Translations under genes and position numbers: made by a program
Shown: piece by piece, positions 1-64,000 of the stretch
Numbering within the stretch: the first letter of the stretch is position 1
Layout: each line of letters begins with the position of its first letter
The notes under the pieces: model-generated
What the model was told of the DNA's origin: nothing
Seen by the model: the letters and a program-made list of their open reading frames with translations, nothing else
Databases searched by the model: none
Assembly (NCBI GenBank): GCA_031315995.1
Contig: JALDRG010000002.1
Location: 248,001 to 312,000 of the forward strand
Direction: 5' to 3'
Source: Nitrospira sp.
GTDB lineage: Bacteria; Nitrospirota; Nitrospiria; Nitrospirales; Nitrospiraceae
DNA length: 64,000 nucleotides

Positions 1-1
1 C

Positions 2-613
2 GTTCTGGCGCTGGCCTTTGCCTCATTGCCGCCGCTCTATGCCAAGTTCGCCGGGAAACTGGTCGATGAATTTCCCCTTGCGGGACAAGTGACCCTGGGA
101 CCGGGCCCCTATACCGTCGCCTCGATCTTCCTGGTGGGCATGGGGCTCGTCGCCTACTTCGGATTCAGCGAGACGAGGCGACCGGCTGTCTTCTGGGTGG
201 CCGGAGGATCGCTGGCTCTCGTCGTACTCGCGACGACCCAATTGACCTTTCCATTGGTCAATCACTTTGTGATCGAACCGCCGCAGCAATTGGCGGAAGT
301 CGCAGGCGTCAATCTCGGCCCCAACGACCGACTGATCCTTTACGGACAGCCGCGGCCCTCGTTGGTCTTCTATGCCAAGCGGAAAGCCATCGTGGTCCCG
401 AAGAATGAAGAGGCGAACATCAAGCCCTATCTGACGCAACCCGGACGCACGATGATCCTCTTACCGGAGGCGCTGAGAAACCGGCTGCCGCTGGAAACGA
501 TGGACTACCCGGTCTTACTGGCACGCTACGGCTATATCCTGCTGGCAAACCAATCGCTGATCCACGTGCCTGAACCGGCAGAGCCACCTCCGGTTCGTAT
601 TCCAGGACACTGA
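2..613 (+). CDS. C-terminal part of a membrane glycosyltransferase (ArnT/GT39-like), 5' end outside window
   Basis: Open frame from window start to stop at 613; hydrophobic segments followed by a soluble C-terminal domain (LILYGQPRPSLVFYAKRKAIVV) typical of ArnT-like proteins. Confidence 0.6.
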   Translation, partial: VLALAFASLPPLYAKFAGKLVDEFPLAGQVTLGPGPYTVASIFLVGMGLVAYFGFSETRRPAVFWVAGGSLALVVLATTQLTFPLVNHFVIEPPQQLAEVAGVNLGPNDRLILYGQPRPSLVFYAKRKAIVVPKNEEANIKPYLTQPGRTMILLPEALRNRLPLETMDYPVLLARYGYILLANQSLIHVPEPAEPPPVRIPGH

Positions 614-765
614 CAAGATGTTGCCCAGGCGGGCAAGAATGAGGACCATTCGCCTCTACGCCACTGCGGATTCGCGCACGTCCACACAGGTGACGCTCAT
701 TCGGCTTCGCGGCGAGGACTTCGTTGCGGCCGTACTGGCCGGCCTTTTTGAATATCCGCCCTCCT

Positions 766-1845
766 TCATTGCAACGGCACGAACCCTTTGAGTGCCTGGA
801 TCCCAAGCCCCGCAGCAATGACTCCTGCCGCAAGGAGGCTGTCCTGTGCCCAGGAAGGCGGAGCGGCCGAGCGAGGAGTCGTGGAGGCGGCGTGCCAACG
901 CGCAAAACACAACAAGCCGGCCAACCCGATGACCACTGGTGCGCCGGTCACCACACCCAATCCCAACCCTAGCAGGCTTTCTGAGGCAGCGATTCTGGTG
1001 GCCTCGTCGTCAGACGCCGGCTTGCGGTGTCCCGCTATCCGCAGCGCCAAACCTCCGGCCATCAGCATCATTCCGGATGCAAACAAGATGTGGTCCGTCA
1101 GGGGATCGACAATGCGATGCGTGAGCACCCAGAAGATGCCCGTCAACGACAGGACGATCGGCGCGATACGGACGAAGGCGTGGGCGCCGGACCGACCCCA
1201 CCAGCGGAGCGGTCCATTGAAGATCGATCCCACCACAAACCCCACCACCATCCCGGCCACCACATCGCCGGGGAAATGCGATCCTCGCCAAATTCGGCTC
1301 GCCCCGACCCACGCGGCCAAGACATAGGGCACCCATCGAAACCGAGGAAGCCCCCGCGCCAACACGGTCGCCACAGCCACCGTTGCTGAGGTATGGCCGG
1401 ACGGAAACGAATCCAGCCCAGAATCCAACGACGGCCACCATTGCCACTCTCCCGAATGTGTGAGCCGGGGCCTCGGTCGACCGATGATGTGTTTGAGCGC
1501 ATTCACGAGAATCGCCACCACCCCGTGCGCCAGCAGACTGTCCAGCGCTATGCGGATGACTGCGCGGCGCTTCATCACGTACCCTGCGCCCAACAGGAGC
1601 AGGCTGATCGTCACCAGGGTGCCGCCATTGCCGAGCTTTTCACCCAGATCTCCAAGCGGTTGGAGCGCCGACAGATTATGCGACCGGAGAAACCACAAGA
1701 TGGGGATATCGATCTGAAAGAGCGAGGCAAACGACCCAAGCAAGGCGACGAGGGAGAGGACGACCGACGGGATCGGTGGACAGACTGGTGGTGGCTCCGG
1801 CTGCGCCGCTGGCGGCGCAGCCGGCCCGTCACCTGGTTCGATCAT
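766..1845 (-). CDS. PAP2-family membrane phosphatase
   Basis: Phosphatase motifs KHIIGRPRP, PSGHTSA and SRIWRGSHFPGD in a multi-TM protein. Confidence 0.85.
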   Translation of the reverse strand: MIEPGDGPAAPPAAQPEPPPVCPPIPSVVLSLVALLGSFASLFQIDIPILWFLRSHNLSALQPLGDLGEKLGNGGTLVTISLLLLGAGYVMKRRAVIRIALDSLLAHGVVAILVNALKHIIGRPRPRLTHSGEWQWWPSLDSGLDSFPSGHTSATVAVATVLARGLPRFRWVPYVLAAWVGASRIWRGSHFPGDVVAGMVVGFVVGSIFNGPLRWWGRSGAHAFVRIAPIVLSLTGIFWVLTHRIVDPLTDHILFASGMMLMAGGLALRIAGHRKPASDDEATRIAASESLLGLGLGVVTGAPVVIGLAGLLCFARWHAASTTPRSAAPPSWAQDSLLAAGVIAAGLGIQALKGFVPLQ

Positions 1846-2987
1846 GGAACCCAGTCGGCGAGAAACACATTAAACTCTCCGGGCTCTTTCGCCTGCCGAT
1901 CCGACACCCAGACAAGGGTCTTCCCGTCCGGCGAGAACATGGGAAAACTATTGAACTGCCCATCGAACGTCAATCGCTCCAGACCGGACCCGTCTTCGTT
2001 GATGAGATAGAGATGAAACTCCGGTCGGCCTGATGGGTTTCGTGTCTCCACATTGGACGCGAAGATCAGACGATGGCCGTCGGGATGAAAATACGGAGAA
2101 AAATTCGACGCGCCGTTTTTCGTCACTTGCTGCTTATTCGACCCGTCGGCGTTCATGATGAAGAGTTCAAGCCGGCCGGGTTCCACGAGCTTTTGATCCA
2201 GCAGCGCCTTGTACTGTTCCAGCTCTTCTTGATTGCTCGGATGCTGCGCGCGATACACGATGCGCTTACTGTCTGGGGAGAAGAACGCCCCCCCCTCGTA
2301 GCCGATGTCCTGGGTCAACCGCCTGGCGTGGGTGCCATCCAGATTCATCGCATAAATATCCAAATCACCGTCTCGCAAGGAGGTCCAGACGATCGTCTTG
2401 CCGTCGGGAGACACCGTCGCTTCGGCATCGTAACCTGGCGAAGTCGTCAATCGCTGCGGGTCCTGTCCGTCGATCCGGACAGAAAACAGATCATAGTCGT
2501 CCAACGCCCAACGGTACGCGCCATCACGCTTCGGTTTTGGCGGGCAGCTGGGACTTCGGAGATGGGTGGACGAATACAATACTCGGCGGTCGCCGGGAAA
2601 GAAATATCCACAGGTCGTCGTGCCGACCCCCGTGCTGACCATGCGAATAGTCTCGCTCCCAAGATCCATGACGTACATTTGGTAACAGCCGAGCGGCTGG
2701 TCGGCCGGTTTCATCGCGGCGGCAAACGTATCCTTCATCCAATTATTCGTGGATTGAAAAATGAGTTTGTTGCCGCTGAACGAAAAATAGGCCTCGGCAT
2801 TCTGTCGTCCGAATGTGAGTTGCCGAATATTCGTCAGATGCCGCTCGGCCGACGGCGTCGGTTTTACCGAGGTTGGGGGCAACTTCGGCGCAGCCGCTCC
2901 CGCCGGAACGGTTGAAGCGACATACAACGTGAGTGTCAGCATCCCCAACATGAACGTCTTAACGTGTTTCACTTCGCACCTCTGCAC
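1842..2987 (-). CDS. TolB-like PD40 beta-propeller exported protein
   Basis: Repeated motifs SPDGKTIVWTS, DLDIYAMNLDGTHARRLTQ, FSPDSKRIVY; N-terminal signal-like segment; exact start uncertain. Confidence 0.75.
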   Translation of the reverse strand: MQRCEVKHVKTFMLGMLTLTLYVASTVPAGAAAPKLPPTSVKPTPSAERHLTNIRQLTFGRQNAEAYFSFSGNKLIFQSTNNWMKDTFAAAMKPADQPLGCYQMYVMDLGSETIRMVSTGVGTTTCGYFFPGDRRVLYSSTHLRSPSCPPKPKRDGAYRWALDDYDLFSVRIDGQDPQRLTTSPGYDAEATVSPDGKTIVWTSLRDGDLDIYAMNLDGTHARRLTQDIGYEGGAFFSPDSKRIVYRAQHPSNQEELEQYKALLDQKLVEPGRLELFIMNADGSNKQQVTKNGASNFSPYFHPDGHRLIFASNVETRNPSGRPEFHLYLINEDGSGLERLTFDGQFNSFPMFSPDGKTLVWVSDRQAKEPGEFNVFLADWVP

Positions 2988-5151
2988 TCATCGTATCCTC
3001 CCACTCTCCCCGTGTCACCACGGCCCCATCGTGAAACACCACATAACTCTGCCACCCGTAAAAAAACAAGAGCCGGGACACGCGTGCCAGCGCCTGCGGC
3101 GTCACCCCGTAGAGCAAGGTCACCACGCTGCCCGGGTGGTCGTCACGCCGACAGGACAGCAAGAGCGCCTTGGCGGCTCCTTCAAATGTCTTGCCATCCA
3201 CCGTAAACCCGCCCTCGATGAAACGCAGACGATCGCCGCAATACCGCAACGCTTCTGTCGCCGCCGGATGCTCGCGCGGATCACCCAACAGCAAGAGCGA
3301 TCCCGCCGGTAGAGCCCTGCTGAAATCCCCCGGCTGGAGCAAAATCGTGCGTTGAGCGGCCGGCTTGGCCGCCTCTTGAGCGACAATACGTTGAACAATG
3401 TCGCCGAACGTGTCCGGCTGCCCGGAAGAAACAGCCGTGGGCAGCACGACCGTGCGCCGTGCATCCGTCACATAGAGATTCAACATGGGAGCCATCTCGC
3501 TCCGCGCCACGCGACGAAACAGATGATAGCCTGGATCCAACCGGACGGCCGACGGCCGTTCTGGAAGAGACACGACCACATCATGGTGCCTGTCGATCAC
3601 CTGAATGCGGACGCGCTGAGTGCGCCCCTCGCTCAAAACAAACTCCAACTCGACCGGAACCCGATAGGGGGTGTCTCCCTGGGCAATATGTATCGTCGCC
3701 TCGACTGCGCTCCCCGGCCCGGAGGAGCCGGGGGGATTCTGCACGCGGAGGCCGGACAAGACGAGTTCCGGCGCACCGGCGCGCTCCACCCACTGGGCAA
3801 AAAACCATCGGAGATCCCGGCCCGCCTCTTCCTGAAAGGTTCGCTCCAGGTCACTCCAATCGGCAACCGCACCGAGGTACTCCGCCGGTATGCGCTTCAA
3901 TGCCCGCCAAAAAACCGTATCCCCCACTTCCTGTCTGAGCGCATGAAAGACCATCGCGGATTTCTGATACCCGATGGCATTGTCTTTTTCGTCGCGTTTC
4001 TGGGCAAATTTCCTGAGCGGATACCCCTCGCCCGGACGCACGTAGACGGAATACCCCAACAACATCAACCGTCGTTGTTCGCGGGCCTGAACCTCGTCGC
4101 CGATGAGTTCGTGATAATAATAATTGGACAGATAGGTCGTCAGCCCTTCGACCCAATTGCCCTGACTCACCCGGTTGAACACCCCGTTGCCGATCCAGGA
4201 ATGCACGATTTCGTGACCCAACGCGTATGGCTGCGAGTAACGGCGCTTGATCACCCCGCCCCCCAGCAACGTAAAGGACGGCATACCCAGTCCACTCGAG
4301 AAGAAATTTTCGACGACGGCAAATTGTGAAAACGGGTAGGCGCCAAGCAGCGGGATATAGGCGTCGAGATATCTGGCCGATGCATCGAGATACTCGTCGG
4401 CCAGCGCGGCGTTATCCGGAAACAGATACGTGGCCAATCGAATCGCCTGCCCGGATTGCGCCGTCCACGCGCGGGTCTTGATCACAAAGCGGTTGGCCAC
4501 CAGCGTCAGCGCTTCACTCTTCATCGATACGACCCACCGCGAGGGATCAGATTGAACCGTCCCCTGAGTCACGGCAGCCCACCCGTCAGGCAGCATGACG
4601 GTCACGTCATAGGTGGCCAACGACTCTTCGAGGTCTGGGTACCACTGGCTTTCGCTGCTGAGATACACCCCTTCCGGACCGATGTGGCCAGCCGTCTCAC
4701 TCGGAGTCACAAACCGCAAGTTGCGGGGATCTCGCGGAGGATCATCGATCGTACCCTGATAGATAAATTTCAGCCGTATCGATCCATCCGCCTGGGTCGC
4801 GGGTGGGTGCGTCAGAATTATGCGCTGCAGATCCGGCCGGCCAGGTGCCTCACCCCTCCCGAATACCACAGCTGGGGCGGAGTCACAGGGCTCCTGACAG
4901 TGAGTGAGATCCTCGACCCGTTCCACGCGAAGAGTCGGCGCGAGGGAAAACGCCAGTTCTCGCCCGGGGTACCCCCCGGCCACGGTCAGTCGATCCGTCG
5001 CGATCAATTGATGGGAGTCAGGCCGCACCTCAAGCGTAAGCCGATGGTGCTCAATTGTCGGAGAGTGGGGTGCGAGCTCAGCGATTGCAGGCGCAGAGAG
5101 GAGACAACCTGCGAACAGACTAAAACGGATGAGGCGATGCAAACAATTCAC
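2959..5151 (-). CDS. M1-family metallopeptidase (aminopeptidase N-like), exported
   Basis: HEIVHSWIGN zinc motif (HExxH), downstream WVEGLTTYLSNYY glutamate motif, signal peptide. Confidence 0.85.
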   Translation of the reverse strand: MNCLHRLIRFSLFAGCLLSAPAIAELAPHSPTIEHHRLTLEVRPDSHQLIATDRLTVAGGYPGRELAFSLAPTLRVERVEDLTHCQEPCDSAPAVVFGRGEAPGRPDLQRIILTHPPATQADGSIRLKFIYQGTIDDPPRDPRNLRFVTPSETAGHIGPEGVYLSSESQWYPDLEESLATYDVTVMLPDGWAAVTQGTVQSDPSRWVVSMKSEALTLVANRFVIKTRAWTAQSGQAIRLATYLFPDNAALADEYLDASARYLDAYIPLLGAYPFSQFAVVENFFSSGLGMPSFTLLGGGVIKRRYSQPYALGHEIVHSWIGNGVFNRVSQGNWVEGLTTYLSNYYYHELIGDEVQAREQRRLMLLGYSVYVRPGEGYPLRKFAQKRDEKDNAIGYQKSAMVFHALRQEVGDTVFWRALKRIPAEYLGAVADWSDLERTFQEEAGRDLRWFFAQWVERAGAPELVLSGLRVQNPPGSSGPGSAVEATIHIAQGDTPYRVPVELEFVLSEGRTQRVRIQVIDRHHDVVVSLPERPSAVRLDPGYHLFRRVARSEMAPMLNLYVTDARRTVVLPTAVSSGQPDTFGDIVQRIVAQEAAKPAAQRTILLQPGDFSRALPAGSLLLLGDPREHPAATEALRYCGDRLRFIEGGFTVDGKTFEGAAKALLLSCRRDDHPGSVVTLLYGVTPQALARVSRLLFFYGWQSYVVFHDGAVVTRGEWEDTMSAEVRSETR

Positions 5152-5184
5152 CCTTCACCGGCACCCCGAGGTGGACGATGAAGA

Positions 5185-5970
5185 TTAACACTCCCGGCAG
5201 ACCATCACAAGCTGGATAGCCATCAAGGCCCGCTCCAAATCAATGGGCTTGTCCAACACCTCTTGCGGGCCTAACGCCCAGGCCTCCGCCAGCAAAGGAT
5301 CGTTCTGATGTCCGCTCAAAATGATTGTCCTGCCGGCATAGTCTCGCGCGGCCAGCGCTCGCAACACGTCCACACCATTCATCTCCGGCATGACAAGATC
5401 CAGAATGAGCAGGTCGGGCGCCGATTCTTCGATCAGCCGCAACGCGTCCCGGCCATCTTTCGCTGCACGAACGCGATACCCACGCAGGCTGAGAAACCGT
5501 ACCAGAAGATCGCGGGCCATCACGTCGTCATCGACCACAAGGATCTGCTCATCCGGAGGCTGCTCCGCCTCATCGCCGACGCAGGACTGCGCGGATGCGG
5601 CCTGTCGCCTGGCCTGCTGCGCCACTCGGTGCACCGCACCGATCAGCACATCCAACGACAACCCCTTCCGCAGAAAATCCGTCACGCGCAACTCACGCGC
5701 TCGATTCTCCAACTCCTCGGTGGCGCCGCCACCCACAATAATGACGCCTGCGCGAGGGTCCTGCGTCCGGATTTCCTTGAGGACCGCCAGGCCGTCCATT
5801 TCCGGCATCCGCAAATCGAGCAGCGTCACGAGCGGACGCAGCTGCCGAAATAACGCGACGCCCTCACGCCCGCTGGTCGCAATACTGACCTCATACCCGT
5901 GACGCGCCAGGGCCATCTGCAGCAAGTCGCAGTGCAACCGATCATCATCGATCACTAATAACGTGCTCAT
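5185..5970 (-). CDS. Dual-receiver response regulator without output domain
   Basis: Two REC domains (LLVIDDDRLHCDLL...LLDLRMPEMDG and ILVVDDDVMARDLL...LILDLVMPEMNG); start chosen at MSTLLVIDDD. Confidence 0.85.
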   Translation of the reverse strand: MSTLLVIDDDRLHCDLLQMALARHGYEVSIATSGREGVALFRQLRPLVTLLDLRMPEMDGLAVLKEIRTQDPRAGVIIVGGGATEELENRARELRVTDFLRKGLSLDVLIGAVHRVAQQARRQAASAQSCVGDEAEQPPDEQILVVDDDVMARDLLVRFLSLRGYRVRAAKDGRDALRLIEESAPDLLILDLVMPEMNGVDVLRALAARDYAGRTIILSGHQNDPLLAEAWALGPQEVLDKPIDLERALMAIQLVMVCREC

Positions 5971-6123
5971 AGTCTTGTCCCGCCCCTGCGTAATTGCCAA
6001 TGGCGATAGGCATACAAGAAGAGCATGCCCGCCAGAAAGAGCCTAGCATGGGCTCGGCAGGATGAGAAGAAATTGAGTGAAACTGCCTGACGTGACCGCC
6101 GGACCGCCGTCCGTCACGAGAGA

Positions 6124-7050
6124 CTAGAACAACGCGTCGACGAACGCCTTGGCGTCAAAGTCCTGGAGGTCGTCGACGGATTCTCCGACTCCGATCAACC
6201 GGACCGGAATCTTGAAGGTGTCGGCAATGGCCACCACGATACCGCCACGGGCCGTTCCATCCAGCTTGGTCAGGGCGATTCCGGTTATCCCCACCGCCTC
6301 GTGGAATTGTCTCGCTTGGGAAATGGCATTCTGGCCGACCGTCGCGTCCAACACTAACAGCACCTCATGGGGCGCCCCGGGGCACTCTTGGGCGACGACG
6401 CGTTTGATCTTCCGCAATTCGTCCATGAGATTGGTTTTCGTATGCAACCGACCGGCGGTATCGATCAGTACGACGTCTGACCCACGCGCTTTCGCGGCAG
6501 TCATCCCATCATAGGCGACGGCAGCCGGATCAGCACCCGGTCGATGGCGAATCACATCGACTTCAATACGGTCCGCCCATACCTGCAATTGGTCGATCGC
6601 CGCCGCCCGGAAGGTGTCGCCGGCCACCAGCAAAGGGGTTTTCCCCTGTTGACGAAACCGTTGTGTCAGCTTTGCCACCGTCGTGGTCTTGCCGACACCG
6701 TTGACTCCTACGGCGAGAATCACAAACGGGCGTGGCCCCTGCCCGACCAGTTGCTCCATGGAAGCAGATTGTGTCGGGAGAAGAATGTCCAGCACGGCTT
6801 GCCGCAGGAGCTCCCGCACTTTCTCAGGGGAAGAGAAATTGCCGCCCCGCATCTGCGCCCGTAACTGCCCCATGACACGTTCAACGACCGGCATCCCCAG
6901 GTCGGCGCTGATCAGCGCCACCTCCAGATCATCCAGCAGCGCCGGGTCGGCCGCCCGCCCGAGCAGTCGGTCCAGTTGCCCCGTGACCGCATCACGCGTT
7001 TTTGAGAGCCCCTCGCTCAGTTTCTGAAGCCAACCCACCGCACACCTCAT
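6124..7050 (-). CDS. ftsY: Signal recognition particle receptor FtsY
   Basis: GVNGVGKTTTVAKL, DTFRAAAIDQL, DTAGRLHTKTNLMDEL, TKLDGTARGG GTPase motifs. Confidence 0.95.
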   Translation of the reverse strand: MRCAVGWLQKLSEGLSKTRDAVTGQLDRLLGRAADPALLDDLEVALISADLGMPVVERVMGQLRAQMRGGNFSSPEKVRELLRQAVLDILLPTQSASMEQLVGQGPRPFVILAVGVNGVGKTTTVAKLTQRFRQQGKTPLLVAGDTFRAAAIDQLQVWADRIEVDVIRHRPGADPAAVAYDGMTAAKARGSDVVLIDTAGRLHTKTNLMDELRKIKRVVAQECPGAPHEVLLVLDATVGQNAISQARQFHEAVGITGIALTKLDGTARGGIVVAIADTFKIPVRLIGVGESVDDLQDFDAKAFVDALF

Positions 7051-7124
7051 CCTCTCTCTGCCTGGCCCGCACTCGTTATGAACGATCCGGTCTAGGGATC
7101 ACCAGACGCTGCGCTCAACATCAT

Positions 7125-7598
7125 TTATCCTACCCGATCCGATTCGCGTGACACCAATAGCCGCGGAACCGGACCAACATCGCGAAGCACAGCCCTTTCA
7201 CGCCGGCCCATTCGTCGCGCCTCCGCTTCGCCACGTTCATGATCATATCCACACAAATGCAGAATCCCATGAATCAGGAGCACCACTAGTTCATGATCAA
7301 TGCCCTGTTGATGGCGACGAGCCTGACGAACGGCTTGCGGCAGCGAAATCACGACGTCCCCGAGCAGAGTGGAGGGCGGCCCAGGCCCCTCCCTGGTCGC
7401 AAAGGCCAGCACATCCGTCGTCTTGTCATGATGACGAAACGTGTGATTGAGACGTCGCATTCGGGTATCGCCGACAATTTCAAGGCTGAGCAGCGCCTCG
7501 GCTTCGCCCACTGAATGCAAGACATGCGTGGCGAGTCTGTTAAGGATATCGAGGCGGAGTTGCCACCTCGTCAGCCGCATGCCGATGACAACCGGCAT
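7125..7598 (-). CDS. ybeY: Endoribonuclease YbeY
   Basis: LLIHGILHLCGYDHE metal-binding motif; adjacent to phoH. Confidence 0.9.
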   Translation of the reverse strand: MPVVIGMRLTRWQLRLDILNRLATHVLHSVGEAEALLSLEIVGDTRMRRLNHTFRHHDKTTDVLAFATREGPGPPSTLLGDVVISLPQAVRQARRHQQGIDHELVVLLIHGILHLCGYDHERGEAEARRMGRRERAVLRDVGPVPRLLVSRESDRVG

Positions 7599-8659
7599 TA
7601 ATGCGACTGACCCCAGGAATCTGTAGCAGGAGATGTGGGGCGCGCAGACTTAGGACCCGAATGATGGTTCTTCGCCTGAGACTCGCCTTTTCGCGGCGAG
7701 GCAGGATTCGCAGGGTTCACTGAATGGCGATCGTAGGCTTTGATGATTTCCTGAACGAGGCGGTGCCGCACGACATCGCGCTCATCGAAGTAGACAAACT
7801 CGATGCCGGCAATGTCCTGCAGGATGTCGCGTACCTCGATGAGGCCCGACACTCGATCGGAAGGCAAGTCGATCTGCGTGATATCCCCCGTCACGACGGC
7901 CTTCGAATGAAAACCTAAGCGCGTGAGGAACATTTTCATTTGTTCCGCAGTCGCATTCTGCGCTTCATCCAAGATCACAAATGAATCATTCAGTGTGCGG
8001 CCCCGCATAAAGGCGAGCGGTGCAATCTCGATATCCCCGCGCTCAATCAGACGATTGGCCCGCTCCATATCCATCATATCGAACAAGGCGTCATACAGCG
8101 GCCGGAGGTACGGATTGACCTTGGCATACATGTCCCCGGGTAAATATCCCAGCTTCTCTCCGGCTTCCACGGCCGGCCGCGCGAGGATGATGCGGCTGAC
8201 ATCCTTTTTCATGAGCGCACTGACCGCCATGGCCATCGCCAAATACGTCTTGCCCGTACCCGCCGGGCCAATACCGATTACAATGTCGTGTTTTTCGATC
8301 GCGTCGAGGTAATATTTCTGAGTCGGTGTTTTGGGAACAATGAATCGCTTCTTCGTAACGATGGGAGAGGCGCTAAACAGCAGATCTTTGAGAGAGGCGT
8401 CGTGGTTATGACGGAGTGCGGTCAGCGCGTGGGTGACATCGTCCGACCTGAGATCGTAGCCTTCATTCGTCAACGAGGCGAGTTCATTGAGCACCCGTTC
8501 GGCCTGCTTCACGGTGTCAGGAGTCCCCTCCACCGTGACTTCTTCACCCCGCGCCGAGCATCGCACTCCGAACTCTTCCTCAATCAGTTTGAGGTGTCGA
8601 TCGTGGTGCCCAAAAAGGGCTGCGGTATTCGTGCCTTCCCGTAGTTTGATCTTGCGCAC
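7598..8659 (-). CDS. phoH: PhoH-family ATPase
   Basis: GIGPAGTGKTYLAMA Walker A, FVILDEAQNAT, KH-like N-terminus. Confidence 0.92.
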   Translation of the reverse strand: MRKIKLREGTNTAALFGHHDRHLKLIEEEFGVRCSARGEEVTVEGTPDTVKQAERVLNELASLTNEGYDLRSDDVTHALTALRHNHDASLKDLLFSASPIVTKKRFIVPKTPTQKYYLDAIEKHDIVIGIGPAGTGKTYLAMAMAVSALMKKDVSRIILARPAVEAGEKLGYLPGDMYAKVNPYLRPLYDALFDMMDMERANRLIERGDIEIAPLAFMRGRTLNDSFVILDEAQNATAEQMKMFLTRLGFHSKAVVTGDITQIDLPSDRVSGLIEVRDILQDIAGIEFVYFDERDVVRHRLVQEIIKAYDRHSVNPANPASPRKGESQAKNHHSGPKSARPTSPATDSWGQSH

Positions 8660-8774
8660 GCCGGTGTCGAAAACTCCTTCCGCCAGGACGATAGGGAGAT
8701 TCTAACAAACCGGGAAAGGCAGGAACAAGATCGAAGGAGTCATGCGAGAAAATAAGGAGGCCCCTGGCAACCGG

Positions 8775-9812
8775 TTAGCCTTGAGGCGGGGAAGACGCTG
8801 GTGATTGTGCCGTGGAGGGAATCGACAACTCGAACTCTTGCCACGCCGTACCGCCCTGCCCGTCTTCCGCCATAATCTTCACGCGATGAGTCCCCGCGAC
8901 ACCTGGCGTCACTTTCCAGGTCACGTGCCCCGTCGTCTTGTCGATCATCATCCCTGGCGGTGCCGTCTCTAGCCCATAACTCACGCTATCGCCATCGACA
9001 TCCTGAGCCTGGACGACGTACTCATAGCGCTCCCTATTCGTCAGCGCCGCCGGACTCGATACGATCTGCGGCGGTGAATTGCCCAAGACAATCGGCACCG
9101 ACCGAGCCGGCGCGGCCGCCTCATCCTGATCCCGCGCGATCACTTCAACCGCTACAATATCTTTTCGCCCGAACCCGGCCGTGTCCAGGAAGCCTTCCTC
9201 GCCCTCCTTCACCTGCTTGTCGTTACGCCACCAGCGATACAGATATCGGATGTCATCATGATCGGGATCCAGAGCCTCGACTTTGGCAAGGACCCGACTC
9301 CCCGTTCCAGCCGAATCTGTCTCGATCGCCACATGCGAGACGAGCGGAGGCGTATTTACAACCGTGACCGGCTCAGTACGATACGGAGCACTCTCTAGTT
9401 GGCCATCAAACGCCACCACTTCAAGCGCAACCATATCGCCACGTTTCACATGATCCGCCTGAAGCTCCGGCCCCGTCGCACCCAGTAACGGCGCTCCGTT
9501 GACGAGCCACTGAAATCGTTTGGTAGGCTCGGTACCGTCGGGGTCGTCGGCGGCAACATGAGCAGTGATCGGCCCGGCCAATAGGAGAGGATTGGGAACA
9601 AGGGTCACGAGGCGAACTGTCGGGGGGTGGTTATTGTTCGTGCCGACTCCGGACACCGCCCCATCCTGGGAAGAAGCTGAACAACCCCAGCAGGCAAGCA
9701 CCACAACGGCTGCACAGCCAAGAGAAGTCGCCTGGGGGAAGGCAAGAGAACGGAGTTCCCCCACCCTCCCGTGTATTGCGTGCCCTAAGGCTGTCGTCAC
9801 ATGTTGGTCCAT
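8775..9812 (-). CDS. Putative lipoprotein with Ig/cadherin-like repeats
   Basis: Start at MDQHVTTALG; lipobox-like VVLAC; repeated LDPDHDDIRYLYRWWRND / QDVDGDSVSYGLETAPPGMMIDKTTGHVTW. Confidence 0.65.
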   Translation of the reverse strand: MDQHVTTALGHAIHGRVGELRSLAFPQATSLGCAAVVVLACWGCSASSQDGAVSGVGTNNNHPPTVRLVTLVPNPLLLAGPITAHVAADDPDGTEPTKRFQWLVNGAPLLGATGPELQADHVKRGDMVALEVVAFDGQLESAPYRTEPVTVVNTPPLVSHVAIETDSAGTGSRVLAKVEALDPDHDDIRYLYRWWRNDKQVKEGEEGFLDTAGFGRKDIVAVEVIARDQDEAAAPARSVPIVLGNSPPQIVSSPAALTNRERYEYVVQAQDVDGDSVSYGLETAPPGMMIDKTTGHVTWKVTPGVAGTHRVKIMAEDGQGGTAWQEFELSIPSTAQSPASSPPQG

Positions 9813-12800
9813 GAAAAGTACCGGCTCCGTGGATCGATCGCAACATTGGCACCGATATTCGAACTCGGAAGACCTCCGGGCGATCCTCCACCGAACCCGC
9901 AAGTCGCACAGTCGCCGAAGTTTCCTTGGCTCATGTTGATGAGGAGGCCGAACGGACTACCGCCGTCGCGTCCTGAGCCCATGTGCACGACGATACCGAA
10001 CGCCAATCCTTCTCCCAATGAGCCGAACTTATTGACTGTTTGGTTCGCACCGGACGCAGCGGTTCCGATGATCGGCTCTTGATACGCACTCCCTGTCTTA
10101 TAGAAGAGTGCCCAGAGTCGGCTTGTTCCGGAAGAAACGCAGATGTCATTCGTCGGGATAAAGGTGGGAAAAAATACCACCCCTCCGAATACCGTCGGAC
10201 TACTCACCGCCCGTTCACCGATGCCGTATGGAACCGGCTGCGACGGTGGGTTGGCCGGTTCGACTAACTTAGTTACCCATCCGTCCTTGCTCTGCACCAG
10301 TCCGATCAACCCGGTAAAGGTCGTCGCGCCAGTGACCCCGGACACCTGATTGGTGCCGCTTGCCTGCCCGCAATCGCCGATCCCGACCACACAGACCGTG
10401 GCATTCGAGACATCCACGAGATCATTGACCATGCAGTTAAGCGGACCGGCCGATTGATTGCACCCGGCATTGAGCACCGAGTCTTTTAACCCAACGAAGT
10501 ACTGGGTCGACACATCCGTCTTATCGGACTTGCTGTAATATCGCCCGCTGCCCGCAAAAACCCACACATTGGCGGCATCGTCAACCGTAACGGATGGGGC
10601 AGTCGCAACCGGACCCATCTCCGCCCCGGACACAAACGTATCCAACATCTCGGTGGGCACGCGGCCACCTCCTGACGCAATGCCCCACTGAGCAGGATTG
10701 GTGACCGTGCCGAACTTTGCCGTGACTCCCCCGGCTCCCATGGTCAAACGATACATCTTCCCACGCCAGGGCAGAGCACCATCATTGATCACGCGCCCGA
10801 AATAGACCACGTCATGACGATAATCGAGGTCTCGATCGAATGCCGTCATATCCCCAAGATAGGAATTCCAGGACCCCACCGTATACGTTGTCACTAGGCT
10901 ATTGCTGCTACCTGGTCCTGTGGCGAGATCGATAACAAAGATCTTTGCGGCTTGCGCCACGCTGGCGTCATACCCAGTCGGGCCAGACCCGACCACCATA
11001 TGCCACTTCGCATTCGTATTACTCGCCTTCGCGTCGGCGGCTGGATTCACGCGGACCACGGCCGGCACACTGGTCGTGAGCCCCAAATTCGGACTGCTGA
11101 ATGACCAGAGCAGTTTTGGGGCATCCGGATTGGTGATATCCATCGCAAAATACGAACTATAGAAGGTGTAATCCGTTCCGCTGACATTGACCGTCATCGG
11201 GGGCGCACCGGTCCCGGCCACACAGGCGCCGCAACTCCCACCCATTCTGAATCCGCCGATCAAGATCGTGCCCCATCCGTTGGGATGATCGGTATCCGCA
11301 GTGAAGATCCGCACATCCGCCACTTTGAGCGGCAGGTCGACATAGTAGGCATGTTGGTAGTCGGCACGGCTTAAAAACTCAAGCTGCGGAAGGAGTTCAT
11401 AGGGCACAAACCCCCACAACTCATCCCCCAATGGGGCTCCGCTGGAATTGTCCGACGGAGCCGTGGTGAACCAGCCGTGTTCAGTCGTATTCGCGGGAGC
11501 GGAGGCACTCACATCGTCGCCGGGGTGGTAATAGCCGGCGTTGAACGCATGCAGCATCCCGTCGTTTCCCCCGACATACGCCACCTGTCTGCGGTTGTAC
11601 CACTTCTGGAGAAACGCCGAATAACTCTGATCTCCGTAGATTGCGTCATGGCGATCCCTGGGCCCTGCCACAACGGTCGGGGTCGAGTGAATCACATCCC
11701 CCAGTTTCCAGACTTTTAACGTTCCGCTCCCGGCCGGAACCTGGAGACGGCGATCCCTAGTTCCAGCTTGTTCCAGACAAGTGGCCGGATCACAACCGCG
11801 CACAAAATTAATGATCTTGGTTCCCTCGGCACTCGACGTCGCGCGAAGATATGGTCGAAGGGTCGTCTCGTTCGTCGTTGAAAATGCCATCTGCTCACCG
11901 GAATCAACCACCCCGTCATGATCCGAGTCGACCCAGGTGAGGATGGTACGAGTTGAGGAATCCTTCAAAGCCAGCCGTTTACCGGCTTCCCAGATTGGAA
12001 GGATGTCGCTCAACAATTGCCCGCAGGGATTGCAGTCGGCCACCGTCACTTGGTTGTCGCCATTTTGGTCGTTCGGCAACCCGTCTCCGTCGCTATCGAC
12101 ATATTTATCGACTTTTACGGAATTCGATACCGAATCAAAGCGCGTCTTGATGATCTTGTCGACCTTGTAGTCGAGACGACCATCTTGATTTGTATCCTCA
12201 CGGGTATTGCCGAAGGTATCGATGAACAGGGCCTGCGTATAGCCCGTCCATTTCACGTCACTGAGCGTGGAGGGTTCGATCGTGCTGGGATAGAAATAGG
12301 ATTGGTACAACGCGCCTTCGCCGGTCGAGGCCGTCGCCAGCACGGAGACGGACGAACCCGAAGCGCTCCGCCTGAGAATACTCGCGATCGTTGCCAGGAG
12401 CTTATCCTGCAGGTCATCCACATTGGAGGATTCAAAATAAGCATCCGGAATGCCGTCTGGCGTTGCCGCCCCAGTGAGATTGTTCTCCTTGTCCCACTCG
12501 CTGGTTTGCGGAATACCGTCTCCGTTCGAATCCTCGAATCCGCCCAACCGAGCGGTTTGAGCCAGAATCCCTCGGCCATTTATGTTTCCAAAGGCGAAGA
12601 ATGAGTACACCGTCAGGCTCTGAGTGCCGGCGATGCAGTGCCCGGTCACCCCTAACCCTGCGATCGTACCATCACTCGTACCACTACAAGGGCGCAGATC
12701 GCTCGTATGAGCCCAATAGGCCACATCATCCAAATAGTGGCTGCCGCTGTCGGCATAGTCGGTCTTGTGCTCGGCGAGCAAATCGCTGAACGGCGTCGCC

Positions 12801-14212
12801 GCATTCGTATTGCACGTTCCATTAATCGGGCGCGGAGGCGCTGCGCTATCACTCCCATTGCAATGCTGCCCATGGTGAGTATGCGCGTAGTCCTGGAGTC
12901 CCGTCGGAATATTCTGGTCTTGGGTCGGTTCGCCGTCTGTAAACACAATCACAAACGTTCGGCAACAGGCCACGACCTGAGAACTCGCGGACCAGGGCGG
13001 CGTATGGTTTTGTCCAAAAAAATATGGATCGCGGCCGCAGGCATTTGTGATGTATCCTGCCGGACAAGTTTCAGAGCCGACCAATGCCGTTACTTCACTC
13101 GTTCCAATGGATCCAGCGCCGTTCGTGGCAAAATTGACGCCATTCGAAATCCCTCCCGAGAACGCAATCGGATAGACATAGCCGGTCGCGAAGGTGGATT
13201 GGATCTGCGCGACATAGCGGGCCGTTTCATACAACGCCTCACTGAGAGGAGTCCAGGTCGAGGGATATGACTCCTGGACCGCATCGACCATGGCGGCTGT
13301 GTTCGTCGTGAATGTTTCAACTCCAGTTCCTGACCAATCGATAGACTGGCGCGACCCGGCCCCGACCAGCATGCGCGCGCCTTCACTGCTGGACTTAAAC
13401 TCCACTAACCCGAACCGTGCTTTGCTTCCGATTTGCTGAACAACACCGGTCGGTTCGGTCGAATACCCGACTTTCAATTCGTATTTACGAACACTGAATG
13501 AATCGCCGCAGTTGTTATTGAAGGACGTATCGTTATCGACGCAGAAATATGCGCTGTCCACACCAATCGAAATCGTTGCTGGATTACTCCCTCTGTCGGC
13601 TGATGGTATTCGTCCCACATAGGTGTTCGCGCCGGTACCGCCGCCATAGTTGACGTCAGCGCGTTCCGTATTCACCCCTTGTGCCTGCGCACGAACGGTT
13701 TTCAGAGCCGGCGTCCCGCTGCTTGGGCACGTTCCATCCGTCGCCCTAGCACTGAAACAGTCTCCGCCGATCATCGCGCGCTTTACCGCGTCGAAGCGGC
13801 GCAAGGTGGCCCAGTTTAGGAAATTCCCATCCCACTCCGTATCCGGACAGGCGGTAGCCACTGTCGCCTTGCCGGTCCCATTTTCGAACCGAACATCAGT
13901 CGTGTCATAGACATAACAGCGCAACGAATCAAAGTACCCGGAGTATCGTGTAGTGTTGGTCCATGTCGTTGTCGTTGAGGTACTGCCATCCGCCAATGTT
14001 CCGCACGACGTCGATTCACAGGCTCGATTGCTCATGCTGCCTGAATTGTCCATCACGACAATGATATTAGGTGTGGTCGCATTCGACACGAAGGCCGGTA
14101 CGGCGGTGTAGTCGGCATTGGAAACGACCGCTGCTGCATCCCCGGGTCTCAGCAGGGCAGCACTCAGGCTTCCGGCCACCAGCATCACAGCAACAAGGGT
14201 TCGTCGATTCAT
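9797..14212 (-). CDS. pilY1: Type IV pilus tip-associated protein PilY1
   Basis: N-terminal vWA with MIDAS (VVMDNSGSMS), C-terminal beta-propeller with DRDLDYRHDVVYFG; clustered with minor pilins. Confidence 0.9.
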   Translation of the reverse strand: MNRRTLVAVMLVAGSLSAALLRPGDAAAVVSNADYTAVPAFVSNATTPNIIVVMDNSGSMSNRACESTSCGTLADGSTSTTTTWTNTTRYSGYFDSLRCYVYDTTDVRFENGTGKATVATACPDTEWDGNFLNWATLRRFDAVKRAMIGGDCFSARATDGTCPSSGTPALKTVRAQAQGVNTERADVNYGGGTGANTYVGRIPSADRGSNPATISIGVDSAYFCVDNDTSFNNNCGDSFSVRKYELKVGYSTEPTGVVQQIGSKARFGLVEFKSSSEGARMLVGAGSRQSIDWSGTGVETFTTNTAAMVDAVQESYPSTWTPLSEALYETARYVAQIQSTFATGYVYPIAFSGGISNGVNFATNGAGSIGTSEVTALVGSETCPAGYITNACGRDPYFFGQNHTPPWSASSQVVACCRTFVIVFTDGEPTQDQNIPTGLQDYAHTHHGQHCNGSDSAAPPRPINGTCNTNAATPFSDLLAEHKTDYADSGSHYLDDVAYWAHTSDLRPCSGTSDGTIAGLGVTGHCIAGTQSLTVYSFFAFGNINGRGILAQTARLGGFEDSNGDGIPQTSEWDKENNLTGAATPDGIPDAYFESSNVDDLQDKLLATIASILRRSASGSSVSVLATASTGEGALYQSYFYPSTIEPSTLSDVKWTGYTQALFIDTFGNTREDTNQDGRLDYKVDKIIKTRFDSVSNSVKVDKYVDSDGDGLPNDQNGDNQVTVADCNPCGQLLSDILPIWEAGKRLALKDSSTRTILTWVDSDHDGVVDSGEQMAFSTTNETTLRPYLRATSSAEGTKIINFVRGCDPATCLEQAGTRDRRLQVPAGSGTLKVWKLGDVIHSTPTVVAGPRDRHDAIYGDQSYSAFLQKWYNRRQVAYVGGNDGMLHAFNAGYYHPGDDVSASAPANTTEHGWFTTAPSDNSSGAPLGDELWGFVPYELLPQLEFLSRADYQHAYYVDLPLKVADVRIFTADTDHPNGWGTILIGGFRMGGSCGACVAGTGAPPMTVNVSGTDYTFYSSYFAMDITNPDAPKLLWSFSSPNLGLTTSVPAVVRVNPAADAKASNTNAKWHMVVGSGPTGYDASVAQAAKIFVIDLATGPGSSNSLVTTYTVGSWNSYLGDMTAFDRDLDYRHDVVYFGRVINDGALPWRGKMYRLTMGAGGVTAKFGTVTNPAQWGIASGGGRVPTEMLDTFVSGAEMGPVATAPSVTVDDAANVWVFAGSGRYYSKSDKTDVSTQYFVGLKDSVLNAGCNQSAGPLNCMVNDLVDVSNATVCVVGIGDCGQASGTNQVSGVTGATTFTGLIGLVQSKDGWVTKLVEPANPPSQPVPYGIGERAVSSPTVFGGVVFFPTFIPTNDICVSSGTSRLWALFYKTGSAYQEPIIGTAASGANQTVNKFGSLGEGLAFGIVVHMGSGRDGGSPFGLLINMSQGNFGDCATCGFGGGSPGGLPSSNIGANVAIDPRSRYFSWTNM

Positions 14213-14289
14213 GCGTTCTTCCTCCTTATCTCAAGCAGGACAACAGCCGACAATTTCCGGCTACGAGTTGAGACAAGACCTTTCATGCT

Positions 14290-14610
14290 CTATTGCGGTA
14301 ACATGACCACCATTTTGTCAATGTGGCCTTCTTTGAGATGAAACTTGACGAGCGAGGTCGGAATGATCCGCTCGAGTTCAAGTAGTTCTCCTTCGTGATT
14401 CACCACCACCACCATGGACTTCAACACATAGCTCCGACCGTCGATCCGAATCGTCGATCCCTGCACCTCATCGATCACGCCGGACTGAAACCCGACCGTT
14501 GAAAACGGCATGGTGATGTCGGTCTGTGCCAAACTGAGGGATGGCATAGAGGCCAGCACCAGTACCACTACGCCGAGTGCCCCGATGATGAGTGTGCGCT
14601 TCATCGCCAT
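14290..14610 (-). CDS. Small exported protein of unknown function inside pilus operon
   Basis: 106 aa, signal peptide ending LSLAQ, between pilY1 and pilX with the same orientation. Confidence 0.7.
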   Translation of the reverse strand: MAMKRTLIIGALGVVVLVLASMPSLSLAQTDITMPFSTVGFQSGVIDEVQGSTIRIDGRSYVLKSMVVVVNHEGELLELERIIPTSLVKFHLKEGHIDKMVVMLPQ

Positions 14611-14620
14611 ACGCTCCCCC

Positions 14621-15268
14621 TCAGTTGATTTTCTTCACACATGTGTCGCCGTCCAAACACCCATACACCGACGTGACTGTGCTATTGGAACCGGTCGCCG
14701 CATTGCTGGCCACACAGGTAATGCGATAGACATGCTCGGTTGCCGGCGTCCCAGTTCCTTGCGCACTTTTCGCATGTGTATAGAGAAGATCGATATCGCC
14801 GTTGATGGTGAACCCGGGCAGATTCGTCATGACAAAGTTCGGGTCCGCATTCGCAGAATCAGCAAAATTCACGGCGGGTGTATTTGCCGGAGCCGGCGAC
14901 GGAAGGTCGTAGGCATATATCTCGGCGTAGAGCGTGCTCGCATTCGCCGCTGGAACCGGACCAGTCGGCGCGACGAACGAGGCCGGGAGCACTCCTGGAG
15001 GCGATAGCGTTTGCTGAATGATATTGACGGCGAGGCCTTCGCATGAATCCGCTGCCGCCACCACCGCTTCCGTACTGCGAAAAAATCCCGCCATCCGATT
15101 CTCCATGCTGGTCACGGTAATGGAGGCGATGCCGAGTATGGTGAGAATCAACAACATCAACATCACCGTGAGCAACGCGATGCCCCGCTGATTCTTCACC
15201 CCGGTAGTTTTTTGCTCGTGCCCCGCATGGGTCGTGCCCGGTCGCAGATTCATCACAGCGTCTCTCAT
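14621..15268 (-). CDS. pilX: PilX-like minor pilin / pilus assembly protein
   Basis: NQRGIALLTVMLMLLILTILGIASITVTSMENRMAG N-terminus typical of PilX; stop/start overlap TAATG with upstream pilW. Confidence 0.85.
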   Translation of the reverse strand: MRDAVMNLRPGTTHAGHEQKTTGVKNQRGIALLTVMLMLLILTILGIASITVTSMENRMAGFFRSTEAVVAAADSCEGLAVNIIQQTLSPPGVLPASFVAPTGPVPAANASTLYAEIYAYDLPSPAPANTPAVNFADSANADPNFVMTNLPGFTINGDIDLLYTHAKSAQGTGTPATEHVYRITCVASNAATGSNSTVTSVYGCLDGDTCVKKIN

Positions 15269-16374
15269 TACAGGTTTCTCGGCTGAATCGTGCGGATCAT
15301 CACTCGCCGACGTTGTTGCTGATAGACGCTGGCGTCATAGGTTGAATCCGTCGATGGATTATGGTCACCGACGATCACAGGGCCCATGGTGTTGACGGCT
15401 TTGCTTCCCTTCTCATCAAGGCCGTCATCCGCGTTCACCGGTCTGACAACCAAGCTGACTTGCGCCATTCTGATTTTATCCGGCGTCCATGGCGTAATCG
15501 CCCATGCGCTGTTGGAGACAAAATCTCCCTGCGTGAACGTCGGGAAACCCGAAGATGAGGATGCATCGTGATCATCTACGACCCCGTCAGGAAACAAGGG
15601 ATTGGGAGCGGCCTGATTACACCCGTCACAGGCGTAGGTGACCTGTAAGTCTTCTACACCGTCGACAAGAGGCACATTGTTGCGTACCAGGCAGGGGGTA
15701 TTACTTCCGCAGGTGGCCGGCGTATTCGCCACGACTTGATACCGCACACACTGCATCAAATACACAGGCGTCCCGATCGGAAATTGTCCATCAACGAAGT
15801 TTCCAGTACCGAACCCAAGTGAAGTCGCGTTGACGACCTGCACCGTTTTTGACAATGCCCCTCCGATGGAAATCGTGGATCCCACGACAAGACCCTGCGC
15901 CACCATCTCGGTAATGGCGGCCCCAGACAGGCTAATGGCGTTGTCGTACGTTCGATTGTTCGGCGTTCCCCCGACCGCCGCCGTCAGCGTCCATCCCGCA
16001 GTATTCACCGGCAGCACCATCGACACCGCATCTGGTCCGGTATCGGCGCCGGTCGGCGTTTGGTCCTGAGGGAGCAGTCCCACCGGCTTGACGATGGCGC
16101 CGATGGTGGCATTGCATGCGCCCACCGATCTCGTGGATGGATCGGTGGCGTTATAGTTGTAGCCGGCCAACTTGATATCTCGACCGATCAAGTCGATGGC
16201 CAATCGAACGTTCTGCTGCGTATCCGCCACCTGCGTATTGACGATGTTGGCACGATTCGAGGTGACCACCGTGGTCATCGTCGCCGTCACGATGACCACC
16301 GTGATTAAGACAGCTGCCATCAGCTCGACTAGCGTAAAGCCCTGCTGGTTCGATTCGAGTCTAGACATAGTCAT
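15268..16374 (-). CDS. pilW: PilW-like minor pilin
   Basis: QQGFTLVELMAAVLITVVIVTATM prepilin signal; start chosen at MTMSRLESNQQ rather than the ORF's first Met. Confidence 0.85.
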   Translation of the reverse strand: MTMSRLESNQQGFTLVELMAAVLITVVIVTATMTTVVTSNRANIVNTQVADTQQNVRLAIDLIGRDIKLAGYNYNATDPSTRSVGACNATIGAIVKPVGLLPQDQTPTGADTGPDAVSMVLPVNTAGWTLTAAVGGTPNNRTYDNAISLSGAAITEMVAQGLVVGSTISIGGALSKTVQVVNATSLGFGTGNFVDGQFPIGTPVYLMQCVRYQVVANTPATCGSNTPCLVRNNVPLVDGVEDLQVTYACDGCNQAAPNPLFPDGVVDDHDASSSSGFPTFTQGDFVSNSAWAITPWTPDKIRMAQVSLVVRPVNADDGLDEKGSKAVNTMGPVIVGDHNPSTDSTYDASVYQQQRRRVMIRTIQPRNL

Positions 16375-16388
16375 GCCCCACGCTGCGC

Positions 16389-16913
16389 CTATTCCGGCGC
16401 GACCATCGTCGTAAATACCGCGGTCTTGGTCCGAACCGTGCTCACATCCGACTGCCGGGTCTGCCAACTCACCGTAACGGTAACCAGGAAACGGTTCATC
16501 GTGACCGGATTGGCCGTGGGATCCGGATCGAGACGGGTTGCGGTGACTAGCCCAGCGGCACCCTGCAGACCGGAACCAGCCATGAGCGCTTGCCATTGCA
16601 CGCAATCACCCAAGGCCATGCGTTGCGTACTCGCGCTCTGTGCGCAGGCCGCAGCAGTGTTGGTATTGTGGTAATCCAAGACACGTTGCCGGTTGTTTTG
16701 AATCCGCTCTGCCATATCGGCGGCGAGATTTGTGACGCGCGACAGGTCGTTGGCATCGACATTCTTTCCCAGCGACATCCCTGAGAGACCAGCCAATCCC
16801 AGCAGTCCGACCGACAGCACACCCGCCGCCACCATCACTTCCAACAGCGTAAAACCCTGCTGCAGGGTCGCGATTAGCCTTACCGAGCTATGTGGCGCCA
16901 TCACCTGTTTCAT
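16389..16913 (-). CDS. pilV: PilV-like minor pilin
   Basis: LQQGFTLLEVMVAAGVLSVGLLGLAGLSG prepilin signal; start at MKQVMAPHSS. Confidence 0.85.
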   Translation of the reverse strand: MKQVMAPHSSVRLIATLQQGFTLLEVMVAAGVLSVGLLGLAGLSGMSLGKNVDANDLSRVTNLAADMAERIQNNRQRVLDYHNTNTAAACAQSASTQRMALGDCVQWQALMAGSGLQGAAGLVTATRLDPDPTANPVTMNRFLVTVTVSWQTRQSDVSTVRTKTAVFTTMVAPE

Positions 16914-16920
16914 TTGGTCT

Positions 16921-17472
16921 CTACGGGCACGTCGCGTGAGCACACCAGTTCACCTTGCCTGACGGAGTGACGAGCACGGAATAGATCATGCCCTGTTGAG
17001 ACACCAGCGTGAGCGGTACATTCGCAGCCGATCCGCTCAACCCCTGCTGAGTAAATTGAACCGTCGGACCACCCGTGAAGGCGACGACGGTCTGCGGCAA
17101 CACCACAGGCGTTAACGCGCCCCCGAAATCGACATTCACCTTGCCGGACACGAGGGCCAAGGTCACAGTGACGGCAAGGTTCCGATTCATCGCCGCCATA
17201 CGAGCCAGGTTCAGACTGCCGGCCAATTCCGTTGTGGCTTGCTTCAGCTGGTAGCGCGCTTTCCATTGTAGGTAGTTGGGGATGGCCACCATCGCCAGGA
17301 TGCCGACAATCGCAACCGCAATCATCACCTCGATCAGGGTGAAACCCTTCCGACAGCGGACAGCGGAGGACCATCGATGATGGTTAGAGACACACATGGC
17401 AACAGCCAGATGAGCAAGTGCCATGCCGATGATTTCCTCCTCGAATCGCGGGCTAACAGATTGATATTTCAA
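16921..17472 (-). CDS. FimT/GspH-like pseudopilin
   Basis: CRKGFTLIEVMIAVAIVGILAMVAIPNYLQWKARYQLKQA prepilin signal and GspH-type body; start uncertain. Confidence 0.85.
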   Translation of the reverse strand: MKYQSVSPRFEEEIIGMALAHLAVAMCVSNHHRWSSAVRCRKGFTLIEVMIAVAIVGILAMVAIPNYLQWKARYQLKQATTELAGSLNLARMAAMNRNLAVTVTLALVSGKVNVDFGGALTPVVLPQTVVAFTGGPTVQFTQQGLSGSAANVPLTLVSQQGMIYSVLVTPSGKVNWCAHATCP

Positions 17473-17784
17473 GTCCGTTCATCATAAAGAGCGTACAATT
17501 CCGAGCGTTCTAGGATCACACCGATGACAATTTTTGTCGGATTTCTGGCGTTTTTTATCCAGAACGACAGGCAAGGATTACGTCATTCGTGAAACGTAAC
17601 GACGTCTCAACCTGGTCCTTGAGGCTGGCGCGACAGGAACATCAAACCCCGAGGTGAGATGCGGGTCGAACAGGCAGTGGCTGGGGACTCACTCGCGAAC
17701 ATTCCTACGGGCAGGAACTGCGCTTAATGGAGAGAACCACGACGAGGCGAGCAGCGGGACAGCCGAGATACGGATGCGACGCCG

Positions 17785-19572
17785 TTATTTGATCGCCACT
17801 GCCCGCACTTGTTTATAGGTGGTCAAGCCTTGAAGGATTTTTTCGATGCCGTCTTGCACCAATGTCCTCATGCCTTCGTTCTTCGCGAGCGTCAACAGCT
17901 CTCCGGTGCGCGCCCTGGCCTGAATCAGCGCTTTCATGGCATCAGACACCACCATCAGCTCATGGATGGGGACTCGTCCACGGTAACCGGTTTGATTACA
18001 CGCGTCACACCCCTGACCACGATACAGTGTGAATTCAGGATCGTACGCGAGTTGCAGATGCTCCCACTCCATCACCCCAAAGGTCTGCACCAGCTCATCA
18101 TATTCACGGCGAGTGGGGTGGTAGGCCTCCCGACAGCTGGGACAGATGCGCTTGCACAAACGCATCGCCAACACGCCCACCATGGCATCTGAAAAATTGA
18201 ACGGGTCACACCCCAGATCGAGCAATCGCACGACGGTCTCCACGGCGCTATTCGTATGGATGGTGCTGAAGACGAGATGGCCGGTCAGCGACGCTTCAAT
18301 GGCGATATCCGCCGTCTCCTTGTCGCGCATTTCTCCGATCATAATCACGTCCGGATCCGCCCGCAGGAAGGCCCTCATGGTCGTGGCAAAGGTCAGACCG
18401 ATCTTGGGATGAACTTGCACCTGCCGCAATCCATCCTGCGTGATTTCGATAGGATCTTCTGCTGTCCAGATCTTTCGTTCATCGGTATTGATCGAAGCCA
18501 AAATGGCGTGCAAGGTCGTCGTTTTTCCTGAGCCGGTCGGACCGGCGCATAGGACGATGCCATGCGGTTTTTGAGCTAACTCTCCCACAAGCCGGCGAGT
18601 TCGGTCACTGAATTCAAGCTCTTCCAGCCGACGAGGCCCGTTGGCGGTCAGCAAGCGAATCACCACATCTTCATTAAAGCCCGACGTGGGAAGGGTGGCG
18701 ACACGCAGTTCGATCTCTTGCCCGGTGCTCAGCTTAAACCGGATTTTCCCATCCTGCGGCTTCCGCCGCTCGGCAATATCCAAATTGGCCATAATCTTCA
18801 GGCGAGAGACGATGGCACGGCGATAGGCCGCCGGAATCTTCATATAGGTAAAGCAGGTCCCGTCGACGCGGAAACGTACTGCGGTTTCCTTTCGGTCGGC
18901 ATAGGGCTCGATGTGAATATCCGAGGCCCCGCGACGATAGGCGTCTGTAATGATCTGGTTGGCGAGGCGGACGATGGCCGAATCGTTTTCCGTGATTGCA
19001 GCAATCGAGGCATTTTGTTGTTCCTCTACCTGGGCTTCACTGACCAACTCTCCAAGGATGTCGGAGATCGCATCGCCTGATTCCCGCCCCTGAACGACAC
19101 TCAACAATCGTTCGATATCGCAGCGGAGTCCGACGCGATAGGACAGGGCCTGCCCTGGAAACGCTCGCCGCACATCGAAAAGCTTGTCAGGATTGTGCGG
19201 GTCGTCGATCAGGATTTCGACTCCGTTGCCATGCCGCCTCAGCGGAACCCAATGATTCATCCGAAGATAATCCAGGCTGAGATCCTTGACCAACTCTCGC
19301 TCCATGACCGTGCGCTCGTCATAGGCGAGAAACGGGCAGCGATAGAATTCCGCCAGCGCAGCACCGATCGCCGGTTTGGGAATCCGATACCGCTCCATGA
19401 GCACAGTGGCCAAGTCGAGCCGCTTTCGAACGGCTTCGGACGTGGCAAGCACCAGCTCTTCCTGCTGCAGAAAACCCTGCTCGACGAGCTGCTGGTAGGG
19501 GTTGACAGCTGAATATCTCGGAGCCTGCACAGACTCGCTAGCCGGTACCGTGGCACGCATGGCACGACTCAT
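17785..19572 (-). CDS. pilB: Type IV pilus/type II secretion ATPase PilB/GspE
   Basis: LCAGPTGSGKTTTLHAIL Walker A, MIGEMRDKETADIAIEASLTGHLVFSTIHTN, tetracysteine CPSC...CDAC; start at MSRAMRATV. Confidence 0.92.
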   Translation of the reverse strand: MSRAMRATVPASESVQAPRYSAVNPYQQLVEQGFLQQEELVLATSEAVRKRLDLATVLMERYRIPKPAIGAALAEFYRCPFLAYDERTVMERELVKDLSLDYLRMNHWVPLRRHGNGVEILIDDPHNPDKLFDVRRAFPGQALSYRVGLRCDIERLLSVVQGRESGDAISDILGELVSEAQVEEQQNASIAAITENDSAIVRLANQIITDAYRRGASDIHIEPYADRKETAVRFRVDGTCFTYMKIPAAYRRAIVSRLKIMANLDIAERRKPQDGKIRFKLSTGQEIELRVATLPTSGFNEDVVIRLLTANGPRRLEELEFSDRTRRLVGELAQKPHGIVLCAGPTGSGKTTTLHAILASINTDERKIWTAEDPIEITQDGLRQVQVHPKIGLTFATTMRAFLRADPDVIMIGEMRDKETADIAIEASLTGHLVFSTIHTNSAVETVVRLLDLGCDPFNFSDAMVGVLAMRLCKRICPSCREAYHPTRREYDELVQTFGVMEWEHLQLAYDPEFTLYRGQGCDACNQTGYRGRVPIHELMVVSDAMKALIQARARTGELLTLAKNEGMRTLVQDGIEKILQGLTTYKQVRAVAIK

Positions 19573-19675
19573 GGGGACCTGTTCCTTTCTGAATGCCGTG
19601 GATATGGTTCGTCTACTTCGTCTGCGTTGACCTACAGGACGGCAGCATGACCGCGTCAACCGAACAGCTTGAACT

Positions 19676-21163
19676 TCAAGTTTTGGATTGCCAGCTTCCA
19701 GGCGCCACAAACACTAGTGGCATGCCTTGCACGAGACCTTCGCGAAGGTCGTGGTTGTACCACACCTCCAACATTCCCGATCCGTTCGTGCCGTCGACGA
19801 TCGCCCCTTGTGCCACCACTCCGCCGTAGACCTTGAGATGCCCTGCATACCGAACGTCACCCGCGACATACAGCACTCCCTGAAGATGAATGCCGTGCAA
19901 CTGAACAGGAACCCTGGTCCCGAGTGATTGCTGGCCTTCCGGCGGCGGACTGAGAGCCGGAACCGGTTTTCCATATGCCCCTGTCTTCCAGAGCACATGG
20001 GCATTCACAATGAAAATGCCCTCGGCATACTCTTGATCAAGAACGATCGTCCCTAAATTATCCGGTCGTGGAGACGTTCCGTCGAGCGTATCGACGAAGA
20101 TCAACCCCCGATGGTCACCGGGGCCCTGCGAGGCAAACACCTCTGCGGCAGGGTGCCCTAGTCCCGGTTGAATCAGGCCGCCGGCATACAGCAATCCTTC
20201 TCGGTCCATGCCGTAGTACTGCCCGAACTGCTTGGCCATGCGCTTCAATGTGTCGTAGTCCCATTGGTCCGCCTTAATGCCGGGAACCGGATCTTGGTGA
20301 GGGTGGAGACTCAGTGGAATCCCCGACCACGCCTCTGCCGGAAGCTGTGCGAAATATGCGGCGCCACCGAGCCGGATGTTGAGCCATCGATCCTCACGAT
20401 GCGTCATTTCGACATAGGCCTGCCCTGTGATTGGCGCCAGCCCGCTTTTGACCGGAACCTCCTCAAGCCGCGGGAAATATGCCGCGCCGCGCACCACGAG
20501 GTCGCCCCAATGGGCGAACACGGAGTTGGATCGGGATTGCGCAGACTCGCTTCCGAGCATGCCGCTCTGAATCGGCGCATGCAGCGCGGGAACGGCATAG
20601 GCCCCGAATTCAACGGATAACGTCTTCGTCACACGCGAGGCGTGGCCGGCTCCCGCCGTCACTTCCACCGTGCAGAGCAATCCCGGCCGCGTCGCGCCGT
20701 AGACGCGTAACTTGAGAATCCTGGCGAGCCCTTTGAGCGATTTGAACCATCCTGTCTGAGGATCGTTCAGCAGTCGGTCGTGCTGAGGATTGGCTGCATC
20801 AAACACAACGTCGGGAGAGGTGCCGGTGCCGACAAACTGTGCGCGGCCTTGTGCGTCGAAATAGGACGGATCGCCCTGCGCGTTCACCTGTCGTTTCGCC
20901 AGCCACGTCGGCTCGACGCCCTGGGAGAACAGCGAGGGATCGTGAAACCATCCCATCACCACATCAACCGCTGCTTCTGCCGCATGATGCGCGAGCCGCT
21001 CCTCCTGTAACGCACTTGCACCAACGATCTCCTGTCCTGCCAGCTGCATCGACGTCATCCCCAACAGGGTCAGCAGAAATACCACCATCAGGACGGCTAG
21101 CAATGCCACCCCTCGTTCATCCTGCCGTATCGGGATTCGTGATCGCCCCCTGCTTGTGTTCAT
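19676..21163 (-). CDS. Large PilX-like pilus assembly protein with long C-terminal domain
   Basis: DERGVALLAVLMVVFLLTLLGMTSMQLAGQEIVGA N-terminus; ~495 aa; start chosen at MNTSRGRSR. Confidence 0.75.
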   Translation of the reverse strand: MNTSRGRSRIPIRQDERGVALLAVLMVVFLLTLLGMTSMQLAGQEIVGASALQEERLAHHAAEAAVDVVMGWFHDPSLFSQGVEPTWLAKRQVNAQGDPSYFDAQGRAQFVGTGTSPDVVFDAANPQHDRLLNDPQTGWFKSLKGLARILKLRVYGATRPGLLCTVEVTAGAGHASRVTKTLSVEFGAYAVPALHAPIQSGMLGSESAQSRSNSVFAHWGDLVVRGAAYFPRLEEVPVKSGLAPITGQAYVEMTHREDRWLNIRLGGAAYFAQLPAEAWSGIPLSLHPHQDPVPGIKADQWDYDTLKRMAKQFGQYYGMDREGLLYAGGLIQPGLGHPAAEVFASQGPGDHRGLIFVDTLDGTSPRPDNLGTIVLDQEYAEGIFIVNAHVLWKTGAYGKPVPALSPPPEGQQSLGTRVPVQLHGIHLQGVLYVAGDVRYAGHLKVYGGVVAQGAIVDGTNGSGMLEVWYNHDLREGLVQGMPLVFVAPGSWQSKT

Positions 21164-21182
21164 CGTATCGTTCCTTTCCCCA

Positions 21183-21959
21183 TTACATCCGTATCGCAAC
21201 GTCCCGCCTGAGCATCGATCCTTGGCGTCCGACCTGTATCGTCACACGCACCCGCACCACCTCACGCGCATCCGTCGTCATCGTCCCGTTATTATTTAGA
21301 TATTGCAGCTCAAATCGGCCCACATCGCTCACCAGGGTGCTCGCCCCACCATCCACGTCACGCATCAACCGCATCGTCCCATCGTCTTGGCGCTTCACGT
21401 AGTAGCGCACTCGATTCAGCAGGAACACGGCGCTGCGCATCGGCAACTGTACGGCCATCGGAGTGGCCAGCGTCAGGGTTTGCTTCCGACCGTCGGCCGC
21501 CAACTGATTCCAGGCACAATGCATCGCCGTGCAGACCAGCAGATGCTTCCCCTTTGGCCACCCGGCCCCCTCTTCGACCGGAAGGTCCTGCCGACCGACT
21601 TCCGTCGCCTGAGTCAACGTGGTCGAGACGCCACTCAAGTTGGCAAAGAACTCGATCTCATCGGCCTCGGCTTTCAGGAACGGCGAATCTCCACCCAACA
21701 GCCCGGCTCCAGCCAAACGCAGTTCACTGCACAACACATCCAGCCCGATGCGCAGATCCTGATTCGCTATCATCGTTGCGTGCTGCGTGGTCAACCGAAC
21801 GCCGACTCTTGAAAAGAGATGCATCGAAGCAGATATCGCCACGCCGCTGATCGCCATCGCGATGAGCAGTTCAATGAGACTCACCCCGGAAGAGCCGAAA
21901 CACCATCCAACGCTCACTCGCTTGGACAGCCCGGGAACGTCGACCAGTTCTCCTCTCAC
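21183..21959 (-). CDS. PilW-like minor pilin (second set)
   Basis: SSGVSLIELLIAMAISGVAISASMHLFSRVGVRL prepilin signal. Confidence 0.8.
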   Translation of the reverse strand: MRGELVDVPGLSKRVSVGWCFGSSGVSLIELLIAMAISGVAISASMHLFSRVGVRLTTQHATMIANQDLRIGLDVLCSELRLAGAGLLGGDSPFLKAEADEIEFFANLSGVSTTLTQATEVGRQDLPVEEGAGWPKGKHLLVCTAMHCAWNQLAADGRKQTLTLATPMAVQLPMRSAVFLLNRVRYYVKRQDDGTMRLMRDVDGGASTLVSDVGRFELQYLNNNGTMTTDAREVVRVRVTIQVGRQGSMLRRDVAIRM

Positions 21960-22483
21960 GACAGCACCGGCAGGCCGACATATCGAGGATTGGCCCGAAT
22001 CGTGCGCACCCGAATCTCTTTCTCTTGCCCTCCCATGGTTCGGAAGATCGCACGCGCCTCGATGGTCGCCAGACTCGCCTCGGCCGGCTGGTGGCCTCGA
22101 TTCAGTTCCACGGTCCAGACCAAACGAATATGGGATTGCGTGACACTGGCGGTGAAGATGCCGTCACCGTTCGTCTGGTCATCCTGCATGCCATCGTCGC
22201 GCATCACAGACTCGACTATTCCGTCTTGATCCAGGTCGTCCATCAGCAATCGTTCCCACGACACACTCCGCTTGGCTTCCAATCGTGATTCAACCAGCGC
22301 CAATGCGGTGGTCGTCAACGCTCCACGTTGAAGACCACGCTCAGCCCACTCGCACATTCCGATCGTGCCGATCACTCCGATCGACAGCACCACCAACGCC
22401 ACCATGCTCTCAACGAGGGTAAACCCCGCAGCACTCGCCCACGGAGATCGTCGCGTTACGAAGCTCACGCCGGATTGTGTCAT
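21956..22483 (-). CDS. PilV-like minor pilin (second set)
   Basis: AAGFTLVESMVALVVLSIGVIGTIGM prepilin signal; 4-bp overlaps with neighbours. Confidence 0.8.
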   Translation of the reverse strand: MTQSGVSFVTRRSPWASAAGFTLVESMVALVVLSIGVIGTIGMCEWAERGLQRGALTTTALALVESRLEAKRSVSWERLLMDDLDQDGIVESVMRDDGMQDDQTNGDGIFTASVTQSHIRLVWTVELNRGHQPAEASLATIEARAIFRTMGGQEKEIRVRTIRANPRYVGLPVLS

Positions 22484-22914
22484 GACAACGACACCCGTCC
22501 AGTGATACTCACCGTCACCTGGTGTGATGCGCGCCGACCATCGATCAGCACCATGGTCGTCGCCGTGGCCGACCGGCCGCTGGGTTGAAACATGATCTCT
22601 GGTTTCGTGGTCATCGATTGAATCACCATGCCTTTGCGCGCAAAATCATACTGTCGCAGCAGGCTCGTTTCGCAGTCGAGGCATTCGGTACGTAATGCGG
22701 ACTGCTCCGCATTCACCACCACTCGAATACGCTCATGCCGCGCCATTGCCAGTTGTCGCGCCATACGTAACTCAGATGCGATCTCCATGATCACGGTACG
22801 CTGTTGCTGTTTGGCGACGAGGGCCGCCCAACCAGGCAAGCTCACCCCCGTCACAATCGCGATTATGGCGACCACCGTACACAGCTCCACAAGACTTCCT
22901 CCACGTTCGTTCAT
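22480..22914 (-). CDS. FimT/GspH-like pseudopilin (second set)
   Basis: ERGGSLVELCTVVAIIAIVTGVSLPGWAALVAKQQQRTVIMEIASELRMARQLA. Confidence 0.8.
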   Translation of the reverse strand: MNERGGSLVELCTVVAIIAIVTGVSLPGWAALVAKQQQRTVIMEIASELRMARQLAMARHERIRVVVNAEQSALRTECLDCETSLLRQYDFARKGMVIQSMTTKPEIMFQPSGRSATATTMVLIDGRRASHQVTVSITGRVSLS

Positions 22915-23207
22915 ACCGGCTCCTTTCGTCGAGTGCGTAGAGCATTTCCAAGTTCTATGCCGCTTCCGCGTCTCGATATCTGTCTCGACACGCTTGCCTG
23001 GTTCCTTGCCAAGACACGGCGAGAACTGCTGGAGATGTCGACGAAATATGCCGAAAACCAGAACTAGTCGTGGGACGCGGAGCAGGGGAATGGCGCGTGG
23101 ACAGTTATGAACTGTTCCGAATCAGATACAGTGGATCATCTATTCAGATACAGGCTTGCAAATCTTTGATCCCTGTAAAGTGGCTCTGGCTAACGCTTGA
23201 AAGGCGG

Positions 23208-23999
23208 TTACTGTGGCAGGTCCATCAGCGCCCAATACCACTCAAGGAGGGGTTGGTGAAACAGCAAGGCGAGGATCGATCCCACAGCCAGGAAGGGTCC
23301 GAAGGGAATATACTGCTCACGCCGCATGACCCCTGCGGCGATGAGCCCGACACCGACAATGGAGCCCAGAAAGGATCCGACCATAATGGCCAACAAGACC
23401 GGCTGCCAGCCGAGAAAAGCGCCGACCATGGCCATGAGCTTGATATCTCCCCCCCCCATGCCTTCCTTCCCGAACACATAGGGACTGATCCAGGCCAAGA
23501 ACCACAGAATCCCTCCCGCCAACATGACGCCGAGCAGGGAATCGACAAGACCGATCGGGAGAATGAAGGCGGCGCTCAGCAGACCGATCGCAATTCCCGG
23601 CAGCGTGACCGCATCCGGAATCATGGTATGGGAGAGGTCCGTCCCTGTCACCACGATGAGCGCAGACACCAGCACCGCATAGGCACAGGCCGCCGCGGTG
23701 AAACCAAACATCCAAAAGACCAACACATATCCGATCGCATTGGCCGCCTCCACCAATGGATACCGGATGGAGATCGGCGCACGACAAGCTCGGCATCGCC
23801 CCCGCAAGACCACATAACTCACGATCGGAATGTTGTCGTAGAACGCGATGGCCTGGCGGCATGAAGGGCAGTGAGAGGCCGGCCACGCGACCGACTCTTC
23901 CCGCGGCAAGCGGTGGATGCAGACGTTCAAAAAACTGCCGATCACCGCGCCGAACAACAGCACAATGAGGTATGGCATCATGGACATGCTTGAAACCAT
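23208..23999 (-). CDS. pilD: Prepilin peptidase / methyltransferase (A24)
   Basis: CPSCRQAI...CRACRAPISIRYPLVE zinc cysteines; GTDLSHTMIPD and GMGGGDIKLMAMVGAFLG aspartate motifs. Confidence 0.93.
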   Translation of the reverse strand: MVSSMSMMPYLIVLLFGAVIGSFLNVCIHRLPREESVAWPASHCPSCRQAIAFYDNIPIVSYVVLRGRCRACRAPISIRYPLVEAANAIGYVLVFWMFGFTAAACAYAVLVSALIVVTGTDLSHTMIPDAVTLPGIAIGLLSAAFILPIGLVDSLLGVMLAGGILWFLAWISPYVFGKEGMGGGDIKLMAMVGAFLGWQPVLLAIMVGSFLGSIVGVGLIAAGVMRREQYIPFGPFLAVGSILALLFHQPLLEWYWALMDLPQ

Positions 24000-24095
24000 G
24001 GGGACGACCCCGACATGAATACTCGCACTAGGAATACGTATCCAGACCTAGGTCTATAAGGGCAAAAACGAGAAAGCCGCTCCTGGCGCTTTCCA

Positions 24096-24125
24096 TTTAC
24101 AAATACCAAGAGCACTGCGTATAAT
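24096..24125 (+). promoter_or_regulatory. Candidate sigma70-type promoter for the LuxR-family gene
   Basis: TTTACA - 18 bp - TATAAT upstream of ORF 24197. Confidence 0.55.
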
Positions 24126-24196
24126 CCGGGAGCAATTTTGGCGCGGGAGGTCGCAAACCTCAATCTATGAATTGCCTTTACCCGAAGTGGAGCTAG

Positions 24197-24487
24197 ATGT
24201 ACATGTCGCCAGTCGCCAAGACCACCAAAAGTCGAACCAAAGCAGCCGCACCGGATTCGGTCCTTCCTCCTCGCAAACGACGTCCGGAAGCCCTCACCAC
24301 CCGCGAACAGGAAATCCTTGAGTTGATCTGGACCGGATTTAAGAACAAGGAAATTGCCCACCGGTTAAAGATCAGCGTCAAGACGGTCGAGGCGCATCGG
24401 GCCAACATGATGAAGAAAATCCGTGTCTCCAATACCGCCCAACTGCTGAAGGCCGCCATTCAAGGGAAAATGCTAAAGCTCCGGTAA
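24197..24487 (+). CDS. LuxR/NarL-family HTH regulator lacking a receiver domain
   Basis: LTTREQEILELIWTGFKNKEIAHRLKISVKTVEAHRANMMKKI. Confidence 0.88.
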   Translation: MYMSPVAKTTKSRTKAAAPDSVLPPRKRRPEALTTREQEILELIWTGFKNKEIAHRLKISVKTVEAHRANMMKKIRVSNTAQLLKAAIQGKMLKLR

Positions 24488-24502
24488 GCCCTCGCCTCAG
24501 CT

Positions 24503-25279
24503 TCACAACTTCTTCCCCGCACTGCCACGACGCTGCCGCACCGCCTCATACAGCACGATAGCCGCAGACGCCGAGACGTTAAGCGAACCGACTTTCCCCA
24601 GCATAGGAATATGGGCGGCATCATCGCAGGCGTCACGAACCCCTGGACGAACCCCCTTCCCTTCCCCACCGAAGACCAGTGCCACAGGCCCCCGAAAATC
24701 CAGCTCCGTATAGACCTTGGTGGCCTCGGCATCCAACGCATACACCCAAATGCCTGCGCTTTGAAGGCGTTCGATCAAGCGCGAGAGATTCGGAACTCGT
24801 CCGACGGACATGTGATCAACAGCCCCGGCAGACGCCTTGGCCACTGTACTCGTCAATCCTACTGCGCGACGTTCAGGAATAAAGACGCCTTGCACCCCCG
24901 AGGCTTCCGCCGTCCGCAGAATCGCTCCGAGGTTGTGGGGATCTTCGACACCATCGAGCAGGACCAACATCGGAGTCTGGCCCTCTGCCTGCGCCGAGGC
25001 AAGGATATCATCCGGCTCCGCATAGGCTTTAGCCGCGACCACACCCACTACGCCTTGATGATGTCCGGCAGGCACGAGCCGATCGAACGCGGCCCGTGGT
25101 TCGACATGCACCGGCACGCGCTGCTCCTTCGCCAGACGCACGATTTCCCCAAACTGCCGATCGGTTGCCAACACCAGGAGACGCTGGAGGGGACGAACAC
25201 CGGCGCGAAGCGCCTCGCGCACGGCGTGGAGGCCGTAGATCACCTCCGGAAAGTTATCGTTTCCATCGGCTTGTGCCAT
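24503..25279 (-). CDS. rlmB: 23S rRNA (guanosine-2'-O-)-methyltransferase RlmB / SpoU family
   Basis: YGLHAVREALRAG, LLDGVEDPHNLGAILRTAEASGVQGV, LVFGGEGKGVRPGVRDACD, LNVSASAAIVLYEAVRQR; start at MAQADGNDN. Confidence 0.9.
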   Translation of the reverse strand: MAQADGNDNFPEVIYGLHAVREALRAGVRPLQRLLVLATDRQFGEIVRLAKEQRVPVHVEPRAAFDRLVPAGHHQGVVGVVAAKAYAEPDDILASAQAEGQTPMLVLLDGVEDPHNLGAILRTAEASGVQGVFIPERRAVGLTSTVAKASAGAVDHMSVGRVPNLSRLIERLQSAGIWVYALDAEATKVYTELDFRGPVALVFGGEGKGVRPGVRDACDDAAHIPMLGKVGSLNVSASAAIVLYEAVRQRRGSAGKKL

Positions 25280-26714
25280 CTGGCCTATCCTCGATCGTAA
25301 TGCCATGGGAAGCCAGCTCTGCTCGAAGCTGGTCGGCGCGCTGGTAATTCTTCGATTGTTTCGCGGCGAGGCGCGCGGCCAACATGCCGGCGATGTCCTC
25401 ATCGGACAAGGTCGTCGCAGCTTCCACATTCATAGCACCTGATGTCACCACCGGTCGGCTCTTGAATTGCCAGCCGTCAAGTTGCAAGAGGTTGAGCACC
25501 GCACCCAAGGCGCGAAACTCCTGTCGTACCACCCGCCGCATCTTACCCGACAGTCCGGCTTCAATGGCCTTATTGGCCTCCCCACGGAGCTTCTGCAAGG
25601 CGGCCACTGCGTTGGGCGTGTTCAGATCATCGTCCATGGCGGCGACAAATGCCTCTCGCGTTCGCGCCGTGGCGTCGCGCATCTGCTGATCGGCTGCGCC
25701 ATGAACCGGAGCTGATTCATTCAGCCGCTCAAAGAGATCGTAGAATCCGTTGAGTGCGTTTTTCGCTTCATTCAAGCTTTGATTCGAAAAATCCAATGGA
25801 CTTCGATAGTGCGTGGAAAGGAGGAAATATCGCAGCATTTCGCCGGTCACCGAGTCCGGCCATTCCGATTTCTGAAAGATGTCGCGAATGGTAAAAAAAT
25901 TCCCCAACGACTTGGACATCTTCTCTTGGTTGATCTGGACGAACCCGTTGTGCACCCAATACCGCGCGAACTCCTTACCGGTTGCGCCACAGGATTGCGC
26001 AATCTCATTTTCATGGTGCGGAAAAATCAGATCCATCCCGCCGCCATGGATATCAAAGGTTTCGCCAAGATGTCGCATGGCCATGGCTGAACATTCGATA
26101 TGCCAACCGGGACGGCCCGATCCCCAGGGACTCTCCCAGGAAGGCTCGCCGGGCTTGCTGCCCTTCCACAGAGCAAAATCCATCGGATGACGCTTCCGCT
26201 CGTCGACGTCCACCCGCGCCCCCGCTTGGAGGTCATCCACTTTCCGCTTGGAGAGCCGGCCATAGACCGGATACCGATCCACCTGAAAATAGACATCGCC
26301 CTCGACACGATAGGCCATCCCCTTGGTCAGTAACCTGCCGACGAGTGCCACAATGTCGGCGATATGCTCCGTCGCCCTGGGTTCGAGTGTCGCCCGACGT
26401 ACACCGAGCTTTTCCATATCCTCGTAATAGGCGCTGATGTATGTCGTGGTAATGTGCTCGCAGCTCACGCCCTGTTCATTCGCCCGCTTGATGATCTTAT
26501 CGTCGACATCCGTGAAGTTTTTCGCAAACTCGACGACACAACCCGAATATTCCAGATACCGGCGCAGCACATCGAAGACGAGCGCACTGCGGGCATGCCC
26601 GATATGGCAATAGTCGTAGACCGTCACCCCACACACATACATGCGGACGTGTCCGGGCACCAAGGGTTCGAACCGATCTTTGCTTCCGGTCAGCGTATTG
26701 TAGACACGCAGCAT
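25254..26714 (-). CDS. cysS: Cysteinyl-tRNA synthetase
   Basis: CGVTVYDYCHIGHARS, GWHIECSAMA, KMSKSLGNFF. Confidence 0.97.
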   Translation of the reverse strand: MLRVYNTLTGSKDRFEPLVPGHVRMYVCGVTVYDYCHIGHARSALVFDVLRRYLEYSGCVVEFAKNFTDVDDKIIKRANEQGVSCEHITTTYISAYYEDMEKLGVRRATLEPRATEHIADIVALVGRLLTKGMAYRVEGDVYFQVDRYPVYGRLSKRKVDDLQAGARVDVDERKRHPMDFALWKGSKPGEPSWESPWGSGRPGWHIECSAMAMRHLGETFDIHGGGMDLIFPHHENEIAQSCGATGKEFARYWVHNGFVQINQEKMSKSLGNFFTIRDIFQKSEWPDSVTGEMLRYFLLSTHYRSPLDFSNQSLNEAKNALNGFYDLFERLNESAPVHGAADQQMRDATARTREAFVAAMDDDLNTPNAVAALQKLRGEANKAIEAGLSGKMRRVVRQEFRALGAVLNLLQLDGWQFKSRPVVTSGAMNVEAATTLSDEDIAGMLAARLAAKQSKNYQRADQLRAELASHGITIEDRPDGTSRWKR

Positions 26715-26723
26715 GACACGCCC

Positions 26724-27359
26724 TTACTCCATCGATGGACGACGTTTCGGCCAATGTGACCAGAGAAAATACCCGAGGCCCACGGCAAGACACAACCCGA
26801 TCACCAGATCTGCATGGTGGAAATACTCGCGCAATTGATTCCAGTGCTCTCCCATCTTGAGCCCCACATAGGCCAATGCATAACACCACGGCACCGCACC
26901 GATAAATGAAAAGAGCACAAACTTTGTCACATTCATGCGGGCGATGCCGGCGGGGAGGGAAATGAAGGTACGAACCACGGGCAGCAGACGGCTGATGAGC
27001 ACCGCCGCGTCACCATGCTTCGCGAACCACCGATCAGCCAACTCCATATCATGCTGCGAGACCAGGAAATACCGGCCATAGCGTTCGACAAACGGCCGTC
27101 CTCCCCACACCCCCACGTAGTATGCCGCCAATGACCCCAGCACGTTGCCGATCGCGCCTGCGAGGGTCACCCCTAACATCGAGAATTGGCCGGTGGAGAC
27201 CAGGTAGCCTGAAAACGGCATGATGATTTCACTGGGCAAGGGGATACAGGCGCTTTCGATCGCCATCGTAATCACAATGCCGGTGTAGCCGAACGTGGAA
27301 ATTGTGGCGATGACGAACCGGCCGAGCACTTCGATCAACCACTCGATCAGTCCGGTCAT
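26724..27359 (-). CDS. DedA-family membrane protein
   Basis: ESACIPLPSEIIMPFSGYL, RLLPVVRTFISLPAGIARM; start at [11 protein letters not shown] overlapping the surE stop (ATGA). Confidence 0.9.
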   Translation of the reverse strand: MTGLIEWLIEVLGRFVIATISTFGYTGIVITMAIESACIPLPSEIIMPFSGYLVSTGQFSMLGVTLAGAIGNVLGSLAAYYVGVWGGRPFVERYGRYFLVSQHDMELADRWFAKHGDAAVLISRLLPVVRTFISLPAGIARMNVTKFVLFSFIGAVPWCYALAYVGLKMGEHWNQLREYFHHADLVIGLCLAVGLGYFLWSHWPKRRPSME

Positions 27360-28171
27360 GCCTGTGATCTCCTGCGTGAACGCGGATTCGCCGGCGACCG
27401 GCGCGCCGATGGATGCGAAAGCGGCCCCTCCCACGCTTTAAACTGTTCAAGCACGTCATGATGCGTCGTATCAAGATGGATCGGGGTCACGGACACCATG
27501 TGCTGCTCCAGCGCCTCGTGGTCGGCGTCTTTTCGGCGACTCCACGAGTGACGCGTGCCGGCGATCCAGTAATACTTGCGTCCCCTTGGATCGATTTTTT
27601 CAACGATGGGATTATTGAACCGACGCCGACTCAAACAGGTGACCTTCACGCCCTTGATCGATCGTAGCGGAACATTCGGGATATTCACGTTCAGAATCGT
27701 TTCGGGTGGCAATCCGTGCACCAGCACTTCGGCCGCCACTCGTGCCGCATACCGCGCCCCGACCTCGAACCGAAAAGTCTCCTCACCCTCCTGAGACACG
27801 GCTACCGAAGGAATACCCAAGATCGTTCCTTCCAACGCACCCGACACGGTACCCGAGTACATCACATCATCGCCAAGATTGACCCCCCGATTGATCCCCG
27901 ACACGATCAACGACGGCCGCCCGGGCAACACCTTCACCAGCGCCAAATTGACACAGTCCACAGGAGTCCCATTCACCATGAACACACGGGGCGCCATTTT
28001 GGTAATACGCAGCGGCTTGTGCAACGTGACTGCATGCCCGACTGCCGTCCGCTCTCGGTCTGGTGCGACGATCCACACCTCTCCCAAGGCACTCAATGCT
28101 GCCGCCACCGCATGAATACCGGGGGACGTAATTCCATCGTCGTTGGTTACGAGAATCCGTACACGCGCCAC
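27356..28171 (-). CDS. surE: 5'/3'-nucleotidase SurE
   Basis: [57 protein letters not shown]. Confidence 0.96.
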
Positions 28172-28334
28172 AACCGCTCCTTATGCTTCGAACACGTCGA
28201 GAATGGAGAGCATCGAAATCGTTGGATCAAGGATGGCGACGAAAAGGAGGGAAGACAGACGCACACACTCGCATGATGGTCCGCAACGATCGACGGCCCT
28301 CAGAACGGCGACATGGTGGACCACATCGTGCCGA

Positions 28335-28411
28335 TGGTCGGGGCGGCGGGATTTGAACCCACGACCCCTCGCACCCCAAGCGAGTGCGCTACCGGGCTGC
28401 GCTACGCCCCG
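28335..28411 (-). tRNA. tRNA-Pro, anticodon GGG, CCA encoded
   Basis: Reverse complement CGGGGCGTAGCGCAGCCCGGTAGCGCACTCGCTTGGGGTGCGAGGGGTCGTGGGTTCAAATCCCGCCGCCCCGACCA folds as a cloverleaf with loop TTGGGGT. Confidence 0.95.
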
Positions 28412-28473
28412 ACACACACGACATCGATGCCCCCACACAATCGGACGCAGCCGCCCGCATTAACAGGAACCGT

Positions 28474-28827
28474 TCAAGACGAATGGGAATCGATCATTCT
28501 GATGATCGCCTGAAGATCACCCCTGACACGTTGTGCCAGTTCCTTCCGCGATCCAAGCTTCTTCACGGTTGCTCGCCCTCGGCGAGCCCAGTAGCGCTTG
28601 ACGCCGGCCAGCGTATGTCCCTCGTCATAGAGCATCCGCTTGATCTCCAACACTGTATCCACATCTCGCTGCACGTACAGCCGCTGATTGCCACGGCTCT
28701 TCTTTGGCCTCAGGAAGCTGAATTCCGACTCCCAAAACCGCAAGACATACGCCGGCAATTTGGAAATCTTGCTGACTTCGCCGATTTTATAAAAAACTTT
28801 ACTTCCCAGTCTGGGCTCATTCCCCAT
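28474..28827 (-). CDS. MerR-family transcriptional regulator
   Basis: FYKIGEVSKISKLPAYVLRFWESEFSFLRPKKSRGNQRLYVQRDVDTVLEIKRML. Confidence 0.92.
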   Translation of the reverse strand: MGNEPRLGSKVFYKIGEVSKISKLPAYVLRFWESEFSFLRPKKSRGNQRLYVQRDVDTVLEIKRMLYDEGHTLAGVKRYWARRGRATVKKLGSRKELAQRVRGDLQAIIRMIDSHSS

Positions 28828-28868
28828 GACCGGTCCTCATGCTGCGTGTGCTCGTGGCAAGATAGTGA

Positions 28869-29165
28869 CTAGGAATTGACGTACTTTTTAAACACCTGAC
28901 TGGGCCGAAACGTCACCACTCGACGGGGAGTGATCCCGATTTCTTCACCAGTTCGTGGATTACGTCCCTTACGCGCCCCTTTGCTTCGAACTACGAAATT
29001 CCCGAATCCTGCAATTTTGACCGCGTCACCTTTTTGCAGCACTCCCTTCAGCAGATTGAGCACGAGTTCGACGATATCGGCTGCATCGTTCTTGGATACT
29101 CCGACCTGCTTGAAGATTTCGTTCGCGATATCCGCCTTTCTCATGCCTTTCCCCCCGCCATCCAC
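28869..29165 (-). CDS. ihfA: Integration host factor alpha / HU-family DNA-binding protein
   Basis: MRKADIANEIFKQVGVSKNDAADIVELVLN...VKIAGFGNFVVRSKGARKGRNPRTGEEIGITPRRVVTFRPSQVFKK. Confidence 0.93.
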   Translation of the reverse strand: MDGGGKGMRKADIANEIFKQVGVSKNDAADIVELVLNLLKGVLQKGDAVKIAGFGNFVVRSKGARKGRNPRTGEEIGITPRRVVTFRPSQVFKKYVNS

Positions 29166-29227
29166 TAGAGTCGTTCCTTAGGAAGTGCTTCTTGGTGTCG
29201 AGCGTCCAAGACAAAGAATTTTCCCAT

Positions 29228-29256
29228 AAGTTACGTGAGGTTACCTGCCCTGTCAA
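29228..29256 (-). promoter_or_regulatory. Candidate promoter for ihfA
   Basis: Minus strand TTGACA - 17 bp - TAACTT; perfect -35, weak -10. Confidence 0.4.
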
Positions 29257-29289
29257 GGATTATGTGTGTCCGATAGAGGTGAAAAGAGC

Positions 29290-30933
29290 CTAGCGATCCG
29301 CCAGCAGCAATTTATACTCAATGCTATCCGCCAGCGCCTGCCAACTAGCCTCCATGATGTTTTCCGACACACCGACCGTTCCCCACTTGTCCTTGTGATC
29401 TCCGGACTCGATAAGGACGCGCACCTTCGATTCCGTTCCCTTATCAGCGGAGAGCACACGCACTTTATAGTCGAGGAGTTTCACTTCGCGAAGTTGCGGA
29501 TAGAACTTTTCCAACGCCTTGCGGAGCGCATGGTCGAGCGCATTGACCGGTCCGGCCCCCACGGCCGCCGTGTGTTCGATCACGTCGCCGACGTTGACCA
29601 TCACCGTCGCTTCAGACAACAGCAAGCCCTGCTCCTGTTTCTTCTCGACGATGACTCGGAACCCGAGGAGCTGAAAGGACGGGCGATGACTCCCCATTGC
29701 TTTGCGCATCAATAGCTCAAACGATCCTTCCGCGCCTTCGAATTGATACCCTTGGCTTTCGCGCTCCTTGAGCGTCTCGACCAATTCCTGCACCTTCGCG
29801 TGATTCTTGCTCAGCGAAATGCCGTACGCTTCAACTTTTTCCAAGAGCCCGCTGCGTCCGGCATAGTCCGATACCAAGATCCGACGACGGTTTCCCACCG
29901 CTACCGGATCGATGTGTTCATACGTCGCCGCGTTCTTGAGCACGGCATGAATATGGACGCCTCCCTTGTGCGCGAAAGCCGCATCCCCGACATAGGGCTG
30001 CCGCTTGTTAGGCATCAGGTTGGCAATCTCCGTCACGAACCCGGACACATCTTTCAGGCGCGTCAGCTTGCTCCCAACGGCAGTTCGCTGCATTTTCAGC
30101 TGTAGATTGGGAATGATGGAACAGAGATTGGCATTGCCACACCGCTCGCCGATCCCGTTGATCGTGCCCTGCACTTGCAGAATCCCGGACTCCACGGCCA
30201 CCAACGAGTTGGCCACCGCCATTTCGCTGTCGTTGTGTGCATGGATCCCCAACGGGACGGGACATTCCTGCTTGACGACGCGGCAAATTTCGCGGATTTC
30301 CCAGGGCATCGTTCCGCCGTTGGTGTCGCAGAGAATCACCCGCTCGGCTCCGCCGGCAATCGCTCTACGGATCGTCTGCAATGCATACTCGGGATTGGCC
30401 TTATAGCCGTCGAAGAAATGCTCGGCATCGTAAAACACCCGACGATCCTTGGACCGAAGGTAATGAATCGAGTCTTCGATCAACTCCAAGTTTTTCGCGA
30501 GCGTAATACCCAGCGCGTCCGTTACCTGAAACGACCAACTTTTGCCGAACAGCGTAATGGTCGGCGTCTCAGATGCCAGCAACGATTGAAGATTCTTGTC
30601 TTTCCGAACGGAATTACTGGCCTTTCGTGTCGAGCCGAACGCCACAACGGTCGCATGCTTGAAGGGGATGGTCTTGACCATCCGAAAGAACTCGATATCT
30701 TTTGGGTTCGCGCCCGGCCACCCACCCTCAATGAAATGCACCCCGAGTTCATCGAGCTGTTGGGCAACGCGGAGCTTATCCTCTACGGAGAAACTCACAT
30801 CCTCTGCCTGTGCTCCATCCCGCAAGGTCGTATCGTAAATTTCGAGTGCGGCGGCCTGCGCAGGCGGGAGAGTCGGCACCGAAACACCCTCCGATGGGCG
30901 AGATCGACGCGATGTTGTATTTCGACGTTTCAT
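29290..30933 (-). CDS. cimA: (R)-citramalate synthase
   Basis: LEIYDTTLRDGAQAEDVSFSVEDKL, GGWPGANPKDIEFF, GIHAHNDSEMAVANSL, LeuA dimer-type C-terminus; start at MKRRNTTS. Confidence 0.92.
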   Translation of the reverse strand: MKRRNTTSRRSRPSEGVSVPTLPPAQAAALEIYDTTLRDGAQAEDVSFSVEDKLRVAQQLDELGVHFIEGGWPGANPKDIEFFRMVKTIPFKHATVVAFGSTRKASNSVRKDKNLQSLLASETPTITLFGKSWSFQVTDALGITLAKNLELIEDSIHYLRSKDRRVFYDAEHFFDGYKANPEYALQTIRRAIAGGAERVILCDTNGGTMPWEIREICRVVKQECPVPLGIHAHNDSEMAVANSLVAVESGILQVQGTINGIGERCGNANLCSIIPNLQLKMQRTAVGSKLTRLKDVSGFVTEIANLMPNKRQPYVGDAAFAHKGGVHIHAVLKNAATYEHIDPVAVGNRRRILVSDYAGRSGLLEKVEAYGISLSKNHAKVQELVETLKERESQGYQFEGAEGSFELLMRKAMGSHRPSFQLLGFRVIVEKKQEQGLLLSEATVMVNVGDVIEHTAAVGAGPVNALDHALRKALEKFYPQLREVKLLDYKVRVLSADKGTESKVRVLIESGDHKDKWGTVGVSENIMEASWQALADSIEYKLLLADR

Positions 30934-31008
30934 AGGCGTGAGAGTAGCAGGGTCATCACTGACCTGTCGAGGAGACGACCGGACCGGCAGTCGCCTCACT
31001 TCGGCACA

Positions 31009-32244
31009 CTAGCCAAGCGCCGGCGCCGAGACCCGATCCAGGCCGAACGCTGTGTGAAGCGTGCGCATGGCCAATTCCAGATACTTTTCCTCGATGACAC
31101 AGGAGATTTTGATCTCGGATGTACTGATCATCATGATATTCACGCCCTCGCGCGAGAGCACATCGAACATCCCGGCCGCCACCCCGGAATGCGACCGCAT
31201 GCCGACCCCAATGAGCGACACCTTCGCGATAGACTCCGTCACCGCCACCGACCGGGCGCCGATCTCCTCGGACAGGCGCTGAACCAGATCGACGGCGCTG
31301 CGCAAGTCCGCCTTGGGGACCGTGAAGGAAATATCGGTCATGGATGCCTGACTGACATTTTGGATGATCATATCCACCACGATATTGGCTTTGGCCACGG
31401 CACCGAACACGCGCGCGGCGATACCTGGGCGATCCGGCACACCGACAATCGTAATTTTGGCCTGATTGCGGTCTCCCGTCACACCCGACACCATGACCCC
31501 TTCCATATCGGCATCTTCACGTGTCACGAGCGTTCCCCTTCCTTCCTTGAAGCTGGAATTGACTTCCACCGGCACGGAATACTTCGCCGCAAACTCGACC
31601 GAACGACTCTGCAGCACCTTGGCGCCGAGGCTCGCCATTTCCAGCATTTCTTCGTAGGAGATCTTCTCCAGGCGACGCGCCGCCGGCACGATGTTCGGAT
31701 CGGCGGTATACACACCATCTACATCCGTATAAATGATGCAGCGATCGGCCTTGAGCGCCGCAGCCAACGCAACGGCTGTGAGATCCGATCCTCCCCGACC
31801 CAAGGTTGTGACATCCGAGCTGGCGTTGATACCCTGGAAGCCCGCCACGACGGGAATCACGCCTGCCGACAAGGCGTCCTTGATACGTTCGGCCGTGACG
31901 CGGGAAATCCTGGCTTTGGTGTGGGCACTGTCGGTGTGAATGCCGACCTGTCGGCCGGTGAAGGATCGGGCGTTCACCCCTCGCCCCCGCAATTCCATGG
32001 CCAGCAACGCAATGGTGACCCGCTCCCCCGTTGAGAGCAGCATGTCCAATTCACGTTCATCCGGCGCGCCGGTCACGTCCTGCGCCAGCTTGAGCAGTCG
32101 ATCCGTTTCCCCGCTCATCGCCGACAACACCACAACCACCTGGTGTCCGTCTTTGGACACGCGTTCGACCCGTTCAGCGACGCGATGGATCCTCTCGACC
32201 GTACCGACGGATGTTCCACCGTATTTTTGAACGATCAACGCCAC
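31009..32244 (-). CDS. lysC: Aspartate kinase
   Basis: [36 protein letters not shown], two ACT-type regions. Confidence 0.96.
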
Positions 32245-32248
32245 AACA

Positions 32249-33499
32249 CTACACTCCGCGCGGGAACAAGCGCATCATCACTTTGGTCGCATCACGCGGC
32301 GCGGTCCCGGCAATGTTCGCATCATGCTCATGAAACCGCGTCGTGACTCCGGCCGACGGCGGCGTCGCGCCATCGCAAAGCGCGTACAGGATCGGCGGAT
32401 CCTCAGAACCGTGGCCCTTCGTCAGTCCAGGGTCACACACCACAAGCAGTCGATACGCCGGATGCGTCGTCAATGCCGCGAGAATCGGCCCGACAACCTG
32501 GGCATCGAACCGCTCAATCGCCCGAACCTTGTCTTGCACATCGGTCGCGTGAAGCACGTCGTCGGAAAGCCCGGCATGGAGGTAGACAAAGTCTTTCTTC
32601 CCCAACTCCTGCACCGCCGTCTCCACACAACCTGAGAACTCATTCGATTCGTTCTCGCCGTCGACCGGAAGCTCGACCGCTTCCAATCCGGCGCACACCC
32701 CAACCCCGCGATGCACATCGCTGGAAGACACCACCGTACCGGCAATCTGGTAACGCTCCGTCAAGGGCGGCCACAATGGAGCGCGACCCTGGCCCCACAA
32801 CCACAAGCAATTGGCCGGCTTCAATCCCTCCTGCTCACGCTCCTCATTCACCGGATGATCGCGCAAGATGAAGAACGCCGCGTCCATGAGCTTGCGTAAC
32901 ACATCGGCGCCGTCACCACTCGGGAGGGCTTCGGCTATCGACCGGCCGACCAACGTCTGGGGATCGAGACAGGTCGCGCGCGATTTTCCCCCAACCCACA
33001 CCATGAGATGCCGATGCCCGGAACCGGGATAGAACTGGATCGACTCCGAGCCAAGCTGCTCGTTCACGGCTTCGAGCAACTCGCGAGCTTGCTCCGTATC
33101 GATGAGACCGGCGGTCGCATCCTCCATAAGGACGTGCAGCCCCAGCTTCTTGATGTCCGCCGCCCGATCATTATTGCCGGACGCGGCTTCCCCACGCACC
33201 GTCACCATGGTGCAACGAAACACCACGTCCTGCTCACCCACCGTGACACCTAAACCGGCGGCCTCCAGCGGGCCGGGACCCGGATAATACTTCTTGGGAT
33301 CATATCCCAGCACGGCCACACTGGTGACATCGCTCCCAGCGGTTCCCGCGTCCGAGGGAAGACTCAAGAGTCCCACTTCGCTTCGCTGGGCAATCTGGTC
33401 GAGATGCGGAGTGGCGGCCGCCTGAAGCGGTGTTTTCCCGCCGAGTTCCGGACATGAGACATCGGCCATCCCGTCGGCATGCAGGATCAAATATTTCAT
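32249..33499 (-). CDS. ApgM-family (phosphoglycerate mutase-like) protein; probable alternative homoserine kinase
   Basis: [68 protein letters not shown]; located between thrC and lysC. Confidence 0.85.
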
Positions 33500-33517
33500 G
33501 CAATGTTCCTGAGGTAA

Positions 33518-34576
33518 TCAGACATGAAGGAGGCGGGCCACATCGTCGCGGGTGGCTTTCACTGTTTGAGGCTGACGTGAAATGCTGATGGCCGTATCGG
33601 CATCCTTCAAACCATGCCCGGTCAACGTACATACGACCGTGGCACCTTCTTTTAAAAGCCCGGCTTGACTCAACTTAATGACACCGGCAACCGAGGTGGC
33701 GGATGCGGGTTCGCAAAAGACCCCTTCCTCCCTGGCCACCAACGCATACGCATGAAGAATTTCATCATCGGTGACCATATCAATGGCACCTGACGACTCT
33801 TTCACCGCGATAAGGGCGGCCTGCCAACTGGCCGGATTGCCGATTCTGATCGCGGTGGCCACAGTCTGCGGCTCTTCGACCACATGCCCCAGCACGATCG
33901 GCGCCGCGCCGGCGGCCTGGAATCCCATCATGCGAGGCATCCGCGTCGTTTGATTTGCAGCCCGATACTCCCGATAGCCATTCCAATAAGCCGTGATATT
34001 ACCCGCATTCCCTACAGGAAGTACATGGAGAGTCGGCGCGTCGCCGAGATCGTCACAAATTTCCATTGCCGCCGTCTTCTGTCCTTCGATCCGGAAGGGG
34101 TTCAGGGAGTTGACCAACTCAACCGGGTACGTCGCCGACAGCTCCTTGACGATGGTCAACGCCTGGTCGAAATTCCCCTCGACTTGAATGACGGTGGCCT
34201 GATGCATCATGGCCTGAGACAACTTGCCGAGCGCGATCTTTCCGGCAGGAATGAGCACATACACGGCAATTCCAGCCCGGGCTCCGTACGCAGCGGCCGA
34301 AGCCGAGGTGTTTCCGGTGGAGGCGCAAATGACCGCACGCGTGCCGCCCTCGACGGCCTTGGAGATCGCCATCGTCATGCCGCGATCTTTGAAGGACCCC
34401 GTCGGATTCATCCCCTCATACTTGAGGTAGAGATCCACCCCCGGCGCGATTTTCTTCCCGAGTCGCGCGGCACGTATCAGAGGAGTATTGCCCTCGCCCA
34501 GCGTGATCACAGACGTCTGTGCCGTCACGGGCAGGAACTTCCGATATTCTTCGATGATCCCACGCCAACGAGTCAT
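33518..34576 (-). CDS. thrC: Threonine synthase
   Basis: [35 protein letters not shown] (PLP lysine), [18 protein letters not shown]. Confidence 0.96.
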
Positions 34577-34620
34577 AAGAACCTATTCGACCATCCTCTC
34601 AGCCAACCGGAACAACACCG

Positions 34621-35934
34621 TCATTCATCTCGCCCTTCGACCCTGATCAGCGTCGCGGGCTCGGAGATGTAGGACAGTGGGTTGATTTCACGAAGCGCAT
34701 TCTGGACATCCCGCTCTCTGGCCATATGCGTCATGATCACCACCGGGACCGTTTGTCCTTCCTTGCGCCCTTGTTGCAACACCGAGGAAATGCTGATCCC
34801 ATACCGGCCCAATACTCCGGCAATCTGCGACAAGACACCGGGTCGGTCCAACACCATGAAACGAATGTAATAGAGCGAGGTAATTTCTTCCATCGGCCGC
34901 ATGCGCAATGGCCGTCGCTGCTCCGGCTGATACGCGGCGGGCGGAACCCGACCCGCTGCATTCTTGAGCACATTACGCCCAATGGCCATGACATCGCTTA
35001 CCACCGCACTCCCGGTCGGCATTGATCCGGCGCCGCGGCCGTAGAGCACCACGTCCTCAACCGCGTCGCCCACCAATTGAATGGCATTATAGACACCGTC
35101 TACCTTGGCGATTTGAGAGGCCGACGGCACCATCGTCGGATGCACGCGCGCCTCGATCTCGCCATCGGAATATTTTGCGATCGCCAGCAGCTTGATGGTA
35201 AACCCGAACTCCTTGGCATAAGCAATATCAAGGGGCGTGAGCCCGGTGATGCCTTCGGTGTAGATCTCTTTGAAATTGACCGGTGTGCCGTACGCCAAAC
35301 TGACCATGATCGTCAACTTATGCGCCGAATCGGTTCCCGCCACATCGAAGGTGGGATCGGCCTCGGCATAGCCGGCTCGTTTCGCCTCCTCCAACACGAG
35401 GTCGAACCGCTGCCCCTCACTGGTCATGCGGCTGAGAATGTAATTCGAGGTGCCATTGATTATCCCATAGATGGATTGGATATTGTTCGCGGCCAATCCT
35501 TCCATCAATGCGCGGACAACCGGAATCCCACCCCCGACGCTTGCCTCGAACCCGAGATCGACGCCGTGCCGGGAAGCCGCGGCAAAAATCTCCTCGCCAT
35601 GCACCGCAAGCAAGGCTTTGTTGGCCGTCACCACGTGCTTGCCTCGTTGCACGGCGTCCAAAATCACACGTTTGGCGAGATCATACCCACCCATCAACTC
35701 GATCACGATATCCACGCGTGGATCCGTGACGACCTGCTGAATGTCCGTGGTCAGCATTCCCGGCGGAATCGCAATGCCCCGGTCACGCGCGATGTCCAAG
35801 TCCGCAATACGAACCAGCTTGATGGGCACCCCTACCCGCCGACGAATCAGCTCAGCGTTTTCGATCAAGACCCGCGCGACGCCGGTGCCGACCGTTCCAA
35901 ACCCGATTAAACCGACGCCGATCTCACTTTTCAT
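34621..35934 (-). CDS. hom: Homoserine dehydrogenase with C-terminal ACT domain
   Basis: [58 protein letters not shown]-terminal ACT. Confidence 0.96.
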
Positions 35935-37127
35935 GATGCCTGATCATCCAAATTCAACACTTTCCGGATCCCGCGCAGAGCCTGGCGCGTGCGATGTTCG
36001 TTTTCTACCAGCGCAAACCGCACGAACTCATCTCCGCCTTCTCCGAACCCGATACCCGGCGACACCGCGACTTTGGCCTCCCGCAAAAGCAACTTTGAAA
36101 ATTCCAGCGATCCCATATGCCGGAAGGGGTCTGGGATACGAGCCCAGACGAACATAGTCGCTCGAGGTAACGCCACCGGCCATCCGATACGATTGAGCCC
36201 GTTCACAAGGACATTCCGTCGGTTTTGGTACCGCTGCACGACGTCCTTGACACAGTCTTGCGGCCCATTCAACGCGACCGTACTGGCGATCTGAATCGGT
36301 TGAAAAATACCATAGTCCAGATAACTTTTGAGCTTTGCGAGCGCGCCGATCACGTCGCGGTTTCCCACACAGAATCCGACTCGCCAGCCAGGCATATTGT
36401 AGGCCTTGGACAACGTATAAAATTCTACGCCCACATCTTTCGCTTCCGGCACTTGCAGAAAGCTCGGCGCCTTATAGCCGTCGAACGCAATATCGGCATA
36501 GGCCAGATCGTGAATCACGATCACATCATGTTCCTTGGCAAACGCGACGATCTTCTTGAAAAACTCAAGGTCAACCACCGCCGTGGTCGGATTGTGCGGA
36601 AAATTGATCACTAGAATGCGCGGCCGCGGTAACGTTTGGCGATAGACGCGCAACAGATCGTCAAAGAAATCGCTGTCTTGCCGTAGTTCGATCCCGCGCA
36701 CCTCGCCGCCCGCAATAATGAAACTATACATGTGGATGGGATAGGTCGGCGTCGGCGTGAGCACCACATCGCCGGGCCCAATCGTGGCCAACGCCAGGTG
36801 CGCAATACCCTCCTTGGAGCCGATCGTCACAATCGCTTCGGTTTCGGGATCCAGATCCACATCATAGTTCCGCTTGTACCAACCGGTGATGGCGTGACGC
36901 AATTTCGTGATCCCACGTGACGCGGAGTACCGATGGTTCTTGGCCTTCTTCGACGCCTCGATCAACTTGTCGACGATATGAGGGGGCGTGGGCTGATCCG
37001 GGTTGCCCATGCCGAAATCGATGATGTCCTCGCCCCGCTGACGCGCCTCCAGCTTGAGGGTTTGTACTTGCGCAAATACGTACGGGGGAAGTCGTTTTAT
37101 ACGGTAAAAGCCGTCGCCGATCGCCAT
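35931..37127 (-). CDS. Class I/II aminotransferase (AlaC/aspartate aminotransferase-like)
   Basis: [51 protein letters not shown]. Confidence 0.93.
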
Positions 37128-37198
37128 GGATGTATCAGACTCCTACAGGCGGGTCCTCTGCCGAATAAGTTCAGTCGCCATGCCTCTGAAAGGGGCGT

Positions 37199-37227
37199 AT
37201 TTTAATGGAGGTCATAAAACGAGTCAA
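37199..37227 (-). promoter_or_regulatory. Candidate promoter for the aminotransferase-hom-thrC operon
   Basis: Minus strand TTGACT - 17 bp - TAAAAT. Confidence 0.55.
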
Positions 37228-37427
37228 TTTCACTACAATTGTCACGAGTTGGGGACCGGCGTCCTGCTTTGCCCATGCTAAAACCATCAAGGCGACTCTG
37301 ATATGTCTCCTTGCTCCCCGCTACCCTATTCTGCTAATAATGCCTTAGGAACGACAGAATTGTCTATGAATTTCGACTAGTTCCGAAATCTTTCTCCTGC
37401 GTCATCGATGGAAATTGCGGAGGCGTA

Positions 37428-38141
37428 ATGGCTCGACTGGGCGTGAATATCGATCATGTGGCGACACTTCGGCAGGCGCGCGGAGGGACCGATCCCGATC
37501 CCTTGACGGCCGCGATTCTCGTCGAGATGGCCGGTGCCGACGGTCTGGTCGTACACCTACGGGAAGACCGCCGGCATATTCAAGATCGTGATCTCACCAT
37601 GTTGCGGGAAATCGTTCGAACCAAGCTGGACCTGGAGATGGCCGCCGACGACGCGATGGCCAAGATCGCCCTGAGCGTGAAGCCGGACTTGGTCACACTC
37701 GTCCCTGAACGCCGGCAAGAGCTGACCACCGAAGGCGGCCTGGACGTGGCCAATCACCGCGATCGCATTCAGAAAATTATCGATCTGCTCCGGGATGGCG
37801 GAATCCCGACGAGCCTCTTCGTCGAACCGAGCCTCGATCAAATCAAGGCCGCTCACAAAATTGGTGCGGCGTATGTCGAGCTACACACCGGCCGGTACTC
37901 CAACGCCAAGCGGTCCAAGGAAGAAGACGAGGAATTCGAGGCCATCACCCAGGCGGCCAAGTTGGCCTATAAGCTCGGGCTCGGGGTCAATGCCGGCCAT
38001 GGCTTGACCTATAAGAACGTGAAACGACTCGCGAAGCTGCCTGAGATCGTGGAGTTTAACATCGGCCACAGCATCATTGCCCGATCCGTGATGGTGGGGT
38101 TGGTCCAAGCTGTCCGCGAAATGAAGGAACTGGTGGCCTAA
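37428..38141 (+). CDS. pdxJ: Pyridoxine 5'-phosphate synthase
   Basis: MARLGVNIDHVATLRQARGGTDPDP, HLREDRRHIQDRDL, GLGVNAGHGLTYKNV. Confidence 0.97.
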   Translation: MARLGVNIDHVATLRQARGGTDPDPLTAAILVEMAGADGLVVHLREDRRHIQDRDLTMLREIVRTKLDLEMAADDAMAKIALSVKPDLVTLVPERRQELTTEGGLDVANHRDRIQKIIDLLRDGGIPTSLFVEPSLDQIKAAHKIGAAYVELHTGRYSNAKRSKEEDEEFEAITQAAKLAYKLGLGVNAGHGLTYKNVKRLAKLPEIVEFNIGHSIIARSVMVGLVQAVREMKELVA

Positions 38142-38210
38142 CCCGGGGACGCTGACGGCAGAGGCTCCTCACCTCGTCGTCAGGAATCGGTCGGGCATCC
38201 ACATCGCACC

Positions 38211-39767
38211 ATGATACCGATCGTGACCGCCGAGCAAATGCGCGCCCTGGATCATCGGACGATCACGGAGGCGCAGGTACCTTCCTTGACACTCATGGAA
38301 CGAGCCGGAACGGGGGTTGTCACACAACTTGAGGCACGGTTCGGGCCGCTCGCCGGAAAATCAATCGTCATCCTTTGCGGCAAGGGCAATAACGGCGGAG
38401 ACGGGTTCGTCATCGGCCGGCTGTTACGGCGCAAAAAGTCCCGGGTCCACGTTCTGCTATTAGCCTCACCCAGCGATCTCAGTCGCGATGCGAAGACCAT
38501 GTATCAACGCTTGGTACGGTCGGCGGGACCATCAGTGGTCACACGCCCCGCCGATGCCGAGGCGATACGACAGCGGTTGGCCGCCGGAGACGTTATCGTT
38601 GATGCGATGCTCGGCACAGGACTCTCCGCCCCCGTCACTGGGATCTTCCGTGATGCGATTGAAGCAATCACAGCGGCTGGCCGGCCGACTGTCGCCGTGG
38701 ACCTCCCTTCAGGCCTGCATGCCGACAGCGGAATGGTGCTGGGCGCCGCCATACGTGCAGACCTCACCGTGACCTTCGGATTGCCTAAGGCGGGACTCTA
38801 CAGCGGATCCGGCATCGATTGTGCCGGCACGGTTCGGCTCGTTGATATTGGGATTCCTGCGTCCTTTGTCCAAGCTATCGGCAGTCGGCTGATGCTCCTG
38901 ACCGAGACCGCCGCTCGCGCGACACTTCCTCCACGGCGCCTTGCTTCACACAAAGGCACCTACGGCCATGTCGGCATTATCGCCGGATCGGTCGGTAAAA
39001 CAGGCGCCGCAGCTATGGCGGCCCTCGCGGCCCTTCGGGTCGGAACCGGCCTAGTCACCGCCGCGGTCCCCTCAAGCGTCAATGACATACTGGAAGCAAA
39101 ACTCCTGGAGGTAATGACCCTACCGCTGCCGGAAACCAAAGCTCGCACCTTCGCGCGTTCCGGTTTGGATCGCCTGCTCGCCTTCGCCGATGCCCGGGAT
39201 GCCGTCGCAATCGGCCCAGGTCTGACGACCCATCCAGAGACCGTTGACCTGGTGCAACAATTCGTCAAGCGCGTCGACAAGCCCTGCGTGCTCGACGCCG
39301 ATGCGTTGAATGCGTTGGCGGGAAAATCTTCTTTGCTGACGGAATGCAAACGACCGCCGATCATCACGCCTCACCCCGGGGAGATGGCCAGACTGGAGAC
39401 CGAGGCCACTACACAATCGGTGAATGACGATCGTCTCGGAACGGCGACACGGTTTGCACGAGAACGCGGTGTCTTCGTCATCCTCAAAGGGGCGCGGACG
39501 GTGATTGCCCGACCGGATGGGATGGCAGCCATCTGTCCAACCGGCAACCCTGGAATGGCCACCGCCGGGACCGGTGATATCTTGACCGGCATGATCGGCG
39601 GGCTCCTCGCTCAAGGCTTGACTCCCTGGGACGCCGCCTGTGCCGCAACCTACTTTCATGGGCTAGCCGGCGATTTGGCCGCCCGGCATCTCGGCCAAGC
39701 CGGAATGATTGCCAGGGATCTCATTCGATATATCCCCCATGCCCTCTCGCCGACCACGCATGCCTAA
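38211..39767 (+). CDS. nnrDE: Bifunctional NAD(P)H-hydrate epimerase / ADP-dependent dehydratase
   Basis: GKGNNGGDGFVIGRLL epimerase motif; HKGTYGHVGIIAGS and GNPGMATAGTGDILTGMIGGLLAQG dehydratase motifs. Confidence 0.95.
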   Translation: MIPIVTAEQMRALDHRTITEAQVPSLTLMERAGTGVVTQLEARFGPLAGKSIVILCGKGNNGGDGFVIGRLLRRKKSRVHVLLLASPSDLSRDAKTMYQRLVRSAGPSVVTRPADAEAIRQRLAAGDVIVDAMLGTGLSAPVTGIFRDAIEAITAAGRPTVAVDLPSGLHADSGMVLGAAIRADLTVTFGLPKAGLYSGSGIDCAGTVRLVDIGIPASFVQAIGSRLMLLTETAARATLPPRRLASHKGTYGHVGIIAGSVGKTGAAAMAALAALRVGTGLVTAAVPSSVNDILEAKLLEVMTLPLPETKARTFARSGLDRLLAFADARDAVAIGPGLTTHPETVDLVQQFVKRVDKPCVLDADALNALAGKSSLLTECKRPPIITPHPGEMARLETEATTQSVNDDRLGTATRFARERGVFVILKGARTVIARPDGMAAICPTGNPGMATAGTGDILTGMIGGLLAQGLTPWDAACAATYFHGLAGDLAARHLGQAGMIARDLIRYIPHALSPTTHA

Positions 39768-40365
39768 ACCGTTGCCTTCGTCCGCCTCACCTCCCCGAAA
39801 GAGGAGCGAGGGACCTTCCCCTGTCGGGAAACCGTGGAGCATTGTGCTTCACTCTCCTCGAGAGACGCACCGCCTGGGGCGCTGGCTCGGAAGATTTCTC
39901 CAGGGGGGTGAAGTCATCGCTCTGATGGGCGAACTGGGCACGGGCAAAACTTCGCTGGTCAGAGGCATCGCCGACGGATTGCTCGCCGAACCGGCATCCG
40001 TGAGCAGCCCGACGTTTACGCTGATCCACGAATACCGTGGACGCCTTTCGCTGGTCCACGCTGATTTGTACCGCCTGACCGCCGCCGAACTCGAAGACAC
40101 CGGTCTTGGAGACTACGTAGATGGCCGCACGGTCATCGCAATCGAATGGGCCGACCGATGGGACGAAGGCCTTCCGTCGGACCGGCTCGACATCCACTTG
40201 TCGCACCACCCCTCGGCAGTCCGTCGCGCGCTTCTCACCGCCAGAGGATCCTCCGCTCGTCGCCTGCTGGCGGCGCTTCGCTCCCGCCTGTCCACCTATC
40301 GTCCCACTAGAGAGCCTCGGCAAACCCGTGTACAATTGACCCGGCCAAGGAGGGCCTCGCATTGA
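39739..40365 (+). CDS. tsaE: tRNA threonylcarbamoyladenosine biosynthesis protein TsaE
   Basis: LMGELGTGKTSLVRGIADGL, SPTFTLIHEYRG, IEWADRW; exact start uncertain (overlaps nnrDE). Confidence 0.92.
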   Translation: MPSRRPRMPKPLPSSASPPRKRSEGPSPVGKPWSIVLHSPRETHRLGRWLGRFLQGGEVIALMGELGTGKTSLVRGIADGLLAEPASVSSPTFTLIHEYRGRLSLVHADLYRLTAAELEDTGLGDYVDGRTVIAIEWADRWDEGLPSDRLDIHLSHHPSAVRRALLTARGSSARRLLAALRSRLSTYRPTREPRQTRVQLTRPRRASH

Positions 40366-40706
40366 TCCGATTGATATTGGTGGGAACGCTGCTGCTGCTT
40401 GCGCTGTCGTTTGTCTTGCAGAATCAGGAGCAAGAAGTCACCCTGCGGTATTTCTTTGGCCTTCGATCCGCCTCAATCCTGATTTATAAGCCGATTTTGG
40501 CCGCCTTTGGTGTCGGCCTGCTGGTGTCGGGCATTCTGCTGTTCCCGGCTTGGGTGCAAGGTCGTATAGAGCTGAGAAGAAAAACCAAAGCGCTTCAGGA
40601 GGCTGAGGTGGATCTGGAGCGCCTCCGACAAGCCCTCGATAAGGCGGCCCGCCGCGTGGGAATGTCTCCGGACGCTCCCTCTCAGGGAGAGGCCTCCGAT
40701 GGGTGA
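40362..40706 (+). CDS. LapA/DUF1049-family membrane protein
   Basis: Two TM segments, FVLQNQEQEVTLRYFFG, coiled-coil C-terminus. Confidence 0.75.
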   Translation: MIRLILVGTLLLLALSFVLQNQEQEVTLRYFFGLRSASILIYKPILAAFGVGLLVSGILLFPAWVQGRIELRRKTKALQEAEVDLERLRQALDKAARRVGMSPDAPSQGEASDG

Positions 40707-43287
40707 TGCCGACGGTACCCCATTGATGCGGCAGTATCGCGAGATCAAGCAAGCGTATCGCGATGCCATTTTGTTTTTTCGCGTCGGCGATTTTTATGAA
40801 ATGTTTCAGGACGACGCCGTGGAAGCGTCGCAGCTCCTCTCGATTGCGCTGACCTCCCGAGATAAATCCAGCGAAACCCCGATCCCTCTCTGTGGCGTCC
40901 CCTACCATGCGGCGACCAACTATATTGCGAAACTGCTCCGAGCAGGCCGCACCGTCGCCCTATGCGAGCAGGTGGAAGACCCCAAGCTGGCCAAAGGCCT
41001 CGTGCGTCGCGAAGTCGTCCGGCTCTATACTCCCGGGACGCTCATCGATAGCGAATTTCTTGCCTCCTCGGAATCCAACGTGCTGGCTGCAGTGGCCGTC
41101 CGCCTCCGCTCAGCCGGACCCGGGGGCAAGGAATGTTCTTACGGGCTTGCCATGCTGGACGTCTCAACAGGAGAATTTTGGCTCAGTGAATTTCATGGCG
41201 CGCAGGCTGAGACCGCCCTGCTGGACGAACTGGCACGGCTTGAACCGAAGGAATTACTGTTTCCCGAAGGCCTCTCGCCGGACGCAACCTGCTGGATGGC
41301 TGACCTGAACGGCCTTCGTCGCTGCGCACAACCGTCCGCCTGGTTCGATTTGGAGGACGGTCGCACCACGCTACAGGAACAGTTCCATGTCCACTCTCTG
41401 GAAGCCTTCGGATGCCACACACTCACGCTGGGTATTCAAGCCGCAGGGGCTGTGCTCCGCTATGTCAAAAATACCCAACCGTCCGCCTCGCTCGACCACA
41501 TCCGACACATTCGAGTCCGACATCTCCATGATGCCATGCACCTGGACAGTGTCACGATCCGCAATCTCGAACTCGTCAAACCTGCTGGTCGAACGGATGA
41601 GTCCTCCGGCCCGTCGAGTTGCACGCTGCTGAGCGTGTTGGATCGCACCGTCACCGCCATGGGAAGCCGATTGCTTCGCGAATGGCTGTTACGTCCGCTG
41701 GTGACCTGCCCGGAGATTGACGCCCGTCTTGCAGCGGTCGACGAGCTCAAGCATCAGCTCGATGCACGAGTACGCCTCCGAACAGCGCTACGTAGCGTTC
41801 AGGATATCTCACGCCTCTGCAGCCGCATGTCCCTCGGCGTGGCCAATCCACGGGACGTCCTGGCCCTGAAGATCTCACTTTCCTCGCTCCCTGCCATCGA
41901 AACCGCATTGGCCGGACTCCACGCCCCGCTCCTCAGCGATCTTGTAGCCTCCTGGGACAATGCCCAAGACCTGTATGAATGTATTGAACAAGCCATCGCC
42001 CACGAGGCCTCGGTCTCAATTCGCGATGGTGGCATCCTGAAGGACGGATATCACGCGGAAGTCGATGAACTCCGCAAGGCAAGCCGCGAGGGAAAAAGCT
42101 GGATTGCCGGATTGGAAACGAAGGAACGTGCGAGGACCGGGGTCGAATCGCTCAAGATTCGATATAACCAGGTCTTCGGCTATTACATTGAACTTACGAA
42201 GGCCAATCTTGGCAAGGTGCCGCCTGACTATATCCGAAAACAAACGCTCGTCAATGCCGAACGCTTCATGACTGCCGAGCTGAAGGAATTGGAGGAGCGT
42301 GTCAGCGGGGCAGATATCAAACTTACCGCCTTGGAGCAGGCGCTGTTCGAACAACTCAGAACACGTTTAGCCGAAGAGACGGCACGCCTCCAAGACATCA
42401 GTCGTCGCCTGGCCATCTTGGATGTGCTGTCAGGCCTGGCGGAGACCGCCGCACTTAATCGGTATGTGCGGCCGACCCTCGATGAGGGTGGGACACTCGA
42501 TATTGTGCAAGGGCGCCATCCGGTCGTGGAACGCCTGGATCTTTCCGGGGGATTTATCCCGAACGACACGCATCTTGATCTTGTGACCAGCCGTCTGCAC
42601 ATCCTGACCGGCCCGAACATGGCCGGAAAAAGCACCTATCTCCGACAAGTCGCACTCATCACATTGATGGCGCAGATGGGGAGCTTTGTCCCCGCCACGG
42701 AAGCCAGAATCGGGTTGGTCGATCGCATTTTTACCAGGGTCGGCGCATCAGACAATCTGGCCGGCGGCCAGAGCACGTTTATGGTCGAGATGACGGAATC
42801 GGCGCATATTCTCAATTGCGCAACCTCCCGCAGCTTGATCCTTCTCGACGAAATCGGCCGCGGCACGAGCACCTACGACGGCCTGAGCATTGCCTGGTCG
42901 ATTGCAGAATACATCCAAGATCCTCAGCGGCTTGGCGCACGCACGCTGTTTGCTACTCATTATCACGAGATGACCCAGCTGGAACGCCTCCGGGAAGGGA
43001 TTGCGAACTATTGTGTTGCCGTACAGGAACGAGACGGCAAAGTGCTATTTTTACGAAAGATTGTTCCCGGGGGAGCCGATCGCAGCTATGGTATACACGT
43101 CGCACAGCTGGCCGGTCTTCCTGACCAGGTCATAGAACGAGCCAAGGCCGTTCTCGTCCAACTTGAATCGTCGACCTCGTCCGCTCGTCCCGTTCATGAT
43201 CATCAACAGTCGCTGCAATTCGACGCGAGCCTACCGGCGCCGCACCCCATGTTGGAGGAAGTTCGCCAAATGGATCTTTTTCCATGA
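40699..43287 (+). CDS. mutS: DNA mismatch repair protein MutS (C-terminal tail appears out of frame)
   Basis: FFRVGDFYEMFQDDA, TGPNMAGKSTYLRQVALI, LLDEIGRGTSTYDGLSIAW. Confidence 0.97.
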   Translation: MGDADGTPLMRQYREIKQAYRDAILFFRVGDFYEMFQDDAVEASQLLSIALTSRDKSSETPIPLCGVPYHAATNYIAKLLRAGRTVALCEQVEDPKLAKGLVRREVVRLYTPGTLIDSEFLASSESNVLAAVAVRLRSAGPGGKECSYGLAMLDVSTGEFWLSEFHGAQAETALLDELARLEPKELLFPEGLSPDATCWMADLNGLRRCAQPSAWFDLEDGRTTLQEQFHVHSLEAFGCHTLTLGIQAAGAVLRYVKNTQPSASLDHIRHIRVRHLHDAMHLDSVTIRNLELVKPAGRTDESSGPSSCTLLSVLDRTVTAMGSRLLREWLLRPLVTCPEIDARLAAVDELKHQLDARVRLRTALRSVQDISRLCSRMSLGVANPRDVLALKISLSSLPAIETALAGLHAPLLSDLVASWDNAQDLYECIEQAIAHEASVSIRDGGILKDGYHAEVDELRKASREGKSWIAGLETKERARTGVESLKIRYNQVFGYYIELTKANLGKVPPDYIRKQTLVNAERFMTAELKELEERVSGADIKLTALEQALFEQLRTRLAEETARLQDISRRLAILDVLSGLAETAALNRYVRPTLDEGGTLDIVQGRHPVVERLDLSGGFIPNDTHLDLVTSRLHILTGPNMAGKSTYLRQVALITLMAQMGSFVPATEARIGLVDRIFTRVGASDNLAGGQSTFMVEMTESAHILNCATSRSLILLDEIGRGTSTYDGLSIAWSIAEYIQDPQRLGARTLFATHYHEMTQLERLREGIANYCVAVQERDGKVLFLRKIVPGGADRSYGIHVAQLAGLPDQVIERAKAVLVQLESSTSSARPVHDHQQSLQFDASLPAPHPMLEEVRQMDLFP

Positions 43288-43398
43288 CCCCCTTGGATGC
43301 ACTCAATCGACTTGCTGCATTGCAGCAACGACTGTTGAAGGAATAGCTGTCCCTTTTCTATTCAGACTCCTGCCGAAACCACACAATACCCAAAAGAA

Positions 43399-43431
43399 GA
43401 AGGCGGCACCCCCGTAGGGAGTGCCGCCTTC
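43399..43431. terminator. Bidirectional intrinsic terminator candidate between convergent genes
   Basis: GAAGGCGGCAC / GTGCCGCCTTC, 11-bp perfect stem between mutS and the convergent 43460 gene. Confidence 0.8.
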
Positions 43432-43459
43432 TCGCATTATGTCAACGGTCTTCTATAAA

Positions 43460-44140
43460 TTAGTGTTTACCACCGCCTCTATTGTACTGAGCCGTCCAAG
43501 GAATCAGGTTGGCGAGCGGCTTGCCATTGGGCAACAGCACATCATACTGCATCAACACTTTGTCCCCATCAGGAGACTTAGGGGATGTGTTGAGCATCGT
43601 CATCGCCGCTGCACAGGTAGAATCCTGCACGGGCTTTCCTTCGCAATCCTTCAAACGAAGAGAGGAGATGCTTCTCGTCTTGCCCATTTCGCCGGCATTG
43701 TCGGGCAACTTCTTGACTGATGAAATGACTCGGTGGTTCTGCTCAGTCTCCTGGGCAACAAATTCCACCAATGTGGTCGGGGAACCAGGCGGAACTTCTT
43801 TCGCCGCTGCCGGTCCGGAGTGCGGACGCGCCATAGACTTCAGCTGCTCCCACACATTCTTGTCAGCAGGATAAAACTTGAGGTTCTTGCCAGGGTGGAT
43901 TCTCTGCCAAAATAAACCGCTCTCTGCGTTGCCGCCAAACACGGCGATGTTGAGCCAGACCGCTTCATCATACGGATCCAGAATAATCACACGCCCCTGT
44001 AGCGTGGTGGGCTTACTCAGGTCTCCCCACTCAAATCGCTCCTGGAACGCCTCGATGGCCAGCGCGGTGGAGGTCAATCCTACCACCAAAGCCACGGCAG
44101 CCATGAAGGTCCACCCTTGCTTTTGAAGCTTCATCATCAC
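43460..44140 (-). CDS. Exported protein of unknown function
   Basis: Signal peptide VALVVGLTSTALA; strong Shine-Dalgarno AAGGAGG upstream. Confidence 0.75.
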   Translation of the reverse strand: MMMKLQKQGWTFMAAVALVVGLTSTALAIEAFQERFEWGDLSKPTTLQGRVIILDPYDEAVWLNIAVFGGNAESGLFWQRIHPGKNLKFYPADKNVWEQLKSMARPHSGPAAAKEVPPGSPTTLVEFVAQETEQNHRVISSVKKLPDNAGEMGKTRSISSLRLKDCEGKPVQDSTCAAAMTMLNTSPKSPDGDKVLMQYDVLLPNGKPLANLIPWTAQYNRGGGKH

Positions 44141-44195
44141 ATCCTCCTTAAAGAAGACAAAAAGAGTCTCAAGAATGTCGCCTCGCGTATAAATT

Positions 44196-44709
44196 TTACT
44201 TCAGGAGCTTGAACCCGGTAATAGTCCGACCATCAAGCGTCACTTCCATCGCCACGAGTTCCTGCGATGCCTTGATGATCTGATCCATCAAGTTCTTATC
44301 CTTGACAGACAAGCGAACGGTCGTGGCGGCCTGATACCAACCAGCATAGGGATTGTTCTTGTCGGTGCCACCGGTAAAGCCCCAGCCGCAGCATACAAAC
44401 AATGGATCTGGAGGCTTGACGTCCATTTGCGTCGAAGAGCGTCCCCCACCCTCGCCGGAAGCTGGTTCGGCCGTATTCCAGTACTGGATGCCGAACAGAA
44501 GCTCACTATCAGGATTGTCTGCCCATTGCGACCACACCCGCCCCTTTAGGGTATTGGTGGTCTCACCCTTGAAAAACTTTCCACTGCCCGTGGTGACTTC
44601 GCTCGGTCCGCCCCCGGCTGGAGCGTCGGCCGCCATAGAAACACCGGCGGTCAATAAGCCGACGACGGAGGAGACTGCAAGTGCGGCTAGAATTCCGACC
44701 CTATTCATA
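44196..44709 (-). CDS. Exported protein of unknown function
   Basis: Start at MNRVGILAALAVSSVVGLLTAGVSMAADA with AAGGAGGG Shine-Dalgarno. Confidence 0.75.
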
Positions 44710-44902
44710 ACCCTACCCTCCTTGGAAAAATGATGACCAGAGAACCGTTGAATCACAGTATCCAAATAAAGAGTTCAGAAAAACGAAAATCCAGAGAACG
44801 CGCTAGCAGGAGGAAGTGCGACAGACACCCCCTTTCACTCTGCTTACCTTCCCCTGTAATGCAGTCGAAATAAATTCAAACGTATAGGATGAAAACGCCG
44901 CC

Positions 44903-44931
44903 ATGGTACTTAAATCCACGAAACGTGTCAA
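44903..44931 (-). promoter_or_regulatory. Candidate sigma70-type promoter for the two exported-protein genes
   Basis: Minus strand TTGACA - 17 bp - TACCAT in an AT-enriched intergenic region. Confidence 0.5.
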
Positions 44932-45082
44932 GAAAATGTTTTGCCCAAATTCGGACACAAGTCTCATCGATAAATCACAAGTGTATCAACTTGTTAGATC
45001 TGTCAGCAGCCTGACATCGCTACCACATTTTATTCGATGAACCATTACCACGTCCTTACTGATCGCGAATGCCTGTGACCAT

Positions 45083-46342
45083 TTATGAAGCAAATGCCTG
45101 CAGGCTCTTGGTTGGGATCGGACCGAGGGCAGTAATCGAAAGACAGCGCTGATCTAACAAAGATTGCGCCACGCGATACACCTGATCGGTCGTGACGCGA
45201 TCAATTTCCCCGATCATCTGCTCCAGCGACGCATGGCTGCCTTGCGTCAGTTCATCCTTCGCCAATTTGCTCATGCGACTGTGCGAACTCTCAAGGCTAA
45301 GCATCAGGCTGCCCTTCATTTGGTTCTTGACTCGGGCCAGGTCCTTCGCATCGATCCCATGCGTACGTAGCTTCTTCAGTTCCCGACAGACGACCTCTAC
45401 CACACGCTCAACCTCTTTCGGACGCGTGCCCGCGTATACAGTGGTCATGCCTCCATCGGAATAAGTGGAGAGGAAGGAATAGATCGAATACACAAGGCCG
45501 CGCTTTTCCCGTACCTCCTGAAACAGGCGAGAACTCACGCTTCCACCCAATACCCCGTTCAACGCATGCGCCGCATATCGATCCTTGTGCCCGGCACTCA
45601 GACCCTGCAGGCCCAAGCAAAGATGGACCTGCTCCAGTGCTTTGCGCTTCACCAACACGCCGCCACGGACCTCGGGCGGACGGCGACTCGGCCGAGTCGC
45701 CATGCCCTTATGAGAGTCGGAAAAATAGCGCGCCAGCAGCTGCTCCAGGCGTTTCCACGTAAAATTTCCTGCGACGGCGACGACAGTGCGCTCTGGATCA
45801 TAGTGAGAGCCCACGTATGACACCAAATCATTTCTTCCCAGGGCCTGGATTCTCGGAGCCTGACCCAGGATGGGCCTGCCCAACGGATGGTTTCCGAGCG
45901 TGTGCTTCATATGGAGCTCTTGGACCAAATCTTCCGGATCATCCTGAACCATCCGAATCTCTTCGAGCACCACCTGCTTTTCTTTTTCAACCTCTTTAGA
46001 CTCAAACCGTGAGCGATAGAATAGATCCGAGAGAAGTTCCAATGCTGCTTCCAACTGCTGGTCCAGCACCTTCACATAAAAGGTCGTCGTTTCTCGGGTG
46101 GTGAACGCATTCATCTCACCTCCCAGCGCATCAATCTCACGGGAAATCTGCGTTGCCGTTCGGCTGCGCGTCCCCTTGAAGAACATATGCTCCAGAAAGT
46201 GAGACAGTCCCTCCTCCCCAGGCTGTTCATCCCGAGACCCGACGTTGACCCAAATCCCGATCGTGACGGACTTCAACGTCGGAAGCAGTTCGGCCACAAT
46301 GCGCAACCGGTTATCAAGAACGATCTTGCGATACACGATCAA
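45083..46342 (-). CDS. M16-family zinc protease
   Basis: GLSHFLEHMFFKGT (HxxEH), EKEKQVVLEEIRM. Confidence 0.94.
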   Translation of the reverse strand: MIVYRKIVLDNRLRIVAELLPTLKSVTIGIWVNVGSRDEQPGEEGLSHFLEHMFFKGTRSRTATQISREIDALGGEMNAFTTRETTTFYVKVLDQQLEAALELLSDLFYRSRFESKEVEKEKQVVLEEIRMVQDDPEDLVQELHMKHTLGNHPLGRPILGQAPRIQALGRNDLVSYVGSHYDPERTVVAVAGNFTWKRLEQLLARYFSDSHKGMATRPSRRPPEVRGGVLVKRKALEQVHLCLGLQGLSAGHKDRYAAHALNGVLGGSVSSRLFQEVREKRGLVYSIYSFLSTYSDGGMTTVYAGTRPKEVERVVEVVCRELKKLRTHGIDAKDLARVKNQMKGSLMLSLESSHSRMSKLAKDELTQGSHASLEQMIGEIDRVTTDQVYRVAQSLLDQRCLSITALGPIPTKSLQAFAS

Positions 46343-48460
46343 TTATCCAGCAGGCGTTGGTTCGGTAGCAGGAGAACCCGCCGGCGCCGGCATGGCTTCC
46401 TTCCGGCTTAGGCGAATTTTGCCTTGCTTATCGATTTCCAGGACCTTCACCATGACCTGGTCGCCTTCGGAAACCTCGTCGGTAACCGCCTTGACGCGAT
46501 GGTGGGCCAGCTGTGAGATGTGCACCAACCCATCTGTGCCAGGAAGCACCTCGACAAACGCGCCGAAATCCATGATCTTCCGGACCGTCCCAAGGTAAAT
46601 CTTCCCGACCTCAACCTCCTCGGTCAGACGCTTGATCATATCGATGGCCTTCTGCGCCGACGCTTCGTCCGAGGACGCAATCGTCACATCCCCCGTGTCT
46701 TCGACGTTAATCTTCACGCCGGTCTCCGCAATGATACTGCGGATCATCTTGCCACCCGGACCGATGACGTCGCGAATCTTGTCCTGCTTGATCTTCAACG
46801 GGAAAATGCGCGGGGCAAAGGCCGACAGCTTGGTTCGCGGAACCGTCAATGCCTGAGCCATGCATCCCAGGATGTGCAACCTGCCCGCTTTCGCTTGAGC
46901 CAGCGCTTCACGCATCAGATCGGAGGTGATCCCGCCGATCTTGATATCCATCTGCAGCGCGGTAACTCCGTTCTTCGTCCCCGTCACTTTGAAATCCATG
47001 TCGCCCAGGTGGTCCTCCAACCCGAGAATATCGGACAGGACCAACACCTGGTCACCTTCTTTGATCAACCCCATGGCGATACCTGCCACCGGCTCCTTGA
47101 TTGGAACGCCTGCATCCAACAACGCCAAGGTACCGCCGCACACCGTCGCCATTGAAGAGGATCCATTCGATTCGAGGATCTCCGAAACAATCCGCACCGT
47201 ATAGGGAAATTTATCCTTGCCTGGGAGAATTGATTTAAGCGCTCGCTCCGCGAGGGCCCCATGTCCGACCTCGCGGCGACCCGGCGACCGGAGCGGCCGA
47301 GCCTCCCCAACGCTGAAGGGCGGGAAATTGTAATGCAACATGAAGGTGCGCATATACTCACCCTCCAAGGCATCGATACGCTGTTCATCGTCGGTCGTAC
47401 CCAGCGTCACTACCGCCAGACTCTGCGTTTCTCCGCGGGTAAACACCGCGGATCCGTGCGCGCGTGGCAGCACACCCACTTCGCAAGTGATCGGACGAAT
47501 GTCTGCCGGTCCCCGCCCATCGGCACGCACTCGCTTTTCGAGGATCATGTTGCGAACCTCGGTGTACTCCAGACCATGAAAAATGATCTTTACGTGTCGG
47601 TCCCGATTGGGCTCGTCTGACTTGAGTTTGGCGACCGTATCGGCCAACACCTGATCCAAGCGTTCCTGCCGCGCACTCTTATTGGGAATCAGGATGGCTT
47701 CGCGAATCGGACCGGCCACCAACGCACGCACCTGCTCGGTCAACGCAGCATCGATCGGCTCCTGCACCACGGTCCGCTTCTGCTTGCCGACTAACATGCG
47801 CAATTCTTCGATCTTCGCGACGATTTTCTTGATCTCGCTGTGTGCCAACTCAATCGCTTCCAACATGGTGGCTTCCGGCAATTCATTGGCCCCGGCTTCG
47901 ACCATCATCACCGCGTCGGCCGTCCCCGCCACCACGAGATGGAGATCGCTCGTTTCCAACGCTTCCAGATCGGGGTTCACCACGAGCTGCCCGTTCACTC
48001 GACCGATTTTAACGCCGGCGATCGGTCCATTGAACGGAATCGACGACACCGCCAACGCTGCGGATGCAGCGATGATGCCGATGACATCCGACACGCCCGA
48101 CTTGTCGGCAGACAACACCGAGGCAATGACTTGGGTCTCGAAGTAATAGCCTTCAGGGAACAGCGGACGAAGCGGTCGATCAATCAGCCGGCTGGTGAGC
48201 ACTTCTCGCTCCGAAGGACGGCCTTCCCGCTTAAAATAACCGCCCGGAATTTTTCCCGCCGCGTAGGTCTTTTCCTGATAATCCACGGTCAGCGGCAGAA
48301 AATCTATTCCCGGTTTGACGTTTTGTGACGCCACCGCCGTCGCAAGCACCACGGTATCGCCGTAGGTGGCCCAAATAGCGCCGTCCGCCTGTTTCGCGAT
48401 ACGACCGGTCTCCAGCGTCAAGCGGCGACCTGCCAACTCGATATCTACAACATGTTTCAT
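46343..48460 (-). CDS. pnp: Polyribonucleotide nucleotidyltransferase
   Basis: Two RNase PH domains, KH (IRDVIGPGGKMIRSIIAETG) and S1 (GKIYLGTVRKIMDFGAFVEVLPGTDGLVHIS) domains. Confidence 0.98.
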   Translation of the reverse strand: MKHVVDIELAGRRLTLETGRIAKQADGAIWATYGDTVVLATAVASQNVKPGIDFLPLTVDYQEKTYAAGKIPGGYFKREGRPSEREVLTSRLIDRPLRPLFPEGYYFETQVIASVLSADKSGVSDVIGIIAASAALAVSSIPFNGPIAGVKIGRVNGQLVVNPDLEALETSDLHLVVAGTADAVMMVEAGANELPEATMLEAIELAHSEIKKIVAKIEELRMLVGKQKRTVVQEPIDAALTEQVRALVAGPIREAILIPNKSARQERLDQVLADTVAKLKSDEPNRDRHVKIIFHGLEYTEVRNMILEKRVRADGRGPADIRPITCEVGVLPRAHGSAVFTRGETQSLAVVTLGTTDDEQRIDALEGEYMRTFMLHYNFPPFSVGEARPLRSPGRREVGHGALAERALKSILPGKDKFPYTVRIVSEILESNGSSSMATVCGGTLALLDAGVPIKEPVAGIAMGLIKEGDQVLVLSDILGLEDHLGDMDFKVTGTKNGVTALQMDIKIGGITSDLMREALAQAKAGRLHILGCMAQALTVPRTKLSAFAPRIFPLKIKQDKIRDVIGPGGKMIRSIIAETGVKINVEDTGDVTIASSDEASAQKAIDMIKRLTEEVEVGKIYLGTVRKIMDFGAFVEVLPGTDGLVHISQLAHHRVKAVTDEVSEGDQVMVKVLEIDKQGKIRLSRKEAMPAPAGSPATEPTPAG

Positions 48461-48493
48461 CTATGGTCTCCTCCGTTAAATCCCACAGATGCC

Positions 48494-48597
48494 CACAGAA
48501 ACAAGTTCAATCGGCATGCCGAACATCCTGCGACACCCCTTGACTCTCCGTTGCACGTCGACTGCACGTCGACCATATCTTTGAACTTGTTTCAGTG
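48494..48597 (-). promoter_or_regulatory. Candidate structured pnp leader: long inverted repeat
   Basis: GAAACAAGTTCAA (48498-48510) and TTGAACTTGTTTC (48581-48593) are perfectly complementary, extendable past one mismatch by CAC/GTG; enclosed TCGGCATGCCGA palindrome. Confidence 0.6.
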
Positions 48598-48661
48598 TTC
48601 ACCTGCGGGGACAATAGTTCGACCGCCACACGCGATGGTGGCGGCCGACTCGCTCACACGA

Positions 48662-48931
48662 CTATTTACGAATACCCAACCGTTCCAGGATGGCGCGATA
48701 CCGCCCTTCTTCTATATGCCGGAGATAGTCCAGCAGTCGTCGACGGCGGCCGACCAACGTCAAGAGGCCGCGTCGGGAATGGTGGTCCTTCTTGTGCAAC
48801 TTAAAATGTTCAGTCAAGTACGTAATCCGGTTCGTCAGGATGGCGATTTGTACTTCCGGCGATCCGGTGTCCTTGTCATGCTGTTGAAAACTCTTCACCA
48901 ATTCCGTCTTCACTTCTTTTACCAGTGCCAT
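48662..48931 (-). CDS. rpsO: 30S ribosomal protein S15
   Basis: [50 protein letters not shown]. Confidence 0.98.
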
Positions 48932-48937
48932 GCGTCT

Positions 48938-49963
48938 CTACTCCTCTATTGAGTTCGCGATACTACCACCCGGTGATGCTTCTGTGATCAACACTTTCGA
49001 CACAGCGATCGGCCGCTCACTCACGCCCTGCGCCAGGATATCCATGTCGGCCGGCATGGTACCGATGGCCAATAGACGCCCCGCACCATCCTTGATACGG
49101 ATAGCTCGATTCGCCCCTTCAGGAACAACCGACGGCAGACCGTCCCAGGCCAGAACATCTGAACCGGAAACCGGCATACCATGCAAAACCCGCCGGGCTG
49201 TTTCCGCTCCCACAGTGCAGTAAGGAAGTCCGACCAGTGCCTCGTCTAAAGTCAACATCGCTGCCGCGAGCGTCCCCTGCTCAAGCCGTGATTCGACTTC
49301 ATCAACCGTCAACGCCTGCTCCACGGTCAACGGACCCACGCGTTCGCGGATCAGGGTTGCCATGTGACCGCCGACCCCTAGCTTGTCCCCGATATCCGTA
49401 CAGAGCGTTCTAATATACGTGCCCTTGGAGCAGACCACGCGGAGCGTCACATCAGGAATCTGAATGTCCACAATCTCGAGACGAAACACGGTCACTTCAC
49501 GTGCGTTCCGGGACACTTCGCGGCCGGCGCGCGCGGCTTTATATAACGGGACACCCCCGACCTTGACCGCTGAGTACATGGGCGGAACTTGTTGAATGCG
49601 CCCCTCAAACCCTGCCACGACCTCACGGATGCGGGCTTCGGTCAACGATTCAATCGGCGAGCGCCGTAGCACCGTTCCCGTAGCATCTTGCGTGTCGGTC
49701 GTTTCACCGAGACGCAATCCTGCGAGATAGGTCTTGTCCCATTCCAGCAAATATTCAGCGATACGCGTCCCGCGTCCCACAAGCAACGGCAAGACGCCGG
49801 TCGCGGCAGGATCTAACGTCCCGGCATGGCCTAATTTTATTCCGCGCAATGTCCTGCGAATGCGCGCCACCACATCGTGCGACGTCCACCCGACTTCCTT
49901 GCGGACATTCAGCACTCCGTCCTGAAGCACAGTCGCGACATGTGATTCCATAGAGGCGATCAT
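48938..49963 (-). CDS. truB: tRNA pseudouridine(55) synthase
   Basis: KLGHAGTLDPAATGVLPLLVGRGTRI, CSKGTYIRTLCTDIG. Confidence 0.95.
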   Translation of the reverse strand: MIASMESHVATVLQDGVLNVRKEVGWTSHDVVARIRRTLRGIKLGHAGTLDPAATGVLPLLVGRGTRIAEYLLEWDKTYLAGLRLGETTDTQDATGTVLRRSPIESLTEARIREVVAGFEGRIQQVPPMYSAVKVGGVPLYKAARAGREVSRNAREVTVFRLEIVDIQIPDVTLRVVCSKGTYIRTLCTDIGDKLGVGGHMATLIRERVGPLTVEQALTVDEVESRLEQGTLAAAMLTLDEALVGLPYCTVGAETARRVLHGMPVSGSDVLAWDGLPSVVPEGANRAIRIKDGAGRLLAIGTMPADMDILAQGVSERPIAVSKVLITEASPGGSIANSIEE

Positions 49964-49972
49964 GGTCGTGCG

Positions 49973-50371
49973 TTACGCATCGGTGCGGGGGGTCTCAGCC
50001 AATATGTCTTCGCGGGACTGCTCGCGGTGCAATCCTTCCAATAACTTCAGGACTCGATCAGCCCTGGGACCACTGATATCTTTCACGAATATCAGCTCCG
50101 GCAAGTACCGCAATGCCAGTCGTCGTCCCAACTCAGCCCGGACGAAGCCGCTGGCCTTCGCCAACCCATCGAATACATGCCGCTCATCCTGATTCTGCTC
50201 CATGGTCGTCACATAGACGCGCGCGATACGGAGATCTTTGGTCAACTCCACATCGGTCACGGTGACCGAGCGCACACGCGGATCTTTAATCTTCCGCATC
50301 AGAATGTCGGCCACTTCCATGCGAATCTGATCCGCCACGCGATCGGCTCGGTTATACGTCGACTTGTTCAT
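49973..50371 (-). CDS. rbfA: Ribosome-binding factor A
   Basis: ADQIRMEVADILMRKIKDPRVRSVTVTDVELTKDLRIARVYV. Confidence 0.95.
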   Translation of the reverse strand: MNKSTYNRADRVADQIRMEVADILMRKIKDPRVRSVTVTDVELTKDLRIARVYVTTMEQNQDERHVFDGLAKASGFVRAELGRRLALRYLPELIFVKDISGPRADRVLKLLEGLHREQSREDILAETPRTDA

Positions 50372-50380
50372 GACGCCACC

Positions 50381-50662
50381 TTACAGCAACTCGATTCGCG
50401 AGCGCAGCAGTTGAATCGCGGGCACAGCCTGGATCAAATTCACCGCCTGATCCAGCACTTGATTCACATGCGCGGACTCATTCGCTACGCATGCCAAGCC
50501 CAGAATCGCTTTTTGCCACAACTCCTGGTCCCCGACTTCAGCAACCGATAGATTAAACTTGTCTCGCAACCGGACCTTGAGGCTTTGCAGGACCCGCCGC
50601 TTGTCTTTTAACGAATGTCCGTCGGGAATGAACAACTCAACCGTACAGAGCCCGACGATCAT
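50381..50662 (-). CDS. DUF503 family protein
   Basis: [44 protein letters not shown]; canonical position between infB and rbfA. Confidence 0.9.
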
Positions 50663-53256
50663 GCCCGATGACTTTGCGGAGACGCCCCACGATTCGCAGG
50701 CTCAAGCTTGGCGGCAATCTTGTCGACAACATACGCCTCGATAATATCTCCGGCCTTGAGATCATTGAAATTTTCGACCGTGATACCACACTCATACCCC
50801 TGCTGCACTTCACGCACATCATCCTTGAAGCGCCGCAGCGAGCCCAGTTTGCCCTCATAGGCCACCACACTGTCCCGAATCACGCGCACGCCCACACTGG
50901 CTCGCGAGATGACGCCATCCACCACATAACAACCGGCCACCAGGCCCGCCTTAGGAATCGTAAACATTTGCCGAACCTCAGCTCGACCAAGGACACGCTC
51001 CTTGAGCGTTGGTTCGAGCAGCCCCTCCATCGCGGCGCGAATATCGTTAAGTGCGTCGTAAATGATGCTGTATAGACGAACGTCGACGCCTTCTCGCTCG
51101 GCCAATGCCGCTGCTTTCGGCTCCGGACGGATGTTAAACCCGATCACAATTGCCTTGGACGCGGCCGCCAGAAGGATGTCCGTTTCGGTAATCCCGCCTA
51201 CACCGCTGTGCATGACCCGCAATTTGACGGCGCCGGCGGGCATCTTTTCCACCGCCGCAGCCAAAGCTTCAGCCGACCCCTGCACATCGGCCTTAATGAC
51301 GATGGGCAACTCTTTGACATTGCCTTCTTGAATCTTGGCAAACAGATCATCCAGGCTGACCTTCGCCGGCCCGGCCAAATCAGCCGCCCGTTGCTTCATG
51401 GCCCGCTCCTGGGCTATCTCGCGCGCCACTCGTTCATCTTTCACAATGGTAAACAAATCGCCGGCGGACGGCACTCCTGGCAAACCGATCACTTCGACAG
51501 GAATCGACGGTCCAGCCTCAGTCGTTTTGCTCCCGGTGTCGGTGATGAGCGCGCGAACGCGACCGCTGAAATTACCGACCACAAACGCATCCCCGACATG
51601 GAGCGTCCCGCTTTGCACCAACACCGTCGCGATCGGTCCACGCCCGCGGTCGAGCTTCGCCTCGATCACCAGCCCCTTCGCCATACGTGACGGGTCCGCC
51701 TTCAACTCCAGCACTTCCGCTTGCAGGAGAATCATTTCCAACAGCTGATCCAGTCCCGTACGCTGCTTAGCGGACACTTCAACCATGATCGTATCGCCGC
51801 CCCAGGGCTCGGGAACCAGTCCGTGCTCGGTCAGCGCATTCTTCACGCGATCGATATTTGCTCCCGGCTTGTCGACTTTATTGATGGCCACGATCAGTGG
51901 CACTCCGGCAGCCTTGGCGTGGTGGATGGCTTCAACGGTCTGCGGCATGACGCCGTCATCGGCGGCTACGACCAGAATCACGATGTCTGTCGCCTTCGCA
52001 CCCCGCGCGCGCATGGCCGTAAATGCTTCGTGACCAGGGGTATCGAGAAAAGTCACGTGCTTGCCTCGGACCCCAACGATATAGGCGCCGATGTGCTGCG
52101 TAATCCCTCCGGCCTCGCCCTCCGCCACCTTTGTTTCGCGAATCGCATCAAGCAAAGACGTTTTCCCGTGATCGACGTGCCCCATGATCGTGACGACCGG
52201 GGGCCGCAACACCGCATGCTCTTCACCCGTCGATTGCGCGGCCTCTTCAAGCAGCGCCTCACCAATCTTTTCCGTCGACACTTCCACTCTGGTGCCAAAT
52301 TCTTCGGCGATCAATGAGGCTGCTTCGAGATTGATCGACTGGTTGAAGGTCACCATTTGCCCCATCTCCATCAGCTTCCGGACCACGTCCGCAGGCCGCT
52401 GACCGATGAGTTCCGCGAATTCCTTGACGCTCACTCCTGCGCTCAGTTTCACGCTTTTCTTTCTCGGCTTAGTGACTTCCGTTGGCGAGGCATGGTGAAT
52501 ATGCTTGGATCGATCTTCGCGCCGCTGCACCGGGATAGCCCGCAAATCTCCCCATCGAGTGGCGTCGTTCTTAAATTTTGCTTCATCTTCTTCACGGGTC
52601 CGCGGCGCCTTCTTGGCCTTTTTCAGTTTTTCTCGCGCGGCCGCTTCGCTTTCCAATGCCTCCGTGGCCAGGGTTTTCTTTTTTGCCGCCGCAAGCGCAT
52701 CGAGAGGGAGCGCCGTGACCGAGGGCGCCTGGGCCGACTCGACCGGCGACTCCTCCGAAGCCGTTACGACGGAGGGCTGGGGCACCGAATCTTCCGGCAA
52801 GAGAGGCTCAACCGGGGCTATCTCTACCGCTTCCACACCGGAAGCAGCTCCCGGCACCGCGGCTGCCACATCAACTCCCGCAGGGACGGCAGCGGCGAAG
52901 GCCGCTTCGGCGGCAGCCAGAGACGCCATCGAATCTTCAGCGCCCTCTTCCTTTTTCTTCTTAATGAGGATACGTTTTTTGTCTGGCTTGGCAGGCTCTT
53001 CATGCGCCACCGCATGTCCCCGCTCGTGAGACACACCCGGCTCTTTCGGAGAACGAATCGATTTTTTCGGCTCATGCCCGCCGGACGCAGCCTCACCACC
53101 CCGAGCCTTTGAGCTCAGCTTTTCCAACACCACGCGAACCGAATCGTCATCCAAGGCGCTGCTATGGGACGCCACTGGAATCCCGAGCCGTTTCAGTTCA
53201 GGAATCAGCTCCCGATTTTCCATCCCCAACTGCTTCGCTAATTCGTACACGCGCAT
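50659..53256 (-). CDS. infB: Translation initiation factor IF-2
   Basis: [48 protein letters not shown]; Ala/Lys-rich N-terminal linker. Confidence 0.98.
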
Positions 53257-53318
53257 ACAGTACCGCTAGCTCCACCCGCATAAATAATTGCCATTCAGCC
53301 CGTGCCTGTCGGGCCGCC

Positions 53319-54458
53319 TCATTCCGCCTGTTGCGCCGCAGCCCGCGCTTCATCCTGCTGACGTTGAGCCTCGGTCTCTTCTGCCAGAGCCGCCTTGATA
53401 TCACGATCCCGCTCTGCTTTTTCTTTCTCATATTCGGTCGCGCTGATGATATCGATCTTCCAGCCGGTCAAACGCGCGGCGAGCCGCACATTTTGTCCGT
53501 TTTTGCCGATCGCCAGGGACAACTGCGAATCCGCCACCACCACTAAGGCCGACTTCTTTTCTTCGTCGATCCCCACCTTCTCGATGGTAGCCGGATTCAA
53601 CGCCTCAGCGATAAAGACACGTGGATCCTGGGTCCATGTAATGATGTCGATCTTTTCTCCGCGTAACTCACGAACCACCGCTTGCACGCGCGATCCCTTG
53701 ATCCCGACGCAGGCCCCCACAGGGTCCACAGCCTTGTCCCGCGACGAAACCGCAATTTTCGTGCGATCACCAGGCTCCCGTACGATCGACTTGATCTCCA
53801 CGATCTTTTCCCCGACCTCCGGAACCTCCAATTCAAACATTTTCGCCACAAACTGGGGGTGGCTGCGCGAAAGAATGACTTGCACGTCCTTGGGTGTGCG
53901 ACGCACCTCCAACAGCAAGGCCTTTACGCGGTCTCCACGCCGATAGGTTTCACGCGGTATCTGCTCCTGGATGGGAAGAATCGCCTCGGTTTTGCCGAGA
54001 TCAACCAAAAAATTTCTTCGTTCCATGCCGAGAATAATGCCGTTCACGAGATCGCCCTGGCGAGTCGAGTACTCCTTCTGAACGGCTTCCCACTCCGCTT
54101 CGCGCACCTTCTGAAAAATAACCTGCTTGGCCGTTTGAGCCGCAATGCGACCCAACTCGTCCATCTCAATCAGGGAGCCGATCTCATCGCCGACCTCCGC
54201 GCCCTCGTCATATTCGCGCGCTTCCTTCAGAGAAATTTCAGCCTTGGGATTGGCTACCGTATCGACAATAATTTTCTTCGAGACCACCGAAATTTCGCCG
54301 GTCTTGCCGTCAATTTCAACCTGGATGTTTTCGGCTTGGCCGAATCGTTTCTTCGCCGCGGTTTGAAGGGCTGACTCGATCGCGCCAATGACCCTCGCCT
54401 TATCAATCCCTTTTTGGCGGCCGATTTCATCGATGACGGCGATCAACTCTCGGTTCAT
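53319..54458 (-). CDS. nusA: Transcription termination/antitermination factor NusA
   Basis: MNRELIAVIDEIGRQKGIDK, S1 and KH domains, GACVGIKGSRVQAVVRELRGEKIDI. Confidence 0.97.
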   Translation of the reverse strand: MNRELIAVIDEIGRQKGIDKARVIGAIESALQTAAKKRFGQAENIQVEIDGKTGEISVVSKKIIVDTVANPKAEISLKEAREYDEGAEVGDEIGSLIEMDELGRIAAQTAKQVIFQKVREAEWEAVQKEYSTRQGDLVNGIILGMERRNFLVDLGKTEAILPIQEQIPRETYRRGDRVKALLLEVRRTPKDVQVILSRSHPQFVAKMFELEVPEVGEKIVEIKSIVREPGDRTKIAVSSRDKAVDPVGACVGIKGSRVQAVVRELRGEKIDIITWTQDPRVFIAEALNPATIEKVGIDEEKKSALVVVADSQLSLAIGKNGQNVRLAARLTGWKIDIISATEYEKEKAERDRDIKAALAEETEAQRQQDEARAAAQQAE

Positions 54459-54503
54459 AGCTCACACCTCATGGTTAACACACCACCGTGGCACCTTCTG
54501 CTA

Positions 54504-55043
54504 CTAAGAGAACTCAACCTTCCGACGCGCCAGGGCGATTTGATCCAACTCAACTCGAATCGTCTCGATGACTTTCTTCTGCTGAACCGCAAGCGTTACC
54601 GCACGGTCTTCAACATCCACCACGATCCCCACAAGCCGCCACTGCCCCTGAATCGGCTCGCGCAATTTAAGCGTCACCGGTTTTCCAATCAGCCGTCGGT
54701 AATCTTGCACTCCCCGCAAGGGACGATCCAGTCCAGGCGATGAGATTTCCAACGTATAGGCATGCGGAAACGGATCAATCACGTCAAGCGCCGGACTCAA
54801 AGAACGATGCGCCTGCTCGCAGTCTGTCAGGGTGATTCCTCCGGGTTTGTCGATGAAGACACGGATCACCGCCCGTGGCCCCTCACCGACACAGACCGCC
54901 TCAACCAACTCAAGTCCATGGGACTGTAAAATAGGCGCCGCGACTTCTTGCACACGGAGGTTCAACGCCTCAGCGCGTTTCACCGAAGGCTTTGCTGCCG
55001 ACACCGCTCCCGCATCACTCATAGTAAAAAGTTGCTCAAACAA
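54504..55043 (-). CDS. rimP: Ribosome maturation factor RimP
   Basis: RVFIDKPGGITLTDCEQAHRSLSPALDVIDPFPHAYTLEISSPGLDRPL. Confidence 0.95.
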   Translation of the reverse strand: MFEQLFTMSDAGAVSAAKPSVKRAEALNLRVQEVAAPILQSHGLELVEAVCVGEGPRAVIRVFIDKPGGITLTDCEQAHRSLSPALDVIDPFPHAYTLEISSPGLDRPLRGVQDYRRLIGKPVTLKLREPIQGQWRLVGIVVDVEDRAVTLAVQQKKVIETIRVELDQIALARRKVEFS

Positions 55044-55065
55044 AAAAGTGGGCCTGGGCCCACTT
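55041..55065 (-). terminator. Intrinsic terminator downstream of the aminotransferase gene
   Basis: Minus strand AAGTGGGCCCAGGCCCACTTTTTTG: GC hairpin followed by T-tract. Confidence 0.8.
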
Positions 55066-55112
55066 ACAGCGCGAGAACCTTACCATGCCCTAGCAGTGAA
55101 AGCAAGGGGCCG

Positions 55113-55952
55113 CTAGCCGGTCAGCCCTTCAAAACTGCGAGACAAGAGCCGAGAAACAGGACCCGGCGATCCGGATTCTATCGTATGTCCGTCGACACGC
55201 ACGACAGGCAATACCTCCACAGTCGTTCCCGTCAGAAACACTTCCGAGGCCGCAAGCAGTTCGTCCCTGGTAACAAATGCCTCGGTGACCGGCACACCCT
55301 CTTTGCGAGCTATCTCTAGCACAATCGCGCGCGTGACCCCAGAGAGAATTCTGTGCCCCTCCGGAGCGGTGTGAAGGACACCGTTTCGTACGATAAAGAC
55401 ATTGCTGACAGACCCTTCCGTGACTGCTCCCTCTCGGACCAAAATCGCTTCGAATACTCCTGCTTCCTTGGCCCGCTGCCGCGCCAGCACATTGGCCAAG
55501 AGATTGACGCTCTTGATGTCGCAGCGTCCCCAGCGAATGTCGTCCATCAAGATGGACTCAACTCCGGAATGGCGCACCGATGCATCGAGCGGATGAAACT
55601 CGCGGAAAGTCATCACGGTAGTCGGCGTGAGCGATGCGGGAAAGGGATGATCGCGAGGAGCTTGCCCGCGGGTGATCTGTAGATAGATCTTGGTCTCGGG
55701 ATAGCGACTCAGCCGAAGGCCTTCCTGAATCAACGAGATCCACTGAGCGCTCGTATGGCCGACCGACAGTTGCAGCGCCAGAGCACTCCGCTCGAGCCGA
55801 GCCAGATGCGGCTCAACGGCGAAGACTTGGCCGTGATAGGTACGAAGGACCTCGTAGACACCGTCACCGAACTGAAACCCACGGTCCTCAATGCTGACGA
55901 CAGCATCAGCCAATGGACCGAAACGGCCGTTCACGCAGGCAATGTCAGGCAT
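55113..55952 (-). CDS. Class IV aminotransferase (D-amino-acid/branched-chain type)
   Basis: VSIEDRGFQFGDGVYEVLRTYHG, KSVNLLANVLARQRAKEAGVFEAILVREGAVTEGSVSNVFIV. Confidence 0.92.
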   Translation of the reverse strand: MPDIACVNGRFGPLADAVVSIEDRGFQFGDGVYEVLRTYHGQVFAVEPHLARLERSALALQLSVGHTSAQWISLIQEGLRLSRYPETKIYLQITRGQAPRDHPFPASLTPTTVMTFREFHPLDASVRHSGVESILMDDIRWGRCDIKSVNLLANVLARQRAKEAGVFEAILVREGAVTEGSVSNVFIVRNGVLHTAPEGHRILSGVTRAIVLEIARKEGVPVTEAFVTRDELLAASEVFLTGTTVEVLPVVRVDGHTIESGSPGPVSRLLSRSFEGLTG

Positions 55953-55981
55953 AACCCATTACTTTCTCGACGCCCCGCGCC

Positions 55982-56314
55982 TCAGGACACAGTCACATAA
56001 AAAATCTGCCGATCCTCAGCCGTGAATTTCCACCCCATCCGCTTCTCAAACACCAGCCGGTGGATCCCTATGGCCAGCGGCATAAAGTCAAACGTACGCT
56101 GACCCGCGTCGATCGCATTATTACTGGCGGTGCGAAGAAAATCGTCCTCGACGAGAGCCATGACGGTGGCATCATAGGTCGGAACCCATAGCTCCCCGCG
56201 CGTGCGATCTTCCCATAGACGAATGTGAACCGATACCCCTACCCGAGCCTTGAGCGCCTTGGCACCCGGCTCCTGCTCAGCACCTGTGGGAACCGCCTTG
56301 CTTAATGGACTCAT
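55982..56314 (-). CDS. Hypothetical protein, weak resemblance to I42 (chagasin-like) inhibitors
   Basis: C-terminal RTFDFMPLAIGIHRLVFEKRMGWKFTAEDRQIFYVTV pattern; no signal peptide evident. Confidence 0.55.
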   Translation of the reverse strand: MSPLSKAVPTGAEQEPGAKALKARVGVSVHIRLWEDRTRGELWVPTYDATVMALVEDDFLRTASNNAIDAGQRTFDFMPLAIGIHRLVFEKRMGWKFTAEDRQIFYVTVS

Positions 56315-56353
56315 AGTGCTTTTCTTGCAACTCCTCAGCGATAGCCGGAATGG

Positions 56354-56671
56354 CTACACCTTACGGCGCCCTCCGATAAACACCTGTCCGTCTTCCACAC
56401 GCACATCATAGCTGCCGACACAGTACCCCCCTCCGTCGGTGCCTTGTCCATTGCGAACATCAAACGCCAGATCATGCCAGGGGCAGGAGACAACATGTCC
56501 CTTCACACGCCCCTTATTCAAAGGTCCGCCCTCATGAGGGCAGGAATTGTAAATGGCGTGAAACTGGCCCTGAATATTGAACACAGCAATGGCTCGTTCA
56601 TTCACCTTTACGACCTTCACCTGCCCCGGAGGAATATCTTCAACTTTGGCCACGCACTCGAACCCTTCCAT
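56354..56671 (-). CDS. Rieske 2Fe-2S ferredoxin-like protein
   Basis: CPHEGGPLNKGRVKGHVVSCPWHDLAFDVRNG. Confidence 0.93.
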   Translation of the reverse strand: MEGFECVAKVEDIPPGQVKVVKVNERAIAVFNIQGQFHAIYNSCPHEGGPLNKGRVKGHVVSCPWHDLAFDVRNGQGTDGGGYCVGSYDVRVEDGQVFIGGRRKV

Positions 56672-56688
56672 AGACGACTCCGATTCTC

Positions 56689-57192
56689 TTACATACGTAG
56701 CGTAAACTTGAGCTCCATCCCCGTCGCGATACCTGCCCGCCGGACGTAGCCGGCCTCTGTCTCAATCAAATAGCGAACGGGTTCTGGCGGAGGCCCGTAA
56801 TGCGGACAAGGATCCTGCGCGCAAGGCGGCACCTGCTCGAGGAGCTGCACCACATGGTGGCTCTCATCGATCCATAGCATATCGACGGCGATGGGAAACT
56901 GCCTGGTCTGTACGCGATGCAACCCCGTCGACTCAAAGATATAAAGCATCCCCGTATCGGCTGGCAATCCTTCGCGAAACGCCAGGCCGAAGAGCAGTTT
57001 CTCAGGGGTGCTGGCCACTTCCGTTTCCATGGTTTTTCCATTTGGAAATTCCACGATGATGACCTCGGACTCAGTCGGTCCCCCGATAAACAGGCCCACG
57101 CTGACCAGCAAAATTACCAAGAGCACAAACGTCACAATTTTCTTGCGACGCTGCTCCGATTCAACCGCACTCGCGCGCCCTACCATAACCAA
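56689..57192 (-). CDS. DUF192 family protein with N-terminal TM anchor
   Basis: FGLAFREGLPADTGMLYIFE...QFPIAVDMLWIDESHHVVQLLEQVPPC. Confidence 0.88.
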   Translation of the reverse strand: MVMVGRASAVESEQRRKKIVTFVLLVILLVSVGLFIGGPTESEVIIVEFPNGKTMETEVASTPEKLLFGLAFREGLPADTGMLYIFESTGLHRVQTRQFPIAVDMLWIDESHHVVQLLEQVPPCAQDPCPHYGPPPEPVRYLIETEAGYVRRAGIATGMELKFTLRM

Positions 57193-57310
57193 CTACTATC
57201 GAACATGGCTGCATCCTCATGTGCTCACACACGCGCAGAGCCGCATGTACATTGGGCCCAAAGCCCCATGTCTTTCCTGTCGCTAGGCCTTCTTCCCGAG
57301 CCTCACTCTG

Positions 57311-57340
57311 TTGACTTGCCGAAGAATGGCGGAATAGAAT
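57311..57340 (+). promoter_or_regulatory. Candidate promoter for ferredoxin gene
   Basis: TTGACT - 18 bp - TAGAAT. Confidence 0.5.
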
Positions 57341-57433
57341 GCGGACCTGTTTCGCCGCGAACTATGGTCGCGGCGGCACGAAATTGTCAACATCTTATCC
57401 GTCCTATAAGGAACTGAGAAGGAGGCACAGGCC

Positions 57434-57781
57434 ATGGCTCTTCTGATCACCGATGAGTGTATTTCCTGCGGGGCATGCCTGCCAGAATGTCCCAACGAAG
57501 CGATCTTCGAAACGCGAAGCGACGCCGAAGGTAAGGGCAACCATGTTGGCGACGGGCAGGGAGAGGGCGACAATATTTATGTCATCACCCATGATCGTTG
57601 CACGGAGTGCGTCGGACACTTTGACGAACCTCAATGCGCAGCGGTCTGCCCGGTAGACAATTGCTGCATTGCCGATCCGGCCTATCCCGAAACAACTGAT
57701 GTGTTGTTGGAAAAGGCCAAAACGCTGAATCCCGACAAAGAAATTGATGCAGCCAAAGTCTGGAGCGGCGTTCGCAACTAG
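57434..57781 (+). CDS. YfhL-type 2x[4Fe-4S] ferredoxin
   Basis: CISCGACLPECPNEAI and CTECVGHFDEPQCAAVCPVDNC. Confidence 0.94.
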   Translation: MALLITDECISCGACLPECPNEAIFETRSDAEGKGNHVGDGQGEGDNIYVITHDRCTECVGHFDEPQCAAVCPVDNCCIADPAYPETTDVLLEKAKTLNPDKEIDAAKVWSGVRN

Positions 57782-57814
57782 GTAACCTACGCCATTACCA
57801 TATACGTGGCACCA

Positions 57815-57838
57815 CGAAGGCTCCTCCGGGAGCCTTCG
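57815..57838 (+). terminator. Intrinsic terminator candidate after ferredoxin
   Basis: CGAAGGCTCCTCCGGGAGCCTTCG hairpin followed by ccgtttct. Confidence 0.7.
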
Positions 57839-57988
57839 CCGTTTCTATACGTGCGCAAAGAGGCAGCTCTCTGGCATTCCTTGATCGATCGCTGTAGACT
57901 TTACAATAGGCGGCCTGCGCAGGCCATCCGATCCCACAAGGCCTCACTGCATCCCGCCCATTCGCCATCCTCTTAGCGGGAGGTGTCC

Positions 57989-58324
57989 ATGACACAAGTG
58001 ACTCGCCTGATTTTATCCGTCGCCCTTGCTATTGCCTTTCTCCCCGCCCAAACCATGGCAGACACTGGAGATATCGGAACAATCATCGAAAGTTTCGTCA
58101 CCAAACAATTCCCTGATGCGACCAACCACTTCTGGGTCGTGAATGAGACTCAGTGGGACGGCGATGAGATGGTTGTCGATGTCGCCGCGATCATCACAGA
58201 TCGCCGGCAGATCGCACCCACCGCAAGCCGCTTCTTACTGCTGATCGTAGCCGGAAACCTCAAAGCGTCACAGAGCATTCCCTTGGATGCGGCGACGGAA
58301 TGCAAACAAGAACAGGAGGTCTGA
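57989..58324 (+). CDS. Small exported protein of unknown function
   Basis: MTQVTRLILSVALAIAFLPAQTMAD signal peptide, upstream GGAGGT. Confidence 0.75.
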   Translation: MTQVTRLILSVALAIAFLPAQTMADTGDIGTIIESFVTKQFPDATNHFWVVNETQWDGDEMVVDVAAIITDRRQIAPTASRFLLLIVAGNLKASQSIPLDAATECKQEQEV

Positions 58325-58364
58325 GTTTAGTGCGTCATTCAAAATACCCACCCCCCTGAACGCG

Positions 58365-58402
58365 ACAACGCCCTGCCTGCAGTACTGCAGGCAGGGCGTT
58401 GT
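58365..58402. terminator. Perfect 38-bp palindrome, bidirectional terminator candidate
   Basis: ACAACGCCCTGCCTGCAGTACTGCAGGCAGGGCGTTGT between convergent genes, followed on + strand by acttttc. Confidence 0.75.
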
Positions 58403-58426
58403 ACTTTTCAATATATGACGAATTGA

Positions 58427-58906
58427 CTACTTAAGCATCAAAATCTTGCCACCGACATGGGCCGGGTGCAAATGGCAACGATAGTTCAACGTATTGCCCT
58501 GCGTGGCGTAGAACATGTCGCTGGTCGGAACGCCGATGTACTTCGTTTCGCCTGGCTTCAATACCACTTCGGCCTTCATCACAAACGGTGACCCAGCGTT
58601 GGTCGCGTCGGTCATCTGGAATCCGTGTTCGGCAGAAGAGCTGTTCGTGACTTTGAGTACGACGGGGCGACCCGGCCGAACTTTGAAATCGATGACGGTG
58701 ACTGGCGGATACCAGGCCTTCAAACTGCCGATTTCCACCGCATACAGCTCCCCATCCACGAGCAACTCCTTGAACGGCTGGCCAACAACGGAACCGGTGT
58801 CTAAATCACCGATTTCAACACCGCCAGCCTGCAGCGCATATGCGCCAGACGCCCCAGCCACCAGCATGACCAGGCCAAAAAATACTGCTACCATCGTCTT
58901 ACCCAT
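58427..58906 (-). CDS. Exported cupredoxin-domain protein, nitrosocyanin-like
   Basis: SSSAEHGFQMTD, KPGETKYIG, NYRCHLHPAHVGGKILML; signal peptide; AAGGAGGT Shine-Dalgarno. Confidence 0.8.
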   Translation of the reverse strand: MGKTMVAVFFGLVMLVAGASGAYALQAGGVEIGDLDTGSVVGQPFKELLVDGELYAVEIGSLKAWYPPVTVIDFKVRPGRPVVLKVTNSSSAEHGFQMTDATNAGSPFVMKAEVVLKPGETKYIGVPTSDMFYATQGNTLNYRCHLHPAHVGGKILMLK

Positions 58907-59178
58907 GACCTACCTCCTTAAAGAGATTAAGAAGAGATGCGATTAGGTTGGTGAATTATGACCACCGCGCTCTGAACCCTCTACTAGAAGCTCCGCCCAG
59001 GAGTCTAGCCTGCCCTACTCGAAAATGTCCTAAATAATAGGCTGATGAGGGACACCTTATAGCATAGGGATTAAAAAGGAAGCAAGAAAGTTCTTGGCTT
59101 TCAAGCCGACCTAATTTTCCATAGAATCATAGCGTGCCGAGACACAGTTATCGTCACTCTGTACCTCATTTCACACAC

Positions 59179-60753
59179 TTATAGCAATGGATTCCCATCG
59201 AGTGGTATTTCGAGAACCTGCGACCCGACCAACAGATCGTAGGGCGTATAGTCATCCGTCAGGGTCAAACCTGGAGGCCAGGGTTTGTCGTGATGGGTTG
59301 CCAGCAGCGCAGTGGCCTCCGGTGGGAGCCGACGGGTTTCCACCTGATATTGGATACGTGTCACCACGTCATCAAAGGACATCCGATCGATGGGAGCCCC
59401 GCCGAAAAAGATGAGATTCTCCGCACTTGTGAGATGCGCCCGCCCGGGCCCTTTCACGCCGAAAGACTGGAGGGTTGGAAACGACGTCTTCAGCGTCTGC
59501 ACGATCGCACTCGCTCGCTGAAGATCCCCGCCACCTCCCGAGGAAGCAAGATTGACCGATACCACGCCATTGGGATTCAACTTGCGTCTCAGTTCGGCGA
59601 AAAATTCGACCGTGGTCAGATGAAAGGGAACGAGGTGGCGGGCAAATGCATCGACCCAGATCACGTCATACGTCGCAGTCGTATCCCGCAAAAATACTCG
59701 GGCATCTTTGACGAATACATGATGATTGGCGGGAGGATGGTACTCGAAGTACTGCTCCGCCATCTGCACGACGACAGGATCGAATTCAACCACATCCAAT
59801 TCCAACTGCGGCCAGACCAAAGCCAGCCACTTGGCCAACGACCCGCCACCATGCCCCAGAATGAGTCCCCGTTTGGGCTCTGGAGTCAGCGCGACCGCAG
59901 CAACCATGAGCTGACTATAGGGCAGAAAGAGCGTGGTCGGATCAGACCGCCACATGACGGCATGCCAAGTTCGATCCAGCACCAGGTATCGGAACAGATC
60001 GTCGTCGCGGACGCGCACTTGTTGGTACGGACTATCTTCCTGGTGCACGACTCCGGCAACAACCGGAGACTGACCAAACACATACCAGACGACGATGAGC
60101 AGACCAGTCAGGAAAAGACCCGCCAGTTTTGTGACCCGTGCGCTGCCTCGCTGCAGCCACAAGAGGCCGAGCAGGACTTGGATCACTCCCAAGGACGCCA
60201 CAAGCGTCTGGGTTCCTAACCACGAAAGAAGGAAAAAGGCGGTGCCCCAGGTCCCGGCCAAACTTCCCACCGTGGATAGGGCGATCATGCTGCCGGCGTG
60301 TCGGCCCAGATATCCCATGTCGACCACGGCCAATCGAAGCAGCGCCGGCATCACGCCGCTCAATCCGAATGCAGGAGGGGCCAACAACACACAGGCCGCA
60401 AGGCTAGGACCCCAGCGTGGATCCTCAATGGCTTTCGCCACCTTAAGAATCGTGATTTGTCCCATCCAGGACATCAACAGTGTCCAGGCCCCTGAGCCGA
60501 GCAGAAGCCATGCCAGAACTGCCGCCACACGATACCGATCCGAGGCCCAACCGCCAAACGCATAGCCTGAACTCATGGCGGCCAGGATGATGCCGATCAA
60601 CGCTCCCCAGACATAGAGCGAGTTGCCGAATATCGGCGCCAATAAGCGGCTTCCCAGAATTTCCAGCGCCATAACAATCGCACCGGTCACCAGCGCCGTC
60701 ACAAGCAGAAAGAGATGCGGAGTGGAATGATGAGCAGAACCCGGTCCGGTCAT
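59179..60753 (-). CDS. Membrane-fused spermidine synthase-like protein
   Basis: Multi-TM N-terminus; GLILGHGGGSLAKWLALVWPQLELDVVEFDPVVVQMAEQYF and VFLRDTTATYDVIWVDAF methyltransferase-fold motifs. Confidence 0.88.
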   Translation of the reverse strand: MTGPGSAHHSTPHLFLLVTALVTGAIVMALEILGSRLLAPIFGNSLYVWGALIGIILAAMSSGYAFGGWASDRYRVAAVLAWLLLGSGAWTLLMSWMGQITILKVAKAIEDPRWGPSLAACVLLAPPAFGLSGVMPALLRLAVVDMGYLGRHAGSMIALSTVGSLAGTWGTAFFLLSWLGTQTLVASLGVIQVLLGLLWLQRGSARVTKLAGLFLTGLLIVVWYVFGQSPVVAGVVHQEDSPYQQVRVRDDDLFRYLVLDRTWHAVMWRSDPTTLFLPYSQLMVAAVALTPEPKRGLILGHGGGSLAKWLALVWPQLELDVVEFDPVVVQMAEQYFEYHPPANHHVFVKDARVFLRDTTATYDVIWVDAFARHLVPFHLTTVEFFAELRRKLNPNGVVSVNLASSGGGGDLQRASAIVQTLKTSFPTLQSFGVKGPGRAHLTSAENLIFFGGAPIDRMSFDDVVTRIQYQVETRRLPPEATALLATHHDKPWPPGLTLTDDYTPYDLLVGSQVLEIPLDGNPLL

Positions 60754-60816
60754 TGAGGACGGACCATTAAAGACAGGGTGGGACAGCGGCAGTCCTCAGC
60801 GTGGCACGATGTCATG

Positions 60817-61227
60817 TTACAACGCTCCCCAATTCTTGAAGTATCGAAGCAGATCGCGCACGGAAATCATCCCCACCACGCGGCCCTCTTCGGTAATGAC
60901 CAGATGCCGGATGCCCTGCTCGGCCATGACATCGCTCGCCTCATGCGCGGATTTGGCGATATCGATCGTCATCAGCGGCGTACTCATCACCGAGCGAGCC
61001 ATGACCTGCTCAGCGGCTACCCCACCGGCCATGGCCTTACGGACGAGATCGGCCTCACTGACAATGCCCACATAGTCGCCATGTTCTGCGACGAGCATCG
61101 CCCCGACGCGAGCATCCCGCAGTTGCCGTGCCACGGCCAACAATGTGTCATCGGGGTGCACGGTCCTGGTGATGGGACGCATCATCATCGCTAAAGGTCG
61201 CTGGATAGGCCCACCTGCACCTGTCAT
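60817..61227 (-). CDS. Tandem CBS-domain protein
   Basis: VHPDDTLLAVARQLRDARVGAMLVAEHGDYVGIVSEADLVRK...GIRHLVITEEGRVVGMISVRDLLRYF. Confidence 0.92.
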   Translation of the reverse strand: MTGAGGPIQRPLAMMMRPITRTVHPDDTLLAVARQLRDARVGAMLVAEHGDYVGIVSEADLVRKAMAGGVAAEQVMARSVMSTPLMTIDIAKSAHEASDVMAEQGIRHLVITEEGRVVGMISVRDLLRYFKNWGAL

Positions 61228-61418
61228 TCGCCAGTCTCTCCTTCAAAGCGTGCCGAATTCTACTGGAAGTGCGCCGCAATCTGCAATTCACCCAGCTCGG
61301 GTTCGAGACCAAAACCTGCGATTTGATTGCTCACGCCTGCACGCATTGCTATACTGACGACGCTGCGCACACACTCATACGAACATCTCTCAGCTTTTCT
61401 TCAGGAGGAGACGCATCC

Positions 61419-62738
61419 ATGCATATCAGCGTGATTGGAACAGGCTATGTCGGCCTCGTGACCGGTGCCTGCTTCGCAGAATTCGGCGTGAACGTCACAT
61501 GTATGGACACTGATGAGCGCCGCATCGCCAGGCTTGAGAAGGGTGAAGTCCCGTTCTTCGAACCCGGCATCACCGAACTCGTCGCCAAAGGCATTAAAGA
61601 GGACCGGCTGCATTTCACGACCGACGTGGCGAAAGCCGTCGACAAAGCGCTGGTGATCTTCATCGCCGTCGGAACTCCTCCCAAATCAGACGGGTCGGCC
61701 GACCTGTCTTATGTCGAGGAAGTCGGTCGCGGAATCGCGAAAAACATGACCGGCTACAAGGTCATTGTCACCAAGTCGACGGTTCCCGTCGGCACCGGTG
61801 AAAAATTACGCGAGGTCATCAAGGCCAATCAAACCGGCCGCTTCCGATTCGACATCGTGTCCAATCCGGAATTCCTGCGCGAAGGGTCCGCCATTGAAGA
61901 CTTCATGCGGCCCAACCGCGTCGTGATCGGTGCGGATAGTGAGCAGGCCGTCGCGATCATGAAAGACCTGTATCGGCCGCTGTACCTCCTGGAAACGCCG
62001 ATTGTCGTGACCGACATTCCGACCGCTGAAATGATCAAATACGCCTCCAACGCGTTTCTCGCCGTCAAAATTTCCTTCATCAACGAAATCGCCACGGTGT
62101 GCGAAAAGGTGGGCGCCGACGTGCAGTTGGTCTCCAAGGGTATGGGCCTCGACACTCGCATCGGAAACAAATTTCTGCATGCCGGGCCAGGATTCGGAGG
62201 CTCGTGTTTCCCGAAAGACTTGGCCGCCCTCGTCCAGACAGGTGAGCGCGTAGGATACCCGTTTCAGATTGCAGGGGCCGCAGCCAAGGTGAACTATGAA
62301 CAACACCTGCGGATGGTCGAGAAGGTCAAAGAAGCCTGCGGAGGTGTGAAGGGGAAAACGCTTGGCGTCTTGGGCCTTTCCTTCAAACCCAACACCAATG
62401 ATATGCGGGAAGCCCCCTCGCTGACGATCTTGGGCGAATTGATGAAGGAAGGGGCGACGATTCGCGCTTACGACCCAGCCTCCATGGAAGAATCGACGAA
62501 ACTCTTGCCGGGCATGGTGCCCTGCCAGGATACTTATGACGTCGCGGAAGGCGCCGACGGACTGATCATCATGACCGAGTGGAACCAGTTTCGAAATCTC
62601 GATTTCGAACGGCTCAAGAAATCCATGCGGCAGCCACTGCTCCTGGATCTCCGCAATACCTATGAATCAGATCGTGTGGTCGGCTTCGGTTTCCGTCACG
62701 TCTCAGTCGGTCGCCCCACCAGAGATCCCGCCTCTTAA
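61419..62738 (+). CDS. ugd: UDP-glucose 6-dehydrogenase
   Basis: MHISVIGTGYVGLVTGACFAEFGVNV, GPGFGGSCFPKDLAAL; start at MHISV after GGAGGAG. Confidence 0.96.
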   Translation: MHISVIGTGYVGLVTGACFAEFGVNVTCMDTDERRIARLEKGEVPFFEPGITELVAKGIKEDRLHFTTDVAKAVDKALVIFIAVGTPPKSDGSADLSYVEEVGRGIAKNMTGYKVIVTKSTVPVGTGEKLREVIKANQTGRFRFDIVSNPEFLREGSAIEDFMRPNRVVIGADSEQAVAIMKDLYRPLYLLETPIVVTDIPTAEMIKYASNAFLAVKISFINEIATVCEKVGADVQLVSKGMGLDTRIGNKFLHAGPGFGGSCFPKDLAALVQTGERVGYPFQIAGAAAKVNYEQHLRMVEKVKEACGGVKGKTLGVLGLSFKPNTNDMREAPSLTILGELMKEGATIRAYDPASMEESTKLLPGMVPCQDTYDVAEGADGLIIMTEWNQFRNLDFERLKKSMRQPLLLDLRNTYESDRVVGFGFRHVSVGRPTRDPAS

Positions 62739-62759
62739 CCGGAAGGCCGGACGGCGACA

Positions 62760-63470
62760 CTAGCTGAGCAGCTTCGCCGGTTCGGCCTGGACCCCTTCTT
62801 TGGACTTGGGCTTATAGCCCATTCGATCGAGCACCTTCATAATCTTCGTCTTCAGTCGATCATCGGCTTCAGCCAAGGCCGTGGCAAGGGGCTCGACGGC
62901 GGGCTTTCCGATCTTCCGGATGATCTCCGTCGCCGACTGGCGAACATCGTCTTCCTCTGCCGCCAACAACGGCACGAGAGACGAGACGGCTGACCCACCG
63001 ATCTTGATCAACGAATCATACGCTCGTTGCCGCACATCGCCGACCTCGTCGGTGAGCGCTCCCACCAGCGGCATGACCGCTCGCGGATCTTTCAACTCGC
63101 CCAAGACTTCCGCTGCATATTTCCGATTGAGCCAGTGCGAATCCTTGAGATCGATCAACATCGCATCGGCCTTCGCTGCATTCGGATCCTTCGCACGAAT
63201 CCGGAAGCTCTTGGCGATGCGTTTGCCGCCTTCTTCCACAACGCGGATCGTCGCCCCATCACCGGGCTTGATCTTGAGGAAGTCTTCGAGAGCCTCGTCG
63301 CCGACATCCAGCACGACGGTTTTTCCGTCGTATGCGAGCAACTCGACCTCCAGCTGCTTGGCTTCGGGATTGACGGCCACGACCCGCTCCGTCACCAAGT
63401 TGAACCCGTCCTTCTTGGTGCCGCCCTTCGGTCCGATTTGAATCAATTTTGCCGGTGCTTCTTCTGCCAT
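62760..63470 (-). CDS. HEAT-repeat protein with unique N-terminal domain
   Basis: LGELKDPRAVMPLVGALTDEVGDVRQRAYDSLIKIG and following HEAT-like repeats. Confidence 0.88.
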   Translation of the reverse strand: MAEEAPAKLIQIGPKGGTKKDGFNLVTERVVAVNPEAKQLEVELLAYDGKTVVLDVGDEALEDFLKIKPGDGATIRVVEEGGKRIAKSFRIRAKDPNAAKADAMLIDLKDSHWLNRKYAAEVLGELKDPRAVMPLVGALTDEVGDVRQRAYDSLIKIGGSAVSSLVPLLAAEEDDVRQSATEIIRKIGKPAVEPLATALAEADDRLKTKIMKVLDRMGYKPKSKEGVQAEPAKLLS

Positions 63471-63490
63471 AGTAAAGTTCCTTTATCGGG

Positions 63491-64000
63491 TTATGACGAG
63501 GTCGCCTGTTTCCATCCCAAGCTCGCAAGGACACCTTCGACTGTTTCCTGCACCATCGTATTTTCGTCTTCCAAGAGGGGAAGCAGCGGCTCGATTGCCT
63601 GCTTCGCGCCCAACCGTGCCAATGATTCCGCAGCATTTCGACGCACGAGCCAGTCCTCATCTTGAAGGGACTGGATCAACGCATCGGCACTACGCGGATC
63701 GCCGATTTTTCCCAGCGCTTCCGCGGCATGGCGCCGCACCATCCAATTGGAACCCAACAGGCCGCCGATCAGGGCATCAACGGCCCGCGTATCGCCGATC
63801 TTTTTGAGGACCCGCGCGACATCTTCCCGCACGGTGCCGTCACCGAGCGCGTCGATCAATCCCGGCGTTGCCCGTGAGTCGCCGATCCGCTCCAATGCCC
63901 ACACCGCCGCCGTTCTGACAGCCCCATCCTTATCCTTCAAAGCCACCATGAGCGGATCCACCGCGCGAGGATCGCGGAAGCGTCCCAGCGCATTCGCCGC
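63491..64000 (-). CDS. HEAT-repeat protein, N-terminus beyond window
   Basis: Repeats such as ALGKIGDPRSADALIQSLQDEDWLVRRNAAESLARLG; reading frame open to window end. Confidence 0.88.
   Translation of the reverse strand, partial: AANALGRFRDPRAVDPLMVALKDKDGAVRTAAVWALERIGDSRATPGLIDALGDGTVREDVARVLKKIGDTRAVDALIGGLLGSNWMVRRHAAEALGKIGDPRSADALIQSLQDEDWLVRRNAAESLARLGAKQAIEPLLPLLEDENTMVQETVEGVLASLGWKQATSS

Follow-up and report, generated by a model that had tools for sequence, protein, structure and literature searches.

The ApgM-like gene inside the threonine operon of this Nitrospira genome is best read as a descendant of the homoserine-kinase candidate that the TIGR02535 model describes, now encoding either a conserved pseudoenzyme or an enzyme that has been radically remodelled. 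Much of the catalytic metal site of this candidate threonine-step gene is gone, yet the gene is preserved by selection, and searches of the genome found no known replacement enzyme. Many prototrophs make threonine although no homoserine kinase is recognised in them, a long-standing gap for which TIGR02535 proteins are the leading candidate. Canonical members of the phylum Nitrospirota strengthen that candidacy through a near-perfect exclusion of ThrB, while the Nitrospirales break the TIGR02535 answer, since there the candidate is damaged or missing and no known substitute was found.

The window, by which we mean the whole stretch of 64,000 nucleotides analysed, belongs to the Nitrospira defluvii group, judging by its named relatives. 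Positions 32249-33499 are filled exactly by one minus-strand ORF that starts with ATG and has 416 codons, the plus-strand reading being ruled out by stop codons. The original prediction, which gave no strand, had placed an ApgM-like gene here in a hom-thrC-lysC operon, and both gene and operon were found as described. The operon genes, identified via NCBIfam, are tightly packed in the order aminotransferase-hom-thrC-ORF-lysC-cimA:

29290..30999, minus strand, cimA, citramalate synthase (TIGR00977, 768 bits)
31009..32244, minus strand, lysC, aspartate kinase (NCBIfam)
32249..33499, minus strand, ApgM/TIGR02535-like protein with an eroded metal site (416 aa)
33518..34576, minus strand, thrC, threonine synthase (TIGR00260, 320 bits)
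34621..35934, minus strand, hom, homoserine dehydrogenase (PRK06349, 547 bits)
35931..37127, minus strand, alaC/dapL-like aminotransferase (NCBIfam)

The same operon order is kept in N. defluvii, where the ORF has a homologue of 89% identity on chromosome FP929003.1, in N. moscoviensis (NZ_CP011801.1, 58% identity) and in further genera, so the arrangement is not due to chance. Rfam models found no leader RNA at the threonine operon. The view that every aspartate-to-threonine function except ThrB lies nearby was too strong, because neither the surroundings of the operon nor the tested ORFs of the window showed an aspartate-semialdehyde dehydrogenase gene (asd); asd is probably located elsewhere.

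Profile searches gave a divided answer on family membership. The ORF protein scores 347.3 bits against TIGR00306 (ApgM), above the cut-off of 320, but this is a subfamily-level model that is not specific for an activity. Against TIGR02535, the 'proposed homoserine kinase' model, it reaches 337.7 bits and stays below the curated cut-off of 446.3. Thus, of the two models against which the original prediction had proposed a search, the protein passes the first and misses the second. Among Pfam families it matches PF10143 with 157 bits and, more weakly, the metalloenzyme family PF01676 with 51 bits. Its PDB relatives are archaeal ApgM enzymes, and the best PDB matches of AlphaFold2 models of the window protein and of a canonical relative are the archaeal ApgM structures 2zkt, 3kd8 and 3idd.

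We searched the window's genome assembly (3.88 Mb, 93.6% complete) for other enzymes that might serve the homoserine-kinase step. No GHMP-type ThrB scores above cut-off, the best TIGR00191 score in the genome being the 40 bits of ispE; the only two GHMP kinases are ispE and an HddA-like sugar kinase, and both were rejected as ThrB. Nor does any APH-type or shikimate-kinase-type homoserine kinase pass a curated cut-off in this genome. Two APH-fold matches were rejected as ThrB type II, one being an AmgK-like gene followed by a nucleotidyltransferase gene (TIGR00938, 15 bits against a cut-off of 256) and the other an unnamed APH protein lacking a homoserine-kinase match. Two SKI matches were rejected as Desulfovibrio-type enzymes, namely an aroK adjoining aroE (NF040667, 99.6 bits against a cut-off of 197) and a gluconokinase. 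This unnamed APH-fold protein (386 aa; G000 contig C12:22648-23097; L005:1219-2379) has no curated NCBIfam match above cut-off and may be a small-molecule kinase. The genome does hold a separate cofactor-dependent gpmA (TIGR01258, 275 bits), and no iPGM_N domain was found in it. A thrB elsewhere combined with the lack of another phosphoglycerate mutase had been named as evidence against the homoserine-kinase idea; the genome shows the reverse, gpmA and no thrB. This, together with the near-exclusion of TIGR02535 and ThrB described below, also makes it probable that the automatic label of phosphoglycerate mutase is wrong, as the original prediction suspected.

Across the phylum, we scored 296 Nitrospirota genomes, 99 from the Nitrospirales and 197 from outside the window's order, and found TIGR02535 above cut-off in 141 and ThrB in 40. 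Outside the order, 138 genomes have TIGR02535 only, 38 have ThrB only, 19 have neither and two have both (Fisher p ~6e-24, with shared ancestry ignored); one of the latter two, G067, is 6% contaminated. The canonical Nitrospirota TIGR02535 genes adjoin thrC and/or lysC. The idea of an alternative homoserine kinase is thus well supported at the level of the phylum, and the near-exclusion is in line with the published view, a prediction, of BT2402 and its relatives as replacements for ThrB (PMC7311316, PMC9026213). Mutants of BT2402 are rescued by threonine, according to the GapMind paper (PMC7311316), but the cloned gene failed to complement a thrB mutant of E. coli (PMC7311316), so homoserine kinase activity is unproven even for BT2402.

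Within the class, all 15 genomes from outside the window's order have ThrB; the 99 of the Nitrospirales all lack it. Ten weak TIGR00191 matches in relatives were discarded: eight loci hold ispE-type frames, and the remaining two matches caught a neighbouring prs frame only. Two genomes of the class from outside the order carry ThrB beside a TIGR02535-type gene (loci L136 and L137), which is intact in G171 and eroded in G220, where three of seven catalytic residues are lost.

To describe the catalytic site we aligned 112 proteins, including 31 canonical Nitrospirota TIGR02535 proteins and 79 members of the window's order, and scored seven residues (D9, S56, D300, H304, D343, H344 and H353 in L092 numbering). 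We take these to be the equivalents of the metal ligands and nucleophile of iPGM, an assignment that rests on what is known of iPGM and on the alignment with 2zkt. The corresponding features of the window protein, with its cap domain, are:

33473..33475, minus strand, codon of Asp9 (iPGM Asp12 equivalent), kept in the window protein
33332..33334, minus strand, codon of Ser56 (nucleophile equivalent), kept here and lost in part of the order
32846..33391, minus strand, residues 37-218, profile match to the PF10143 (PhosphMutase) cap domain
32549..32563, minus strand, residues 313-317 with Asp313 and His317 (metal-1 ligand equivalents), kept in the genus
32393..32434, minus strand, residues 356-369, shortened remnant of the canonical DH...H loop, with Asp356 kept, Pro357 in place of His and the second His lost

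All seven residues are intact in 31/31 canonical proteins and in 0/79 members of the order. The window protein keeps five, having Pro at the H344 position and no H353. Both C-terminal metal-site histidines are lost throughout its genus (26/26, with Pro at the H344 position in 26/26), which amounts to one histidine from each presumed metal site, while D9 (with one exception), S56, D313, H317 and D356 are kept, so that at most five of seven remain. Among 44 proteins from other genera of the family, Asp at D9 is found in 17, Ser at S56 in 33, His at H317 in 18 and His at the H344 position in 19, and none has His at the H353 position. The number of intact residues per protein is 1-5 of seven in these genera, 5-6 in the sister family f2, where Asn replaces D343 in 6/6, and 1-2 in family f3; the N. 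moscoviensis homologue (L180) has Glu at D9 and lacks H353. The metallo-phosphotransferase site has, in short, been lost piecemeal in the Nitrospirales descendant.

We considered whether an alignment error lay behind the lost ligands and rejected it, since each protein of the window's family has a DH...H loop that is plainly shorter or altered, and 6/26 members of the genus also lack the neighbouring His363. AlphaFold2 models the window protein with a mean pLDDT of 88.8 and gives residues 362-364, inside the loop remnant, values below 50; the canonical relative is modelled with a mean of 95.4 and has no low-confidence segment. On the tree we counted 11 state changes for S56, 7 for D9 and 7 for H344 (approximate counts, the tree coming from a quick search and having some long branches), from which it follows that erosion was repeated and that several losses were independent. 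The entropy of the ligand columns within the family lies at the 30th-96th percentile, that is, at the variability of an average site or above, while the same columns are invariant in the canonical set. In BT2402, for comparison, the zinc sites are fully conserved (PMC9765024).

Erosion of the site is not matched by decay of the gene. The frame is open in almost every member of the window's family, and the median dN/dS is 0.083 in the genus against 0.106 in the canonical set (by a simple counting method, with dS near saturation), so the ORF is not simply decaying. Most cap columns are invariant across the 70 proteins of the family, including E79, R95, H164, N218, R221, W233 and D261, the first four of which are also invariant in canonical relatives. 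Relative to lysC and thrC, the ORF evolves at about 3x in the order versus about 1.5x in canonical genomes. The pattern of rate and invariance suggests a change of constraint, not decay.

In three genera the gene has gone altogether. Genera g11 and g16 (family f3) and g12 (family f4) have the same collinear operon, in which thrC is followed directly by lysC and the ApgM-like gene is cleanly deleted (loci L122, L124-L126, L129, L131 and L132). Their genomes hold no match to the ORF protein and no ThrB above cut-off, the weak matches that were inspected being ispE-type. With both absent, another homoserine kinase must act there, if the usual threonine route is followed. A further copy, in G060 (L057:5986-7029), contains four stops (3 TGA and 1 TAG); the frame is open in G050 of the same genus. 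An f4 genome has, between lysC and cimA, a gene that by reading of its sequence appears to be SUMF1/formylglycine-generating-enzyme-like (L126:8272-9258). At L134:7229-10200 and L123:3012-8391 there is a second threonine-synthase paralogue of about 413 aa, 35% identical, with small sulfur-carrier-like and NIL-like ORFs beside it at L134 and cysM- and moeB-like genes at L123; these neighbours suggest a link to sulfur amino acid synthesis. One plausible, though unproven, course of events is that the TIGR02535 gene became redundant through ThrB early in the class and its site then eroded; the order would later have lost ThrB too, after the step had come to be done by something else.

The broken metal site, the missed TIGR02535 cut-off and the loss of the gene with no gain of ThrB together make a metal-dependent homoserine kinase unlikely here. 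The site damage, the exclusion pattern, the selection and the losses of the gene are results; that activity has gone, that a ligand is bound and that a further kinase exists are inferred. We think the chances slightly favour a selected pseudoenzyme accompanied in the Nitrospirales by a separate homoserine kinase of another kind; that the order makes threonine via an undiscovered homoserine kinase and has kept the ancestral TIGR02535 enzyme as a selected ligand-binding or regulatory pseudoenzyme is, we judge, a little short of an even chance. The ORF would then be a vertically inherited Nitrospirales descendant of the threonine-operon TIGR02535 protein of other Nitrospirota. Its product would no longer perform the family's presumed phosphotransfer by serine and two metals, and would most likely persist as a non-catalytic pathway partner. 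The cap domain may still bind homoserine or O-phosphohomoserine as a pathway ligand, and the protein could stabilise or regulate Hom, ThrC or the true kinase, with the homoserine-kinase step of the order being carried out by an enzyme presumably outside the four families recognised today. Against the pseudoenzyme reading count the failure to find a replacement kinase; the exclusion between TIGR02535 and ThrB elsewhere in the phylum and the absence of ThrB from all 99 genomes of the order, which leave the ORF as the only positional candidate where it is present; and the near fixation of five of the seven ligands in the window's genus, where 55% of all sites are likewise nearly fixed. Genera without the ORF could also have gained a kinase of their own separately.

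The most serious competitor, which we regard as unlikely, is that the ORF protein is still a homoserine kinase whose site has been remodelled (to a single metal or no metal, with cap residues partly catalytic) and which uses an unknown phosphate donor. It would explain the threonine-operon position, the absence of ThrB from 99/99 Nitrospirales genomes, the exclusion of ThrB by canonical members and the strong purifying selection with invariant cap residues, but it fits poorly with a family in which the Ser nucleophile, Asp9, His317 and both loop histidines vary, with three genera that have neither the gene nor ThrB, with the eroded copy that G220 has alongside ThrB, and with the failure of even intact BT2402 to complement E. 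coli thrB (PMC7311316). The prediction of an alternative homoserine kinase is well supported for the phylum, and in this genome gains from the lack of ThrB and the separate gpmA, but for the ORF itself it is weakened by the missed cut-off, the broken site and the dropping of the gene elsewhere. It is less probable still that the ORF is a functionless relict heading to loss, made redundant by a different homoserine kinase that has taken its place. Clean deletions in three genera, the interrupted G060 copy and evolution faster than that of neighbouring genes are what such a relict would show; a dN/dS below the canonical value, open frames in nearly all family members and cap residues mostly invariant over 70 proteins are not. 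We consider it very improbable that the automatic label is right and the ORF encodes a genuine cofactor-independent phosphoglycerate mutase: the TIGR00306 cut-off is passed and the nearest solved structures are archaeal ApgM, but there is a separate gpmA, the gene is locked in a threonine operon, the metal site is broken and the Nitrospirota proteins closest to it are TIGR02535 members.

N. moscoviensis can grow with CO2 on a mineral medium, and threonine is present in its biomass (PMC8407350), so threonine is made and the homoserine-kinase step is done by something. To label the ORF either phosphoglycerate mutase or homoserine kinase would hide a gap in an ecologically central group, and our literature search found no paper linking Nitrospira with an ApgM/TIGR02535-like gene. 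By comparing the intact with the eroded homologues, the function of the family can be tested cleanly.

Compared with known systems, the ORF is closest to the TIGR02535 proteins (BT2402, ThrB2), with which it shares fold, length, the operon partners thrC and lysC and a genome lacking ThrB, and the family tree groups it with the Nitrospirota members; unlike them it falls short of the cut-off (338 against 446 bits), lacks 2/7 catalytic or metal residues, has a shortened two-histidine loop and belongs to a gene lost in parts of the Nitrospirales. With archaeal ApgM (TIGR00306; 2zkt, 3kd8, 3idd) it has in common the two-domain alkaline-phosphatase-superfamily fold and the PF10143 cap, but it sits in a bacterial threonine operon, in a genome with a separate gpmA, and its metal site is incomplete. 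GHMP ThrB (TIGR00191) shares the presumed pathway step but has an unrelated fold and is absent from all 99 Nitrospirales genomes. The shikimate-kinase-like homoserine kinase of Desulfovibrio (NF040667; PMC5764234) provides the parallel of a non-orthologous homoserine kinase, whereas the window's genome has only the aroK beside aroE, at 99.6 bits, and the gluconokinase.
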